Source: Dechloromonas denitrificans
GTDB lineage: Bacteria > Pseudomonadota > Gammaproteobacteria > Burkholderiales > Rhodocyclaceae
Assembly: GCF_020510685.1 (NCBI RefSeq)
Contig: NZ_CP075185.1
Coordinates: forward strand, 3,906,001-3,970,000
Direction of reading: 5' to 3'
DNA: 64,000 nt
Below, piece after piece: positions 1 to 64,000 of this stretch; within the stretch, counting starts at the first letter, position 1; every line of letters starts with the position of its first letter. A model generated the notes under the pieces. That model saw only the letters and a program-made list of their open reading frames with translations. It was not told where the DNA came from and searched no databases. The translations under genes and the position numbers were made by a program.

Positions 1-439
1 TCTGCCCGGCGACCTGACGCAGAAGATCGACCCGTATCTCAGGCCGCTGTACGACGCGCTCTATGACCTGATGGGTCATGACCGGGTCAGCAAGCTGTAC
101 GAAAAGAACGCTATCGAGATCGCCCCGCTCGCCTTCATGCGCGGCCGGACGCTGAACCACGCCTTCATCATCCTCGACGAGGCGCAGAACACGACGCCGG
201 AACAGATGAAGATGTTCCTGACCCGCATCGGCATCGGCGCCAAGGCCGTCGTCACCGGCGACCTGACCCAGATCGACCTGCCCAAGGGTCAGAAAAGCGG
301 CCTGCGCGAAGCGCGCGACATCCTGAAGGACGTCCGCGGCCTGGCTTTTACCGAATTTTTGAAGGAAGACGTGGTGCGCCACCCGCTGGTCGCCCGCATC
401 GTCGCTGCCTATGAATCCCAAACCAAGCAAACGCCTTAA
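1..439 (+). CDS. phoH: PhoH-family ATPase (PhoL/YbeZ), C-terminal part
   Basis: The open frame enters from the left edge (codons in phase with position 2) and stops at 437-439, so only about the last 145 residues are present and the Walker A motif lies outside. Visible PhoH hallmarks are [13 protein letters not shown] (Walker B region), [12 protein letters not shown] and GLREARDIL. PhoH proteins are cytoplasmic ATPases of P-loop type, thought to act in RNA metabolism with the neighbouring YbeY. The ATG at 71 is internal, because coding-like PhoH sequence ([19 protein letters not shown]) precedes it in frame. The gene overlaps ybeY by 29 nt. The phoH-ybeY-corC-lnt order is the classical proteobacterial block. 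Confidence 0.93.
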
Positions 440-860
440 CCTATCGGTGCAATATGCCTGTAACCGGGCCGGTTTACCCTTGCGCGCCGATTTCGTCCGC
501 TGGGCCCGGGCGGCGCTGGTCGGCGGTGGCGAAGTCGCCATCCGGCTGGTCGAAGCCGATGAGGGGCAGGCACTGAACAAGGAGTATCGCGGCAAGGACT
601 ACGCGACCAACGTGTTGTCATTTCCGTATGACAGCGAACCGATCGTCAGCGGCGATCTGGTGATCTGTCCGACGGTCGTGGCGGCCGAGGCGGCCGAGCA
701 GAACAAGCCGCTGGCCGCCCACTACGCCCACCTGGTGGTGCATGGTATGCTGCATTTGCAAGGCTGGGATCATGACAACGACAATGATGCCGAAGCCATG
801 GAAAACGAAGAAAAGGAGATTCTCGCCGCGATGGGTTATCCAGACCCGTATGCGGTTTAA
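411..860 (+). CDS. ybeY: YbeY endoribonuclease / rRNA maturation factor
   Basis: 149 residues, the usual YbeY length. The zinc site is visible near the C-terminus as [12 protein letters not shown], matching the H-x3-H-x5-H pattern of UPF0054. YbeY is a single-strand-specific metallo-RNase needed for 16S rRNA 3' end maturation and ribosome quality control. The start at 411 lies inside the phoH end, which suggests translational coupling. No clear Shine-Dalgarno sequence precedes it, so the exact start is less certain than the identity. Confidence 0.95.
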
Positions 861-865
861 ACATT

Positions 866-1714
866 ATGGACAGTGACAGTAAACCGAGTTTCATTGAACG
901 ACTGACTTCCCTGCTGCTGCGCGAACCCGAAGACCGCGAGCAGCTGCTAGAAATTTTGCACTCGGCCTACGAGCGCAACCTGATGGACGCCGATGCGCTG
1001 ACCATCATCGAAGGCGCCCTCGCCGTCTCCGAAACCCGCGTCACCGACGTCATGGTGCCGCGTGCCCAGATGGACGTCATCGACGTCGACGACCCGATGA
1101 ACGAGATCGTCCCCATCGTCATCGATGCCGCCCACTCGCGCTTTCCGGTGGTCGACGGCGACCGCGACAACGTGCTCGGCATCCTGCTCGCCAAGGATCT
1201 GCTGCGCCTGCAAACCGAAGAAAATTTTGAACTGCGCGACTGGTTGCGCCCGGCCGTCTTCATCCCCGAATCGAAGCGCCTGAACGTCCTGCTCCGCGAG
1301 TTCCGCGTCTCGCGCAACCACATGGCCATCGTCGTCAATGAATACGGCGGCGTCGCCGGCCTGGTCACCATCGAAGACGTACTCGAACAGATCGTCGGCG
1401 ACATCGAGGACGAATACGACTTCGACGAAACGCACGACAACATCCGCCTCGACTCCACCGGGCGCTACCGGGTCAAGGCGCGGACCGAGATCGAGGACTT
1501 CAACAAGGCCTTCGCGACGGACTTCTCCGACGAGGAGTTCGACACCGTCGGCGGCCTGGTTCTCCGCCACCTGGGCCGGGTACCCAAGCGCAACGAGATC
1601 ATCGATATCGACGGTGTGCGCTTCCAGGTCCTGCGCGCCGATAGCCGTCGCCTGTACACGCTGCTGGTCGATCAACACAAACAGCCAACCGGCACTGATG
1701 CTGCAACTGCCTGA
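866..1714 (+). CDS. corC: CorC/YbeX family CBS-domain protein
   Basis: 282 residues. An N-terminal segment is followed by tandem CBS domains (about 66-190; ETRVTDVMVPRAQMDVI, then NEYGGVAGLVTIEDVLEQI) and a C-terminal transporter-associated CorC_HlyC domain (about 200-275; EEFDTVGGLV). There is no transmembrane segment, so this is the soluble YbeX type rather than an HlyC/TlyC membrane exporter. The family is linked to Mg/Co efflux and, in E. coli, to ribosome metabolism alongside YbeY. It starts 5 nt after ybeY stops and overlaps lnt by 17 nt, so it is operonic. Confidence 0.92.
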   Translation: MDSDSKPSFIERLTSLLLREPEDREQLLEILHSAYERNLMDADALTIIEGALAVSETRVTDVMVPRAQMDVIDVDDPMNEIVPIVIDAAHSRFPVVDGDRDNVLGILLAKDLLRLQTEENFELRDWLRPAVFIPESKRLNVLLREFRVSRNHMAIVVNEYGGVAGLVTIEDVLEQIVGDIEDEYDFDETHDNIRLDSTGRYRVKARTEIEDFNKAFATDFSDEEFDTVGGLVLRHLGRVPKRNEIIDIDGVRFQVLRADSRRLYTLLVDQHKQPTGTDAATA

Positions 1715-3173
1715 GCGGCCGCTACAGCGCTTTGGCCTGGCCGCGCTGATCGGCGCAACGGGCGTACTGTGCTTCGCCCCGGCCGGTCTTTTCTGGCTGG
1801 CGCCGCTCATCTGGTGCGGCCTGTTTGCCCTGCTCCGCCGCGCCGGGTCACCCAGGGAAGCCCTGCTCACCGGCCTCGGCTTCGGCCTCGGCTTTTTCCT
1901 GACCGGCGTCTCCTGGGTCTATGTCAGCCTTTCGGTCTTCGGCGGCATGCCGTGGTGGCTGGCCGGCATCGCCGCCTTTCTGTTCTGCGGCGTGATGGCG
2001 CTGTTTCCAATGCTGGCCGGCGGCATTTTCAAACGCTGGCAGCCGGAGCTCTTCTGGCAACAGGCGCTTTTCTTCGCCGCGCTGATTGCCGCGGCGGACT
2101 GGCTGCGCAGCTGGATTTTCACCGGCTTCCCCTGGCTGGCCGTCGGCTACAGCCAGGCGCCGCCCAGCCCGCTGGCCGGCTTCGCCCCGTTGTTCGGCGT
2201 CCACGGCCTGAGCCTGTTCGTCGCCCTGGCCGGCGCCCTGCTGCTGCGCTGGCGGGTCGGTCTGGTGTTTATCGCCGTGAGCGCCGGCATCGGCTTCGCG
2301 CTGCAACAAGTCGCCTGGACCACACCGGTCGGCCAGCCGATCAGCGTCGCGCTGATCCAGGGCAACATCCCGCAGGAAATGAAGTTCCGCCCGGAAGCCT
2401 TCATCCGCACCCTGACTCTTTACCGCGAACTGGTCGAAAGCAACCCGGCCCAGCTGACCCTGTTGCCGGAAACCGCGCTGCCCGCCTTTTTCGACCAATT
2501 GCCGCCGAGCTATATCGATAGCTTGAAAGCGGCCGCCCAAGGCAACGGCGGCGACCTCATTCTCGGCACGCTGACCGGCCAGGGCGAGCGCTACTGGAAC
2601 AGCGCGATCAGCATCGGCAGTTCGCCGCTACAGGTTTACAGCAAGACTCATCTGGTGCCGTTCGGCGAAACCATCCCGGCCGGCTTCTCGTGGTTCATGG
2701 ACATCGCCAGCATCCCGATGTCGTCCTTTTCGCGCGGCCCGGACGTCCAGCCGCCGCTCGCCGTCGCCGGCCAGCAAGTAGCGGTGAACATCTGTTACGA
2801 AGACGTGTTCGGCGAAGAAATCATCCGTGCGCTGCCGCAGGCCGGCATTCTCGCCAACCTCTCGAACACTGCCTGGTTCGGCCATTCGCTGGCCCAGCCG
2901 CAGCATCTGCAGATCGCCCGGATGCGCGCCAGCGAAACCGGCCGGCCGATGTTGCGAGCGACCAATACCGGCATGACGGCGGTGATTGCCGCCGACGGTT
3001 CGCTCCAGGCCGTTTTGCCGGCCTTCACGCAAGGCGTGCTGAAAGCCGAGGTCCGGGCGTATCAGGGCATGACGCCCTACGCCCGGCTCGGCAACCTCGG
3101 GTTTCTGGTGCTGGCTGGCCTGTGCCTGCTGGCCAGCCAGTTACCGAGGCGCCGCCAGAGGCTGTTCAGGTAG
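1698..3173 (+). CDS. lnt: Apolipoprotein N-acyltransferase
   Basis: 491 residues from the ATG at 1698, which overlaps the end of corC. A longer upstream frame exists but is only the shadow of corC. The N-terminal half has several hydrophobic membrane segments. The C-terminal periplasmic half is a CN-hydrolase domain with the Glu (LLPETALPAFF), Lys (YSKTHLVPFGE) and Cys (VNICYEDVFGEE) of the Lnt triad. Lnt adds the third acyl chain to outer-membrane lipoproteins in the inner membrane. Lipoproteins elsewhere in the window (54658-55098 and dolP) would be substrates. Its end overlaps the convergent transglycosylase gene by 8 nt. Confidence 0.95.
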   Translation: MLQLPERPLQRFGLAALIGATGVLCFAPAGLFWLAPLIWCGLFALLRRAGSPREALLTGLGFGLGFFLTGVSWVYVSLSVFGGMPWWLAGIAAFLFCGVMALFPMLAGGIFKRWQPELFWQQALFFAALIAAADWLRSWIFTGFPWLAVGYSQAPPSPLAGFAPLFGVHGLSLFVALAGALLLRWRVGLVFIAVSAGIGFALQQVAWTTPVGQPISVALIQGNIPQEMKFRPEAFIRTLTLYRELVESNPAQLTLLPETALPAFFDQLPPSYIDSLKAAAQGNGGDLILGTLTGQGERYWNSAISIGSSPLQVYSKTHLVPFGETIPAGFSWFMDIASIPMSSFSRGPDVQPPLAVAGQQVAVNICYEDVFGEEIIRALPQAGILANLSNTAWFGHSLAQPQHLQIARMRASETGRPMLRATNTGMTAVIAADGSLQAVLPAFTQGVLKAEVRAYQGMTPYARLGNLGFLVLAGLCLLASQLPRRRQRLFR

Positions 3174-3855
3174 TGCGCAGACGCTGAACCGCCTGTTCCA
3201 GACGCAGCTTTTCGGCCAGTACCTTGGACGAGTAACGCCGACCTGGATCGTTCGTCGCCCCGCCAAACTGCTGCAAGCCTTCTTCCAGGCCACCGAAGCG
3301 GCGGATCGACTCATCCAGCACCTTGGCGCCGACCTGAACATTGACCAGCGGGTCGAGGAAGGCGGCACGGTCGGCCTCCTCGGGCAGTTTGTCCATATGG
3401 AAGCGCGGCACCACCTGCATCAGGCCCTGCGCCCCGAAAACGCTCTGGGAGAAGGGATTGAACCCAGATTCGACACCGATCACGGCGATGATCAACAGCG
3501 GATCGAGATGCAAATCGCGGCCGACCGCCTGGGCCGTCGCAAAAATCGGTTGCAGGGCGTCGGTCGAGACGCGATAGCGGCGCGAGACATAATCGAGCGC
3601 CCCGCGCATCCGCGGGCTCAGCGAGCCGACCGCCGTTTCGACCGGCGACTCGGGAAGCACCTCTTCGCTGACCGAAGCGGCCGCCAAGGGGAGCACCGAC
3701 TGCAGCTCGTCGGTCAGGCCAAGATAGCCGGTCTGCAGGCCGATGAGGCCGATGACGAAAACCAGACCAGCCACCATCAAGAACTTTTGGAACAGGGTAG
3801 AAACCACATTGGAAACCCGCTGAAGCGCGGGGGAGAGAAAAGTCGTAGTAGACAT
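3166..3855 (-). CDS. Membrane-anchored lytic transglycosylase (SLT domain)
   Basis: 229 residues. One hydrophobic segment near residues 24-48 (FLMVAGLVFVIGLIGLQ) should anchor the protein with the catalytic domain in the periplasm. The SLT fold is shown by IIAVIGVESGFNPFSQS (catalytic Glu) and FGAQGLMQVVPR, typical of family 1 transglycosylases that cut the MurNAc-GlcNAc bond of peptidoglycan. The start has a strong Shine-Dalgarno (GAAGGAGG). The gene stands alone on the minus strand with its own promoter and a 5' leader of about 155 nt, unusual for a housekeeping hydrolase and suggesting post-transcriptional control. Confidence 0.88.
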   Translation of the reverse strand: MSTTTFLSPALQRVSNVVSTLFQKFLMVAGLVFVIGLIGLQTGYLGLTDELQSVLPLAAASVSEEVLPESPVETAVGSLSPRMRGALDYVSRRYRVSTDALQPIFATAQAVGRDLHLDPLLIIAVIGVESGFNPFSQSVFGAQGLMQVVPRFHMDKLPEEADRAAFLDPLVNVQVGAKVLDESIRRFGGLEEGLQQFGGATNDPGRRYSSKVLAEKLRLEQAVQRLRTT

Positions 3856-4010
3856 GCGACCTCCTTCACTGTTGCCCCTGCGGAAAAACTTCTCCCGCAG
3901 CGAACGGTTACAGGGGATACGTCATCGGCGGGCAAGGTGATGAATCAGCCCGAATCCCGCACGGCGCCATGCTTGGCACCCGACGCGACCAATGTTGCAC
4001 CGCAACATAA
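3856..4010 (-). promoter_or_regulatory. Structured 5' leader of the transglycosylase gene, candidate cis-regulatory RNA
   Basis: About 155 nt lie between the predicted transcript start (about 4009) and the ATG at 3855. Seen directly: a perfect 7-bp inverted repeat ATGTTGC/GCAACAT with a 3-nt loop at 3992-4008, next to the predicted +1, and a 6-bp hairpin CTGCGG/CCGCAG (3895-3900 with 3878-3883) ending about 11 nt before the Shine-Dalgarno. A CCCCTG segment (3911-3916) can pair with CAGGGG (3875-3880), which overlaps the hairpin arm, so alternative pairings that alter access to the ribosome site are possible. I could not match it to a riboswitch consensus I know, including GEMM (c-di-GMP). Function is inference. 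Confidence 0.4.
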
Positions 4011-4015
4011 TTCAC

Positions 4016-4044
4016 AGTCTATTGATTCTATTGAATTTTGTCAA
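4016..4044 (-). promoter_or_regulatory. Predicted sigma70 promoter of the transglycosylase gene
   Basis: On the minus strand a perfect -35 TTGACA (4039-4044) is separated by exactly 17 nt from a -10 TAGACT (4016-4021). It is one of the better matches to the vegetative consensus in the window and would start transcription near 4009, giving a long leader before the ATG at 3855. The surrounding stretch is AT-rich compared with its neighbours. Confidence 0.65.
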
Positions 4045-4237
4045 GTCACCGCCTTTTGCCGGGGAATAGAGGCATTGCGCCGCACCAATTCCCCAGCCAA
4101 AATTTCCGGCCTGAACTCGGCCGAAAAACCGGCTCGGTTCCCGCCGAAACAGGGGCGCCCGGGCCGGCGAGGCGCCCTGCCGGATGATGGCAAAAGCTTG
4201 TAAAATCCGAGGTCTTCCGTCTTTTCGAGGGCGTCCG

Positions 4238-5170
4238 ATGACGACCAGCAACAAACCGACCTTTCAGGAAATCATCCTGCGTCTGCAGCAATACTGGAGC
4301 CAGCAAGGCTGCGCCCTGCTGCAACCTTACGATATGGAAGTCGGCGCCGGCACCAGCCACACCGCCACCTTCCTCCGCGCCATCGGCCCGGAGCCGTGGA
4401 AAGCCGCCTACGTCCAGCCCTCGCGCCGCCCCAAGGACGGCCGCTACGGCGAGAACCCGAACCGTATGCAGCATTACTACCAGTTCCAGGTGGTGTTGAA
4501 GCCGGCCCCGGCCAACATCCTTGAGCTCTACCTCGGCTCGCTCGAAGCGCTCGGTTTCGACCTGAAGAAGAATGACGTGCGTTTCGTCGAGGACGACTGG
4601 GAAAACCCGACGCTGGGCGCCTGGGGCCTCGGTTGGGAAGTGTGGATGAACGGCATGGAAGTGACCCAGTTCACCTACTTCCAGCAGGTCGGCGGCATCG
4701 ACTGCAAGCCGATCACCGGCGAAATCACCTATGGCATCGAACGTCTGGCGATGTACCTGCAAGGCGTCGAAAACGTCTTCGATCTGACCTGGACGGAAGG
4801 CCTGACCTACGGCGACGTCTATCACCAGAACGAAGTCGAGCAATCGGCCTACAACTTCGAGCATTCCGATGCCGACTTCCTGTTCACCGCCTTCGGCGCC
4901 CACGAGAAGCAGGCGCAGCACCTGATGGGCGCGCAACTGCCGCTGCCGGCCTATGAACAGGTGTTGAAGGCGGCACACACCTTCAACCTGCTCGATGCCC
5001 GCGGCGCCATTTCGGTCACCGAGCGCGCCGCCTACATCGGCCGCATCCGCAACCTGGCGCGCGCCGTCGCCCAGGCCTACCTCGATAGCCGCGCCCGCCT
5101 CGGCTTCCCGATGGCGCCGAAGGAATGGGCCGCAGAAGTCCTCGCCCAGATTGAAAAGAAAGCTGCCTGA
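4238..5170 (+). CDS. glyQ: Glycine--tRNA ligase alpha subunit
   Basis: 310 residues from the ATG at 4238 ([10 protein letters not shown]). An in-frame ATG 54 nt upstream gives an extension with no homology and is rejected. The sequence has the GlyQ signature [19 protein letters not shown] followed by [14 protein letters not shown], and [17 protein letters not shown]. GlyQ carries the class II catalytic core of the alpha2-beta2 bacterial glycyl-tRNA synthetase. It is followed after 1 nt by glyS. The intergenic region on its 5' side is shared with the divergent transglycosylase gene; TAAAAT at 4201-4206 could be a -10, but no good -35 is visible. Confidence 0.97.
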
Positions 5171-5171
5171 T

Positions 5172-7280
5172 ATGTCGTCCAAGAACCTGCTCGTTGAACT
5201 GTTCGTCGAGGAACTGCCGCCCAAGGCGCTGAAGAAACTGGGCGAGGTGTTCTCGCAGACCCTCGCTCAATCGCTGAAGAATGCCGGCCTCGCCGCCTCG
5301 ACCGCTGCCGTTACCGCTTATGCCTCGCCGCGCCGGCTGGCCGCCCATGTCACCGAGGTCGCCGCCGTGGCCGCCGACAAGCCGGTGGCACAGAAGCTGA
5401 TGCCGGTCGCCGTCGGCCTCGATGCCGCCGGCAATGCCACCCCCGCCCTGCTCAAGAAGCTCGCCGCACTGGGCGCCGACGCTTCCGTCGTGGCGAAACT
5501 GCGCCGCGAAAACGACGGCAAGGCCGACGTGCTGTTCTACGACAGCCTGGCCAAGGGCGCGACGCTGGCCGACGGCCTGCAGAAGGCGCTGGAAGCCGCG
5601 CTCGCCGCGCTGCCGATTCCCAAGGTGATGACCTATCAACTGCAGGACGGCTGGAGCAGCGTCAATTTCGTCCGCCCGGCCCATGGCCTGGTCGCCCTGC
5701 ACGGCGCCGATGTCGTACCGCTCGCCATCCTCGGCCTGACCTCGGGTCGCGCAACGCACGGCCATCGCTTTGAAGCCAGCGTCGATCCGGTCGTCTTCGC
5801 CAACGCCGACGAATACGCCACCAAGCTGGCCAGCGAGGGCGCCGTGATCGCCTCGTTCGCCGAGCGTCGCGCCGAAATCGCCCGCCAGCTCGCTGCTGCG
5901 GCCGCCCAGGCCGGCGGCAAGCCGATTGACGACGACGCCCTGCTCGACGAAGTCACCGCGCTGGTCGAGCGCCCGAATGTGCTGATCGGTCAGTTCGAAG
6001 AAGAATTCCTCGCCGTGCCGCAGGAATGCCTGATCCTGACCATGAAGGCCAACCAGAAATACTTTCCGCTGCTCGATGCGGCCGGCAAGCTGACCAACAA
6101 GTTCCTGCTCGTCAGCAACATCAGCCCGGCCGACCCGAGTGCGGTGATCGGCGGCAACGAGCGCGTCGTCCGGCCCCGCTTGGCCGATGCCAAGTTCTTC
6201 TTCGACCAGGACCGCAAGAAGACGCTGGAATCGCGCGTCCTCGGGCTGGCCAAGGTTGTTTATCACAACAAGCTGGGCACCCAGGGCGAGCGCGTGCAAC
6301 GGGTCTGCGCCATCGCCAAGGCGATCGGCCTGCAACTGGGCGGCGAAACCGTCGCCGTGCTGGCCGAACAGGCCGCGTTGCTCGCCAAGGCCGACCTGCT
6401 GACCGACATGGTCGGCGAGTTCCCCGAACTGCAGGGCACCATGGGCCGCTACTACGCGCTGCACGACGGTCTCGCCACCGACATCGCCGACGCCATCGAA
6501 GACCACTACAAGCCGCGTTTTGCCGGCGATACGCTGCCGCGTGGCCAAGTCGGCACAATCGTCGCGCTGGCCGACAAGCTGGAAACGCTGGTCGGCATGT
6601 TCGGTATCGGCCAGATCCCGACCGGCGACCGCGACCCGTTCGCGCTGCGCCGGCACGCGCTGGGCGCCATCCGGATGCTCAGCGAAGGCGACCTGAATTT
6701 GCCGCTCAACGCGCTGCTGGCCGCCGTAGCCGGCGTGTTTGCCTCGGTCGACGGCTTCAAGCCGGCCGAAGCGGCACTCGCCGATTTCATCTACGACCGC
6801 CTGGCCGGCAGCCTGCGCGAACAAGGTTACACGGCGCAGGAGGTCGATGCCGTGGTCAGCCAGCGACCGCAACGCCTCGGCGACATTCCGAAGCGCCTGG
6901 CCGCGGTGCGGGCCTTCTCGGCCCTGCCGGAAGCCGCCGCGCTGGCCGCCGCCAACAAGCGGGTCGGCAACATCCTGAAAAAGGTCGAGGACAGCGTCGA
7001 TCCGTGGGTCGATAACGCACTGCTCAAGGAAGCCGCCGAAATCGCCCTGCACGCGGCGTTGGTCGATGTCGTGCCGCAAGCCGACGCCGCCTTCGTCACC
7101 GGCGACTACACCGAGTCGCTGCAGGCCCTGGCCGCGCTGCGCGCCCCGGTCGATGCCTTCTTCGACGGGGTCATGGTCAATGCCGACGACCTGGCACTGC
7201 GCGCCAACCGCCTCGGCCTGCTCGCCAAGCTGCATCTGGCGATGAACCAAGTCGCCGACATTTCGAAGCTCTCGACATGA
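5172..7280 (+). CDS. glyS: Glycine--tRNA ligase beta subunit
   Basis: 702 residues from the ATG at 5172 (MSSKNLLVELFVEELPPKAL), close to the roughly 690 of E. coli GlyS. The upstream in-frame extension into glyQ is a shadow frame. Recognisable blocks are FVEELPPKAL at the N-terminus, the HD-like core (TDMVGEFPELQGTMGRYYA) and the C-terminal anticodon-binding region (RVGNILKK). The beta subunit binds tRNA-Gly in the heterotetramer. The gene is coupled to gmhB by an ATGA overlap. Confidence 0.97.
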   Translation: MSSKNLLVELFVEELPPKALKKLGEVFSQTLAQSLKNAGLAASTAAVTAYASPRRLAAHVTEVAAVAADKPVAQKLMPVAVGLDAAGNATPALLKKLAALGADASVVAKLRRENDGKADVLFYDSLAKGATLADGLQKALEAALAALPIPKVMTYQLQDGWSSVNFVRPAHGLVALHGADVVPLAILGLTSGRATHGHRFEASVDPVVFANADEYATKLASEGAVIASFAERRAEIARQLAAAAAQAGGKPIDDDALLDEVTALVERPNVLIGQFEEEFLAVPQECLILTMKANQKYFPLLDAAGKLTNKFLLVSNISPADPSAVIGGNERVVRPRLADAKFFFDQDRKKTLESRVLGLAKVVYHNKLGTQGERVQRVCAIAKAIGLQLGGETVAVLAEQAALLAKADLLTDMVGEFPELQGTMGRYYALHDGLATDIADAIEDHYKPRFAGDTLPRGQVGTIVALADKLETLVGMFGIGQIPTGDRDPFALRRHALGAIRMLSEGDLNLPLNALLAAVAGVFASVDGFKPAEAALADFIYDRLAGSLREQGYTAQEVDAVVSQRPQRLGDIPKRLAAVRAFSALPEAAALAAANKRVGNILKKVEDSVDPWVDNALLKEAAEIALHAALVDVVPQADAAFVTGDYTESLQALAALRAPVDAFFDGVMVNADDLALRANRLGLLAKLHLAMNQVADISKLST

Positions 7281-7822
7281 AACTCGTCATCCTCGACCGC
7301 GACGGCGTGATCAACTTCGATTCGGCCCAGTTCATCAAGAACCCGGCCGAATGGAAGCCGATCCCCGGCAGCCTGGAAGCGATCGCCCAGCTCAACCAGA
7401 GCGGTTACAAGGTGGTCGTGGCGACCAATCAGTCCGGCATCGGACGTGGCCTGTTCGACATGGACACGCTGAACCAGATCCATGAAAAGATGCACAAGGC
7501 GCTATACACGCTGGGCGGACGGATCGATGCGATTTTCTACTGCCCGCACGCCGCCGACTCCGACTGCGAGTGCCGCAAGCCGAAGCCCGGCATGTTCAAG
7601 CGGATTTCGCAGACCCTGAATATCGACCTGAACGGCGTACCGGCCATCGGCGATTCCCTGCGCGACCTGCAGGCCGGCGTCGCGCTGGGTTGCCAGCCGA
7701 TCCTGGTGCATACCGGCAAGGGCGACAAGACCAAGGCCGAAGGCAATCTGCCGGAAGGCACCCTGGAGTTCGCCGACCTCGCCCAGGCGGTCGACTGGAT
7801 ACTGCGCAAAGGCAAGGCATGA
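7277..7822 (+). CDS. gmhB: D-glycero-beta-D-manno-heptose-1,7-bisphosphate 7-phosphatase
   Basis: 181 residues, HAD superfamily. Motif I is LDRDGVIN, motif II sits in ATNQSGIGRG, and the GmhB zinc loop is visible as CPHAADSDCECRKPKPGM. It removes the 7-phosphate from heptose bisphosphate in the ADP-heptose pathway feeding LPS core synthesis. ATGA overlaps join it to glyS on one side and to the acyltransferase on the other. gmhA (57764) and rfaE2 (26315) are in the same window but not in the same operon. Confidence 0.95.
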   Translation: MKLVILDRDGVINFDSAQFIKNPAEWKPIPGSLEAIAQLNQSGYKVVVATNQSGIGRGLFDMDTLNQIHEKMHKALYTLGGRIDAIFYCPHAADSDCECRKPKPGMFKRISQTLNIDLNGVPAIGDSLRDLQAGVALGCQPILVHTGKGDKTKAEGNLPEGTLEFADLAQAVDWILRKGKA

Positions 7823-8571
7823 TCGCCATCCGCTCGACGCTGTTCATGGTCTACGCCTTCTTCTGGTCGTTGGCCACCATTCCGCTGGTGATGTTTTCCG
7901 CCCTCGTCCTACGCGGCCTCTGGGGTTATCGCGCCGGCAAGCTGTGGCGCCTCGGCATCCAGGCCGGCGTCGAGAACCTGCTCGACATCCGTCCCCGGGT
8001 AATCGGCCTGGAGAACATGCCGGCCGAGCCCTGCGTCATCCTCGCCAAGCACCAGTCGGCGTGGGAAACGATGACCATCCAGGACTACGTGCCGAACGGC
8101 GCCTACTGCGTCTTCGTGCTGAAGAAGGAACTGCTGCGCATTCCGCTGCTCGGCTGGGGCCTGGCCGCCATGAAGATGATTTCGATCGACCGCAAGGCCG
8201 GCCGGGATGCCCTCGACCAGGTGGTCAATCAGGGGCGCGAGCGCCTGCAACAGGGCTTCTACGTCATCATCTTTCCCGAGGGCACCCGCGTCGCCCCCGG
8301 CCAGACCAAGCGCTACAAGGCAGGCGGCGCCTATCTCGCCGCCCGCGTCGGCTGCAAGGTCGTGCCGATCGCCCACGACGCCGGCGAACTCTGGCCACGC
8401 CAGGCTTTCCTGAAAAAGCCCGGACAGATCACGATGAGCATCGGCCCGGCCTTCGACGCCACCGGGATGTCCGAACAGCAGGTCAACCAGCGCGCCGAAG
8501 CCTGGATCGAAGCGGAAATGCGCCGCATCTCGCCGCACCGCTATTCCGATGCCGCCACCGGCCAGTCCTGA
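7819..8571 (+). CDS. 1-acyl-sn-glycerol-3-phosphate acyltransferase (PlsC family)
   Basis: 250 residues from the ATG at 7819, coupled to gmhB by ATGA. An N-terminal hydrophobic segment (MVYAFFWSLATIPLVMFSALVL) anchors it to the membrane. The acyltransferase box reads KHQSAWE, that is His-x4-Glu rather than the commoner His-x4-Asp, and the glycerol-phosphate box is FPEGTR. PlsC-type enzymes acylate lysophosphatidate to phosphatidate. Because the gene is in a gmhB block it could be a paralog acting on another acceptor. The family call is firm, the substrate is not. Confidence 0.88.
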   Translation: MIAIRSTLFMVYAFFWSLATIPLVMFSALVLRGLWGYRAGKLWRLGIQAGVENLLDIRPRVIGLENMPAEPCVILAKHQSAWETMTIQDYVPNGAYCVFVLKKELLRIPLLGWGLAAMKMISIDRKAGRDALDQVVNQGRERLQQGFYVIIFPEGTRVAPGQTKRYKAGGAYLAARVGCKVVPIAHDAGELWPRQAFLKKPGQITMSIGPAFDATGMSEQQVNQRAEAWIEAEMRRISPHRYSDAATGQS

Positions 8572-9268
8572 ACCCACCCACCGCATCGTCATTGCCGGGC
8601 TGGCCGTCGCCTATCACCTGAAGCGCAGCCAGCGCCGGACCATCGGCCTGGCCATCGACCATCGCGGCCTGCGCGTCGGGGCGCCCCTGCGCGCCCGCCA
8701 GGGCGACATCGAGGCACTGATCCACCAGCACGGCCAATGGGTGCTCGACAAGCTTGCCGCCTGGCGCGACCGCCCGCCCCCGGGCAAACTGACGGTGACC
8801 GACGGCACGGTGATTTCGGTCGTCGGCGCGCCATTGACCGTCGCTCTCGTCCCGGCCAGCCGCGCCCGCTGGCAGCTTGCCGGCGACCGGGTGGAACTCA
8901 GCCCGTCGCCAAGCACCGACGCCAACAAGTTGCTGGAAAAAGCCCTGCGCGAGAAAGCCCGCCAGCTATTCGCCGAACGGCTCGCCCATTACGCGCCGCA
9001 GCTCGGCGTGCCGCCCCCGCCGCTCCGCCTTTCCTCGGCCCGCACCCGCTGGGGCAGCTGCAGCCACCGCGGCGGGATCGCGCTCAACTGGCGGCTGATC
9101 TTCATGCCGCTGGCGCTGATCGATTACGTGGTCAACCACGAACTCGCCCACCTCAAGGAAATGAACCACAGCCCACGCTTCTGGTCTGTGGTGGAACAAC
9201 TTTGTCCGGACTGGCGCGCCCGCCGGCTGGAACTGCGGCAACTCGGCCGCACCATCCCAACCATCTGA
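8549..9268 (+). CDS. YgjP/SprT-like zinc metallohydrolase (DUF45)
   Basis: 239 residues. The C-terminal metal site is NHELAHLKEMNHSPRFW, the HE-x2-H plus distal His pattern of the YgjP (DUF45, WLM-like) family, preceded by the family-typical TRWGSCSHRGGIALNWRL. Members are annotated as metal-dependent hydrolases; UTP pyrophosphatase activity has been reported for YgjP of E. coli. The gene begins inside the end of the acyltransferase gene (23-nt overlap), so it belongs to the same transcript. The first residues are Pro-rich and a later start cannot be excluded. Confidence 0.85.
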   Translation: MPPPASPEPTHRIVIAGLAVAYHLKRSQRRTIGLAIDHRGLRVGAPLRARQGDIEALIHQHGQWVLDKLAAWRDRPPPGKLTVTDGTVISVVGAPLTVALVPASRARWQLAGDRVELSPSPSTDANKLLEKALREKARQLFAERLAHYAPQLGVPPPPLRLSSARTRWGSCSHRGGIALNWRLIFMPLALIDYVVNHELAHLKEMNHSPRFWSVVEQLCPDWRARRLELRQLGRTIPTI

Positions 9269-9286
9269 ACCAGCAAGGAAAACAGC

Positions 9287-9673
9287 ATGCGCATTCTGCA
9301 CACCATGATCCGCGTCGGCGATCTCGACCGCTCCATCGCTTTCTATACCGAAGTCCTCGGCATGCAGTTGCTGCGCCGGCACGACTACCCGGAAGGCCGC
9401 TTCACGCTGGCTTTCGTCGGCTACGGTCCGGAAGAAAGCGAGGCGGTGCTCGAACTGACCCACAACTGGGATACGCCGGCGTACGACCTGGGCAACGGCT
9501 ACGGTCACGTGGCACTGGCCGTCCCGGATGCCGCAGCGGCCTGCAGCGAAATCGCCAAACGCGGCGGCAAGGTGGTGCGCCCGGCCGGGCCGATGAAGCA
9601 TGGCAGCACCGTCATCGCCTTCGTCGAAGACCCGGACGGCTACAAGATCGAGCTGATCGAAAAGCGGCCGTAA
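9287..9673 (+). CDS. gloA: Lactoylglutathione lyase (glyoxalase I)
   Basis: 128 residues, the standard length of small Ni-type GloA. The metal ligands of the two betaalphabetabetabeta modules are visible: His in [13 protein letters not shown], Glu in VLELTHNW, His in GYGHVALAV and Glu in YKIELIE. GloA isomerises the glutathione hemithioacetal of methylglyoxal to S-lactoylglutathione. It has a fair Shine-Dalgarno (AAGGAAA) 18 nt after the YgjP-like gene and is followed by a strong hairpin, so it probably ends the glyQ-glyS-gmhB transcript. Confidence 0.96.
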
Positions 9674-9676
9674 GCT

Positions 9677-9727
9677 AGGCCAAACCAGCCGGTCACCGCC
9701 GCTTGGCGTGGCCGGCTTTGGTCTTTA
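9677..9727 (+). terminator. Hairpin terminator after gloA
   Basis: A long inverted repeat (ACCAGCCGGTCAC paired with GTGGCCGGCTTTGGT) begins just after the gloA stop and runs into TCTTTAC. The stem is long and GC-rich with a couple of mismatches; the T run is short, so termination may be partial. Confidence 0.55.
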
Positions 9728-9815
9728 CACAACTTTACCGAATCGACCATCACTTTTTTGCCTCGCCATACCGTTATCAAGAACAAGAAGATAACGAAAT
9801 GAAAGGGGAATAAAA

Positions 9816-10142
9816 ATGGTAGCGGCAATCGGTTCGGGTTCAAGCAGTGTTTCCAGCGCCAGCAGTGGCAACAGTTCGCAGATAGCCGCACTGGAAAAGC
9901 AGTTGGCGGCCCTGCAAAAGCAATTGGCCAGCGCCCAGAAGGACGCCTCGACGGAGGCTGGCGCGGAGAAAGTCAAACTCATCCAGCAACAGATCGCCGA
10001 GTTGCAGGCGAAGATCGCCCAACTGAAAGCCCAGAAGGAGAGCGGCACCAGCAGCGGGACGACGGAGGCCACACCAGAGGCGAAATCGTCCAGCGCCTCA
10101 TCCGACTCGGCCGTCGGGACAAACGTCGATACCTTCGTCTAG
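9816..10142 (+). CDS. Small FlxA-like coiled-coil protein
   Basis: 108 residues. A Ser-rich head is followed by a heptad-repeat coiled coil (QIAALEKQLAALQKQLASAQ, about residues 22-77; second block LIQQQIAELQAKIAQLKAQK) and a Ser/Thr/Glu-rich tail. The layout resembles the FlxA family, which in enterobacteria belongs to the flagellar sigma-28 regulon. I did not find a convincing GCCGATAA-type promoter here, so a flagellar link is not supported by the sequence. It has a strong Shine-Dalgarno (AAAGGGGA) and no signal peptide. Monocistronic and of unknown role. Confidence 0.7.
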   Translation: MVAAIGSGSSSVSSASSGNSSQIAALEKQLAALQKQLASAQKDASTEAGAEKVKLIQQQIAELQAKIAQLKAQKESGTSSGTTEATPEAKSSSASSDSAVGTNVDTFV

Positions 10143-10164
10143 CGCTGGCTCACTGGCGGCCGGA

Positions 10165-11781
10165 TTAGTTGAGACCAGCCTGGTGGTGTCCCTGGCGTTG
10201 AGTCAGCGGCTTGACCCGTGGCTGCGGCGGTTCCCGTTTCGGCAATTGCCCGTGCAAGGCGCGCGGCGCACCCCGCGCGCCACTCGCGACATAGTCGGCC
10301 AACAGGGCTGAGCGAGCGGTTGGCGCCGGCCAGCCGCTGCGGGCTACCAGATAATCGAAGAGAAGATCGACCAGCGATTCCGGGGTCAGGCCGGTCGTCT
10401 TCCCAGTGCTTTGCCACAGCCAGTCGGAAAAATCGAGAAATGCCTGAAACGGTGAAGGTTCGGTGCGGGCCGCAGCCTCCCCCGACGCTGGTTGCCACTG
10501 ACCGAGCAGCAGCGGCAGGGTTTGCTTGAACCGCCCCGAGTTGGCAAGCATGTCCCAGTAGCGCGCGAAGCGGCCGAAGCGCTGCACGGTGGCGGCATCA
10601 ACAGCCCCGGTTTGGCACACGGAGTACGGCGGGTTTTCGTCATAGAGCATGCCGTACTCGGCTGTGTGCCGGGTAATCGGGGTGCCGCGCAAGCGTTTCA
10701 AGATGCCCAGTTGAATTTCGTGCGGCCGCAGGTCATACAGGCGGTCGAACCCGGCGGCAAAGCTATCCAGCGTTTCGCCGGGCAAGCCGAAAATCAGATC
10801 GGTGTGCAGGTGGGCATGCGACGCCTCGACCAGCCAGCGCAGGTTGGCTTCAGCCTTGGCGTTGTCCTGCCGGCGCGAGATGCGTTGCTGGACGTCGATG
10901 TTGAAGCTCTGAATACCCACCTCGAACTGCAGCACGCCGGACGGAAACCGGGCGATCATCGCCTTGAGCCGGTCTGGCAGATGGTCCGGCACGACTTCGA
11001 AATGAACGAACAGTGCGTCAGCCGGCGAGGTGGCATCGGCGGCAGGCAGTCGGTCGAGAAAGAACTGCAGGATACGGACGGAAACATCGATTTTCAGGTT
11101 GAAGGTTCGGTCGACAAACTTGAAATTGCGCGCACCGCGCCGATACAAGCCGTCCATCTCGGCCAGGAAGCGCTCGAGATCAAAGGCCCAGGCAGTCTTG
11201 TCGAGAGCGCTCAAACAGAACTCGCACTTGAACGGACAACCGCGCGAAGCCTCAACGTAGAGCAGGCGATGCGCCAGATCGGCAGCAGAATACTCGGCGT
11301 AGGGCAGCACCAACTGGTCGAGTGCCGGCTGCTCGCCGGCGATCACCTTGCTCAAGGGACGCGGGCCATGCAGCAGAGCCCGGCACAGCTTGGCAAAGCT
11401 CAGATCGCCCCAGCCGGTAATGACATGATCGGCCAGCCGGGTGATCTCTTGTTCGTTCGTTTCATGGCTGACCTCGGGACCACCGAGAATCACCTTGATG
11501 TCCGGCCGCGCCGCCTTGAGCAAGCGCAGCACTGCCGTCGTCTGCAACACATTCCAGATATAGACGCCGAAACCGATGATCGGCGGCGTAGACGCCAGCC
11601 CGGGCACGAGCAGCAACAGCTCATCGACGATTTCCTGAGCCGGGCGGCCGATGGTGAATTCGCGCAACGCGGTCCGTGGCTTCAGGTCGCCCATGTTGGC
11701 CAGCAGATAGCGCAAGCCCAGGGAGGCATGAATGTACTTGGCGTTGAGCGTCGTCAGGACAATGCTCGGCGGATTGATCAC
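10165..11781 (-). CDS. B12-binding radical SAM protein with DUF4080
   Basis: 538 residues. The N-terminal third is a B12-binding Rossmann-like domain (FGVYIWNVLQT, VILGGPEVSHE). The radical SAM domain has the cluster motif SRGCPFKCEFC (Cys-x3-Cys-x2-Cys, about residue 180). The C-terminal part looks like the DUF4080 region that follows this group. Such proteins use SAM and a 4Fe-4S cluster; the substrate is unknown. The gene is alone, read from the minus strand, and starts 18 nt beyond the cold-shock gene terminator. The domain call is confident, the function is not assigned. Confidence 0.85.
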   Translation of the reverse strand: MINPPSIVLTTLNAKYIHASLGLRYLLANMGDLKPRTALREFTIGRPAQEIVDELLLLVPGLASTPPIIGFGVYIWNVLQTTAVLRLLKAARPDIKVILGGPEVSHETNEQEITRLADHVITGWGDLSFAKLCRALLHGPRPLSKVIAGEQPALDQLVLPYAEYSAADLAHRLLYVEASRGCPFKCEFCLSALDKTAWAFDLERFLAEMDGLYRRGARNFKFVDRTFNLKIDVSVRILQFFLDRLPAADATSPADALFVHFEVVPDHLPDRLKAMIARFPSGVLQFEVGIQSFNIDVQQRISRRQDNAKAEANLRWLVEASHAHLHTDLIFGLPGETLDSFAAGFDRLYDLRPHEIQLGILKRLRGTPITRHTAEYGMLYDENPPYSVCQTGAVDAATVQRFGRFARYWDMLANSGRFKQTLPLLLGQWQPASGEAAARTEPSPFQAFLDFSDWLWQSTGKTTGLTPESLVDLLFDYLVARSGWPAPTARSALLADYVASGARGAPRALHGQLPKREPPQPRVKPLTQRQGHHQAGLN

Positions 11782-11798
11782 GGAAAAAACTCGGCTAA

Positions 11799-11828
11799 CA
11801 AAAAGCCCGGCTTGCGCCGGGCTTTTTT
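11799..11828 (-). terminator. Rho-independent terminator of the cold-shock gene
   Basis: Perfect stem GCCCGGC/GCCGGGC (11805-11822) with a 4-nt loop, flanked by A and T runs on both sides. Read on the minus strand it follows the csp stop by about 25 nt and ends in TTTTTG, a textbook intrinsic terminator. Confidence 0.88.
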
Positions 11829-11853
11829 CGTTCAGAAAACGATGTGAGCAGTA

Positions 11854-12057
11854 TTACTCAGGCTTGATGTTGCTAGCCTGCAGGCCCTTCGGGCCGGTCG
11901 TCACGTCGAAGCTGACTTTCTGGCCTTCGGCCAGGGTCTTGAAGCCGCTGGAGACAATTGCTGAAAAATGTGCAAAAAGGTCTTCACCACCCTGGTCCGG
12001 CGTAATAAAACCAAAACCCTTTGAATCATTGAACCACTTGACGGTACCTGTTGCCAT
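11854..12057 (-). CDS. Cold-shock protein (CspA family)
   Basis: 67 residues from the ATG at 12057 ([20 protein letters not shown]), with RNP1 KGFGFI and RNP2-like DLFAHFSAI, hence an OB-fold RNA chaperone. A TTG 15 nt upstream would add five residues, but the GGAG inside that stretch is the Shine-Dalgarno of the chosen ATG. CspA proteins bind single-stranded RNA and melt secondary structure. The long AT-rich region upstream fits the long 5' untranslated regions usual for csp genes. Which Csp paralog it is cannot be told. Confidence 0.95.
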
Positions 12058-12485
12058 GCCTTGAATCTCCAAAAATTAAACGGGGCTTAGCCCCTACGTA
12101 GGGCGAATATCAAGACAGCACGGTACAGAAGGGGTATTGCGCCGCATAAAGCGGATACCAAACCAACATACGACAGCAGCACTTGAAAATCGCTGAACCT
12201 CACTATGCCTTGCATTTGATCTGAGGACAAATGGTATTTGCTGAAAATCGCAGTTAATTCTGAAATAACTCCTTATTTCACCGCAAATTGGCCATACCGA
12301 CCCTGGCAACCGGGTAGACCGCTGCGCCAAGTCAGGGTCGGCCGGTGCAATATAAAGTAAGCTTATATGCTTAATTACACACAAAGGCAGAGCCGGACGC
12401 ATGGCGAGAAGATTTTTTGACGACCACCGCCAAAGCCATCGCTAAAACCGTTCCGACCAGTCCGCCACCCGACACCGACCGCAAG
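12058..12485. other. AT-rich intergenic region between csp and the ATP-grasp gene
   Basis: About 430 nt without a convincing gene, markedly more AT-rich than its surroundings. It should contain the csp promoter and leader (minus strand) and the promoter of the ATP-grasp operon (plus strand). A 14-codon frame starting ATG GCG AGA AGA at 12401 ends before the ATP-grasp ATG and overlaps a possible TTG start at 12417 in another frame. I see no tRNA or clear terminator. Confidence 0.6.
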
Positions 12486-13703
12486 ATGACCAATCATTCC
12501 GCTACCCCCTTCCTGGGCCTCGCTCCTTTCCTGCGCATGAGCATCGCCGGCGGCGATCTGCGCCAAGTCGCCCAGAGCCTGCTGGAGCAAGCCGGCAACG
12601 AGCAGACCAATGCCGCTCTGTGGATGAATCTGTCCACCGCTTTTTTCTCCATCGGCCAAAGAGAGATGGGCTTGTCGATACAGGAACAGGCGCTGCTGCT
12701 GCAGCGCACCTACCGGATTCCGGCGCCCCGGCAGCCGGCCCGCTTTCGCCTGCTGATGCTGATGGCGGCCGGCGATCTGGCTGAAAACACGCCGCTCGAC
12801 TGCCTGCTCGAAAATGGCGATATCGACCTGATCTTCTATTACGCCAGCCCCGACGCCCCGCTGCCGCCCAGCCTGCCGGCCCACGACGCCCTGCTCGTCG
12901 CGATTGCCGATGGCGAGGCCAACCGCCCGATCCTACAAGGACTCGAAGCCTTGCTGCGCGATTGGCCCAAGCCGGTGCTCAACGCCCCCCAGCACATTCC
13001 GAATACCGAACGGGGTGCCGCCAGCGCGCTGCTCCAGCAGATTCCCGGCTTGTTGATGCCGCCCACCCGGCAGATCAGCCGCGCCGCGCTGCAGGCGATC
13101 GCCGGCGGCGATGCCCGGTTGAGCGACGTCTTCGCCGACTGCCAGTTTCCGGTCATCCTGCGCCCGGTCGGCTCCCAGGCCGGCCGCGACCTGGCCAGGA
13201 TCGACGATCTTCCGGGCATCACGCGCTATCTGGCCGGCGTCGCCGACCCGAGCTTCTACCTGTCGCGCTTCATCGATTACACCGACGCCAATGGCGTCTT
13301 CCGCAAATACCGGATCGCACTGATTGCCGGTCAGCCGTTTGCCTGTCACATGGGCATCTCGGCGCACTGGATGATTCACTACGTCAATGCCGGGATGTAC
13401 GAAGACAGTGCCAAGCGGGCCGAAGAAGCGGCCTTCATGGACAATTTTGCCGCCTTCGCCGAACGCCATGGCGACGCGCTCAAGGCGATTTATCAGCGCG
13501 CCAAGCTCGACTACCTGTGTATCGACTGCGCCGAAACGCGGGACGGCGAGCTGCTGATCTTCGAAATCGACCACGTCATGGTGGTGCACGCCATGGACCC
13601 CGCCGACCTCTTTCCCTACAAGCAGGAACACATGCTGAAAGTCCGCCGGGCGTTCGAGAATCTGCTTTTCGGCCTGAGCGCACCTCAGCCGCTGGCACTG
13701 TGA
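12486..13703 (+). CDS. ATP-grasp domain protein with TPR-like N-terminal region
   Basis: 405 residues from the ATG at 12486; the same frame stays open to a TTG at 12417, so the start is uncertain. The N-terminal 100 or so residues are alpha-helical and TPR-like (NEQTNAALWMNLSTAFFSIG). The C-terminal half has ATP-grasp features: FPVILRPVGSQAGRDLARI (lysine/glycine-loop position, here Arg), FRKYRIALIAGQPFACHMGI and ELLIFEIDHVMVVHAM (metal-binding acidic strand). ATP-grasp enzymes ligate a carboxylate to an amine or thiol through an acyl phosphate. It is followed after 13 nt by a SerC-like aminotransferase, so the two may make or tag an amino-acid derivative. The product is unknown. Confidence 0.65.
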   Translation: MTNHSATPFLGLAPFLRMSIAGGDLRQVAQSLLEQAGNEQTNAALWMNLSTAFFSIGQREMGLSIQEQALLLQRTYRIPAPRQPARFRLLMLMAAGDLAENTPLDCLLENGDIDLIFYYASPDAPLPPSLPAHDALLVAIADGEANRPILQGLEALLRDWPKPVLNAPQHIPNTERGAASALLQQIPGLLMPPTRQISRAALQAIAGGDARLSDVFADCQFPVILRPVGSQAGRDLARIDDLPGITRYLAGVADPSFYLSRFIDYTDANGVFRKYRIALIAGQPFACHMGISAHWMIHYVNAGMYEDSAKRAEEAAFMDNFAAFAERHGDALKAIYQRAKLDYLCIDCAETRDGELLIFEIDHVMVVHAMDPADLFPYKQEHMLKVRRAFENLLFGLSAPQPLAL

Positions 13704-13716
13704 ACGGGCCACGACG

Positions 13717-14829
13717 ATGAACAGAATGCCAAACAACCCGCTGAACAGCCTGAATTTTTCCGGGGGGCCGGGCGTCCTGCCGGAAAGCGTTTTGCAGCAG
13801 GTGCAGGAAGCGATCCGGGCGGTACCGGAGGTCGGCCTTTCGATCCTTGGGATCAGTCATCGTTCGGACTGGTTCGCCGCGGTCGTCGCCGAGCTCGAAG
13901 CCAATATCCGCAGCCTGATGAATCTGCCCGCCGACTACCACGTTCTTTTCCTGCAGGGCGGCGCGACGCAGCAGTTTTCAATGCTCCCGATGACGCTGCT
14001 GGCCGGCCAAGCCACCCCGGCCGACTACCTGCACACCGGCTACTGGAGCGGCAAGGCGCTGCCCGAGGCGCGTCGCGTCGGGCCGGTGCGCATCGCCTGG
14101 AGCGGCCAGCCGGGCGGCTTCCGGCATTTGCCGGATGACGCCGAACTGGATTTCCAGGCGGACGCCCCCTACCTTCATTACGTCTCGAACGAAACCGTCG
14201 AAGGCCTGCAGTTCCACCGCGTCCTCGGCCGCGACGACGTGCCGCGCATCTGCGACATGTCCTCCGATTTCCTCTCGGCGCCCGGCGACTTCGAGCGATT
14301 TTCGCTGATCTACGCCCATGCCCAGAAAAACATCGGGCCGGCCGGCGTCACCGTGGTCGTCGTCAAGGACGCATTGCTCAAGGACGCCCCCGACACGCTG
14401 CCGGGCTTTCTCGACTACCGGGCGCAGATCGCCGCCCATTCGATTTACAACACGCCGCCGGTTTTCGCCATCTACGTCGTCTTGCTGGTCAGCCGCTGGC
14501 TGCGCGACGAAATTGGCGGCCTGGCCGCGATGGATCAACGCAATACCGAAAAATCCCGGCAGCTCTATCAGGCGCTCGACGACAACAATGACTTTTACCT
14601 CGGGCGAGCGGCCGGCAAAGATCGCTCGAAGATGAACGTCGCCTTCAATTTGCCGAGCCCGGAACTCGAGCAGAAATTCATCGCCGCCGCGCTCGCCGCC
14701 GGTTTTTCCGGCCTGGCCGGACACCGCAGCATTGGCGGAATCCGCGCCTCGCTGTACAACGGACTGCAATTGGCGGCGGTCGAAAAGCTGGTCGATTTCA
14801 TGGACCAATTCAAATCGCGTAACCGCTAA
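13717..14829 (+). CDS. SerC-family phosphoserine aminotransferase, probably a paralog
   Basis: 370 residues, full SerC length. Key features are LNFSGGPGVLPESVL, ISHRSDWF, LQGGATQQFSMLP, the PLP lysine in YAHAQKNIGPAGV and GHRSIGGIRASLYN. The phosphate-loop block GGATQQF resembles the Bacillus-type SerC (GGAS-QF) more than the enterobacterial GGGRGQF. The biochemical role of the family is transamination of 3-phosphohydroxypyruvate. In related bacteria the housekeeping serC usually sits with gyrA/pheA/hisC/aroA, so this copy next to an ATP-grasp gene is likely specialised. It could still be the only serC; the window cannot tell. Confidence 0.85.
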   Translation: MNRMPNNPLNSLNFSGGPGVLPESVLQQVQEAIRAVPEVGLSILGISHRSDWFAAVVAELEANIRSLMNLPADYHVLFLQGGATQQFSMLPMTLLAGQATPADYLHTGYWSGKALPEARRVGPVRIAWSGQPGGFRHLPDDAELDFQADAPYLHYVSNETVEGLQFHRVLGRDDVPRICDMSSDFLSAPGDFERFSLIYAHAQKNIGPAGVTVVVVKDALLKDAPDTLPGFLDYRAQIAAHSIYNTPPVFAIYVVLLVSRWLRDEIGGLAAMDQRNTEKSRQLYQALDDNNDFYLGRAAGKDRSKMNVAFNLPSPELEQKFIAAALAAGFSGLAGHRSIGGIRASLYNGLQLAAVEKLVDFMDQFKSRNR

Positions 14830-14946
14830 GCCCGCAGCACGGCGCCGCAGGGCGCCGCCGGAACCCCGCCTGGCGCGTGTCTCGAGCGCGCCGTTTTGTT
14901 ACACTGGCGGATGGTTTCTACCACCAAAGTCATAGAGCAAAACATC

Positions 14947-15735
14947 ATGGTGCGCATCTTTCTGCTGCTTCTCGCGCTGCTGGCGGCCTCCCCGGCGGTT
15001 TTTGCCGAGGACAGCGCAGTCGATCGCATCAGCGCCAACAAGACGCTGCGCGTCTGCATCTGGCCGGACTATTTCGGCATCAGCTACCGCGACCCGAAAA
15101 CGCAGCAACTGTCCGGCATCGATATCGACATGGCCAAGGCGCTCGGCCGCGACCTCGGCGTGCGGGTCGAATTCATCGACAGCTCGTTCGCCCGGCTGAT
15201 CGCCGACCTTACCGAGGAGCGCTGCGACATCGCCATGTTCGCCATCGGCATCACCCCGCTGCGCGTCGAAAAGCTGCGCTTCACCAAGCCGCACCTGGCC
15301 AGCGACATCTACGCCATCACCACCCAGAGCAACCGCCGGATCAAGACCTGGAATGACATCGACAAGCCGGGCGCCGTAGTCGCCGTCGCCAAGGGCACGC
15401 TGCACGAACCGGTAATGGCCGGCAAGTTGAAATTCGCGACGCTCAAGGTCTTCGATACGCCGCATGCCCGCGAACAGGAAGTCGAATCCGGCCGGGCCGA
15501 CGTCTTCATGACCGACTTTCCTTATAGCCTGCGCATGCTGAAGACCACCGACTGGGCGCGACTGATCAAACCGGACAGCGCCTACCACATCACCCCCTAC
15601 GCCTACGCCATGCGCCCCGGCGACGACCGCTGGCACACCCGGGTCGAGCAGTTCGTCGCCGACGTCAAGCGCAGCGGCGAACTGAAGGCGGCAGCCGAAC
15701 GGCACGGCCTGCTGGCCATCGCCGTCCTCGACTGA
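14947..15735 (+). CDS. Periplasmic amino-acid-type solute-binding protein (SBP_bac_3)
   Basis: 262 residues from the ATG at 14947, chosen because it gives a clean signal peptide ([20 protein letters not shown], cleavage after AFA-type site near residue 22). In-frame starts at 14896 and 14911 would bury that signal. Family 3 blocks are visible: [44 protein letters not shown] and [15 protein letters not shown]. No ABC permease or ATPase follows; the next gene, 11 nt on, is a hybrid sensor kinase. This points to a sensory rather than transport role. The ligand is unknown. Confidence 0.88.
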
Positions 15736-15746
15736 GCGGGCTGAGC

Positions 15747-18700
15747 GTGGCCAACCCACCTTCCCAAGGGTTCACCAAGTTACTGGTCGGCCTGCAGATC
15801 CTGCTGGTCATTTCGGTGGCCGCCGGCACGCTGTCGAATATTTACCGGCTGCGCCAGGAAACCCTCGACCGGCATCTGAAGGAAGCCGAAACCCAGGCCC
15901 GCGTCTTCGAGGACCAACTGACCCAGACGCTGAATCTGGCCAGCCTGACTCTGCAAAGCCTGCCGCAGTCGATCGACCTGCCGGCCGGCGCGCCACCGGG
16001 CCGGGCCGTTGCCGAACACGCCACCAGCCAGCTCGAACTGATCCAGCGTCGGCTGCTCTTCCTGCGCTCGCTGTCGGTTGCCGATAGCGACGGGACGATC
16101 ATCGCCAGCTCGAATCCGGAGAATATCGGCCGGCGGGTGGCCGTCGACAATTTCCAGCCCCGGCCGGCAGGATCGGCGGCGGCCAATTTCCTGCGCCTCG
16201 GGGCGCCCTGGTCCGGGCGGGACTTCGCCGACGGCTCCCCGGCCACCCCGGCCCAACCGGTAGCGGCCGATGCCGCGAGCTTTGTCCCGGTCGTTCGCGA
16301 AGAACTCTCTGGCGATCGCCGTCTGAAATTGCTGGCCGCCCTCAACCCCGATTATTTTCTCAACCACTTCGCCCGCCATATCGATCCGGCAACCACCCAG
16401 ATCGAGATCGTCGCCTACGACGGAAGCCTCGTCGTGACGACGCGCGACGACCGGCCAGTCGGCGCCCGGCACCTCCCGGAGGCGACATTACAGCGCCTGC
16501 TCGGCGATGAAATCGGCAGTATCGCCGACGACCGCGAGGACCAGCCCGACCGGCCGATGCTGACCGCCTTCCGCAGCTCGCGCAGCTATCCGCTGCTGGT
16601 CATGGTCCATGTCGATCGCACCCTGGCGCTCGCCAAGTGGCAGGCCGAAACGCGGCAGACCGTGACCACGGTGGGTATCGTGCTGCTCGTCCTGCTGGCC
16701 CTGACCAGTCTGCTCATCAGCCGCGTCCGCAAAAGCCTGCGGGCCGAGGGGCGCATGCAGAAAGAACGGCAACTGGCTGCCCGGGTCTTCGAACACAGCA
16801 CCAACGGCGTCATCATCACCGATGCCGAGCGCCGGATCGTTGCCGTAAACCCGCACCTCGAGCAGGTCACCGGCTATACCAGCGGCGAGCTGATCGGCGA
16901 CGACCCGCGCCGCTTCGCGTCGGGCACCCATGAAGCCGCTTTCTACCAGGCGATGTGGAACGAATTGACGACCAACGGCGTGTGGCGCGGCGAGATCGTC
17001 AACCGGCGTAAGGATGGCACGCTGATCGACGAATGGCTGACCATCTCGGTGGTGCGCGACGAGGCCGGCAAGCTGCTCAACTACGTCGGCGTCTTCGAGG
17101 ACATCTCCGAGGAGCGCCGGCGCGACAGCCAGATCCGCCGCCTGTCGCAGGCCGTCGAACAGAGTCCGACGAGCATCGTCATCACCAATCTCGAACCGGC
17201 CATCGAGTACGTCAATCCGGAATTCTTCCGCACCACCGGCTATACGGCGGAGGAAGTCATCGGCCAGAATCCGCGCTTTCTGCAGTCCGGCCTGACCCCG
17301 CCAGCGAGCTATGCGGCGATGTGGAAGACGCTGAGCCACGGCGAGATCTGGGAGGGCGAATTCGTCAACAAGCGGCGGGACGCTTCGCTCTATTACGAAC
17401 GCGCCATCATCGCGCCGATCCGCGACGCCAACGAGCGGATCACCCATTACGTCGCGATCAAGCTCGACATCACCGAACAGCGCCTGCAAGGCATCCGCCT
17501 GCAACGCCAGCTCGACGCCTTGCGCGCCCTCAACGGCATCGTCGCCATCACCGGCCTCGACCCCCGCGAAACAATCCGCGCCGCGCTGCAGGTTGCCGTC
17601 AAGCACCTCCATCTCGAATACGCCATCGTCAGCCACATCGACCGGCCAGCCGGCGCCTACCGCATCGAAGTCCAGGTTTCGCCCGATCAGACCCTGGCCG
17701 ACAACCAACACCTCGAACTCGGCATCACCTATTGCAGCACGACCCTCGAGCACGGCGAGTTGCTGGCGATTGCCGACGCCGCGCATTCGACCTATCGGCT
17801 CCACCCCTGTTTCCGCGAATTCAACCTGGCGGCTTATCTCGGGGCGCCGATCTCGGTCAATGGCAAGGTTTACGGGACCATCTGCTTCTCCTCGGCCACC
17901 GCCCGCGAACACGACTTCGACCCCTCCGATCTCGAATTCGTCCGGATGCTGGCCAACTGGGCTGGCGCCTTCATCGAGCGCATGCTGGCCAACAACGAGC
18001 TGGAAGAAGCGCGCTCCGCCGCCGAAGCGGCCAGCCTGGCCAAGAGCAGCTTCCTGGCCAACATGAGCCATGAAATTCGCACTCCGATGAATGGCGTCAT
18101 CGGCATGGCCGACCTGCTGCTCGGCAGCCCGCTGACCGCCGAACAGCGCGATTTCGCCGAAACCATCCGGCACAGCGCCGACGGCCTGCTCGGGCTGATC
18201 AACGACATCCTCGACTTTTCCAAGGTCGAGGCCGGCAAGCTGCAGCTCGAAAGCATTCCTTTCGCGCCGGCCGCCCTGCTCCACGACATCCTGGCGCTGC
18301 TCGCCCACCAGGCCAATCTCAAGCAGATTTCGCTCGCCACCGAACTCGATCCGGCACTCCCCGGCCAACTGCTCGGCGACCCCGGCCGGCTGCGCCAGAT
18401 CCTGCTCAATCTGGTCGGCAATGCCATCAAGTTCACCCAGGCCGGCAGCGTTACCGTTCGCCTCGAGAGCCGGCCGATCGTCGGCCGCGACGACCAGATC
18501 CGGCTCTGCCTGACGATCCGCGACACCGGTATCGGCATGACCCCGGAAACCATCGCCAATCTCTTTTCACCGTTCGAGCAGGGCGACGCTTCGACGACCC
18601 GGATGTTCGGCGGCACCGGCCTCGGCCTGTCGATCTGCAAGCGCCTCGTCGAACTGATGGGCGGCACGATCAGCGTCGACGCGACCCCGGGGGCCGGCAG

Positions 18701-19169
18701 CACCTTCATCGTCGCCCTGCCCTTCAGCGTGCTCAACACCGGCCAAGCCGCGCCGGCCGCCGTCCCGCAAACTCTTGGCGAACTGCCGTCCGGGCTACGC
18801 ATCCTTCTGGTCGAGGACAATCTGATCAACCAGAAAGTGGCCGGGGCGCTGCTTGCCAAACTCGGCTGCCGGACGACCATCGCCGACGACGGCCACGCCG
18901 CGCTGGAGCAGTTGGCGACCGGCAGTTTCGATGTGGTGCTGATGGATTGCCAGATGCCGGTCATCGACGGCTTCGAGGCCACCCGCCGCGTGCGTCGCGG
19001 CGAAGCCGGAGCGGCGGCGGCCCGCTTGCCGATCATCGCGATGACCGCCAATGCCATGCAGGGCGACAAGGAGGAATGCCTGGCCGCCGGCATGAACGAC
19101 TATCTGGCCAAGCCGGTCAGCCGGGCCGAACTGATCGCCGCGCTGCAGCGCGCCAGCCAGCTGCGCTGA
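15747..19169 (+). CDS. Hybrid sensor histidine kinase (periplasmic sensor, 2 PAS, GAF, HisKA, HATPase, REC)
   Basis: 1140 residues, GTG start. Order: transmembrane helix (about 12-32), periplasmic sensor region resembling a double-Cache domain (33-305), second helix (306-327), PAS-PAC 1 (about 342-460; [18 protein letters not shown]), PAS-PAC 2 (about 467-590), GAF (about 600-745), HisKA with phosphorylated His775 ([17 protein letters not shown]), HATPase (about 885-1010; [18 protein letters not shown]) and a receiver domain with Asp1067 ([13 protein letters not shown]). It follows a solute-binding protein gene by 11 nt, so the pair may sense one ligand. No output regulator lies nearby; a histidine phosphotransfer partner must be elsewhere. 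Confidence 0.93.
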
Positions 19170-19170
19170 A

Positions 19171-20295
19171 TCAGGCGAGCATCGCTTCGCGGGCGACGCT
19201 TTCGAAACGTTCGACGACACTCGCCCAGTTGCGCGGCAGCATCGCGGCGCGGGCAGCGCTGGCCAGTTCTGGCAAGCGCTCGGCCCGTCCGGCCAGAGCG
19301 ATGGCCGCCGCGACATAGGCGGTTTCGTCGCCGGGCGCCGCGAGATGGCCATTGGCCCCGTCGCAGATCAATTCGGCTGCCGCCGCACTGCGGTAGGCGA
19401 GCACCGGCAGGCCGCTGGCCATCGCCTCGGCCACGACATTGCCGTAGGTTTCGCTGAGACTGGGGAAGAGGAAGAGATCGGCGCTGGCGTAGTGGGTCGC
19501 GAGGTCTTCAGCGAGCCGCGTGCCGGCGAAATGGTGATCGGCATGGCTGGCCCGCAGACGCGCCGCCGACGGTCCGTCGCCGACCCAGACCATGCGCGCC
19601 TCGGGGCAGGCGCTACGGATCGCGGCAAAGCTTTTCTCGATCAGCGCCAGGTTCTTTTCCGGCGCCATCCGCCCGACATAGAGGCAGGCCAGCCCGGCCT
19701 CGGGCACGCCCCAGCCGGCGCGCAACGCTGACGAACGACGGGCCGGGTCGAACAAGGCGGTATCGACGCCACGCCCGACCACTCGCACGCCGGTGATGCC
19801 TTCGCCGGCCAGATCGGCGGCCAGCGCGGCGGTCGGCACCATGGTGGCGCGCGTCCGCCGATGCAGCGTGCGCAGATAGGCGGCGACCGCCGGGCGCAGC
19901 CAGCCGAGGCCGTAATGCACACTGTAGCGGTCGAAATTGGTATGAAAGCCGGAGGTCACCGGTATGCCCAGCCGGCGCGCCGCGCTGACCGCCGACCAGC
20001 CGAGCGGGCCTTCGGTCACGACGTGCACGAGGTCCGGGCGGTGCTGCCGCCAGTGCCGGGCCAGTTGGCGACCGGCCGGCAGGCCGAAGCGCAGGCCGGG
20101 GTAGCCGGGCAAGGGCAGGCCGGGCAGCGCCAGTTCATGCGCCCCGCCGAGGTCGGCCTGGCCCTGGCGCGGCCGAACGACGCTGATCCGGTGGCCGCGC
20201 TCGCGCAGACCACCGACCAGGCGGCCGACGGTCATCGCGACACCATTGACCTCGGGCGGAAAGGTTTCGGTGACGAAGGCGATATCCAGACGCAT
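19171..20295 (-). CDS. GT4 glycosyltransferase (MgtA/SqdX-like)
   Basis: 374 residues from the ATG at 20295; the longer frame upstream is a shadow of dgkA. It is a GT-B enzyme with a Gly-rich N-terminal acceptor loop (TETFPPEVNGVAMTVGRL) and the GT4 donor site (VGRMAPEKNLALIE, then FPSLSETYGNVVAEAMA with the Glu-x7-Glu motif). Related GT4 proteins include MgtA-type mannosyltransferases and SqdX sulfoquinovosyl-diacylglycerol synthase, which act on lipid acceptors. Its start overlaps the dgkA stop (TGATG), so it is co-translated with a diacylglycerol kinase. This supports a diacylglycerol-linked acceptor. Sugar donor unknown. Confidence 0.87.
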   Translation of the reverse strand: MRLDIAFVTETFPPEVNGVAMTVGRLVGGLRERGHRISVVRPRQGQADLGGAHELALPGLPLPGYPGLRFGLPAGRQLARHWRQHRPDLVHVVTEGPLGWSAVSAARRLGIPVTSGFHTNFDRYSVHYGLGWLRPAVAAYLRTLHRRTRATMVPTAALAADLAGEGITGVRVVGRGVDTALFDPARRSSALRAGWGVPEAGLACLYVGRMAPEKNLALIEKSFAAIRSACPEARMVWVGDGPSAARLRASHADHHFAGTRLAEDLATHYASADLFLFPSLSETYGNVVAEAMASGLPVLAYRSAAAAELICDGANGHLAAPGDETAYVAAAIALAGRAERLPELASAARAAMLPRNWASVVERFESVAREAMLA

Positions 20296-20711
20296 CACGC
20301 CACCGCCAGCAGCACGCAGGTCCACACCGCGACCACCATCAGCAAGGAAACGAGCACCGCGGCACTGCCGATGTCCTTGGCCCGCTTGGCCAGCCGATGG
20401 TTTTCCAGGCTGACCCGGTCGACCACCGCTTCGATGGCCGAATTGAGCAATTCGACGACCAGCACCATCAGGACGCTGGCGATCATCAGGCCGCGCCCGA
20501 GCCACGGCACCGGCAGCAGCACAGCGGCCGGGATCAACAAGGCGGCCAGCCAGACTTCCTGGCGGAAGGCGTCCTCGCACAGATAGGCCGCCTTGAGGCC
20601 GGCCATCGAGTAGCTGAGAGCGTTCCAGACCCGGCGCAGACCGGTCTTGCCCTTGAAGGGCGATTCGTTGGCCGGGTCAAGACCCAGTTCGTGCGGGGAA
20701 GGTTCCGGCAT
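20295..20711 (-). CDS. dgkA: Diacylglycerol kinase, prokaryotic DgkA type (copy 1)
   Basis: 138 residues with three membrane helices. The family signature is EVWLAALLIPAAVL, then VELLNSAIEAVVDRVS (catalytic Glu) and KRAKDIGSAAVLVS. DgkA phosphorylates diacylglycerol to phosphatidic acid in the inner membrane; related enzymes phosphorylate undecaprenol. This copy has an extra N-terminal segment of about 20 residues compared with the second copy at 48043. It shares a promoter region containing a Pho box with the divergent porin gene and is translationally coupled to a GT4 gene. Confidence 0.94.
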   Translation of the reverse strand: MPEPSPHELGLDPANESPFKGKTGLRRVWNALSYSMAGLKAAYLCEDAFRQEVWLAALLIPAAVLLPVPWLGRGLMIASVLMVLVVELLNSAIEAVVDRVSLENHRLAKRAKDIGSAAVLVSLLMVVAVWTCVLLAVA

Positions 20712-20769
20712 AGCATCTCCGTGAAAGCAACCACGGTAATCGGGCCGCGCTAAGCTTTGATGACACCAA

Positions 20770-20787
20770 ATGTCACGAAACTGTCAC
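20770..20787 (+). promoter_or_regulatory. Pho box between dgkA and the porin gene
   Basis: ATGTCAC-GAAA-CTGTCAC: two 7-mers 4 nt apart, matching the PhoB consensus CTGTCAY-N4-CTGTMAY at 13 of 14 defined positions. It is oriented towards the porin gene. The overlapping palindrome TGACA-CCAAA-TGTCA (20761-20775) also offers a GTGTCAT half-site facing dgkA. A TATAAT at 20849-20854 is too far away to be the Pho-dependent -10. Confidence 0.65.
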
Positions 20788-20888
20788 AACCGCCAGTTAC
20801 CCTGCCGCACCCCATGGGATTCCGCGCCGCCCCGGCCGCCACGCCCTTTATAATTGCCGCCCTTGCCGCCCCCTGTCACCGTTTCCCC

Positions 20889-22202
20889 ATGCGCCTTCAT
20901 TCCACTCTCCTGCTCGGCATCGCAATCGCCACCCCCTGCCTGGCCGACGAGACGGAAGAAAACTGGCAGGCCAAGGGACAGGCCACCTATGTCTGGCAGA
21001 AATCGCCCGGCTTTCCGGCCGACTACTCCGGCCCGAACAGCCTGTCGGCCAAACACGAGCGGGGCTACACCTTCACCTCGACAGCCTATCTCGGGGTTCG
21101 GCCCTGGAAAAATGGCGAGCTCTATCTCAATGTCGAAGTCGGACAAGGCGACGCGCTGTCCGGCCTGACCGGTCTTGGCGGCTTCAGCAACGGCGAAGCG
21201 ACGCGGGTTTCCGGCAGCAAGCTGAAAGCCTACCGGCAGCGCCTGTTCCTGCGCCAGACCTGGGCCCTGGGCGATGAAACGGAGTTTGTCGAATCGGCCT
21301 TCAACCAGATGGCCGGCCACGTCGCTCAAGATCGCTTCGTGCTTACCGCCGGGAATTTCTCGGCCCTCGATATTTTCGACGGCAACGCCTACGCCAAGGA
21401 CCCGCGCACCCAGTTTCTGAACTGGAGCAACATGGCGCACACCGCATTCGACTACGCCGCCGACGCCCGCGGTTTCGGCTGGGGCCTGGCCGGCGAGTGG
21501 TATCAAGGCGACTGGGTGCTGCGCTTCGGCCGCATGACCGGCCCCAAGGAGCCGAACGGGCAGGTGGTCGACTACCGGATCATGCATCACTACGGCGATC
21601 AGATCGAAATCGAACACAGCCATCAGATCGCCGAGCGCCCCGGCAAGGTCAGACTGCTCGCCTTCCGCAACCGCGCCACCCTCGCCACCTACGCCGAGGC
21701 CAGCGCCTGGCTCGACAGCCATCCGGGCCAAGACCGGCAGGCCATCCTGAATGTCCGCAACGACGAGCAGATCAAGTATGGTTTCGGGATCAACATCGAG
21801 CAGGCGATCACCAATAACCTCGGGGTTTTTCTCCGGGCGATGCACGCCGACGGCCGGAGCGAAACCTACGCCTTCACCGAGGCCGATGCCTCGCTCGCCA
21901 CCGGGCTGGCACTGAAGGGCGGCGCCTGGGGCCGGGCCGATGACACCTTTGGCCTGGCCTGGATGCGCAACACGCTATCCAACGAGCGACGCAACTACCT
22001 GGCGCAGGGCGGTATCTCGTTCTTCATCGGCGACGGCGGGCTGAATTACCGTCCCGAATCCATCGTCGAAACCTATTACAGCTGGAAAGCGCTGCCCGGC
22101 CTGTGGCTGAGCGCCGACTACCAGCGCATTCAAAATCCGGCTTACAACGCCGACCGCGGCCCCGCCCACATCGGCTCGCTGCGCATGCACGCCGAGTTCT
22201 GA
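20889..22202 (+). CDS. OprB-type carbohydrate-selective porin
   Basis: 437 residues from the ATG at 20889, which gives a signal peptide (LHSTLLLGIAIATPCLADE); in-frame starts upstream would mask it. Family features are YSGPNSLSAKHERGYTFT, LFLRQTW, LTAGNFSALDIFDGNAYA and DPRTQFLNWS, the recognisable OprB pattern, with alternating beta strands to the end and a terminal Phe (LRMHAEF) as in outer-membrane barrels. OprB porins pass sugars. Its place directly behind a Pho box makes it a candidate phosphate-starvation porin, perhaps for sugar phosphates; this is inference. Confidence 0.88.
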   Translation: MRLHSTLLLGIAIATPCLADETEENWQAKGQATYVWQKSPGFPADYSGPNSLSAKHERGYTFTSTAYLGVRPWKNGELYLNVEVGQGDALSGLTGLGGFSNGEATRVSGSKLKAYRQRLFLRQTWALGDETEFVESAFNQMAGHVAQDRFVLTAGNFSALDIFDGNAYAKDPRTQFLNWSNMAHTAFDYAADARGFGWGLAGEWYQGDWVLRFGRMTGPKEPNGQVVDYRIMHHYGDQIEIEHSHQIAERPGKVRLLAFRNRATLATYAEASAWLDSHPGQDRQAILNVRNDEQIKYGFGINIEQAITNNLGVFLRAMHADGRSETYAFTEADASLATGLALKGGAWGRADDTFGLAWMRNTLSNERRNYLAQGGISFFIGDGGLNYRPESIVETYYSWKALPGLWLSADYQRIQNPAYNADRGPAHIGSLRMHAEF

Positions 22203-22259
22203 GCGCCCGGCGGGGGCGCCCGCCAGGCGAATCTCTGCGGCAGATCAAACATCGTGCAG

Positions 22260-22277
22260 TTGTAACAGTACTGAAAC
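22260..22277 (+). promoter_or_regulatory. Pho-box-like direct repeat before the cNMP-binding gene
   Basis: TTGTAAC-AGTA-CTGAAAC has the 7+4+7 layout of a Pho box and fits the degenerate consensus at all but about 3 positions. A possible -10 (TATGCT, 22295-22300) lies 17 nt further on. It is weaker than the sites at 20770 and 24924. Confidence 0.4.
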
Positions 22278-22336
22278 ATAGAGCACACCCGGCCTATGCT
22301 AATAGTGCTATTCCAAATTTTCCGGACACCACAATC

Positions 22337-22711
22337 ATGGTTTTTTTCGAGCTCTTCGCCAACAACCCGTCGATTATCAGCGTGCCAGCCGGCCAGCCGC
22401 TATTCACCGCCGGCGAGGAAGGTCACCTGATGTTCGTGCTGACCACCGGCAGCGCCGAAGTCATCGTCAATGGCCGGGTGGTCGAAACCTTGAAACACGG
22501 CAGTATCGTCGGCGAACTGGGCATCGTTCTGGCCGGCCCGCGCTCGGCCAGCGTCATCGCCAAGACCAATTGCGAATTTGTCGCGATCGACGAAAAACGC
22601 TTCCAGTTCCTGGTCCAGCAGACGCCCTACTTCGCCACCCAGGTCATGCGCGTGATGGCCGAGCGGCTACGGGCGTTGAATCAGATGGTCGCGCCGGCTG
22701 AGGCGACCTGA
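22337..22711 (+). CDS. Stand-alone cyclic-nucleotide-binding domain protein
   Basis: 124 residues from the ATG at 22337; the long in-frame upstream extension overlaps the porin gene and is rejected. The protein is a single cNMP-binding beta-barrel: GQPLFTAGEEGHLMFVLTTG, then HGSIVGELGIVLAGPRSASV, where GELGIVLAGPRSA is the phosphate-binding cassette with its Glu and Arg. There is no DNA-binding helix-turn-helix, unlike Crp, and no catalytic domain. It probably acts through a partner. It is monocistronic, with a Pho-box-like repeat upstream, and its 3' end overlaps the convergent small Cys protein gene by 31 nt. Confidence 0.85.
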   Translation: MVFFELFANNPSIISVPAGQPLFTAGEEGHLMFVLTTGSAEVIVNGRVVETLKHGSIVGELGIVLAGPRSASVIAKTNCEFVAIDEKRFQFLVQQTPYFATQVMRVMAERLRALNQMVAPAEAT

Positions 22712-22902
22712 TCCGGCCTGGCCGGCAGAAATTCGCCGCACCAGGCATGGATGTTCACCGCCGGGAAGCGCCAGTGATGCGTTTCGCGCGATGAGCTTTC
22801 GCCGGTAAAAACCGGCGGAAAACGATGGCAGGCGCCATTGCTGGCGTCGGCGGCGCGGAAATAGTGGCACTGGGCGCAATGCGGCGTGAATTGTTCAGTC
22901 AT
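22681..22902 (-). CDS. Small four-cysteine protein (putative zinc-binding)
   Basis: 73 residues starting at 22902. Cysteines at 9, 12, 25 and 55 (HCAQCHYF, GACHRFPP, HAWCGEF) suggest a small metal site. The Cys-x2-Cys, Cys-x-x-Phe-Pro-Pro and Trp-Cys-Gly-Glu pattern recurs in small proteobacterial proteins of unknown role that I have seen annotated only as hypothetical. It follows the GT4 gene by 20 nt on the same strand and may be the last gene of the plcP operon. No function is proposed. Confidence 0.65.
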   Translation of the reverse strand: MTEQFTPHCAQCHYFRAADASNGACHRFPPVFTGESSSRETHHWRFPAVNIHAWCGEFLPARPDQVASAGATI

Positions 22903-22922
22903 GTGATTGGCCTGGGCTGCGC

Positions 22923-24104
22923 TCAGGCGGCTGCGGGAGAAGGCCTTTCCGACGCAATTTTCAAGCCTGCCAGTTCGCGATAGAGCCAGGCCAGGCGGGC
23001 CGCCATCGCCGCATCCGACCATTCGCCGGCAAAGACCGGCGCTTCGTCGGCCAGATGGCGCCAGGCCGAGGGCCGGTTGAGAAAGTCGCCGAGCGCCGTG
23101 CCGAAGGCCTGCGGCTCGGCCGGCGGGGATATTGCACCACGGCCGGGCGCCAGAATGTCGGTCGTCCCCATTTCGGAAAGGGCAATGACCGGCAGACCGG
23201 CTGCCATCGCTTCGAGCAGCACCAGGCCTTGCGTTTCGGTGCGCGAGGCGAAGACGAAGGCATCGGCAGCGGCATAACAATCCGGCAGTTCCTGCCGGCG
23301 GTCGAGATAGCCGATGAACTGCACCGCTTCGCGCAGGCCCAGCGTCTTGACCTGGGCTTTCAGGTCGGCCATGGCCGGACCTTCGCCGGCCACGACGAGC
23401 AGGATGTCCGGTCGCAGCCGCCGGGCATGGACCAGCGCTTCGAGCAGGAAGCCGATGTTCTTTTCATGCGCCACCCGGCCGACGAACAGGGCCACCGGCC
23501 GCGTCGACAGGATGCCGTGGCGGTAACGGAAGGCGGCGCCGTCGCCGCTGGCGAACTGCGCCGTCGGAATGCCGGTCGGCAGCACGTGCAGCGGTACGCT
23601 GACTTCGTAGGTGGCGAGGCGCTGCTGCATCGCGCTGGACGGCACGATCACCGCATCGAGCGCATTGCACTGACGGCGGGAAAAGGCTCGCGCCTGGGCC
23701 TGCAGCCAGCCGGCCGGCAGGAACGGCGCGTAATACTCGAGATAGGCCTCGAACAGCGTGTGATAGGTGGCGACGACCGGCAAGCCCAGGGTGCGCGCCG
23801 CCTTCAGGCCGGCATAGTGGGCGATGAAGGGGGTCTGGATGTGGATCAGGTCGCAGTCCCGGGCCGCTTCCAGCACGGCACGATGCATCGCCCGCCAGCC
23901 GACCATGCGGTCTTCGCGGTCGCCCGGCACCGGCCGGCCGGCGACGCGGATCACCCCGGCCTCGTCGGCTTCGTCGCCGTAGCGCGGGACAACCAGGCGG
24001 ACATCGACGCCCTGCTCGCGCAGCGTACGGCGAAAGGTTTCAATCGAGGTCGATACGCCATTGACCCGGGGAAAATAGACGTCCGATACCATCAGGACAC
24101 GCAT
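22923..24104 (-). CDS. GT4 glycosyltransferase, Agt-like glycolipid synthase candidate
   Basis: 393 residues. The N-terminus MVSDVYFPRVNGVSTSIETF is typical of GT4 enzymes that glycosylate diacylglycerol (monoglucosyl-DAG synthase type). The donor site is visible as VGRVAHEKNIGFLLEAL and FASRTETQGLVLLEAMA (Glu-x7-Glu). The ATG follows the plcP stop directly (TGAATG), so the two are co-translated. In several marine and rhizobial bacteria a plcP-agt pair swaps phospholipids for glycolipids under phosphate starvation: PlcP releases diacylglycerol and Agt glycosylates it. Sequence and arrangement fit that role, but activity is inference. Confidence 0.85.
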   Translation of the reverse strand: MRVLMVSDVYFPRVNGVSTSIETFRRTLREQGVDVRLVVPRYGDEADEAGVIRVAGRPVPGDREDRMVGWRAMHRAVLEAARDCDLIHIQTPFIAHYAGLKAARTLGLPVVATYHTLFEAYLEYYAPFLPAGWLQAQARAFSRRQCNALDAVIVPSSAMQQRLATYEVSVPLHVLPTGIPTAQFASGDGAAFRYRHGILSTRPVALFVGRVAHEKNIGFLLEALVHARRLRPDILLVVAGEGPAMADLKAQVKTLGLREAVQFIGYLDRRQELPDCYAAADAFVFASRTETQGLVLLEAMAAGLPVIALSEMGTTDILAPGRGAISPPAEPQAFGTALGDFLNRPSAWRHLADEAPVFAGEWSDAAMAARLAWLYRELAGLKIASERPSPAAA

Positions 24105-24890
24105 TCAGGCCTCCGCATGTTGGACCGCTGCGGCAGCCAGGGTCGGGACGACGCTGCGCATGCCCCAGGCGACCAGTTCGAGACGGCCGTCGAAGTGTTC
24201 GACGATCGCCGTGCAGGAATCGACCCAGTCGCCGCAATTGACGTAACTGAGGCCGTCGATTTCGCGGATCGTCGCCCAGTGGATATGGCCGCAGATCACC
24301 CCGTCCAGGCCGCGTTCGCGGGCGTGGTGGATGGCCGAGTCCTCGAAATCGAAAATGAAATTGAGGGCTTTCTTGACCTTGCGCTTGGCAAAGCCGGCCA
24401 GCGACCAGTAGCCAGCGATGCCGAGCTTGCGCCGGCCCCAGGAGAGCAGCAGATTGAGCCGGACCAGCAGGTCGTAGGCCTTGTCGCCAAGGACCGCCAC
24501 CCAGCGGTGGTGGCGCGTCACCTGATCGAAGACGTCGCCGTGGATGAGCAGGAAGCGCCGGCCGTCGGCCGTTTCGTGCACCAGCTCGTCGACCACCTCG
24601 ACATCGCCGAAGACGATGCCGCAATAGTCGCGCAGCGCCTCGTCGTGGTTGCCGGGGATAAACACCACCTTGTCGCCGTGGCGGGCCCGGCGCAGCAGTT
24701 TCTGGACCACGGTGTTCTGGGCCTGCGACCAGTGGATGCTGCGGCTCATCGCCCAGAAGTCGATGATGTCGCCGATCAGGTAAGTCTGATCGGCCGGATA
24801 TTCACGCAGAAAATCGAGAAGACGGTCCGCCTGGCACGCCCGCGTGCCGAGGTGGATGTCGGACAAGAAAACTGATCTGACCTTGGGCAT
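24105..24890 (-). CDS. Metallophosphoesterase of the PlcP/LpxH family
   Basis: 261 residues with the calcineurin-like metal motifs in order: FLSDIHLGT, LIGDIIDFW, IPGNHDEAL, LIHGDVFD and ICGHIHWA. The block TRACQADRLLDFLREYP and the WSQAQNTVVQKLLRRAR region match the PlcP phospholipase-C-like branch (as in Sinorhizobium) rather than E. coli LpxH, which is shorter. PlcP cleaves phosphatidylcholine/-glycerol head groups to leave diacylglycerol. A triple Pho-box repeat sits directly upstream, and an Agt-like GT4 gene follows without a gap. LpxH function in lipid A synthesis remains an alternative. Confidence 0.85.
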   Translation of the reverse strand: MPKVRSVFLSDIHLGTRACQADRLLDFLREYPADQTYLIGDIIDFWAMSRSIHWSQAQNTVVQKLLRRARHGDKVVFIPGNHDEALRDYCGIVFGDVEVVDELVHETADGRRFLLIHGDVFDQVTRHHRWVAVLGDKAYDLLVRLNLLLSWGRRKLGIAGYWSLAGFAKRKVKKALNFIFDFEDSAIHHARERGLDGVICGHIHWATIREIDGLSYVNCGDWVDSCTAIVEHFDGRLELVAWGMRSVVPTLAAAAVQHAEA

Positions 24891-24923
24891 GGCACGACGA
24901 TAAGCACCGCCAATGAAAGGCTG

Positions 24924-24952
24924 GTGACAGCCAGATGACCGAACGATGACAG
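24924..24952 (-). promoter_or_regulatory. Triple Pho-box repeat upstream of plcP
   Basis: Read on the minus strand: CTGTCAT-CGTT-CGGTCAT-CTGG-CTGTCAC, three 7-mers at an exact 11-bp pitch, each close to the PhoB consensus CTGTCAY. This is the best Pho site in the window. It ends 33 nt before the plcP ATG. A weak -10-like element (TGCTTA, 24901-24906) lies 17 nt beyond it. Confidence 0.75.
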
Positions 24953-25025
24953 CAGCGCTTGACGCTGTTGCCGTCCACGCCTAAATTCGCCCGACTTCCA
25001 AATTCAACGCCTCAAGGAGAACCCC

Positions 25026-26225
25026 ATGCATTTCGGCACCCCGCTTTCCCCCAGCGCTCTGCGCGTCATGCTGCTCGGCTCCGGCGAACTCGGCAAGGAA
25101 GTGATCATCGCGCTGCAGCGCCTCGGCGTCGAAGTGATCGCCGTCGACCGCTACGAGAACGCCCCCGGCCAGCAGGTCGCCCACCGCGCCCACGTCATTT
25201 CGATGACCGACGGCGCAGCGCTGCGCCGGCTGGTCGAACTGGAAAAGCCGCACCTGATCGTTCCGGAAATCGAAGCCATCGCCACCGACATGCTGGTCGA
25301 GATCGAGGCCGAGGGATTGGCCGAGGTCATCCCGACCGCCCGCGCCGCCAAACTGACGATGAACCGCGAAGGCATCCGCCGGCTGGCCGCCGAAGAACTC
25401 GGCCTGGCCACCTCGCCCTACCGGTTCGCCGATTCGCTGGCCGAACTGCAGGCCGCCATCGACGGCGGCATTGGCTATCCGTGCATCGTCAAGCCGGTGA
25501 TGTCGTCGTCCGGCAAGGGCCAGTCGCTGCTGCGCGGCCCGGACGACGTGCAGAAAGCCTGGGATTACGCGGCGAGCGGCGGCCGGGTCAATGCCGGCCG
25601 GGTCATCGTCGAAGGCTTCATCGACTTCGATTACGAAATCACGCTGCTCACGGTACGCGCCTGCGATGCCGGCGGCGCCGTGCAAACCTATTTCTGCGAA
25701 CCGATCGGTCACGTCCAGGTCGCCGGCGACTATGTCGAATCCTGGCAGCCGCAAGCGATGAGCCGGGCCGCCTTGCAGCGCGCCCAGCAGATCGCCGCCG
25801 CCGTCACCGGCAATCTCGGTGGGCGCGGCCTGTTCGGTGTCGAGCTGTTCATCAAGGGCGACATGGTGTGGTTCTCGGAAGTCAGCCCGCGGCCGCACGA
25901 TACCGGGCTGGTCACGCTCTGTTCGCAGCGTTTCTCGGAATTCGAACTACACGCCCGCGCCATCCTCGGCCTGCCGGTCGACACCGGCCTGCGCGAGCCG
26001 GGCGCCTCGGCCGTCATTTACGGCGGCATGGACGCCCGCGGCGTCGCCTTCACCGGTCTCGCCGAAGCCCTCGCCGTGCCGCGCAGCGACCTGCGGCTGT
26101 TCGGCAAACCGGAGTCGTTCGCCAAACGCCGGATGGGCGTCGCCGTCGCCAATGGCGACAACGTCGAACAGGCGCGCGAACGGGCCAAGCTGGCGGCCGG
26201 CCGGGTCAAGGCAGTGGCCGGCTAG
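25026..26225 (+). CDS. purT: Formate-dependent phosphoribosylglycinamide formyltransferase
   Basis: 399 residues, strongly PurT-like throughout: [69 protein letters not shown] (ATP-grasp loop) and [16 protein letters not shown]. It makes formyl-GAR from GAR, formate and ATP in purine synthesis, the folate-independent alternative to PurN. It has a good Shine-Dalgarno (CAAGGAGA) and an independent promoter region opposite plcP. No purine genes are adjacent. Confidence 0.97.
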
Positions 26226-26314
26226 GCGCGCGGCCGGGGCGGCCGGGCGAAAAACGGGAAAGTCGCGGCCGGCCGCACTAAAATGGCGACCTGTTTCTTC
26301 TCCCCGATGCCGCC

Positions 26315-26803
26315 ATGACCTACGCCGCCCCGAGTTTCGAATCGAAAATCTGCCCGCCCGACCAGTTGGCCGCCCGTGCCGCCCAGCTGGCCCGTCCGCT
26401 GGTCTTTACCAACGGCTGTTTCGACATCCTGCATCGCGGCCATGTCACCTACCTGGCACAGGCCGCCGCGCTGGGCGTCGGCATGGTCGTCGCGCTGAAC
26501 AGCGATGCCTCGGTCAAGCGACTCGGCAAGGGCGACGACCGCCCAGTCAATGGGCTGGAAGACCGCCTGGCGGTGATGGCGGCCCTCGGCTGCGTGACGC
26601 TGGTCACCTGGTTCGACGAGGACACGCCGCTGCAACGCATCCTCGAATGCCGGCCGGAAATCCTGGTCAAGGGCGGCGACTGGCCGGTGGACAAGATCGT
26701 CGGCTGCAGCGAAGTCCGCGGCTGGGGCGGCACGGTGCATTCGATTCCGTTCATTCACCAGAAATCGACGACGGCCCTGCTCGACAAGATTCGCCGCTTG
26801 TAG
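26315..26803 (+). CDS. rfaE2: D-glycero-beta-D-manno-heptose 1-phosphate adenylyltransferase
   Basis: 162 residues, the stand-alone adenylyltransferase half of HldE. The nucleotidyltransferase HxGH site is visible in FTNGCFDILHRGHVTYL, with VALNSDASVKRLGKG and ILVKGGDWPVDKIVG following. It transfers AMP to heptose 1-phosphate to make ADP-heptose for the LPS core. The kinase half (rfaE1) is not in the window, so in this organism the two activities are separate proteins. gmhB (7277) and gmhA (57764) supply the other steps. Confidence 0.95.
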   Translation: MTYAAPSFESKICPPDQLAARAAQLARPLVFTNGCFDILHRGHVTYLAQAAALGVGMVVALNSDASVKRLGKGDDRPVNGLEDRLAVMAALGCVTLVTWFDEDTPLQRILECRPEILVKGGDWPVDKIVGCSEVRGWGGTVHSIPFIHQKSTTALLDKIRRL

Positions 26804-26808
26804 CGGCG

Positions 26809-26869
26809 AGTCATTAGTCATTAGTTGCTAGTCTTTAGCTAACGACTAACAACTCCCGACTAATAACTA
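26809..26869. repeat. Heptamer-based inverted repeat between convergent rfaE2 and kup
   Basis: An AT-rich stretch built from CATTAGT/CTAGT-like heptamers reads towards TTTAGCTAAC and then back as its complement (GACTAACAACT, GACTAATAACT). The two arms (about 26809-26831 and 26842-26869) pair with a few mismatches. It differs sharply from the GC-rich surroundings and overlaps the kup stop codon. It could act as a two-way terminator, or be a copy of a dispersed short repeat. Confidence 0.6.
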
Positions 26870-28762
26870 CAGAACCACCTGGGTGCCCAACTCGACCACC
26901 CGGTTGCTCGGGATCTGGAAGAAGGCGGTTGCCGAGCCGGCATTGCGGAACATCGCGACGAAGATCTTTTCGCGCCAGAAGGCCATCTCCGAACCGAGGC
27001 GCGGGATCAGCGTCTCGCGGCCGATGAAGTAGGAGGTTTCCAGCGCATTGAATTCGAGGCCGAACACCCCGCAACGCTCAAGGGCCCCCGGCACGTTGGG
27101 CTCATCCTTGAAGCCGTAGTGAATCAGGACGGTCCAGAAATTTTCCTTCAGCGGACGGACTTCGACGCGGTCGATATCGGGCACGAACGGCACGTCGAAA
27201 AACTGCACCGAGAGCAGGATCACCCGCTCGTGCACCACCTTGTTGTGCATCAGGTTGTGCAGCAGCGCATGCGGCACACCCTTCGGGTCGGCATTGAGGA
27301 AGACCGAGGTACCGGCAACCCGGGTCGGCATCGAGTTGGCCAGCGAATCGAGAAACAGCGAAAGCTCCAGGCGCTCGCCCTGCAGGCGCTCGGACAGCAA
27401 CTTGCGGCCCCGCTTCCAGGTCGTCATCAGGATGAAGATGACCATCCCGGCGACCAGCGGAAACCAGCCGCCGTCGGGAATCTTCAGGATATTGGCGGCG
27501 AGGAAGACGAGTTCGACGGCGAGGAAGCAGGAGAACAGCGCAATCGCCCGCCCCCAACCCCATTTCCACGAACGTGCGACGACCACCGTGGCGAGGATGG
27601 AGGTGATCACCATGTCGCCGGTGACCGCGATGCCATAAGCCGCCGCCAGATTGTTGGATGAGCGGAAGCCGAGCACCAGGATCATCACGGCCAGCATTAG
27701 GCCCCAGTTCACCGCCGGCAGGTAGATCTGGCCAGCTTCCTTCTCGGAGGTGTGCTGCACTTCCATGCGCGGCATGAAGCCAAGCTGCATGGCCTGGCGG
27801 GTCACCGAAAAGGCGCCGGAAATGACGGCTTGCGAGGCGATCACCGTCGCCACCGTGGCCAGGCCGACGAGCGGGAAAAGCGCCCACTCGGGGGCCAGGT
27901 TGAAGAAGGGATTCTTCGCCGACTCGGGATCGCCGAGGATCAAGGCGCCCTGGCCGAAGTAATTGAGAACCAGGGCCGGCAGCACGAAGGCGAACCAGGC
28001 CCGGCGGATCGGCTTGACGCCGAAATGGCCCATGTCGGCGTAGAGCGCCTCGGCGCCGGTCACGGCGAGCACGACATTACCCATCGCCAGCAGCGCCATG
28101 GCCTTGTTGGAGAACAGGAACTCGAGGCCGTAGAGCGGGTTGAGCGCCGCCAGAATGGCCGGATGATCGATGATGTTGCTGACGCCAAGGATGGCCAGCG
28201 TGCTGAACCAGAGCACCATGACCGGCCCGAAGGCGGCGCCGACCATCGCCGTGCCGTGGCGCTGGACGAAAAACAGCCCGAACAGCACGAGCATCGTGAT
28301 CGGGATCACGAAAGGCCGGAAGGCCGGCGTCACCACCTCAAGGCCTTCGACCGCCGAGAGCACCGACATCGCTGGCGTCACCATGCCGTCGCCGTAGAAC
28401 ATCGCCGCCCCGAGAATGCCGACGATCATGATCAGCCTCATCTGGCGCGGCTTGCCCTGCGCGTCGTGCAGCGCCAGCGCGATCATCGCCATGATGCCGC
28501 CCTCGCCCCGGTTGTCGGCACGCATGATGAACATCACGTACTTGATCGAAACGATGATGACCAGCGCCCAGAAAAACAGCGACAGGCTGCCGAAAATATT
28601 CGCTTCGGTAATCGGGATCGGATGGTTGCCGGCAAAAACTTCCTTGACCGCATAGAGCGGGCTGGTGCCGATGTCGCCATAGACCACCCCGAGCGCCGAC
28701 AAGGCGAGGACGGCAAGGCGCTTGCCGGAAGAATTCCCGGCCTGATGGAGAGTGCTGTTCAT
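26867..28762 (-). CDS. kup: Low-affinity potassium transporter Kup
   Basis: 631 residues, normal Kup length. The N-terminal hallmark is ALGVVYGDIGTSPLYAVKEVF, followed by about 12 membrane helices and FIMRADNRGEGGIMAMIAL. A cytoplasmic C-terminal tail fills the last 170 or so residues. Kup imports K+ with protons and matters at low pH or under osmotic stress. A Shine-Dalgarno (AGGGG) lies 5 nt before the ATG. It is monocistronic. The window also encodes a K+-channel-like protein (59464), so potassium handling appears twice. Confidence 0.97.
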   Translation of the reverse strand: MNSTLHQAGNSSGKRLAVLALSALGVVYGDIGTSPLYAVKEVFAGNHPIPITEANIFGSLSLFFWALVIIVSIKYVMFIMRADNRGEGGIMAMIALALHDAQGKPRQMRLIMIVGILGAAMFYGDGMVTPAMSVLSAVEGLEVVTPAFRPFVIPITMLVLFGLFFVQRHGTAMVGAAFGPVMVLWFSTLAILGVSNIIDHPAILAALNPLYGLEFLFSNKAMALLAMGNVVLAVTGAEALYADMGHFGVKPIRRAWFAFVLPALVLNYFGQGALILGDPESAKNPFFNLAPEWALFPLVGLATVATVIASQAVISGAFSVTRQAMQLGFMPRMEVQHTSEKEAGQIYLPAVNWGLMLAVMILVLGFRSSNNLAAAYGIAVTGDMVITSILATVVVARSWKWGWGRAIALFSCFLAVELVFLAANILKIPDGGWFPLVAGMVIFILMTTWKRGRKLLSERLQGERLELSLFLDSLANSMPTRVAGTSVFLNADPKGVPHALLHNLMHNKVVHERVILLSVQFFDVPFVPDIDRVEVRPLKENFWTVLIHYGFKDEPNVPGALERCGVFGLEFNALETSYFIGRETLIPRLGSEMAFWREKIFVAMFRNAGSATAFFQIPSNRVVELGTQVVL

Positions 28763-28847
28763 GTTTACCCCTGAATCGCCGGCGGCTTCGTTACCGCTCT
28801 GTGCAATTTACCCACCCTGCCATCAGCCTCCTGATGGCGATGCAAAA

Positions 28848-29696
28848 TCAACCGCCCAACGCCATCTTCAACGACTGCACTTCTTCCTCGGACTCTTCGA
28901 TGATTTCAGCCAGCGTTTCGGCGTCGAAGAAGGTGTCGAGCATCGAGGTATCGACCGCCGCATCCAGTTCCGGGTCGCGCCAGCTGGCGCTCCGGTTGGC
29001 GATCTTGTTGGCGACATACAGCACGTCGGACAAGGTCTTCAACTCGGTAATCTCGCGGTCCGTCTCATGCTCCTGCACCGCGACCAGGATCGATTCCGGC
29101 GAACCGAGCGCCGAGAGCAGGGCGTGGCCGATACTGTCGTGCCAGCCGACGAGCAGCGCATGCAGCTCGGCCTTGTCATTGACCAGTTCCGGAAAATTGG
29201 CGGCGCGCGACATCAGGTAGAAGACGCCGAGGTCGTGCACTAGGCCGGCGAACATTGCCTCGTCGCCGTTGATCTTGGCGATTTTCCGGGCCAGCACGCG
29301 GCACAGCGCCGCGACGTGCGAGGTGTGTTCCCAGAGTTTCTTGGAAATGTTCTCGAAGACGTGCATCTGCTTCGATTTGAGCAATTGCTCCATGGCCACG
29401 GCAAATGACACCGTGCGCACCGCTTCCATGCCGACCCGGACGATCGCGCTCTTCACATCGGCAATTTCGCGGCCGGAAGAATTGAGCGCCACCGAATTCG
29501 ACATCCGGATGATCTTGGTGCTCATCAGCGGTTCGGCACCGACCAGCTGGGCCAGTTGCTCGACATTCAAATTAGGGTCTTTCAAGGCCGTCCGGACCTG
29601 GAAGGTAATGTCGAGAAAGGTCGGGAAGGAAATCTCGCTGCCGGACAAATCCTTGGCAATGTCTTCGAGAATCTTGAAAGTAACAGAGCTGGCCAT
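28848..29696 (-). CDS. HDOD-domain signalling protein
   Basis: 282 residues. The HDOD domain occupies about residues 20-215: VEQLAQLVGAEPLMSTKIIR at the start and GLVHDLGVFYLMSRAANFP with the HD-like core. There is no receiver, GGDEF or EAL domain attached. HDOD proteins are regulatory scaffolds, often linked to c-di-GMP or stress signalling, and are usually catalytically inactive. The C-terminal 60 residues are acidic and helical. It lies alone between kup and ssb, and no target can be named. Confidence 0.88.
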   Translation of the reverse strand: MASSVTFKILEDIAKDLSGSEISFPTFLDITFQVRTALKDPNLNVEQLAQLVGAEPLMSTKIIRMSNSVALNSSGREIADVKSAIVRVGMEAVRTVSFAVAMEQLLKSKQMHVFENISKKLWEHTSHVAALCRVLARKIAKINGDEAMFAGLVHDLGVFYLMSRAANFPELVNDKAELHALLVGWHDSIGHALLSALGSPESILVAVQEHETDREITELKTLSDVLYVANKIANRSASWRDPELDAAVDTSMLDTFFDAETLAEIIEESEEEVQSLKMALGG

Positions 29697-29788
29697 GGTG
29701 GTTAACCTTTGCGGAACCGATCATTAAACCGTTGCCCCCGCCGTAGCGGGGACCGGTCAATTATTTATCTTTTTAGTTCAGGAGCACG

Positions 29789-30256
29789 TCAGAACGGAAT
29801 GTCGTCGCCAAGATCGTCAAACGACGGCTTCGGCTTGTTCTTGGCCGGAGCCGGCGCGTAATCGGTCGGCTCGTTGTCGTAACCGCCACCACCGCCGCCG
29901 GAAGACGGGCCGCCCATGCCCTGCCGGGAGCCGAGCATCTTCATTTCGTCACCGCGAATCTCGGTGGTGTAACGTTCCTGGCCATCCTTGTCGGTCCATT
30001 TGCGGGTGCGGATGCTGCCCTCGACATAGACTTGCGAGCCTTTTTTCAGGTACTGGCCGCAGATTTCGGCCAGCTTGCCGAAGAAGGAAATGCGATGCCA
30101 TTCGGTCAGTTCCTTCTTTTCGCCGGTCGCCTTGTCTTTCCAGTTCTCGCTGGTCGCTACCGTGATGTTGCACATCGCTTCGCCGCTTGCCGTGTAACGG
30201 ACTTCCGGGTCTTTACCCAGATTGCCGAGGATGATTGCCTTGTTAACCGATGCCAT
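29789..30256 (-). CDS. ssb: Single-stranded DNA-binding protein
   Basis: 155 residues: N-terminal OB fold ([20 protein letters not shown], then [13 protein letters not shown] and [11 protein letters not shown]), a Gly-rich linker (about 113-128) and the acidic protein-recruiting tail ending DDLGDDIPF. It coats single-stranded DNA in replication, repair and recombination. It follows the MFS gene by 12 nt, the ssb arrangement I recall from relatives. In those genomes uvrA lies on the other side of the MFS gene; here uvrA is 13.7 kb away beyond the CRISPR-Cas module. Confidence 0.98.
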
Positions 30257-30268
30257 AAACCTTCTCTC

Positions 30269-31477
30269 CTAAACAGTATGAGCCGCAGCGACGGCGACGC
30301 GCCGTTGCGGAAAATTCATCGAGCTTGCCACCGCCAGCCAGAGCAAAAGAAGCCCGGCGCAGGCAGCAAAAACCGCATTATCGCCGAAATGCTGCGCGAT
30401 ATACCCCCCCACCGCGCCGCCGATGAACAGCCCAACCGCCTGCGTCGTGTTGTATACGCCGAGCGCCGCACCCTTGGCGGCCGGCGGTGCGGTCCGCGAG
30501 ACCAGCGAAGGCAACGTTGCTTCGAGAATATTGAAGGCGACGAAGAACAACAGCAGCCACAGCGCCAGCGCATACAAGCTCTGACCGAAAAAGAGCAGGC
30601 CGAGTTGCACGACGACCAGCAAGGCAATGGCGGCGCGAAAGATCGGCCGCATCTTGTCCTTGCGCTCGGCGGCGATGATCGCCGGGACCATGATGGCGAA
30701 CGACACCAGCACGGCCGGCAGATAGACCTTCCAGTGCGCCGCCGCAGCCAGCCCGCCGTGATTGACCAGGGCATGTGGCAGGACGACGAACATCGCCATC
30801 TGCACCATGTGCAGAATGCCGATGCCGAGGTTCAGGCGCAGCAGATCGGGATCGAAAGCCACCTGCCGCAACGGCAGCTTGGCATGGCCATGGGCCGCTG
30901 GCGCCGCCGGCACCGCCTTGATCAACAGCCCGATGGCGGCCAGCGCCAGGAGGCCGGTCAGGCTGAACAAGCCCCCCATGCCGATCCAGCCGTAGAGCAA
31001 GGGCGCGCCGACCAGCGAGACGGCGAACACCAGGCCAATCGACGAACCGATCATCGCCATCACCTTGGTCCGGTGCTCCTCGCGGGTCAGGTCGGCGGCC
31101 AGCGCCGTGACCGCCGCCGAAATCGCCCCGGCGCCCTGCAGCACCCGGCCGACAATGATCCAGTTCATGCTTGGCGCCCAGGCAGCGACAAAGCTGCCGA
31201 GCGCAAAAATCAGCAAGCCGATGACGATGACCAGCTTGCGCCCCCAGATGTCGGACGCGATGCCGTAAGGAATCTGGAAAAACGCCTGGGTCAGCCCGTA
31301 AGCACCGAGCGCCAGGCCGACCAGCGCCAGGTTGTCGCCACCCGGCAGGGTTTTGGCGTAGACCGAGAACACCGGCAGAATCAGGAACAGGCCCAGCATG
31401 CGCAGGGCGAAAATGGCAGCCAGCGAAGCGCCGGCGCGGCGTTCTTCGGGGCTCATGCGATCAGCGGGGATGGACAT
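30269..31477 (-). CDS. MFS transporter (YajR-like)
   Basis: 402 residues, about 12 transmembrane helices. The cytoplasmic loop motif A is visible as GIASDIWGRKLVIVIGLL, with GRVLQGAGAISAAVTALAADL (motif B/C region) after it. It resembles the YajR-type drug/proton antiporters but lacks the extra C-terminal soluble domain of E. coli YajR. The substrate is unknown. It is upstream of ssb in the same direction with a 12-nt gap. Confidence 0.88.
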   Translation of the reverse strand: MSIPADRMSPEERRAGASLAAIFALRMLGLFLILPVFSVYAKTLPGGDNLALVGLALGAYGLTQAFFQIPYGIASDIWGRKLVIVIGLLIFALGSFVAAWAPSMNWIIVGRVLQGAGAISAAVTALAADLTREEHRTKVMAMIGSSIGLVFAVSLVGAPLLYGWIGMGGLFSLTGLLALAAIGLLIKAVPAAPAAHGHAKLPLRQVAFDPDLLRLNLGIGILHMVQMAMFVVLPHALVNHGGLAAAAHWKVYLPAVLVSFAIMVPAIIAAERKDKMRPIFRAAIALLVVVQLGLLFFGQSLYALALWLLLFFVAFNILEATLPSLVSRTAPPAAKGAALGVYNTTQAVGLFIGGAVGGYIAQHFGDNAVFAACAGLLLLWLAVASSMNFPQRRVAVAAAHTV

Positions 31478-31680
31478 TGTCGTTATGTATTTGTTGCATT
31501 GCAGCGAAGCGGGAATATTAGCAGGTTTGCCCTGCCCGCTAATTCATGCCCGGCAACCGTCCGCCTCACCGGGGGCCGGCAATCATCCCCAATGATTACC
31601 AGCCCCTCGCTAAGGGTCCCGATCGCGAACCACCATGACCAAGCGAACAGCAGTCATGGCGCGCTGCACAACAGCAACGT

Positions 31681-32124
31681 TCAGCGCACGACCATGCCCT
31701 TGGCCATGGCTCGCACGGCACTCAGCCGCCCCCAGACCTGATAGATCTTGTTGGCGCTGGAAAACACGGCAATCGGGCTGTAATAAGCGTGCCGCAAGGG
31801 TGCCGATTCGATCTGGATGCTGACCGGACTGCCGCCGGCGTGGCCGGTATCGCGAATGGCCGCCCCCAGTTGAAGCGGGTTGAGGCTCATGCTCATCCGG
31901 ATATTGGTGCCATCGGCGAGGGCCGACAGATGCTCGATACGAACGTCCACACCGGGCGTCGCGTGCTCCGACTTCTGCCCGTCCGCACCGAGCACGATGT
32001 CGGCGACCCGCTGGCAGTCGGAACGCCCGTCGCACGCCAGCAGATAAAGCTCGTAACCGGACGATGCGGCCTCGACCGGCATGGCCAGAGAGCCGACGAT
32101 GATGGCCAAAAGAGAAACGCGCAT
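31681..32124 (-). CDS. Hypothetical secreted protein
   Basis: 147 residues from the ATG at 32124 (MRVSLLAIIVGSLAMPVEAAS gives a clear signal peptide), behind a Shine-Dalgarno GAAGGA. The mature part has two Cys close together (LLACDGRSDCQRV), perhaps a disulfide in the periplasm, and no domain I recognise. It is the last gene before the array's trailer end, transcribed away from it. Whether it belongs to the CRISPR insertion or to the older chromosome is unclear. Confidence 0.6.
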   Translation of the reverse strand: MRVSLLAIIVGSLAMPVEAASSGYELYLLACDGRSDCQRVADIVLGADGQKSEHATPGVDVRIEHLSALADGTNIRMSMSLNPLQLGAAIRDTGHAGGSPVSIQIESAPLRHAYYSPIAVFSSANKIYQVWGRLSAVRAMAKGMVVR

Positions 32125-32364
32125 GGTTGATCCTTCCTTGCCCCGCCAGATGCGGGACACAAAAACCGGCCGGCACTTGCCGATGTCGTATTCGGTGCCA
32201 CGAGACAGAGAATGTCATCGTGCTACAGATGGCGTCAATCGTGCAACTGTCATAAAGCCGAATATTCATCGCCTCTCGGCCCGGCAGGCAATCCCGGCGT
32301 TCGCGGTTTCAATCGACGTCCTTCGTTGCCAAAGGCCGATGCACAGAAAACTGATGGTGCCAAA

Positions 32365-35300
32365 TTACTAAGCTGCCTATCCGGCAGTGACGATGCTTAT
32401 CAAACGCTTGCGCCCAATCATGCGTTTCTGAGCTGCCTGTCCGGCAGTGACGGTCAGCCAATTCTCGACTGGCTCATTCACTCATTTCTGAGCTGCCTGT
32501 CCGGCAGTGACGTCGCGGTCCAAAAAATTGTTGATCTTCAACCCTTTCTGAGCTGCCTGTCCGGCAGTGACGACGCACGTCGTCAATGGAACGCTCGGCT
32601 ACGATTTCTGAGCTGCCTGTCCGGCAGTGACGGGCCTGGTGCCAGTTGAAATCACCGCTGACATTTTCTGAGCTGCCTGTCCGGCAGTGACGGATCTTGC
32701 CCAGTATGCCGTCATTCACGTGACTTTCTGAGCTGCCTGTCCGGCAGTGACGGGTTTCCGCTACCGCGTCCTGCCCGGTCAATCTTTCTGAGCTGCCTGT
32801 CCGGCAGTGACGCCTTTCCATCTGCCCCGCCCGCCCGGGCGATGTTTCTGAGCTGCCTGTCCGGCAGTGACGGGGATCTGGGTGCGGTCGTTGATATCGA
32901 TCTTTTTCTGAGCTGCCTGTCCGGCAGTGACGCTCGCCGAGGGCCAAGCAACCATCGCAGAGCATTTCTGAGCTGCCTGTCCGGCAGTGACGCGGGTGGT
33001 CGGGATGGACACCGACGCGAGCAATTTCTGAGCTGCCTGTCCGGCAGTGACGTTTACATACTGGTGTATGGTGTCTGGCGACTGTTTCTGAGCTGCCTGT
33101 CCGGCAGTGACGCCGGCAAGGATCGTTCCCAGCACCCGCGACTCTTTCTGAGCTGCCTGTCCGGCAGTGACGCCGGCTGGGTCCGGCTGATTCCCCTGCT
33201 CAACTTTCTGAGCTGCCTGTCCGGCAGTGACGACGGGCTATCGCATTAATCAGCTTGGCACGCTTTTCTGAGCTGCCTGTCCGGCAGTGACGGCAACTTC
33301 CGACGTACCGAGCGAATATTCCGTTTTCTGAGCTGCCTGTCCGGCAGTGACGCAATGCTGCGTTCCTTGGTGGTTGCGCTGATCTTTCTGAGCTGCCTGT
33401 CCGGCAGTGACGCCGTCAGCCGCATTGAACAGCGCGGCCATCGTTTTCTGAGCTGCCTGTCCGGCAGTGACGATAAGGTGGCGAAGTTGCGACGGCTTGA
33501 GTACTTTCTGAGCTGCCTGTCCGGCAGTGACGCTGTCGAACGTCCGTTGATGAAGGCCCTGATGTTTCTGAGCTGCCTGTCCGGCAGTGACGAAGACCTC
33601 GAACAAGTACGGTTCCGACAAGAATTTCTGAGCTGCCTGTCCGGCAGTGACGAAATAGTTCCGGGTAAGCCACTCGCTTCCGGCTTTCTGAGCTGCCTGT
33701 CCGGCAGTGACGCTGTCGTTTTCGACCCGCACACCAACTGGATCTTTCTGAGCTGCCTGTCCGGCAGTGACGCGTTAAAGACTGCGCGAACTGGTTGCCC
33801 ATCTTTTCTGAGCTGCCTGTCCGGCAGTGACGCCATTTGGTCATCACTCACCTCCTTGCAAGGATTTCTGAGCTGCCTGTCCGGCAGTGACGCGATGGCG
33901 CCGTTGGTCGGCGGCTGCGGCTCGTTTCTGAGCTGCCTGTCCGGCAGTGACGGCCTTGATGGCATCGCCCACAATCGGCACGCTTTTCTGAGCTGCCTGT
34001 CCGGCAGTGATGTCTTCGACGTAGGGCGCCCCGTCGAGGCGGTATTTCTGAGCTGCCTGTCCGGCAGTGACGCTGGGGTAAATCGTGGGGCAAGGCATGG
34101 GGCATTTCTGAGCTGCCTGTCCGGCAGTGACGTTTTACGTCGACGACGACGGACAGCACGAAACTTTCTGAGCTGCCTGTCCGGCAGTGACGCGTAACCT
34201 GCCGCTCGATGTGGCGTTCCGATTTTTCTGAGCTGCCTGTCCGGCAGTGACGCTTCCCGCCGGATTCAGCGACACGTTCGGCCTTTTCTGAGCTGCCTGT
34301 CCGGCAGTGACGTACGCCGTGGCGCTCCGATGGCTATCGCTCCGTTTCTGAGCTGCCTGTCCGGCAGTGACGGATAGTGTGCGTGGTGTCACGCCGCCCG
34401 ATGCTTTCTGAGCTGCCTGTCCGGCAGTGACGCATCGCCCTTTTCCCAGCATGCAAGCGCTTCATTTCTGAGCTGCCTGTCCGGCAGTGACGATCGACCT
34501 GGCGCATGATCTCGATCTTGATTCTTTCTGAGCTGCCTGTCCGGCAGTGACGGATCAGGCCGTAACTCTGTCCATTCCTCAATCTTTCTGAGCTGCCTGT
34601 CCGGCAGTGACGGTACCGGAAGGCAGGCACATGACATTGCCACTTTTCTGAGCTGCCTGTCCGGCAGTGACGATGAAACTGCTTGATGTCGTCACCGGCC
34701 CCTGTTTCTGAGCTGCCTGTCCGGCAGTGACGTGAGATACCCCCCACCAAGCGCTCCGGTGCTTTTTCTGAGCTGCCTGTCCGGCAGTGACGAGGGAGGC
34801 CCGACCACGACTGTGATAACTGGATTTCTGAGCTGCCTGTCCGGCAGTGACGTCCAATAGATCGCGCTCGAACTGCTTTTTATCTTTCTGAGCTGCCTGT
34901 CCGGCAGTGACGCGCCGCCCATTCTGGCCCGCGCTGCCCATTCTTTTCTGAGCTGCCTGTCCGGCAGTGACGGTCGTCGCGCACCTGAGGTTCGATCAGC
35001 GCCTTTTCTGAGCTGCCTGTCCGGCAGTGACGGTGAAAGCGGTCTTTTCCTCGGTTTCGAGGATTTTCTGAGCTGCCTGTCCGGCAGTGACGACCGGGAT
35101 TCCGCCGTACTTGCCTTTCCAATATTTCTGAGCTGCCTGTCCGGCAGTGACGACCATCCGGAGGCTGGTCGTGGTCGGTGACATTTTCTGAGCTGCCTGT
35201 CCGGCAGTGACGTCGTGACGTTGCCCACATCAACAGCCGCCGTGTTTCTGAGCTGCCTGTCCGGCAGTGACGCTGCAGGGCGATCCGACACCGCCGCCGA

Positions 35301-35572
35301 AGTCTTTCTGAGCTGCCTGTCCGGCAGTGACGGAAGCAAGGGCCGCACATTGTTTATCCGAATTTTTCTGAGCTGCCTGTCCGGCAGTGACGCCGTGCAG
35401 GCCGGCCGACTACGTTGCGAGCTGTTTCTGAGCTGCCTGTCCGGCAGTGACGGTCCTATACGTACCAATGGCAGCCGACCACTTTTTCTGAGCTGCCTGT
35501 CCGGCAGTGACGAGGCCTTGGCATTGTCGACTCCGCGGACGAAGTTTCTGAGCTGCCTGTCCGGCAGTGACG
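32365..35572 (-). CRISPR. Type I-F CRISPR array, 54 repeats and 53 spacers
   Basis: 28-bp repeats recur at an exact 60-bp period with 32-bp spacers over 3208 bp. On the plus strand each repeat begins TTTCTGAGCTGCC and ends GGCAGTGACG. Transcription is on the minus strand, the same as the cas genes: read that way the repeat begins CGTCACTGCC and ends CTCAGAAA, giving the Csy4 hairpin CUGCC-GGACA-GGCAG and an 8-nt 5' handle CUCAGAAA. The leader lies at the high-coordinate end. The far repeat (32365-32392) is degenerate at three positions, as expected for the oldest end. One internal repeat (33985-34012) has a single C-to-T change. No two spacers looked alike on reading. Confidence 0.99.
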
Positions 35573-35703
35573 TACAAAGGATTCTACCTATCAATCTAAT
35601 TTTTAAAGAAATATCCCCATTCCAACCGTAAAAACCAAAATCTCAAACAACCGAATAACTCATTGATTTTCAGGGGGGATATTTCACCCCCCTAAAAAAG
35701 GGT
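35573..35703 (-). promoter_or_regulatory. CRISPR leader
   Basis: 131 AT-rich nt between the cas6f stop and the first repeat. It holds an IHF site, a 7-bp G/C hairpin AGGGGGG/CCCCCCT (35672-35693) next to a T run (35694-35699 read on the minus strand), and T-rich stretches near the array. It should promote array transcription and guide spacer integration at the first repeat. The T run and hairpin just after cas6f could also end or pause operon transcription. Confidence 0.85.
35656..35668 (-). promoter_or_regulatory. IHF binding site in the CRISPR leader
   Basis: Minus-strand AATCAATGAGTTA matches the IHF consensus WATCAANNNNTTR at every defined base. Its centre is about 90 bp from the first repeat. 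A partial second match (TATCAATCTAATT, plus strand, 35589-35601) lies nearer the array. IHF bends the leader for Cas1-Cas2/3 integration in studied I-F systems. Confidence 0.7.
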
Positions 35704-36267
35704 CTAAAACCAGGGCACGGTCCCGGTAGAACTCAGCCCATAAGCGCTAAATCTTCCATTTGCCGCTTCTTTTTGCACAGGAAGATGTTCAACGAACAAG
35801 CGGAATTGCTGCTGCGTGCTTTGACTAGCGAGTAGCAAATAAGGAAGACACAGCGTTTCCGCCGTGTTATCAGGAATGGCTTGCATTGCCGCTTCAGCGC
35901 TAATCCCCTTGCGAGCGACCAAGCGCCGCCGCTCCCGTTCCGGGCTGCTTTTGGCCTGCACGCGTCGCACTACTCGATATGCCGCATGCACAGGAACCGG
36001 ACTGACAGGACTACAGGAAAGATGATCGCGCATCCCCAGTAGCCAGTTCGCGGACATCAAATGCTCAAGATCGGCCGCAGTCCCATGCAGGCGCAGCCGC
36101 ACCCCCAGGCCGACACCTTTCTGCCCGACATCGGGAAAACTGATCCCGACCCGCCCTTCCCCGCTGCTTACCAAACCTCGGTGCAGCTTGGCGAATAGCG
36201 CATTCATCAGCATGTTGGCGGGAAACTCCGGGTCCGGCAAAAGCTGGAGTTCGATATAGGAATCCAT
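35704..36267 (-). CDS. cas6f: Cas6f (Csy4) crRNA-processing endoribonuclease
   Basis: 187 residues, colinear with Pseudomonas Csy4: MDSYIELQLLPDPEFP at the start, LFAKLHRGL with catalytic His29, the Arg-rich helix RRVQAKSSPERERRRLV that reads the repeat hairpin, SQSTQQQFRLF with the active-site Ser, and the C-terminus TVPWF. It cuts the pre-crRNA at the base of the repeat hairpin and stays bound to the crRNA 3' end in the Csy complex. It starts 3 nt after csy3 and is the last cas gene before the leader. Confidence 0.98.
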   Translation of the reverse strand: MDSYIELQLLPDPEFPANMLMNALFAKLHRGLVSSGEGRVGISFPDVGQKGVGLGVRLRLHGTAADLEHLMSANWLLGMRDHLSCSPVSPVPVHAAYRVVRRVQAKSSPERERRRLVARKGISAEAAMQAIPDNTAETLCLPYLLLASQSTQQQFRLFVEHLPVQKEAANGRFSAYGLSSTGTVPWF

Positions 36268-36270
36268 GCC

Positions 36271-37305
36271 TCAGTCCTTTTCGCCAAAGACGCCGCCGCG
36301 GATCAGGGTTGCCATCACGTAATGTTGATTACCGGCTTCCGGCGCTTTGTCTTTCAGCACCCAATCGTCGAGCAGATTGTAGAAGTCAGCCTTCTGCTTC
36401 GGCTGGCGGTAAGCCTTGCCTTGCGATGTCACCGAGCCGTACGGCTCCACCGCAATCGGGCCGATGTTCCCGTTCTCTTCATCCGCCGGGTACCAGGTAT
36501 CGATGGTGCGCAAGGCATTGCCGATTTTCTGGCTGTGGATCCCGGCCACGTCGCCGACGTGATAAAGGGTCTTGCTCTTTTGGCCCTTCTTGTCGCCACG
36601 GTCGAGAATCAACTCCTGTGAGGGATAAACCTCCTGCCCATCGCCCACCCGCACGTAAGCAACAACCTCCAGCAAGGCATGCGCTTGCCCGGCCAGCCCC
36701 AGCTCGATCACCTTCGCCAACTCGCCCAAAGCCTGGCTATCGGCAGCGAAGTCGCGCAGCGAAAAACCCAGTGCGTCGAAAGTCCAGCTTTGCGCGGCTT
36801 CGCCCTGCGCCAGTTGGCGAACCTGGACTTCGACCTGTTCCGCGCCCATCCGGTTGCGCCACAGGAAACGGCCGTTGGCCAGGTTGCTGGCATAGCGCCG
36901 GGCCAGTTCGGCAAAGCCAACCTCTTTGGCGTATTGCTGCACCGTGCCTTGCAGCTTGATCTGGTAGTCGGCGTTATTGCATGCCGAGGGCGTTCCGGCA
37001 CCGCCCAGGATGCGCAGGGTAAAGCGCACGCGCAGCGTGTCGGCGTCGTTGGGCAGGGTTGCGACATCAACTGTCTGCAAATTCGGCGACTGGATCGAGG
37101 CATCGAGCTTGGCCGGGTCCTGGTCCTTGGTCGAGAGGCGGTTGGAGATCGTGCCGCGCACGGATTTCTCGCGCACAGCGACGGCCACCCATTTTTCTCC
37201 AGCACCACGCTCTGCCCATTTTCCAGCACTAAAAAGTGCGTCGGAAGGATCGAGCTTGCGTTCAAAAGCGAGGACGGAAGCGGTTTTCAGGTCGGTTTTA
37301 GCCAT
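36271..37305 (-). CDS. csy3: Csy3 (Cas7f), Csy complex backbone subunit
   Basis: 344 residues from the ATG at 37305, preceded by AAGGAG. A longer frame with an earlier start overlaps csy2 and is rejected. Signature stretches are [48 protein letters not shown] and [20 protein letters not shown]. Six copies of Cas7f form the helical backbone along the crRNA spacer in the type I-F complex. It overlaps the end of csy2 by 8 nt. All parts look intact. Confidence 0.98.
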
Positions 37306-38275
37306 TTTGTTGCTCCTTGAAGTTGGCAAGCGATTCGGAATAGCGATTGATGCAGCGATAAATGCCGTTGGCGGCGTCGGTTTCCTGCGTCCACAGCAGT
37401 TGGCTCAGGTCATTGAGCCGATGCGGACTGACCCACTCACCCAGCGAGTAAAGACTTTCAACAAAGCGGAAAGGCGTAGCGGCGTCGCGGGCGTTTTCCA
37501 CCTCGCCCGGCGCGTAAAGCGGCGAAATGCCGCCGTAGCCGATGGGCAGCGGCACCAGCCAACCGGGCTTGCGGCGGATTTCCCATTTCACCGGCGCATC
37601 GGCCTCGTCCGCTTGGCTGACGACCGGCTCGATGTTGAGGCGCGAAAGATCGAGCAAGGCGTCGAGGGCGTTGCTATCCGGCTGTGTCGCCCGCATTTCA
37701 TCAAGATGGCCGGCCAGCAGGTCGTCTCGCTGAACCAGGGCAAAACCCGGCAACAGGCGACGGCGCAGGCGGCGGAATATCCTGGCGTCGCCCTCGACAT
37801 CGCCGGCCAGCGGCCACCATTGGGCCTGATAGCGTTTCCCCGCCTGGTGCAGCAGGCTGCCGCCGGCCAAGCGCATGCCCTGGGCGGCGTGGTGCAGTCG
37901 CTCGGCCAGGTCTTTGCCGTCGCCATCGGACTTGTAATCCCTGACAGCGATAACCAGGCTGACTTCCATGTGGGCGCGGCCTTCTTCGACCAGCGCCAGC
38001 GTGCCGCCGTCCTTGCCGACCGGATTGCGGGTCAAGCGGAACACCTGGGTACGACGCCCCGGCGGTTGAAAAACCTGCGGTTCGAAGTGGTGGCAGATGA
38101 TGCCCACACCGGCAAAGCCTTCATCCAGCTCCGCCGCGAACTTGCGCTCCAGCGCATGGGCAAACCCGGCAAAAGCGGTCGGCGAAGGAAAACCCCAGGT
38201 CAACGGCCCGGAGATGGCATTGGCGTTCTGCACCTTGAGATGCGGCAACAGAACCAAGGCAAAGACATCACTCAT
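37298..38275 (-). CDS. csy2: Csy2 (Cas5f), Csy complex subunit
   Basis: 325 residues from the ATG at 38275, which overlaps the csy1 stop by 8 nt. Typical blocks are [47 protein letters not shown] and [17 protein letters not shown]. Cas5f caps the 5' handle of the crRNA together with Csy1 and helps PAM recognition. The length matches the Pseudomonas protein (about 327). Confidence 0.97.
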
Positions 38276-39587
38276 CGTCAGCCACCTCATCGCGCATCAT
38301 GCGCATTTCATCGTCCAGAACATCGCGCCAATGCGCCGCTTCAACCGCGCCCATCGGCGTGCAGGGAGTGGTCAGGCGGGCGTTCAGCCAGTTGCCGAAG
38401 CGCCGGCAAATTTCGTCCTGCCAGTCGCCACGTTGCCGCAGGCTGGCGAAATCGGTGTCCTGCTCGGCCCGCTCCGGGTCGAGCCAGCATTGCTCGGCGC
38501 CATTGAGCAGGCATTCAGGTAGCGCACTCCAGCCAGGTTCCAGTTGCCGCAGTTCGGCGGCGTACTGGAACGCCTCGTCACGGATCAAGCCGGCCAGTTC
38601 GGCCCGCTTGTCGCGGATGCGGATGTTGGTCCCGGCATGCTCGACGCTGACCAGGAACTCTTTCAGGATGCGGACCAGCTCGCGTACCCGAGGACGGCTG
38701 CCGAAAATGCGGTCGAAAACGCTGTTGACCGCCAGCGGCGCGCGAACCTCGGCGGATTTCCAGTTCGGCGGCAGCGAAGGCAGGAGGTAGTTTTCGCCAT
38801 AACGCTCGCTGTTCAGTTGGCTGATGTTCTGCGGCTTGGTGCCCCCGAAATTCTGAATCGCCACATTCGGGTATTCGCAATAACCGTGCGGATGGGCAAG
38901 CCCGTTGCGTCTCGCATCCCGCGCCGCCTTGGCCTCGTCGGAAAAACGATCCTCGCGGATTCGCTTCCACAAGCCATGCACCAGCGAGGTCGGAAAAAGC
39001 GGCGCGAGCAGATGGTAGCTTTGGCCTTCAATCGGCCAATACACCTGCTTGGCGAGCTTGTTGGAAGCCGGCTGTCCCTTGGCTTCAGTCAGCGATGCGA
39101 AGGCCGCCATCAAGGTTTGCGCCAAATCGGCATCATCGGAAAACGCTGCAGCCAATGCAGGATCTGCCGTTGCGGCAAGGTCCAGGATGGTTTTTCCGCC
39201 CACCGAAAGGCGGAGAAATTTATACACATCCAGCGCCGCCGCATTGCCAACCACATCCGGCACCAAGCGCTGGGCCACCGTATGCGTACCGACGATTTCT
39301 TCACCGACCGCCGGATTGCCGGCAACGCTCAGACTAGAGCCGCGAGCGTCGGGATGGGTAAATTTAAGGGCATGGGTTACTTGCTGAATCTGGCCCACGC
39401 GCCGGGCGGCATCGGGAATCCAGTTTGCCGGCAGGTAATCCTGCAGCAAGGTTTGCCGCTGCTCATCCTCTTCCGGCTTGAGCTTTTCCAGCTTGGGCTG
39501 GAGGCGTTCCTGCAGAAAAGCATGAATCGTCGCCTTGATCGACGCCACCGAACCCGGTGGTGCCAGTGAGTTACTTGGTTCTGTCAT
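38268..39587 (-). CDS. csy1: Csy1 (Cas8f), large subunit of the Csy complex
   Basis: 439 residues from the ATG at 39587, behind AAAGGAG; an upstream in-frame start 23 codons earlier lacks a ribosome site. Recognisable blocks are KFTHPDARGSSLSVAGNPAV, YPNVAIQNFGGTKPQNISQL and GYCEYPNVA. Cas8f recognises the PAM (5'-CC in characterised I-F systems) and recruits Cas2/3. It sits 26 nt after cas2-3, the only sizeable gap in the operon. Confidence 0.97.
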   Translation of the reverse strand: MTEPSNSLAPPGSVASIKATIHAFLQERLQPKLEKLKPEEDEQRQTLLQDYLPANWIPDAARRVGQIQQVTHALKFTHPDARGSSLSVAGNPAVGEEIVGTHTVAQRLVPDVVGNAAALDVYKFLRLSVGGKTILDLAATADPALAAAFSDDADLAQTLMAAFASLTEAKGQPASNKLAKQVYWPIEGQSYHLLAPLFPTSLVHGLWKRIREDRFSDEAKAARDARRNGLAHPHGYCEYPNVAIQNFGGTKPQNISQLNSERYGENYLLPSLPPNWKSAEVRAPLAVNSVFDRIFGSRPRVRELVRILKEFLVSVEHAGTNIRIRDKRAELAGLIRDEAFQYAAELRQLEPGWSALPECLLNGAEQCWLDPERAEQDTDFASLRQRGDWQDEICRRFGNWLNARLTTPCTPMGAVEAAHWRDVLDDEMRMMRDEVADDE

Positions 39588-39613
39588 CTGTACGCTCCTT
39601 TGCTGAAAACTGC

Positions 39614-42600
39614 TTAGCGAAACCTGCTGAAACCTAATACGGGGTGATACCCCCACTCTTCATCAACTTGCAGCCCGTCTTCCACGGACTTCAACGGCAA
39701 ATCCAGCACGCCGAATTTCTCCGCGCACTCGCGGAGTTCCATGTCCAGACGCTCGGCCAGACTGGCCAGTGCCGCCGGGTAATCCGGCTCGCCCCAGAAG
39801 CCAAGGCTGGGGCCTGGTTCCAGGGAAATTCGATGCAGGAGGTTGTCGACCACAACCGGCTTGCCGTCGTCGCCAAAGCGACAAAAACCAATCTTCCCGT
39901 CCTCCTCCGGGAGCAGGCCGTAGCGTTGTCGGCCCAGCTTGTCCTGGCGGAATGGATCGCGGCGCTGCAGGTAGCCGCTGAGGTGCGCGCCGGTCGTCCA
40001 CCACAAGGGCACAGGCAGGCTGAGCGGCGTTTGTCCGGATGACGGCGCCTGCATCAGTTCGCGCAAACGGGCATGTTCGAGATCGACCAAGTTGCCGGTT
40101 GGGCAAAGCTCGTCGCGCTCGCAAATGCGGCTGGAAGCGTCGATGGCTTTCAATTGCTCCGGCGCCAGCAGTTCGGTAAGCCGATGGCTCAGGAGCCGGA
40201 AATTCTTGGCCGCCGGATTGGACGACTCGAAGCCGGGGCGCAAGAAGGCCGGCTGGCTCATGCCGGTGGTCAGGTGCTGGATGTTGGTGTCGAGCAGCAA
40301 CAAGTTGGTGGGCGAGTAGGCATCCGGCCGATGGCGGCGCACCCGGCCGGCCAATTGGATGATCGAGCGCATCGACGAGGGTTCGACAATCGCCCAGTCG
40401 TAATCGTGGTCCCGCCCGACTTCGGCGACGGCAGTGGCGAGAACGACGAAGAGGTGGTCGCTTTCGGGGCCGGCGGTAATCGCCTGCTGGATTTCCGGCT
40501 CGGCAAAGACGGCTTGCGGCTGCTTACGGTTGAGCAGGCGATCCAGTCGATGTTCGATGGCCGAGCGCACCAGCAGCGGGTGCCGCGAGTGGTAAACACA
40601 AAGGTGGATACGCTGCCCGCGCTCGGCACCGAGGCGGATCAACTCCCGCGCCACGGCAACCAGCGGATTGATATTGGCGAAGCGTACGAGGCCAAAACTG
40701 ATCTTCTTGCCGCTGGCTGGGTCGACCGTGCAATTTAACTGGTGCAGGCGGCTCAATTGCGGCCGCAAGGCTTGCGCCAGTTCGGCACAGACGATTTCGA
40801 GCTTGGCCTGGGCAATCGGCAGCGGCAGGATTTCGGCATGCCGCCGCGCTTCGGCGCGCGCCAAGCGAGCCAGTCGTTTCTGTACAAAATTCTGGTGCTC
40901 GGCACGGTAGCTTTCGGCAGCGCCGTGCTCGGAAGCCACCGCCGAGAACTCGTCAAACCAGGCGCAGCAGACATTGAGCGGCTGGCCGGGCCGGCCTCGG
41001 TGCTGCTGGAACTGCTGCCGACCGGCCAGATAGGCCTGAAACAGGCCTTCGATCAGTGCCGGCGGCAAGGTGGCCGAAGAGAGCAACACCCGGCTGCCCA
41101 GCATGCCGGCCCAATGCACCAGACGGCTGAGCGCCGGCAGGTCTTCCATACCGAAATCGTCCGGCTCGTCGAGCACCAGATCGGAACTCATCAGGCGCAG
41201 CATGGGCGGAATCTGGTGGCCACCGCGCGTGCCTTCGGTGGCGGGCATCAGGTGATCGATGGTGCACACCAGGATGGGCGCGTTGAGCAATTTGCTGGCC
41301 GGCTGATTTTCGCCCAGCCAGCGATTCAGCGGGCCATCCTCCAGGCTGCCGTCGTAGAAAACCTGGTTGTATTCGGGCAGCAGTTCGGCGCTGGATTCGG
41401 AGCCGTTGGCCTGCAGGCGGGCTTCGGCCTGTTGCTGCTCATGCAGCGCCCGCACGGCGGCACCGCCGACCAGCACGGCCATTTCGTCGCTCCCGAGACG
41501 CAGGCGATCGCGATAGGCATCGCCGGTTTGTAAGGTCAGCGTGCGCAAACCAAGGGCGACGGTAAACCGCGCCCCGCGCACCGAATCGGCCAGCGCATAG
41601 AGAATGCGGCCGTTTGCCAGCGTCTTGCCGCAGCCGGTCGACGCCATGTTGATGCCGAAAAAGCCCTGTTCTGCGGAACGGGCGCGCAGGCCTTCGGCCA
41701 CGTCGAAAGCGCGGTTCTGCCAGGCAAAGGCATCCTTGCTGCGTTCGCGAAACCCCTTGTGGCGGGCCAGACGTGGTAACTGTGCTGCCAGCCGGGGCAA
41801 AGCCTGCACGACGCGGCTGGCATTCACCTCGACGCCAATCAGGTGTTCGTCGAGGCGTTGTTTGAGCTGGCCGGTTTTGCGGTCGGTATTGGCGTAAACC
41901 GCATCCTTCTTGCCGACCTTGTCACCGTAACGCTCGTGGCTGGGCTCGCTGGAATAGTAGTGATCGGACAACATCAGCGCCATGCGGGAAAGGTGCAGAA
42001 CGTAAGCTTCATGGCGCCAGTCACGCGGCTCCCGCCCGAGCTGTTGCAACAGAGCCGACGCCACTTTGCCCGCGTGCTTGCGCCAATGCTTGCTGGTCAG
42101 CGGCAAGCCTTTCGGGAAATGCCAGCAGGCGGCGATTTCTGTTTGCTTCATGCCTTCGCGTGCGCCACACCAGTTGGCTTCGATATTGGCGGGCAAGTAG
42201 GCCAGCGCCTTGGTATGTAGGGTTTCCGGCGTCGGCATGCGGTGATGGCTGACGATCAGCCAGCCAACCACTTGCGCCAGGGGCGGCAAGGTGGCAAACG
42301 GTGTTTTGACGCCGCTGGTTCCAACGCCATCCTTGAGCAGGCGAGTTTCGACCTCCTTGGCTGCGCTGTCCGGGAGATCAGCCATCCGCGCCAACCAGTC
42401 GGTGTCGGCGTCGCCATTTACGAAGGCCTCGAACAGGCGCAGCGAAACCCACTCGTGACGATAGGCATCGGCCAAGGGCTTGCTACTTTTCAGCTTGTTT
42501 TGAAAGGCTTCGCTGGCCTTGCCGAAATCGTGGAACAGCGCGGCAATGCTCACCAGCAAACGGATGATTTCAGCGCTGTGCCAGTCGTTTTCATCGTTGG

Positions 42601-42898
42601 CGCGCAGGATGTCGCGGCTGGTGGTATTGGTCGGCGTGGCGCCTCTTTCGTTGAATTGCCGGGCATCGCCGACGATCCAGATCAGTTCGCTGTGGTCCTT
42701 GCCGCGTATCCAGTGGCAGGCCACCGCCGTATTCTTGCGGGCAGTCTGGCGCAGCAGACGGCGCAGGGTATCCAGCCCGTTCTGCGTGATCGCCGTCTGC
42801 CAGGTGCGCTCGCCACGCCGTTCGGCGAACTGGTCGAGGATGCGCCGGGTTTCGACCAGCGCATTCTTGCTGCACTGGGAAATCAGCATGATGTTCAT
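39614..42898 (-). CDS. cas2-3: Cas2-Cas3 fusion nuclease-helicase (type I-F)
   Basis: 1094 residues. Residues 1-95 are the Cas2 domain (MNIMLISQCSKNALVETRRI, then IWIVGDARQFN), the hallmark of I-F. An HD nuclease follows (ALFHDFGKASEAF, His-Asp at 123-124), then a superfamily 2 helicase with Walker A STGCGKT (420-426), the DEAD-equivalent LDEPD (576-580) and QLAGRVRRH (motif VI). It serves both in spacer integration with Cas1 and in degrading targets marked by the Csy complex. It is coupled to cas1 by ATGA. No motif is missing. Confidence 0.98.
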   Translation of the reverse strand: MNIMLISQCSKNALVETRRILDQFAERRGERTWQTAITQNGLDTLRRLLRQTARKNTAVACHWIRGKDHSELIWIVGDARQFNERGATPTNTTSRDILRANDENDWHSAEIIRLLVSIAALFHDFGKASEAFQNKLKSSKPLADAYRHEWVSLRLFEAFVNGDADTDWLARMADLPDSAAKEVETRLLKDGVGTSGVKTPFATLPPLAQVVGWLIVSHHRMPTPETLHTKALAYLPANIEANWCGAREGMKQTEIAACWHFPKGLPLTSKHWRKHAGKVASALLQQLGREPRDWRHEAYVLHLSRMALMLSDHYYSSEPSHERYGDKVGKKDAVYANTDRKTGQLKQRLDEHLIGVEVNASRVVQALPRLAAQLPRLARHKGFRERSKDAFAWQNRAFDVAEGLRARSAEQGFFGINMASTGCGKTLANGRILYALADSVRGARFTVALGLRTLTLQTGDAYRDRLRLGSDEMAVLVGGAAVRALHEQQQAEARLQANGSESSAELLPEYNQVFYDGSLEDGPLNRWLGENQPASKLLNAPILVCTIDHLMPATEGTRGGHQIPPMLRLMSSDLVLDEPDDFGMEDLPALSRLVHWAGMLGSRVLLSSATLPPALIEGLFQAYLAGRQQFQQHRGRPGQPLNVCCAWFDEFSAVASEHGAAESYRAEHQNFVQKRLARLARAEARRHAEILPLPIAQAKLEIVCAELAQALRPQLSRLHQLNCTVDPASGKKISFGLVRFANINPLVAVARELIRLGAERGQRIHLCVYHSRHPLLVRSAIEHRLDRLLNRKQPQAVFAEPEIQQAITAGPESDHLFVVLATAVAEVGRDHDYDWAIVEPSSMRSIIQLAGRVRRHRPDAYSPTNLLLLDTNIQHLTTGMSQPAFLRPGFESSNPAAKNFRLLSHRLTELLAPEQLKAIDASSRICERDELCPTGNLVDLEHARLRELMQAPSSGQTPLSLPVPLWWTTGAHLSGYLQRRDPFRQDKLGRQRYGLLPEEDGKIGFCRFGDDGKPVVVDNLLHRISLEPGPSLGFWGEPDYPAALASLAERLDMELRECAEKFGVLDLPLKSVEDGLQVDEEWGYHPVLGFSRFR

Positions 42899-43872
42899 GA
42901 CTCGGCCGCCCCCGTTTTGAGTGCGACGGCCTTGATCGTGTCGATGGCGAAATCGAGCGCTTCGGTCTGGGCAAAACGTTCGATACAGCCCTGACGAAAG
43001 GTTTGCTCATCGTCGCCGCGCATGGCCGAGATAAAGGCTTGCGGCAAGACCAGCGCGTCCTTGATCAGATCGGCTACGTCGAAGACCAGCCCACCGCGCC
43101 GCGTCTTGCCGTGCAGGATCGCCAGACCGTGCGGCAGGCCGAGCACCCAGGTTGCCGTGGCACCGAGGCCGTAGGCAAGATAGTTGCCGTGATCGAGGAA
43201 ACGATTGGCCGGATCGGTGCCGCCACCGCGTTTGGCGCGCGTGAATTCGCCGTAGCCGACCGCGTTGACCGCCAGCTTGAAGAGATGTTTGGTCAGCCGC
43301 GCCTCTTCGGTCAGCAAGGCCGTGTTGTCCACGGCGGCGGCGACATGCTGGCGCGAAGACGCCAGCGCATTGAGCAAAACATGGGCGTCGATCTGGAAAC
43401 CGGCATCGGACAATTGCCGATTGTTGATCCACTGCTTGGCGATGAAGTCGAGGCGGACCTGCTGAAAGGCTTTTGCCGCTTCCAGACGCTTGGCATCGTC
43501 GAACCAAAAACGAACCCAGGCCTGCAAATATTCAGTCGGGCGATATTCGCTTTGCGGCGAAAACCAGGCGACTTCGACATCGATTTCGTTAGCGCTGAAC
43601 AAAGGCGTTCCACCGCCCCCGCAGAAACCAACCATCACGCCAGCCTTGGCCAACTCCCGCATAGCAGCTTGCGTGATCGACGTCCCCGTCCCGAGCATGA
43701 CCGACGTGGTATTGGCGATGGGGATGTTCCAGTACATGGAGCGAGATCCCTCGTCGGTCACGTATTCCACGCGACCGCCATTGACCAGAACCCGACAGTG
43801 TTCCAGGTAATAGAGATTGGCCCGCTTCGAGTGCAGGATGGTTTTCAAGTCGGACGGGGTGAAATCATCCAT
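42895..43872 (-). CDS. cas1: Cas1 integrase (type I-F)
   Basis: 325 residues from the ATG at 43872 (MDDFTPSDLKTILHSKRANL), 8 nt after AAGGAG; the ATG two codons earlier is too close to that site. Characteristic stretches are YYLEHCRVLVNGGRVEYVTD, FCGGGGTPLFSANEIDVEV and SEYRPTEYLQAW. Cas1 with Cas2/3 integrates new spacers at the leader end. Its start overlaps the WYL regulator stop by 8 nt and its end overlaps cas2-3 by 4 nt. Confidence 0.98.
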   Translation of the reverse strand: MDDFTPSDLKTILHSKRANLYYLEHCRVLVNGGRVEYVTDEGSRSMYWNIPIANTTSVMLGTGTSITQAAMRELAKAGVMVGFCGGGGTPLFSANEIDVEVAWFSPQSEYRPTEYLQAWVRFWFDDAKRLEAAKAFQQVRLDFIAKQWINNRQLSDAGFQIDAHVLLNALASSRQHVAAAVDNTALLTEEARLTKHLFKLAVNAVGYGEFTRAKRGGGTDPANRFLDHGNYLAYGLGATATWVLGLPHGLAILHGKTRRGGLVFDVADLIKDALVLPQAFISAMRGDDEQTFRQGCIERFAQTEALDFAIDTIKAVALKTGAAES

Positions 43873-44836
43873 TGCCATATCTCCTTGCTGCTGCCAGTAG
43901 TAATTGCCCGACCTTCTCCCGCAACCCCGCCGGCCCCACCACCTGGCAATCCGGCCCATATTTCAAAATATCCATGATCAGCTCCGGATCGTTGCTGTAC
44001 GGCAGGCGCAGTTGGTAGCTGCCGTCGTCGAGAAAGCTGCCTTTCTGCTCCGGGTGCCAGTGTTCGGCGGCGACCCAGCGGGCGCGTTCGGGGGTGAAGA
44101 GGAGCGTCGCCCATTGCACTTCGGCGCCGGCGAAGATGCCGTAGCCGGTGCCCAGCGCAGCATCGAGTTCGGCTTCGGGGATTTCCTGGGCGACGGCATC
44201 GATGGTTTTGACGGTTTTGATGGCGTCGACCGCAAAGCTGCGCAGTTCGTCGCGCAGGTGGCACCAGGCGTCGAGGTACCAGTTGTCGCGGTAGTGGGTC
44301 AGGCGTTGCGGCGAGATTTCGCGCTGGCTGGTGTCGCCCTTGCTGCGGGCGACGTATTCGATGCTGAGCCGGCGCCGTTCCATGAGAGCGGCGGCGATGT
44401 GCTGGAAGTGTTGCGGCGCGTAGTGGCGGGCGGCGACGCTCAGGATGCGGATGCGCCGGGCGATCTCGTCGGCAGAATCGGTGGCGCTTTCGAGCATGCC
44501 GAGCAGACGCTGGCGCAACGGGCCAACGTGTTCGGCAAGCAGGCCGCCGGCATCGAAGGCGGCGAGCAGTTGCTGCATGCTGAGCAGGGCATGGATTTCG
44601 CCGGCCGAGAACCAGACGCCGGGCAGTTCGTAACGTTCGACGCTGGCGTCGATGCGGTAGCTGCCGGTGTCGCGGTCGCAAAGGATGGGTACGTTCATGC
44701 GTTCGCGCAGATCCTTGATGTCGCGGTGCACGGTGGCGCGCGAGACTTCAAGACGGTTTTGCAGATCAGCAAAGCTGACGCGGCGCCGGGAAAGCAGCAT
44801 GCGTTCGATGATTCCGAACCGTTCGGATTTGGTCAT
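43865..44836 (-). CDS. WYL-domain transcriptional regulator (HTH-WYL) heading the cas operon
   Basis: 323 residues from the ATG at 44836 (MTKSERFGIIERMLLSRRRV), behind a strong AAGGGGGG. The N-terminal winged helix-turn-helix is VSFADLQNRLEVSRATVHRD; the middle and C-terminal part form a WYL domain (RRRLSIEYVARSKGD, THYRDNWYLDAWCHLRDELR) with the WCX extension. WYL regulators sense ligands, possibly nucleic acid fragments, and several control phage defence loci (BrxR, CapW and related proteins). The gene overlaps cas1, so it is in the cas transcript and probably autoregulates it. TATGAT at 44861-44866 is a candidate -10. It is not a conserved part of I-F operons. Confidence 0.9.
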   Translation of the reverse strand: MTKSERFGIIERMLLSRRRVSFADLQNRLEVSRATVHRDIKDLRERMNVPILCDRDTGSYRIDASVERYELPGVWFSAGEIHALLSMQQLLAAFDAGGLLAEHVGPLRQRLLGMLESATDSADEIARRIRILSVAARHYAPQHFQHIAAALMERRRLSIEYVARSKGDTSQREISPQRLTHYRDNWYLDAWCHLRDELRSFAVDAIKTVKTIDAVAQEIPEAELDAALGTGYGIFAGAEVQWATLLFTPERARWVAAEHWHPEQKGSFLDDGSYQLRLPYSNDPELIMDILKYGPDCQVVGPAGLREKVGQLLLAAARRYGNG

Positions 44837-44905
44837 ACGCCCCCCTTGATTTGTGCCAGCATCATAGCCGCCTGTACTTTTTTGCACTATCGGAACGGCG
44901 GTGAC

Positions 44906-44986
44906 CTACCAGGGCAGATTGGCGATTAGCGCGCCAAAAACGAGGGCGATAAAGACCAGGCGATCAGGTGGATAGGTATTGTTCAT
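44906..44986 (-). CDS. Possible 26-residue membrane microprotein
   Basis: Starts MNNTYPPDRLVFIALVF and ends GALIANLPW, one predicted membrane helix, in the spacer between the WYL gene and uvrA. The GALIANLPW ending recalls the ALVAANLPF stretch of DUF2818, a small betaproteobacterial membrane protein, but the frame stops where that family continues. A weak GGAAA precedes the ATG. It could be a real microprotein, a truncated remnant, or chance. Confidence 0.35.
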   Translation of the reverse strand: MNNTYPPDRLVFIALVFGALIANLPW

Positions 44987-45138
44987 GGCGATTTCCAGTG
45001 GTTGGTTTACGCCACTTTGAAGCACCCGAGTCTCAGGGCGTGAGACTGGAAAAATAATCGGTCGGGCCTTGCCCGGCCGGTCCGCGTTCCAAACCGGCGT
45101 GCCCGAGCGCAAAGCAGAGCGAACAACGCGACCGGAAA

Positions 45139-45154
45139 CTGTTTTTTCATACAG
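45139..45154 (+). promoter_or_regulatory. LexA (SOS) box upstream of uvrA
   Basis: CTGT-N8-ACAG with an AT-rich centre (TTTTTCAT), the gammaproteobacterial/betaproteobacterial LexA consensus. It lies 67 nt before the uvrA ATG, and a -10-like TATAGT is at 45184-45189, so LexA bound here would block RNA polymerase. SOS control of uvrA is well established in E. coli. Confidence 0.75.
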
Positions 45155-45220
45155 TCTTCCGTGCATCCGGCTACAGTTTTGCGTATAGTTCCCCTTCCCC
45201 CAACCGAGAATAGAACAGCG

Positions 45221-48042
<2,822 letters not shown>

Positions 48043-48046
<4 letters not shown>

Positions 48047-48414
48047 GCGCCGCCGAATTCAAGGGCAAGAAAGGCCTGACCCGCCTGTGGAATGCCCTCG
48101 GCTATTCCCGTGACGGCATTGTCGCCGCCTGGCAGAACGAAGCGGCCTTCCGCGAGGAAATCCTGCTCGCTGTGGTGACCATCCCGCTGGCGATCTATCT
48201 CGGCCACAGCGGCATTGAACGCGCCTTGCTGATCGGCAGCATCATCCTGATCCTGATCGTCGAAATCCTCAATTCGGCCGTCGAAGCGGTGGTCGACAAG
48301 GCCTCGCCGGAGAAGAACGAACTGGCCAAGCGGGCCAAGGACATGGGCAGCGCCGCAGTGCTCTTCAGCCTGCTCAATGCGGCCACCGTCTGGGCCTGCG
48401 TTCTCTGGCCCTGA
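48043..48414 (+). CDS. dgkA: Diacylglycerol kinase, prokaryotic DgkA type (copy 2)
   Basis: 123 residues, three membrane helices. Signature [19 protein letters not shown] with the catalytic Glu, then [16 protein letters not shown]. It starts inside the uvrA stop (ATGA), so it is translated from the uvrA transcript and may be SOS-inducible through read-through. Its standard role is recycling diacylglycerol to phosphatidic acid. It shares the [17 protein letters not shown] opening with the copy at 20295, so the two arose by duplication or from a common source; this one is the more typical housekeeping form. Confidence 0.95.
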
Positions 48415-48454
48415 GCGGCAATGCCACGGCGCGCCGGCGCCGGGCGGTGATGGT

Positions 48455-48849
48455 GTGGAAAGCCGGCCGATAAGCCGGGTTCTGTTCCCCCCTTGCGGGG
48501 TTCGGCAATCATTCCTCTAGGCCTGCCGTCACCGACAGGCTCAAGCAACCTACCCGGAAGCAGCGCGGGCCACGCCTAATGCTTCCCTATTTGGTCTTGC
48601 TCCGGATGGGGTTTACCGTGCCGCTGAACGTTACCGCCAGCGCGGTGAGCTCTTACCTCGCCGTTTCACCCTTACCTGATCCCCTTGCGGGGCCATCGGC
48701 GGTCTATTCTCTGTTGCACTGTCCGTTGCCTTGGTCTTGCGACGTATAGCACCCAGTCGTTAACTGGCATCCTGCCCTATGGAGCCCGGACTTTCCTCCC
48801 GGCATCGAAGTTGCCCCCGACGCCCAGCGATTGCCTGGCCGACTTTCCG
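48455..48849 (-). ncRNA. rnpB: RNase P RNA (class A)
   Basis: About 395 nt. Conserved blocks on the minus strand are GAGGAAAGTCCGGGCTCC (P4/J3-4), CCATAGGGCAGG, AGGGTGAAACGGCGAGGTAAG, AGAGGAATGATTGCC and, at the 3' end, ACAGAACCCGGCTTATCGG. This RNA is the catalytic subunit that matures tRNA 5' ends. A perfect -10 TATAAT (48856-48861) sits where expected for a start near 48849. The exact ends are estimates. Confidence 0.95.
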
Positions 48850-48899
48850 GGGCGGATTATACGCATCCCGGCGACGCCACTGCCGACTATCGTTGGCCG

Positions 48900-48932
48900 C
48901 CAAAAACAAAGCCCCGGTGGTCTACCGGGGCC
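48900..48932 (-). terminator. Rho-independent terminator of the alcohol dehydrogenase gene
   Basis: Perfect 7-bp stem GCCCCGG/CCGGGGC (48911-48931, 7-nt loop). On the minus strand it follows the adh stop by about 18 nt and is followed by TTTGTTTTT, an intrinsic terminator that also insulates rnpB. Confidence 0.88.
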
Positions 48933-48948
48933 CGGCCCTAGGCTGGCG

Positions 48949-49971
<1,023 letters not shown>

Positions 49972-50086
49972 GACAATCTCCTCGACTGGGTTACAGACGG
50001 GACCAAGCCACCAGCAGCGGCCGGTTCCGGGATGTGCTGCAGCAGCTCCAGTCTAGTCCAGCCGCGGCCGTCCGGCCATCTCGATC

Positions 50087-50554
50087 TCAGCTGCCGAGAG
50101 GTAGCGCCGTCCGGTCGACCACTTTCCTCAGCACAAAACTGGAATGCACGCCGGTCACCCCCTGGATGCGGGTGATCTTGTTGAGCAGCAGATCCTGGTA
50201 GGCGTCCATGTCGCGGATGACGACCTTCAGCTGGTAATCGGACTGCTGGCCGGTGATCAGCAGGCACTCCAGCACCTCCGGAATCCCGGCGATCGTCGCC
50301 TCCAGGTTGGCGAAGCGTTCCGGCGTGTGCTGGTCCATCGAGATGCCGATCAGCGCCATCAGGCTGAGGCCGAGTTTCTTGGCGTCGAGCAGGGCGCGAT
50401 AACCGGTGATCAGGCCGTTTTCTTCCAGCGCCCGGACCCGGCGCAGACAGGGCGAAGGCGACAGGCCGATGCGGTCGGCCAGATCCTGGTTGCTGATCCG
50501 CCCATCCTGCTGAAGGATGTCGAGGATCTGCCGGTCGTAGCGATCAAGTTGCAT
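50087..50554 (-). CDS. Lrp/AsnC-family transcriptional regulator
   Basis: 155 residues. N-terminal helix-turn-helix (LDRYDRQILDILQQDGRISN, LADRIGLSPSPCLRRVRAL) and C-terminal RAM ligand domain (ECLLITGQQSDYQLKV, ITRIQGVTGVHSSFVL). Lrp-type regulators sense amino acids and form octamers or higher assemblies on curved DNA. It is divergent from leuA with a 173-nt spacer carrying a perfect palindrome, so leuA is a likely target, with leucine the obvious effector candidate. That link is inference from position. Confidence 0.93.
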   Translation of the reverse strand: MQLDRYDRQILDILQQDGRISNQDLADRIGLSPSPCLRRVRALEENGLITGYRALLDAKKLGLSLMALIGISMDQHTPERFANLEATIAGIPEVLECLLITGQQSDYQLKVVIRDMDAYQDLLLNKITRIQGVTGVHSSFVLRKVVDRTALPLGS

Positions 50555-50620
50555 GTAATTCCCACGAAATCTTAAGTATTGAACGATTATTCTGAAATTT
50601 GTTACTTATGCGCAAGTTTA

Positions 50621-50643
50621 TGTTGTTTCAACAAGAAACAACA
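50621..50643. promoter_or_regulatory. Palindrome in the lrp-leuA spacer
   Basis: TGTTGTTTC-AACAA-GAAACAACA, a perfect 9-bp inverted repeat with a 5-nt centre. It could be a dimer operator for the adjacent Lrp-type regulator, or an RNA hairpin in the leuA leader. Confidence 0.5.
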
Positions 50644-50727
50644 CCACAATACGCAAGCACCTGCCGGGTGTTTTTCCGTAACATGATGTTCATCCAATCA
50701 ATGCAGCGCCGAGTCCAGGAGCCCACC

Positions 50728-52422
50728 ATGTTGCCCAACCCGAACAGCAAATACCGCGCCTTTCCCCCGGTCAATCTCGTCGACCGCCAATGGCCGAACC
50801 GCACCATCACCCAGCCGCCGGTCTGGATGAGCACCGATCTCCGCGACGGCAACCAGTCTTTGTTCGAGCCGATGAACGGCGAGAAGAAGATGCGGATGTT
50901 CAAGACGCTCTGCGCCATCGGCTTCAAGGAAATCGAAGTGGCTTTCCCGTCCGCCTCGCAGACCGAATTCGACTTCGTCCGCGAACTCATCGACGGCCGG
51001 CACATTCCCGACGATGTCAGCATCGAAGTCCTCACCCAGGCCCGTGAACACCTTATCCGCCGCACCTTCGAATCGCTCAAGGGCGCCCGGCAGGCGATCG
51101 TCCACGTCTATAACGCTACCTCCAAGCCGTTCCGCGACAACGTCTTCGCGATGAGCAAGGCGGAGGTCGTCGCCATGGCGGTGAGCGCCGTCCAGCTCAT
51201 CAAGCAGCTTGCCGCCGAGATGCCGGAAACCGCGATCACCCTCGAATACAGCCCGGAAACCTTCACCGCCACCGAACTCGATTTCGCCCTCGAAGTCTGC
51301 GACGCCGTGACCGCCGCCTGGGGCGCGACGCCGGACAACAAGGTCATCCTCAACCTTCCGACCACCGTGGAGATCGCCACGCCGAACATCTACGCCGACC
51401 AGATCGAGTGGATGCACCGCCATCTTGCCCGGCGCGACAGCGTGATCATCAGCCTCCACCCGCACAACGACCGCGGCACCGCCGTCGCCGCCGCCGAACT
51501 CGGCTTGATGGCCGGCGCCGACCGCGTCGAGGGCTGCCTTTTCGGCAGCGGCGAGCGGACCGGCAATGTGGACATCGTCACCGTCGCCCTCAACATGTAC
51601 ACCCAGGGCGTCCATCCCGGCCTCGATTTCTCGGACATCAATGCCGTCGCCCGCACCGTCGAGCACTGCAACCAGTTGCCCATCCACCCGCGCCATCCTT
51701 ACGTTGGCGATCTCGTATTCACGGCCTTCTCCGGCTCCCACCAGGATGCCATCAAGAAGGGCTTCTCCGCTCAAGAGGCGGAGCAGCCGTGGAACGTGCC
51801 CTATTTGCCGATCGATCCGGCCGACCTCGGGCGCAGCTACGATTCGGTGATCCGGGTCAATAGCCAGTCGGGCAAGGGGGGCATCGCCTACTTGATGGAA
51901 ACCGAGCACGGCGTGGTGATGCCGCGCCGCCTCCAGGTCGAGTTTTCCGGCGTCGTCCAGCAGCACACCGACGCCTTTGGCGGCGAAGTCAGCGCCGACG
52001 ATATCTGGAATCTCTTTGCCCAAACCTACCTCGATACCGTTTCGCCAGTCCGCTACCTCGGCCACCATCTCTTCGAGCACGGCGAGGCCCAGGGCATCCG
52101 CCTCAATATCGAGATCGACGGCACGCCGCACATCCTCAGCGGCGAAGGCAACGGCCCGATCAACGCCGCGGTGCATGCCTTGCAGAGCGCCGGCTTCGCC
52201 ATCCAGGTGCGCAGCTACGAGGAGCGCTCGATGACGCCGATCGGCGAAGACGGCAATGCCCGGGCCTGCGCCTTCATGGAAATTGCCGGCCGGGATGGCG
52301 GCGAACGCTACGGGATCGGCCTCGACAGCAACATCGTCACCGCCTCGATCAAGGCCTTGCTCAGCGGCATCAACCGGATCGGCGCCAGCCAGACGGCCGG
52401 CGAGCTCCACCAGGCGGCCTGA
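50728..52422 (+). CDS. leuA: 2-isopropylmalate synthase (long LeuA2 type)
   Basis: 564 residues from the ATG at 50728 ([15 protein letters not shown]), 7 nt after AGGAG. The open frame continues 129 nt upstream without a ribosome site and includes leader sequence. The HMGL catalytic domain shows [34 protein letters not shown] and [14 protein letters not shown]; the C-terminal regulatory LeuA dimer domain is about residues 430-560. It condenses acetyl-CoA with 2-oxoisovalerate, the first step to leucine, and is normally feedback-inhibited by leucine. Alone, divergent from an Lrp regulator. Confidence 0.97.
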
Positions 52423-52436
52423 TGCACGATGCCCCT

Positions 52437-52466
52437 CGCCCTCTCTACCCGCTGGCGGAGAGGGCG
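52437..52466 (+). terminator. Hairpin after leuA
   Basis: Perfect 9-bp stem CGCCCTCTC/GAGAGGGCG (12-nt loop) 15 nt after the leuA stop. It lacks a T run, so it may act as a weak or Rho-assisted terminator. The rest of the 284-nt gap up to the next gene holds nothing I can assign except a TTGATT-N17-TATGGG promoter-like pair at 52493-52521. Confidence 0.45.
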
Positions 52467-52706
52467 GCGGCCAACGAATCCGACGATTGCCCTTGATTTA
52501 CCTTGCCGCCTCGGGTATGGGCGCGTAAGATAGTCGGGCTAAGCTGAAAGGCTTACAAATCATCGTTTTGCCCCGCGGAAATGCCTTTTCCCCGGCAGCG
52601 CCTTCGCTCCGCGAACTGCCCGCCCGCCGACCCCGCCATTTCCCGCCGCACAGCGTCGTTTTCAGTGGTCACCTGGACAACAGGCGGCGTCATTTTTAGG
52701 AAATAC

Positions 52707-53585
52707 ATGGTTCGCATTCAGTTCGCGATTGATCTCCATTACGAACTTCTTTACCCCGGCACCGATTTTGTCTTCAACATCCACGCCGCCCAGACTGCCA
52801 ACCAATTGGTGATCAGCGAACAACTGCAGATCAGCCAGCCCGTCCTGACGACGATCCAGACCAACCCGACGACCTACGCCCGCTACCTACGCCTGACCGC
52901 CGGCCCGGGACCGCTGCACGTCAATTACCAGTCCACCGTCGATATCGACCATCACGTCGGCCAACCGGACAGCATCGGCGAAACGCCGGTCGCCCAGTTG
53001 CCGCTGTCGGCGCTGACCTACATCTACCCCAGCCGCTACTGCCAGTCCGACCGCCTCAGCCTGCTGGCGCTCAAGGAATTCGGCCATCTGCCGAAAGGCT
53101 ACCGCCGGGTCGAAGCGATCCAGACCTGGGTCCGTCAGCAGATCACCTTCCGCTCCAACACCAGCAATTCGAACACCTCGGCACTCGACACCCTGACCGA
53201 CCGGGTCGGCGTCTGCCGCGACTTCGCCCATCTGATGATCGCCATCTGCCGCGCCCTGAACATCCCGGCGCGCTTTACCACCGGCATCGATTACGGTGCC
53301 GATCCGGCCCTCGGGCCGACCGATTTCCATGCCTACGTCGAAGTCTTTCTCGACCACCGCTGGTATTTGTTCGACCCGTCCGGCACGGCGATCCCGATGG
53401 GTTTCGTCCGCATGGGCACTGGCCGCGATGCGGCCGACGTCTCTTACGCAACGATTTTCGGCAGCGTCACTTCTCCGCCGCCGGTCATCACGGTCAGCGC
53501 CATCACCGAAGCCGGCCGCCCCTGGGAACTGCCGCGTCACCGAAGCGAAGCACTGTCGACCGACGCAGCAGTCAACGCCATTTAA
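52707..53585 (+). CDS. Transglutaminase-like domain protein
   Basis: 292 residues from the ATG at 52707 (MVRIQFAIDLHYELLYPGTD) behind AGGA; the upstream extension is not family-like. The first 110 residues form the N-terminal beta domain found in this group. The papain-like triad is seen as Cys in RVGVCRDFAHLMIAICRAL, His in DFHAYVEVFL and Asp in WYLFDPSG. No signal peptide, so probably cytoplasmic. Such proteins are putative cysteine proteases or cross-linkers, often next to circularly permuted ATP-grasp genes; none is adjacent here. Substrate unknown. Confidence 0.88.
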   Translation: MVRIQFAIDLHYELLYPGTDFVFNIHAAQTANQLVISEQLQISQPVLTTIQTNPTTYARYLRLTAGPGPLHVNYQSTVDIDHHVGQPDSIGETPVAQLPLSALTYIYPSRYCQSDRLSLLALKEFGHLPKGYRRVEAIQTWVRQQITFRSNTSNSNTSALDTLTDRVGVCRDFAHLMIAICRALNIPARFTTGIDYGADPALGPTDFHAYVEVFLDHRWYLFDPSGTAIPMGFVRMGTGRDAADVSYATIFGSVTSPPPVITVSAITEAGRPWELPRHRSEALSTDAAVNAI

Positions 53586-53618
53586 CCCCCCAACTCATTT
53601 ATCACCGGAGAATTATCC

Positions 53619-53882
53619 TTGGCAAAAGAAGAACTACTTGAAATGCAAGGCGTCGTGAACGACGTCCTTCCCGATACCCGCTTTCGCGTCACGCTGGAAA
53701 ACGGTCACGAACTGATCGCCTACACCTCAGGCAAGATGAAGAAGAATCACATCCGCATCCTGGTCGGCGACAAAGTGACGCTTGAACTCTCGCCCTACGA
53801 TCTGAGCAAGGGCCGCATCACCTTCCGTCACATCGAAACCCGCACCGGCACCTCCGCACCGCCGCGTCGCCGCCGCTACTAA
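53619..53882 (+). CDS. infA: Translation initiation factor IF-1 (87-residue betaproteobacterial copy)
   Basis: 87 residues, OB fold: [19 protein letters not shown], then [19 protein letters not shown] and [20 protein letters not shown]. The C-terminus carries an extra Arg-rich tail (PPRRRRY) compared with the 72-residue canonical IF-1; betaproteobacteria often have this second, longer copy. The start is TTG at 53619, with GGAG 8 nt upstream, a rare start in this window. IF-1 occupies the ribosomal A site in initiation. Its stop overlaps the convergent DUF3025 gene by 4 nt. Confidence 0.95.
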
Positions 53883-54661
53883 GCCGACCGACGCGCTCCG
53901 CGTCCGGGGCGAAACTGATACGTGTCGTCGTAGTACGCAGGGTTTTCATTCTCCGGCACGACGCCGGGAATACCGAGCAAGGGCAGGGGTTGAAAGTCGC
54001 GCGGTCGCTGGTAGCGACCGCTGGCCAGATCAGCGGCCAGACGAGTGTCGACCGCAGTCAGCTGGTCGGCCAGCGACATCCCCAGCCACCCTTCACTCTC
54101 CTCGAAGAGTACGGCCTTGGCCGTCAGGCCGCGAAACGGCTTGAGCAGCTGTTCGTATGTGGCATGGCCGAAGATGATGAAGCGCATGGCGCTTTTCACT
54201 TCGGCACGGTGGTCGACGAACAGCTTTTTCCATTCGAAGCCACGCAACAGGTCGAGCAGTTCCGGCTTGCTTGAGACGACGACGATGCCGCATTCGTCGA
54301 AATGCGTCAGCGCATCGCGGATCGTGCCGCGCGCCGCGCCGCTCGGCGTCATCGCGCGAACATGGCTGGCGCTGACGGCCAGCTTGGTCCGGGTGAAGGT
54401 CAGCCAGACCAGGGCATTGAAGAAATCGTGCCAGTTGTCGCGCCGCGTCTCGACTTCGCCACGCTCCCAGATGCGGCACTCATAGACCCGGCCATCCGGC
54501 TGCGGCGGCACGAAACGCACCCGGCAACCGTTTGCCGTATGGATCGGAAAGCGCTCGGCCAGTTCGGCCAAGGCGCCGCTTTCCGGCGCCGATGGCAGGA
54601 GGTCGAGCCAGCGCCGCAGCGGCGCGAACAGCGGTGAATCGCAAGCGGGCGCCGCGCTCAC
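53879..54661 (-). CDS. DUF3025 family protein
   Basis: 260 residues. The family-defining stretch is [20 protein letters not shown], together with [14 protein letters not shown] and [16 protein letters not shown]. No signal peptide or membrane segment. DUF3025 has no established function; it is commonly found near pyrC in betaproteobacteria, as here. Its start is coupled by ATGA to the lipoprotein gene upstream, placing both in the pyrC transcript. Confidence 0.85.
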
Positions 54662-55098
54662 TCTTCGGCGTCGCCAGCCCCGCCTGCCGCTTCCTTGGCG
54701 AAGACCAGTTCGCCATCCTTCAGCCGGAAGACCCCCATCAGTTGCCCCATGCCTTCCAGCGGCTCGCTGTCCATCTTGGCGAAACTCTCGCAGGTTTGCG
54801 TTTCGGTCGCGAACATCCGCTTGCCGACCTTGATGATGAAGGCGCCCGAAGGCACCTGATAAACCTCGACCCGGCTCTTCGCCGTGCCGGTGCCCAGACT
54901 GTGCCGGCGCATGCAGGCCGGCATCCTGGAGACCACCAGGAAGAGCTCAACCTTGTTGTCCCAGAAATACGGCTGCTCGCGGATCAGCGACAGCACATGC
55001 TCGCGGGTGTTGTCGATTTCGTAGGTCGCGGCGTCGTTGACGCAGGCGGTCAGCAGCGGCGCGGCAAACAGCGGCAGGATCAGATGGCGCAGACGCAT
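54658..55098 (-). CDS. Hypothetical lipoprotein
   Basis: 146 residues from the ATG at 55098. The signal peptide ends in a lipobox (LPLFAAPLLTACVND; Cys at about 18), so the mature protein should be lipidated and, with Asn-Asp after the Cys, probably sorted to the outer membrane under E. coli rules. The body has no domain I recognise (EQPYFWDNKVELFLVVSRMP). It lies 11 nt after pyrC and overlaps the DUF3025 gene. Confidence 0.75.
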   Translation of the reverse strand: MRLRHLILPLFAAPLLTACVNDAATYEIDNTREHVLSLIREQPYFWDNKVELFLVVSRMPACMRRHSLGTGTAKSRVEVYQVPSGAFIIKVGKRMFATETQTCESFAKMDSEPLEGMGQLMGVFRLKDGELVFAKEAAGGAGDAEE

Positions 55099-55109
55099 GA
55101 TGCGATTCC

Positions 55110-56141
55110 TCAGAGCATTTTCCACGAGAGTGTTTCACCGGCCCGCAACGGCACGATGCGGTCGGTGCTGAGATACGGGTAATCGGCCGGCACCTCCCAG
55201 CTTTCCTTGACCAGCGTCACCGTGCCGCTGTTGCGCGGCAGGCCGTACCAGTCCGGGCCGTTGAAGCTGGCAAAGGCTTCCAGCTTGCCCAGCGCGCCGG
55301 CCTGCTCGAAGGCCTCGGCATACAACTCCAGCGCCGCATAGGCGGTGTAGCAACCGGCACAGCCGCAGGCCGCCTCCTTGGCGCCCTTGGCGTGCGGCGC
55401 CGAGTCGGTGCCGAGGAAGAACTTCGGGTTGCCGGACACCGCTGCGGCAACCAGTGCCGCGCGGTGAGTTTCGCGCTTCAGCACCGGCAGGCAGTACCAG
55501 TGCGGACGAACACCGCCCTGGAAGATGGCGTTGCGGTTGTAGAGCAGGTGATGCGCGGTGATCGTCGCGGCAACGGTAGCCGGCGCACCGGCCACGAATT
55601 CGGCCGCATCCTTGGTGGTGATGTGCTCCATCACCACCTTCAGTTTCGGGAAACGCTGGACCAGCGGCAGCAAGACGGTGTCGATGAAGACCTTTTCGCG
55701 GTCGAACAGGTCGATCGCCGGATCGGTCACTTCGCCATGCACCAGCAACGGCAGGCCGAGACGCTCCATTTCGGCCAGCGCGTCGTAAGCCTTGGCGATA
55801 TCGGTCAGGCCGGCATCGGAATTGGTCGTCGCCCCGGCCGGGTAAAGCTTCACCGCCTTGACGAAACCGCTCGCGGCCGCCCTGGCGATTTCGCTGGCCG
55901 GCGTGTTGTCGGTCAGGTACAGCGTCATCAGCGGCTCGAAGCTGCTGCCGGCCGGCAAGGCGGCGACGATGCGAGCCTGGTAGGCGGCAGCCTGGTCGAC
56001 GGTGGTGACCGGCGGTTTCAGGTTGGGCATCACGATGGCCCGGCCGAACTGGCGGACGGTGTGGGCGAGGACGGAAGCCAGCGCTTCGCCATCGCGCAGG
56101 TGGAGATGCCAGTCGTCGGGGCGGGTAATGGTCAGTTGCAT
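55110..56141 (-). CDS. pyrC: Dihydroorotase
   Basis: 343 residues, class II (E. coli PyrC type). The first metal pair is in [15 protein letters not shown]; the carbamylated Lys lies in [17 protein letters not shown]; further ligand His are in [12 protein letters not shown] and [15 protein letters not shown], with the active Asp in [10 protein letters not shown]. It cyclises carbamoyl aspartate to dihydroorotate in pyrimidine synthesis. It heads an operon with the lipoprotein and DUF3025 genes. Confidence 0.97.
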
Positions 56142-56169
56142 GATCGGTCTCGGTACGGTTTGCCGGATT

Positions 56170-57006
56170 TTAACTTTTCAGGGCCAGGGCCCGCTCATAA
56201 AGCGCATTTTTCGCCGCGCCGGTGATCGCCGATGCCAGCTTGCTCGCCTGCTTGACCGGCAAGCCTTCCGCCAGCAGCAGCTTGAGCACCCGCTCGCCTT
56301 CGCCATCGTCGGCATCGGCCGGCGCGCCGGAGACCATCAGCACGAACTCGCCGCGCTGACGATTGCTGTCTTCCTTCAGCCAGTCGAGCGCCTCGCTCAA
56401 GGGGCCGGAATGGATCGACTCGAACATTTTGGTCAGTTCGCGGGCGATGACCAGCGTGCGTTCGCCAAGAACCGTGGCGAGATCGGCGACTGTTTCCAGC
56501 ACGCGGTGCGGGGCTTCGTAGAAAACCAGGGCGTACGGGTGTTCGCGCAAGGCCTCGATGGCCTGCCGACGTTGCCCGCCCTTGCTCGGCAGGAAACCGT
56601 AGAAGAGAAAATGTTCGTCGAGCAGGCCGGAACCGGACAGCGCGGTAGTCACCGCGCACGGGCCAGGCAGCGGAATGACCGGGCAACCGGCGGCGCGGAC
56701 GGCGGCGACGATGCGGGCGCCGGGATCGGAAATGCCCGGCGTGCCGGCATCGGAAATCAGCGCCACCGCTTCGCCGGCCAACAGGCGCTCGACGATGCGG
56801 GCGGCGGCTTCGTGTTCGTTGTGCTGGTGTGCCGGCAAGGTTCGCGCCTTGGCGCCGAGTTGTTTCAACAGCGGCCCGCTGTGCCGGGTGTCTTCGGCGG
56901 CGACCCAGGGCACGGTACGCAGGATTTCCTCGGCCCGGCGCGTCAGATCGGTCATGTTTCCGAGCGGGGTCGGGACGACATACAATGCAGCGGATTCTTC
57001 CGTCAT
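56170..57006 (-). CDS. rsmI: 16S rRNA (cytidine1402-2'-O)-methyltransferase
   Basis: 278 residues from the ATG at 57006 ([20 protein letters not shown]). A second ATG at 57018 would add four residues. Tetrapyrrole-methylase fold motifs are [30 protein letters not shown] glycine loop ([12 protein letters not shown]), [17 protein letters not shown] and [11 protein letters not shown]. It 2'-O-methylates C1402 in the ribosomal P site. The start is divergent from, and within a few bases of, yraN, as in many proteobacteria. Neither start has a clear ribosome site. Confidence 0.95.
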
Positions 57007-57016
57007 TTTTTCAGGC

Positions 57017-57379
57017 ATGCAGGTAAAGACCAACGATACCACCACGACGCGCGGTCGCGAAGCCGAGACGCGCGCGGCACGGCATCTCGAATGCGCTGGC
57101 CTGCGCGTGGTGGAGCGCAATTTCCGGGTGCGCGGCGGCGAGATCGACCTGATCTGCCGCGATGGCAAGACCCTGGTCTTTGTCGAAGTGCGCCAGCGCA
57201 GCCGCAGCGACTTCGGCGGTGCCGCCGCCAGCATCACCGCCAGCAAGCGCCGGCGCATCGTCCTGGCCGCCCGGCACTATCTGAGCGGCAAGGCAGATTG
57301 CGACTGCCGCTTCGATTGCGTGCTGATCGACGGCGAACGCCTCGAATGGATGCGGAATGCGTTTGCTGCTGACGATTAG
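57017..57379 (+). CDS. yraN: YraN/UPF0102 family nuclease-like protein
   Basis: 120 residues from the ATG at 57017. Restriction-endonuclease-like fold with the core REAETRAARHLECAGLRVV, GGEIDLICRDGKTLVFVEVR (Glu-x-Asp...Val-Glu-Val) and SKRRRIVLAARHYL. The function is unsettled; it is a Holliday-resolvase-like family next to rsmI almost everywhere. A candidate promoter is TTCCGA-N17-TACAAT at 56958-56986, inside the rsmI coding region. The end overlaps the HIRAN gene by 23 nt. Confidence 0.92.
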   Translation: MQVKTNDTTTTRGREAETRAARHLECAGLRVVERNFRVRGGEIDLICRDGKTLVFVEVRQRSRSDFGGAAASITASKRRRIVLAARHYLSGKADCDCRFDCVLIDGERLEWMRNAFAADD

Positions 57380-57722
57380 CCTGCTTTTCTGGCTGGCGCC
57401 GGCCGCGGCGGAGAGCGTCCGGCTGCTCATCCAGAGCTCGCCGCTGGCCGGCAGCCAGTATTACGCGGTCGGCGAGCAGTGGTCGCAGATGCGGGTCGGC
57501 GACCGCCTCGATCTGGTGCGCGAACCGGACAACCGCCATGACCGCAACGCCATCCGCGTCGAATGGCGCGGCCACCAGTTGGGTTACGTGCCGCGCCGCG
57601 AAAACCGGATGCTTGCGGCGGCGATGGATCAGGGCGAACGGCTGGTGGCGCGCATTGCCAAACTGCGCGAGGATGCCAACCCGTGGCAGCGGGTCGAGTT
57701 CGAGGTCTTCATCGAGCTGTGA
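57357..57722 (+). CDS. Secreted HIRAN-domain protein
   Basis: 121 residues. A signal peptide (MRLLLTISLLFWLAPAAAES) precedes a single HIRAN domain: GDRLDLVREPDNRHDRNAIR, then GHQLGYVPRRENRMLAAAMD. HIRAN domains in eukaryotic HLTF bind DNA 3' ends; stand-alone bacterial versions are uncharacterised. Export to the periplasm would be odd for a DNA-end binder, so the ligand may differ. It is co-transcribed with yraN and precedes gmhA by 41 nt. Confidence 0.85.
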   Translation: MRLLLTISLLFWLAPAAAESVRLLIQSSPLAGSQYYAVGEQWSQMRVGDRLDLVREPDNRHDRNAIRVEWRGHQLGYVPRRENRMLAAAMDQGERLVARIAKLREDANPWQRVEFEVFIEL

Positions 57723-57763
57723 TGTAGAATGCTTCGATTACCAGCCCCAACTTACTGAAAAAT

Positions 57764-58351
57764 ATGGATCTGATTGCCCGCGTCGCCCAGCACTTCGAAG
57801 ACAGCGCCAACACCAAGCTGAATGCGATCGACCAGATGGCCGCCCCGATCGCCGCCGCCATCGAAACACTGACCAACAGCCTGATCAACGGCGGCAAGAT
57901 TCTCGCCTGCGGCAACGGCGGCTCGGCCGGCGACTCGCAACATTTCGCCGCCGAACTGGTCGGCCGATTCGAAGCGGAACGGCAGGAACTGGCGGCGATT
58001 GCGCTGACTACCGACAGCTCGATCCTGACCGCAGTCGGCAACGACTATTCGTTCAACCAGATTTTTTCCAAACAGGTACGCGCCCTCGGCCATGCCGGCG
58101 ACGTCCTGCTCGCCATCTCGACCTCGGGCAATTCCAACAACGTCATCGAGGCGATCAAATCGGCGCACGAAGCCGACATGCGGGTCGTTGCACTGACCGG
58201 CAAAGGCGGCGGCCAGATCGGCGAAATGCTGCGCGACGACGATATCCATCTCTGCGTGCCGGCCGACCGGACGGCGCGAATTCAGGAAACCCATTTGCTC
58301 GTCATCCATTGCCTGTGCGATGGCATCGACGCGCTTCTGCTGGGAGTCTAA
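57764..58351 (+). CDS. gmhA: Phosphoheptose isomerase (GmhA/DiaA family)
   Basis: 195 residues, SIS domain: [38 protein letters not shown] and [18 protein letters not shown]. In overall likeness and position (yraN-x-dolP) it corresponds to E. coli DiaA, but it keeps the GmhA catalytic residues DiaA has lost: Glu in FAAELVGRF and His in [10 protein letters not shown] therefore call it GmhA, which isomerises sedoheptulose 7-phosphate for ADP-heptose. A DnaA-binding role is also possible. dolP follows at once, the ATG overlapping the TAA. Confidence 0.88.
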
Positions 58352-59016
58352 TGATGCAAAAAACCAAACTCGCCGTCGCCGTACTGGCGCTGGCTACGCT
58401 GTTCCCGTTGCTGCAGGGCTGCGTCCCGGCGATCATCGCCGGCGGCGCAGTCGGCGTGATGTCGGCCCATGACCGGCGCTCGACCGGCGTCCAGGCCGAC
58501 GACGAAACCACTGAATGGAAGGCCGCCCAGCGCGTCCCGGAGAAGTTCAAGGCCTTCTCCCACCTCAATTTCACCTCCTACAACCATCGCGTGCTGATTA
58601 CCGGCGAAGTGCCGAGCGAAGAAGCCAAGAACATCATCGGCGAGCAGACCCGGCAAGTCGAAGGCGTCAAGGAAGTCTTCAACGAAGTAAACATCGCCGC
58701 GGCATCGGCGCTTGGCAACCGCAGCAACGACAGCTACATCACTTCCAAGCTGAAAGCCCGCCTGGTCGACTCCAACCAGCTGTCGGCCAATCACGTCAAG
58801 GTGGTCACCGAGAACGGCGTGGCTTACCTGATGGGCATCGTCAATGACCGCGAAGCCAAGGTCGCCATTGCCATCGCCCGGACCACGGACGGCGTGCGCC
58901 GGGTAGTTTCGATCATGGAAGTGGTCGCCGAAGCCGATACCCGCCGCATCGACAGCAGTTCCGTCGGCGGCGCCCGCAATGTGCCGGCACAGACGGCACC
59001 GGTCGAAACGCGCTAG
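58351..59016 (+). CDS. dolP: DolP/YraP outer-membrane lipoprotein with two BON domains
   Basis: 221 residues from the ATG at 58351. Lipobox ATLFPLLQGCVPA (Cys near 24), then two BON domains (about 55-120: FTSYNHRVLITGEVPSEEAK; about 125-190: ITSKLKARLVDSN, VVTENGVAYLMGIVNDREAK) and a flexible tail. DolP binds anionic phospholipids at the outer membrane and septum and supports BAM activity. It follows gmhA directly, the standard order in proteobacteria. Confidence 0.94.
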   Translation: MMQKTKLAVAVLALATLFPLLQGCVPAIIAGGAVGVMSAHDRRSTGVQADDETTEWKAAQRVPEKFKAFSHLNFTSYNHRVLITGEVPSEEAKNIIGEQTRQVEGVKEVFNEVNIAAASALGNRSNDSYITSKLKARLVDSNQLSANHVKVVTENGVAYLMGIVNDREAKVAIAIARTTDGVRRVVSIMEVVAEADTRRIDSSSVGGARNVPAQTAPVETR

Positions 59017-59070
59017 AAAGAGCTGAATCGGCGAAGTTCGCGCTGAAGCAAACCATACAGGGGTTGCAGC

Positions 59071-59454
59071 ATGAATCTGGAAAAGGTCATTTTCGGTTTT
59101 TTCATCGTTCTCGCGGCCACCCTCAATTTCGGCTTCTTCATCGGCGACATCGCCAACCCGGTGGTGCACAGCGTTTATGAACTGGCCGCCGCGCTGATCG
59201 TCAGCCTGATCGCCACCGCCCTGAAGTTCGGCGACCGGACGCAGATCGGCGCCATCCACCTGGCGACCAGCCTGGTCGCCGACCTGCAATTGATCGTGGC
59301 GGCCATCACCTGGGGCGTCGCCGTACACATTACCGGCACCGGCATGACCATGCATGTCACCTCCAGCGTCGTCTCGCTGTCGGGTGGGGCGCTGGTCGCC
59401 AACATCGTTTCCGTCGTCATCCTCATCGTTGAAACCGTGATGCTTCGCCGCTAG
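59071..59454 (+). CDS. Small four-helix membrane protein (DUF6394-like)
   Basis: 127 residues, four hydrophobic segments: KVIFGFFIVLAATLNFGFFI, YELAAALIVSLIATALKFG, LATSLVADLQLIVAAITWGV and a last helix before VMLRR. I believe this corresponds to the family catalogued as DUF6394, but this is from memory. A potassium-channel/RCK gene starts 9 nt on with a GTG behind AGGAGG, so the two are probably an operon and perhaps partners. No known activity. Confidence 0.7.
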   Translation: MNLEKVIFGFFIVLAATLNFGFFIGDIANPVVHSVYELAAALIVSLIATALKFGDRTQIGAIHLATSLVADLQLIVAAITWGVAVHITGTGMTMHVTSSVVSLSGGALVANIVSVVILIVETVMLRR

Positions 59455-59463
59455 GAGGCGCGC

Positions 59464-61158
59464 GTGAATAACGCCTTCTTCCTCGTCCTGCGGCGCATGC
59501 GGGCGCCGATCATTCTGCTGATCGCCCTCTACGGTATTTCCGTGATCGGCCTGACGCTGGTCCCCGGCGTCGATGCCGCCGGTCAGCCGGCCGCCCCGCT
59601 CAGTTTCTTCCACGCCTTCTATTTCATCAGCTACACCGCGACGACCATCGGCTTCGGGGAGATTCCGAATGCCTTTTCCGACGCCCAGCGCCTGTGGGTC
59701 ATCGTCTGCATCTATCTGACCGTGGTCGGCTGGTCCTATTCGCTGGTCACCCTGATCGCGCTGCTGCAGGACAAGGGTTTCCAGAACACGCTGACGACCA
59801 ACCGCTTTGTCCGGCGCGTCCGCATCCTGAAAGAGCCGTTCTACCTGATCTGCGGCTGCGGCGAAACCGGCAGCCTGATTGCCCATAACTTCGACCGCCT
59901 CAATCAGGCCTTCGTCGTGCTGGAAAAGAATGAACTACGCGTTCAGGAACTCGACCTGCAGGACTTCAAGACCGACACCCCGGCCCTCGCCGCCGATGCC
60001 CGCCTGCCCGACAATCTGCTGCTAGCCGGCCTGAAGCACCCGAAATGCCGCGGCGTACTGGCGGTGACCAACGACGAGGAAAGCAATCTCGCCGTGGCCA
60101 TCGCCGTCCGCCTGCTCAATCCCGACATCCCGGTCATCGCCCGCTCGCGCAGCCCGGCCGTCAAGGCCAACATGGCCTCGTTCGGCACCGACCACATCAT
60201 CAACCCTTTCGAGCGCTTTGCCGATCATCTGGCGATGGCCGTCGCCGCCCCGGAACGTTTCCGCCTGATCGAACTGCTGACCAGCCTGCCGGAAACGCCA
60301 ATCCCGGAACCACACCGGCCGCCCGCCGGTCACTGGATCCTGTGCGGCTACGGCCGCTTTGGCCGGGCCGTGGCGGAACGCCTGCAACCGGCCGGCGTGA
60401 CGCTGACCATCATCGATCCGAGCACCAAGGAAGCCAGCCAGGGCATCGTCGGCGACGGCACCGAGGCCGCCACGCTGAAACAGGCCGGCATCGAAGCCGC
60501 CTCGGGCATCATCGCCGGCAGCGACAACGACGTTAACAACCTCTCCATCGCCGTCACCGCAGCCAAGCTCAATCCGCGACTGTTCGTCGTGACGCGGCAG
60601 AATCACAATGCCAACACGCCGCTGTTCGAGGCATTCCGGGGCGATTTTTCGATGGTCCCCAGTCACATCGTCGCTCAGGAGTGCATCGCCATTCTGACCA
60701 CCCCGCTGCTCGCCCGTTTTCTCGCCCGGCTGCGCGACAAGAGCGAAGACTGGAGCTTGCACCTGGTCGGCCGCCTGCAAGGATTGTGCGATGGCCTGAC
60801 GCCAACGGTCTGGGGCATCCGGCTGAATATTTCCGAAGCGCCGGCGGCCTGCCTGGCCTTGAGTGACAGCCCGCCGTTCAGGCTGGGCGAAATCCTGCGC
60901 GACGGCCGCGACCGCACGCAGCCGCTGGCTGCCGTGGCGTTAATGGTCGAGCGCGGCGGTGAATGCTTCCTGCTCCCCGACGACAACTTCCGGCTCGCCG
61001 CCGACGATCACCTGCTGCTCGCCAGCCCGCTCGACACCCGACGCAATCTGGCGTTGACGCTGCACAACGAGAACGAGCTGAACTACGTACTTACCGGTCA
61101 GGAACAGTCAGGCAGCTGGCTGTGGCAACGCCTGCGCCGGATGCAGCCGAGTCAATAG
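59464..61158 (+). CDS. Potassium-channel-like protein with two RCK (TrkA-N) modules
   Basis: 564 residues, GTG start. Two N-terminal membrane helices flank a pore loop with the filter TATTIGFGEIP (Thr-Ile-Gly-Phe-Gly). Two RCK modules follow: first Rossmann fold ICGCGETGSLIAHNF (about 135), second CGYGRFGRAVAERL (about 295), each with an acidic loop (VVLEKNE, TIIDPS), and a TrkA-C-like end. The filter GFG instead of GYG occurs in some K+ channels and cation-selective relatives. Cytoplasmic RCK domains gate by nucleotide or ions. Sits with a small membrane protein gene. Confidence 0.88.
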   Translation: MNNAFFLVLRRMRAPIILLIALYGISVIGLTLVPGVDAAGQPAAPLSFFHAFYFISYTATTIGFGEIPNAFSDAQRLWVIVCIYLTVVGWSYSLVTLIALLQDKGFQNTLTTNRFVRRVRILKEPFYLICGCGETGSLIAHNFDRLNQAFVVLEKNELRVQELDLQDFKTDTPALAADARLPDNLLLAGLKHPKCRGVLAVTNDEESNLAVAIAVRLLNPDIPVIARSRSPAVKANMASFGTDHIINPFERFADHLAMAVAAPERFRLIELLTSLPETPIPEPHRPPAGHWILCGYGRFGRAVAERLQPAGVTLTIIDPSTKEASQGIVGDGTEAATLKQAGIEAASGIIAGSDNDVNNLSIAVTAAKLNPRLFVVTRQNHNANTPLFEAFRGDFSMVPSHIVAQECIAILTTPLLARFLARLRDKSEDWSLHLVGRLQGLCDGLTPTVWGIRLNISEAPAACLALSDSPPFRLGEILRDGRDRTQPLAAVALMVERGGECFLLPDDNFRLAADDHLLLASPLDTRRNLALTLHNENELNYVLTGQEQSGSWLWQRLRRMQPSQ

Positions 61159-61244
61159 ACGCGACTCGCCGGGCGGCAGTTGGCGGAGGATAGGCGAGGA
61201 CTGCCTGATTAACCGGGAATGGAGGGCGACCAGGCGCCCTGCCT

Positions 61245-61276
61245 TGCCGACAAACCGGCGCTCTGGTTTGTCGGCA
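61245..61276. terminator. Bidirectional hairpin between the channel gene and icd
   Basis: Perfect 12-bp stem TGCCGACAAACC/GGTTTGTCGGCA with an 8-nt loop between two convergent genes. No clean T run follows on either strand, but the stem is the strongest in this interval and probably limits transcription from both sides. Confidence 0.55.
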
Positions 61277-61297
61277 GGGATGCGGACTACCGTCCGA

Positions 61298-63535
<2,238 letters not shown>

Positions 63536-63770
63536 TGGCATTCCCTCGAATTTGATTGACTAACTGGGGCCGAATTTATACGCCCCCCCTTTCACCGTGC
63601 TTACAGCGGCAAAAGCGCCTGATGATGCGGCGGCGAGCCGCCAAGTATCCTCACCCGCCGCATCCCAGTCAACGCTGCTTATTCAACTGATTCCGACGGC
63701 CGATTGGCAAGCAACATTTGCCGCGCCGCCGGCGCTTGCGGAAAGGGCCGTTTCGGGCTGCGGGGCACGA

Positions 63771-64000
63771 TCAGCCAAGCCACGCCTCGAGATCCTCCGG
63801 CACCATCGGTTTGGCGAAAAAGTAGCTCTGAATGTTGGTGACACCCTCGGTTTTCAGGAAATCCACCTGCGCCGAGGTTTCGGCTCCCTCCGCCACGACC
63901 TCGACTTTGAAACTCGAGCCGAGCGCGAGGATCGTCCGCACGATGGTGACGTCGTCGGCATTGCCGGGAATGCCGTCGATGAACGATTTGTCGATCTTGA
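63771..64000 (-). CDS. EAL-domain protein, C-terminal end
   Basis: Translating the minus strand from the right edge gives about 76 residues ending at the TGA at 63771-63773, with no start in the window. The stretch KIDKSFIDGIPGNADDVTIV, then VVAEGAETSAQVDFLK and the ending SYFFAKPMVPEDLEAWLG is the end of a c-di-GMP phosphodiesterase EAL domain. The usual GYxFxxP has Ser for Gly here. Upstream domains (GGDEF, PAS and so on) are outside the window, so activity cannot be judged. Confidence 0.88.
   Translation of the reverse strand, partial: KIDKSFIDGIPGNADDVTIVRTILALGSSFKVEVVAEGAETSAQVDFLKTEGVTNIQSYFFAKPMVPEDLEAWLG

Follow-up and report, generated by a model that had tools for sequence, protein, structure and literature searches.

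Membrane lipid remodelling by a PlcP phosphoesterase and Agt glycosyltransferases is already known, and the locus described here probably presents it in a variant architecture. In Pseudomonas aeruginosa PlcP has been published with two Agts, and according to the main text of that study Agt2 was proven to be a glucuronosyl-diacylglycerol (GADG) synthase with the help of a mutant, an enzyme assay and production of the protein in E. coli (PMC8528852). In marine bacteria and rhizobia (PMC4796936), as well as in Methylosinus trichosporium OB3b (PMC9239053), plcP likewise stands beside a GT4 gene in plcP-agt operons. As described in the main texts, these systems yield MGDG and GADG, and a Pho box is found in the marine clusters. 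The main text on OB3b assigns no enzyme to the MGDG synthesis of this strain and mentions that some type Ia methanotrophs have a further putative diacylglycerol (DAG) glycosyltransferase (PMC9239053). A diacylglycerol kinase is not named in the main text of any of these papers (PMC8528852, PMC4796936, PMC9239053). In the low-phosphate proteome of Pseudomonas putida BIRD-1, PlcP and DagK are both enriched, the type of kinase being left unstated in the text consulted (PMC5082522).

We analysed a stretch of 64,000 nucleotides of Dechloromonas denitrificans, in the following called the window, which contains the features below. A previous sequence-only reading had given the same gene positions and the same TGAATG and TGATG couplings, and the families were confirmed with Pfam.

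19171..20295, minus strand: gt4B, Agt2-clade GT4 glycosyltransferase, predicted GADG synthase; overlaps the dgkA stop (TGATG junction)
20295..20711, minus strand: dgkA, PF01219 DAGK_prokar (Pfam)
20750..20765, minus strand: conserved block beside dgkA, mostly CTGTCATCAAAGCTTAG in relatives (window and upstream sequences of 17 relatives)
20771..20787, plus strand: perfect match to the Pho-box pattern TGTCAYN5TGTCAY between dgkA and oprB, oriented to oprB
20889..22202, plus strand: OprB-type porin (Pfam PF04966, 117 bits)
22261..22277, plus strand: weak match to the Pho-box pattern with 3 mismatches, upstream of the cNMP gene
22337..22711, plus strand: cNMP-binding single-domain protein, 124 aa (Pfam PF00027, 62 bits)
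22681..22902, minus strand: cys73, cysteine-rich 73-aa ORF, convergent with the cNMP gene
22923..24104, minus strand: gt4A, GT4 glycosyltransferase (Pfam), start immediately 3' of the plcP stop (TGAATG junction)
24105..24890, minus strand: plcP, Metallophos (Pfam)
24913..24951, minus strand: three overlapping one-mismatch Pho-box matches in an 11-bp register upstream of plcP

PlcP, two GT4s and Pho boxes are common to this locus and P. aeruginosa; here, however, both transferases and a dgkA are located in one cluster (compared with PMC8528852, main text). The marine, rhizobial and OB3b systems differ in having one Agt by plcP instead of two GT4s (PMC4796936, PMC9239053, main texts). For P. putida BIRD-1 a joint rise of the two proteins is reported and, unlike here, no gene linkage is described in the text consulted (PMC5082522). 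The view that such a cluster had not been described thus holds for the architecture, as far as literature searches go; PlcP with two Agts and DagK rising with PlcP had been published (PMC8528852, PMC5082522).

Phosphoesterase and glycosyltransferases

Proteins of this kind are annotated as UDP-2,3-diacylglucosamine diphosphatase in public records, and the plcP product indeed obtained 43 bits against the LpxH model of NCBIfam. As the lipid A enzyme LpxH it would assign the cluster to lipopolysaccharide and not to phosphate saving. The score is, however, far under the cut-off of 190, a separate true LpxH with 234 bits is encoded elsewhere in the genome, and the plcP product shares 54% identity (91% query coverage) with the plcP-coupled protein from P. 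aeruginosa. We consider the LpxH assignment hardly credible and rejected it, in agreement with the original preference for PlcP. The protein is a metallophosphoesterase distinct from LpxH and homologous to characterised PlcP, predicted to act as a phospholipase C-type phosphoesterase freeing DAG from phospholipids.

The two transferases were placed in a GT4 tree built from 125 of 151 rows, every second Agt1-like row being omitted, which resolved three separate groups with support of 97–100. gt4B lies inside the Agt2 group (support 97), has group-specific columns in common with Agt2 and is 49.6% identical to P. aeruginosa Agt2 over 373 aa, compared to 34% for Agt1. Identity of gt4A is 30–31% to Agt1 and Agt2 alike, and it falls outside the Agt1 clade in a group of its own comprising 36 rows (support 100). 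gt4B is a predicted GADG synthase. The plcP-coupled gt4A had been called Agt-like; in contrast to its P. aeruginosa counterpart, the plcP-coupled MGDG synthase Agt1, it is by its position in the tree a member of a third transferase clade distinct from Agt1 and Agt2. Searches of the PDB with both transferases matched only other glycosyltransferases of the GT-B type, a fold that does not reveal which sugar is used. A protein search with gt4B was uninformative on function, the named matches among the best 120 of 8000 scored being mostly Dechloromonas or unclassified bacteria. Three NDP-sugar dehydrogenases score over the cut-off in the genome and could serve as a source of UDP-GlcA.

Pho-box-like repeats

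The whole window contains 8 matches to the Pho-box pattern at up to 2 mismatches, four of which are the three upstream of plcP and the one between dgkA and oprB. Since 8.26 are expected by chance, the window count alone proves nothing, and we therefore examined the sequences preceding these genes in relatives, and further spacings as well. A site was defined as at least 10/12 at spacing 11, with dinucleotide shuffles, other spacings and other genes as controls. Sites were found before plcP in 40/78 cases at spacing 11 compared to 1.35 in shuffles and to 5, 4, 2 and 5 at spacings 9, 10, 12 and 13, respectively; those upstream of plcP in the window recur at the same distances in relatives. Sites at spacing 11 also precede oprB (7/8) and the cNMP gene (15/29), other spacings giving 0–3. 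The control genes showed 1/76 for gt4A, 0/21 for cys73 and, for purT, 0/25 forward and 4/25 reversed. In the window purT and plcP share one intergenic region.

Upstream of dgkA no forward site was found at spacing 11 (0/31), with 13/31 at spacing 10 and 9/31 at spacing 12. Reversed towards the divergent gene, 22/31 regions carry a site at spacing 11, in the same orientation as the match at 20771..20787. Where gt4B occurs without dgkA, upstream sites were present in ten loci. In the class sample an 11/12 site on either strand was detected in only 15/105 plcP upstream regions versus 1–4 at other spacings. Pho control of the cluster is likely in view of the conserved boxes before plcP. Repeats had been proposed before three units: plcP and the dgkA/oprB region have firm ones, the pattern on the dgkA side being mixed, and the one at the cNMP gene is weak in this genome.

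Genome-wide the pattern yielded 130 sites and its reversed control 50; with so many matches no regulon could be named. An 11/12 site precedes a PstS-like gene of the genome; the upstream scan detected none at either of the two PhoB-family genes scoring over the cut-off. Of the NDP-sugar dehydrogenases one is preceded by a reversed 11/12 site, and the scan gave none for the other two.

Diacylglycerol kinase and conservation of the cassette

Two sets of loci were compared, 44 encoding a close relative of PlcP and 36 in which PlcP identity is below 83%. Adjacent dgkA-gt4B genes are located downstream of plcP-gt4A in 30/44 close and 10/36 more distant loci. Laboratory type strains such as those of D. 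hortensis and D. denitrificans are among the carriers of the cluster. Counted by eye, dgkA is not adjacent to gt4B in 10 of the 33 genomes carrying gt4B at 50% identity or more. The cluster DgkA shows both the family match and the conserved catalytic region, as judged by the residues we take to be catalytic, and aligned to solved DgkA structures with 97 bits. The genome harbours two dgkA copies, and in a DgkA tree of few columns and weak inner support the cluster copy groups apart from the other; two dgkA types occur in the genus.

Across the class 19/106 PlcP loci have a dgkA no more than 6 kb from plcP; these loci belong to 10 family labels and show several arrangements, and one of the 19 dgkA matches is weak (L440, 74 bits). 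A count by eye gave about 277 dgkA matches for 370 genomes, each about 3 Mb in size, which corresponds to a chance rate of proximity near 0.3%. The binomial tail is 9e-26 at a rate of 0.4% and 5e-17 at 1.2%, for loci that are related and not independent. In 7 of the 19 genomes no other dgkA is present, so the kinase near plcP need not be dedicated there, and 16/19 of the plcP-near DgkAs are separated from the cluster type in a tree with weak inner support.

What is new and testable here is the third transferase clade of gt4A and the recurrent link between PlcP and DgkA. The role of DgkA is not obvious because it consumes the acceptor of both transferases. We tentatively propose that lipid remodelling in Gammaproteobacteria may regularly involve DgkA as a co-located partner of PlcP that has so far gone unrecognised. 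The kinase would meter PlcP-derived DAG between glycolipids and phospholipid resynthesis, and in Dechloromonas and related bacteria a second gene would be dedicated to this task. As part of the same proposal, the DAG glycosyltransferases associated with PlcP may include the gt4A clade as a third class, as yet uncharacterised, and this clade would be a candidate for the glycolipid activities that lack an assigned enzyme in P. aeruginosa and Methylosinus.

Proposed pathway, alternatives and accessory genes

With good confidence we assign the cluster to Pho-controlled membrane lipid remodelling, in which phosphate-containing lipids would be exchanged for sugar lipids at phosphate limitation. At low phosphate PlcP would cut off phospholipid head groups, and DAG would stay in the membrane. 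gt4B would add glucuronic acid to form the anionic glycolipid GADG, and gt4A would attach a different sugar, possibly a neutral hexose, giving a second monoglycosyl-DAG. DgkA would convert surplus DAG to phosphatidic acid, returning acyl chains to essential phospholipids and keeping free DAG low. The proposed origin of the glycolipids from PlcP-derived DAG is supported.

The product had been expected to be a disaccharide or charged glycolipid. A charged lipid agrees with the placement of gt4B; the disaccharide is unsupported because gt4B falls with a transferase making a monoglycosyl lipid (PMC8528852, main text). This also argues against gt4A and gt4B working in series on one lipid to give a diglycosyl-DAG, which we regard as unlikely even with two GT4 genes in one cluster and weak matches of both to the NCBIfam processive DAG glucosyltransferase model (38 and 21 bits, cut-off 500). 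Depending on its acceptor, gt4A could still act second. Nor do we give much weight to a function of the dgkA-gt4B pair separate from plcP-gt4A, with DgkA as a general kinase and gt4B using another acceptor, e.g. phosphatidylglycerol. The best NCBIfam model for gt4B is GlcN-PG synthase (154 bits, below the cut-off of 480), yet P. aeruginosa Agt2 shares this best model (135 bits) and makes GADG from DAG. Pairs of dgkA and gt4B occur without plcP in the retrieved stretch at L334, L335 and L336; against this, the pair comes after plcP-gt4A in several genera, and another dgkA is present in this genome.

The preferred pathway of Pho-controlled remodelling would extend phosphate-sparing lipid exchange to the Rhodocyclales, with GADG as a specific prediction. 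To this order belong Accumulibacter and other wastewater bacteria that accumulate polyphosphate. In a freshwater bacterium the known pathway would be accompanied by a lipid-recycling kinase and a third-clade candidate transferase. The recurrent proximity raises the question why a kinase consuming the glycolipid precursor lies beside PlcP, and gt4A can be tested as a candidate for glycolipid activities to which the literature assigns no enzyme.

The porin and the cNMP protein, counted as cluster members by the sequence-only reading, appear to be accessory. An OprB porin lies within 6 kb in 10/44 close loci and the cNMP gene is present in 29/44; neither was found in the 36 more distant loci (PlcP identity below 83%), and both look like lineage extras. 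In the five relatives examined a different ORF of 230–247 aa occupies the porin position, and a PDB search with the porin gave no match at E 0.1. The cys73 ORF, which was absent from the earlier gene list, has no family in Pfam or NCBIfam. Its homologues adjoin gt4A in many Dechloromonas/Azonexus-like loci.

Gene arrangement and the phosphoesterase

Gene calls and domain matches in the 4.62 Mb genome (G000) bore out the arrangement proposed in the sequence-only reading, namely a PlcP/GT4 pair, a DgkA/GT4 pair, an OprB porin and a cNMP-binding protein:

19171-20295, minus strand: gt4B, sharing a one-base overlap with dgkA
20295-20711, minus strand: dgkA, overlapping gt4B by one base (TGATG)
20889-22202, plus strand: oprB, OprB porin gene between the plcP-gt4A and dgkA-gt4B pairs
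22337-22711, plus strand: cnmp, 124-aa cNMP-binding protein gene, also between the two pairs
downstream of gt4A, minus strand: cys73, 73-aa cysteine-rich ORF
22923-24104, minus strand: gt4A, between plcP and cys73
24105-24890, minus strand: plcP, with gt4A directly 3' without a gap

Positions 14896-19169 (plus strand) encode a family-3 solute-binding protein and a large hybrid sensor kinase with PAS, GAF, HisKA and receiver domains, ending just beside gt4B; homologues of both adjoin gt4B in some relatives too.

Judged by its sequence, the phosphoesterase is PlcP and not LpxH. An LpxH identity was rejected: against the LpxH model, whose cut-off is 190, the protein scores 43 bits, and a separate protein of the same genome reaches 234 bits. 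The cluster PlcP shares 54% identity with the plcP-coupled P. aeruginosa protein over 91% of the query, and its best matches among named genomes carry the labels Dechloromonas, Azonexus and unclassified Rhodocyclales. Public records label several matching PlcP homologues UDP-2,3-diacylglucosamine diphosphatase, which hides the pathway there.

Two transferases and two DgkA copies

As reference for Agt2 (PA0842) we used the P. aeruginosa transferase directly after plcR in locus L358; we take plcR to be PA0843, the neighbouring locus. The Agt1 (PA3218) reference is the transferase coupled to plcP in L354, with an adenylate cyclase gene after it, and was chosen because Agt1 is placed directly downstream of PlcP in the available text of PMC8528852. 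gt4B shares 49.6% identity over 373 aa with Agt2 and 34% with Agt1, whereas gt4A is 30-31% identical to both. A GT4 tree of 125 of 151 rows, with half of the Agt1-like rows omitted, separates into three groups, each split off by a single branch: 63 Agt2-like rows (support 97), 36 gt4A-like rows (support 100) and 26 Agt1-like rows (support 99). Columns of gt4B such as N286 and W195 occur in 94-95% of the Agt2-like rows, P. aeruginosa Agt2 included, and in less than 20% of the other two groups. In P. aeruginosa, Agt1 uses UDP-glucose to make MGDG and Agt2 uses UDP-glucuronic acid to make glucuronosyl-diacylglycerol (GADG), although purified Agt2 also accepts UDP-glucose to some extent (PMC8528852, available text). 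The grouping, the shared columns and this published activity suggest that gt4B is most likely a GADG synthase.

On the same tree gt4A is placed in a third plcP-associated clade apart from Agt1 and Agt2. Its best NCBIfam models, GlcN-PG synthase (136 bits) and alpha-monoglucosyl-diacylglycerol synthase (128 bits), are both far under cut-off, and hexosyl-diacylglycerol would be a guess at its product. A clade member with 53% identity lies divergent from plcP on a plasmid of Candidatus Thiodictyon syntrophicum (L357, 4610-6783). One genome (G021; L066, 5146-6253) carries a gt4B homologue in two pieces in different frames, an apparent frameshift.

Both dgkA genes of G000 lie within the window. The second (48043-48414, plus strand, start inferred) directly follows a uvrA-like ORF (45161-48046, named by eye). 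In a DgkA tree of 98 rows, with few columns and weak inner forks, the second copy is in a group of 24 rows (support 87) and the cluster copy in a different one of 55 (support 98). Read by eye, 33 of 60 genomes have a gt4B of at least 50% identity, and in 23 of these dgkA adjoins it; five of the remaining ten are in the tree (G001, G009, G011, G018, G019), and each has a single dgkA, which belongs to the second type. The alignment of the cluster DgkA with a solved diacylglycerol kinase extends across the conserved second half of the protein, taken as the catalytic region.

In the proposed pathway PlcP would produce diacylglycerol, gt4B would turn it into GADG, gt4A would make a second glycolipid, and DgkA would return surplus diacylglycerol to phosphatidic acid. 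Of these steps the one by DgkA is the least certain, since this enzyme competes with the transferases. Co-induction has a precedent in P. putida BIRD-1, where low phosphate raised the levels of both PlcP and DagK (PMC5082522, available text).

Occurrence of the cassette

The sequence-only reading had called the cluster undescribed to its knowledge. PlcP/Agt remodelling itself has been reported in marine bacteria, rhizobia, P. aeruginosa and Methylosinus (available text of PMC4796936, PMC8528852 and PMC9239053), so the pathway is known; the cassette architecture is new as far as the literature searched shows, most subscription papers being outside its scope. There, plcP and dgkA met only where dgkA was an entry in a gene list, and the papers retrieved for Dechloromonas and Accumulibacter named neither genus.

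A neighbourhood search, as that reading had proposed, did reveal co-occurrence. Of 271 PlcP relatives confirmed in one scan, the best 80 loci were kept and divided by PlcP identity, not taxonomy; genes were counted within 6 kb at 44% identity or more, some contigs ending early. Among 44 close loci (PlcP at least 83%), gt4A is directly downstream in 43, and an adjacent dgkA-gt4B pair is present in 30, cnmp in 29 and oprB in 10. Of the other 36, 32 have gt4A, 10 the dgkA-gt4B pair and 5 an opposite-strand gt4B; neither cnmp nor oprB was found in these 36 by the same count, early contig ends included. The ten distant pairs include Rhodocyclus, Accumulibacter, Niveibacterium and Oryzomicrobium (L182, L200, L184, L173, L179). 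The porin's place beside dgkA is taken, in the five relatives examined (L126, L129, L134, L139, L145), by a different ORF, 230-247 aa long and possibly encoding an outer-membrane protein.

In an even class sample PlcP was detected at E 1e-40 or better in 106 of 370 genomes, G000 included. With G000 set aside, 105 genomes contribute 106 loci, 89 from stretches retrieved around plcP and 17 from stretches retrieved around transferases. In 16 of these loci a transferase within 6 kb has gt4A as its best label, and 7 of the 16 also have an Agt1-labelled gene. In 19/106 loci dgkA is no more than 6 kb from plcP. These loci span 10 of roughly 62 family labels (by eye), and the kinase gene is divergent from plcP, upstream of it in the same direction, or downstream of gt4A; L440, one of the 19, matches weakly (74 bits). 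With about 277 dgkA matches in the 370 genomes (by eye), the chance rate per such stretch is near 0.3%; binomial tails of 9e-26 at a 0.4% rate and 5e-17 at 1.2% are guides only, since the loci are related to each other. Near Agt2-clade genes dgkA was present within 6 kb in 6/47 loci, or 3/43 without L334-L337, which were chosen after dgkA positions were known. The plcP-dgkA neighbourhood recurs. At least one further dgkA exists in 12 of the 19 genomes, but the plcP-near gene is the sole match in 7, and 16 of the 19 DgkAs fall outside the cluster-type group, so that this genus is the only one for which a second, dedicated copy has been shown.

Pho-like sites

Pho-box-like repeats had been reported before three of the units. 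Sites were scored out of 12 against TGTCAYN5TGTCAY (spacing 11). The window count is only at chance level (8 observed, 8.26 expected), four of them being one perfect match in the dgkA/oprB intergenic region and three matches in register upstream of plcP, but in the relatives the repeats recur: at least 10/12 was reached upstream of plcP in 40/78 (shuffles 1.35; other spacings 2-5), oprB in 7/8 and cnmp in 15/29. By the same criterion the control regions gave 1/76 for gt4A, 0/21 for cys73 and, for purT, 0/25 forward and 4/25 reversed. Upstream of dgkA, spacing-11 repeats are reversed in 22/31 and forward in 0/31, with forward repeats at spacing 10 in 13/31 and at spacing 12 in 9/31; control of dgkA-gt4B through the region shared with oprB is plausible from this pattern. 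gt4B has upstream sites in 10/75 (shuffles 1.1; 7 at spacing 12), all at loci where dgkA was not found. In the class sample, 15/105 plcP upstream regions carry an 11/12 site on either strand (other spacings 1-4).

Two PhoB-family proteins and three NDP-sugar dehydrogenases of G000 exceed their cut-offs; the three are candidates for the UDP-glucose dehydrogenase. An 11/12 site precedes the PstS-like gene and, in reverse orientation, one dehydrogenase gene; none was found upstream of the other two or of either PhoB-family gene. In G000 the PstS-family match is about 71 kb away from plcP, with a PhoB-family gene at a distance of about 4 kb. Of 18 other same-genus genomes searched, 10 (G002, G005, G008, G010, G011, G012, G014, G015, G016, G018) have a weak PstS-family match on the same contig as plcP, at a distance of about 7 to 22 kb. 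On a plasmid of Mitsuaria sp. 7 (L355, 5914-10697) plcP is followed by the polyphosphate kinase gene ppk1, with a Ppx/GppA phosphatase on the other strand.
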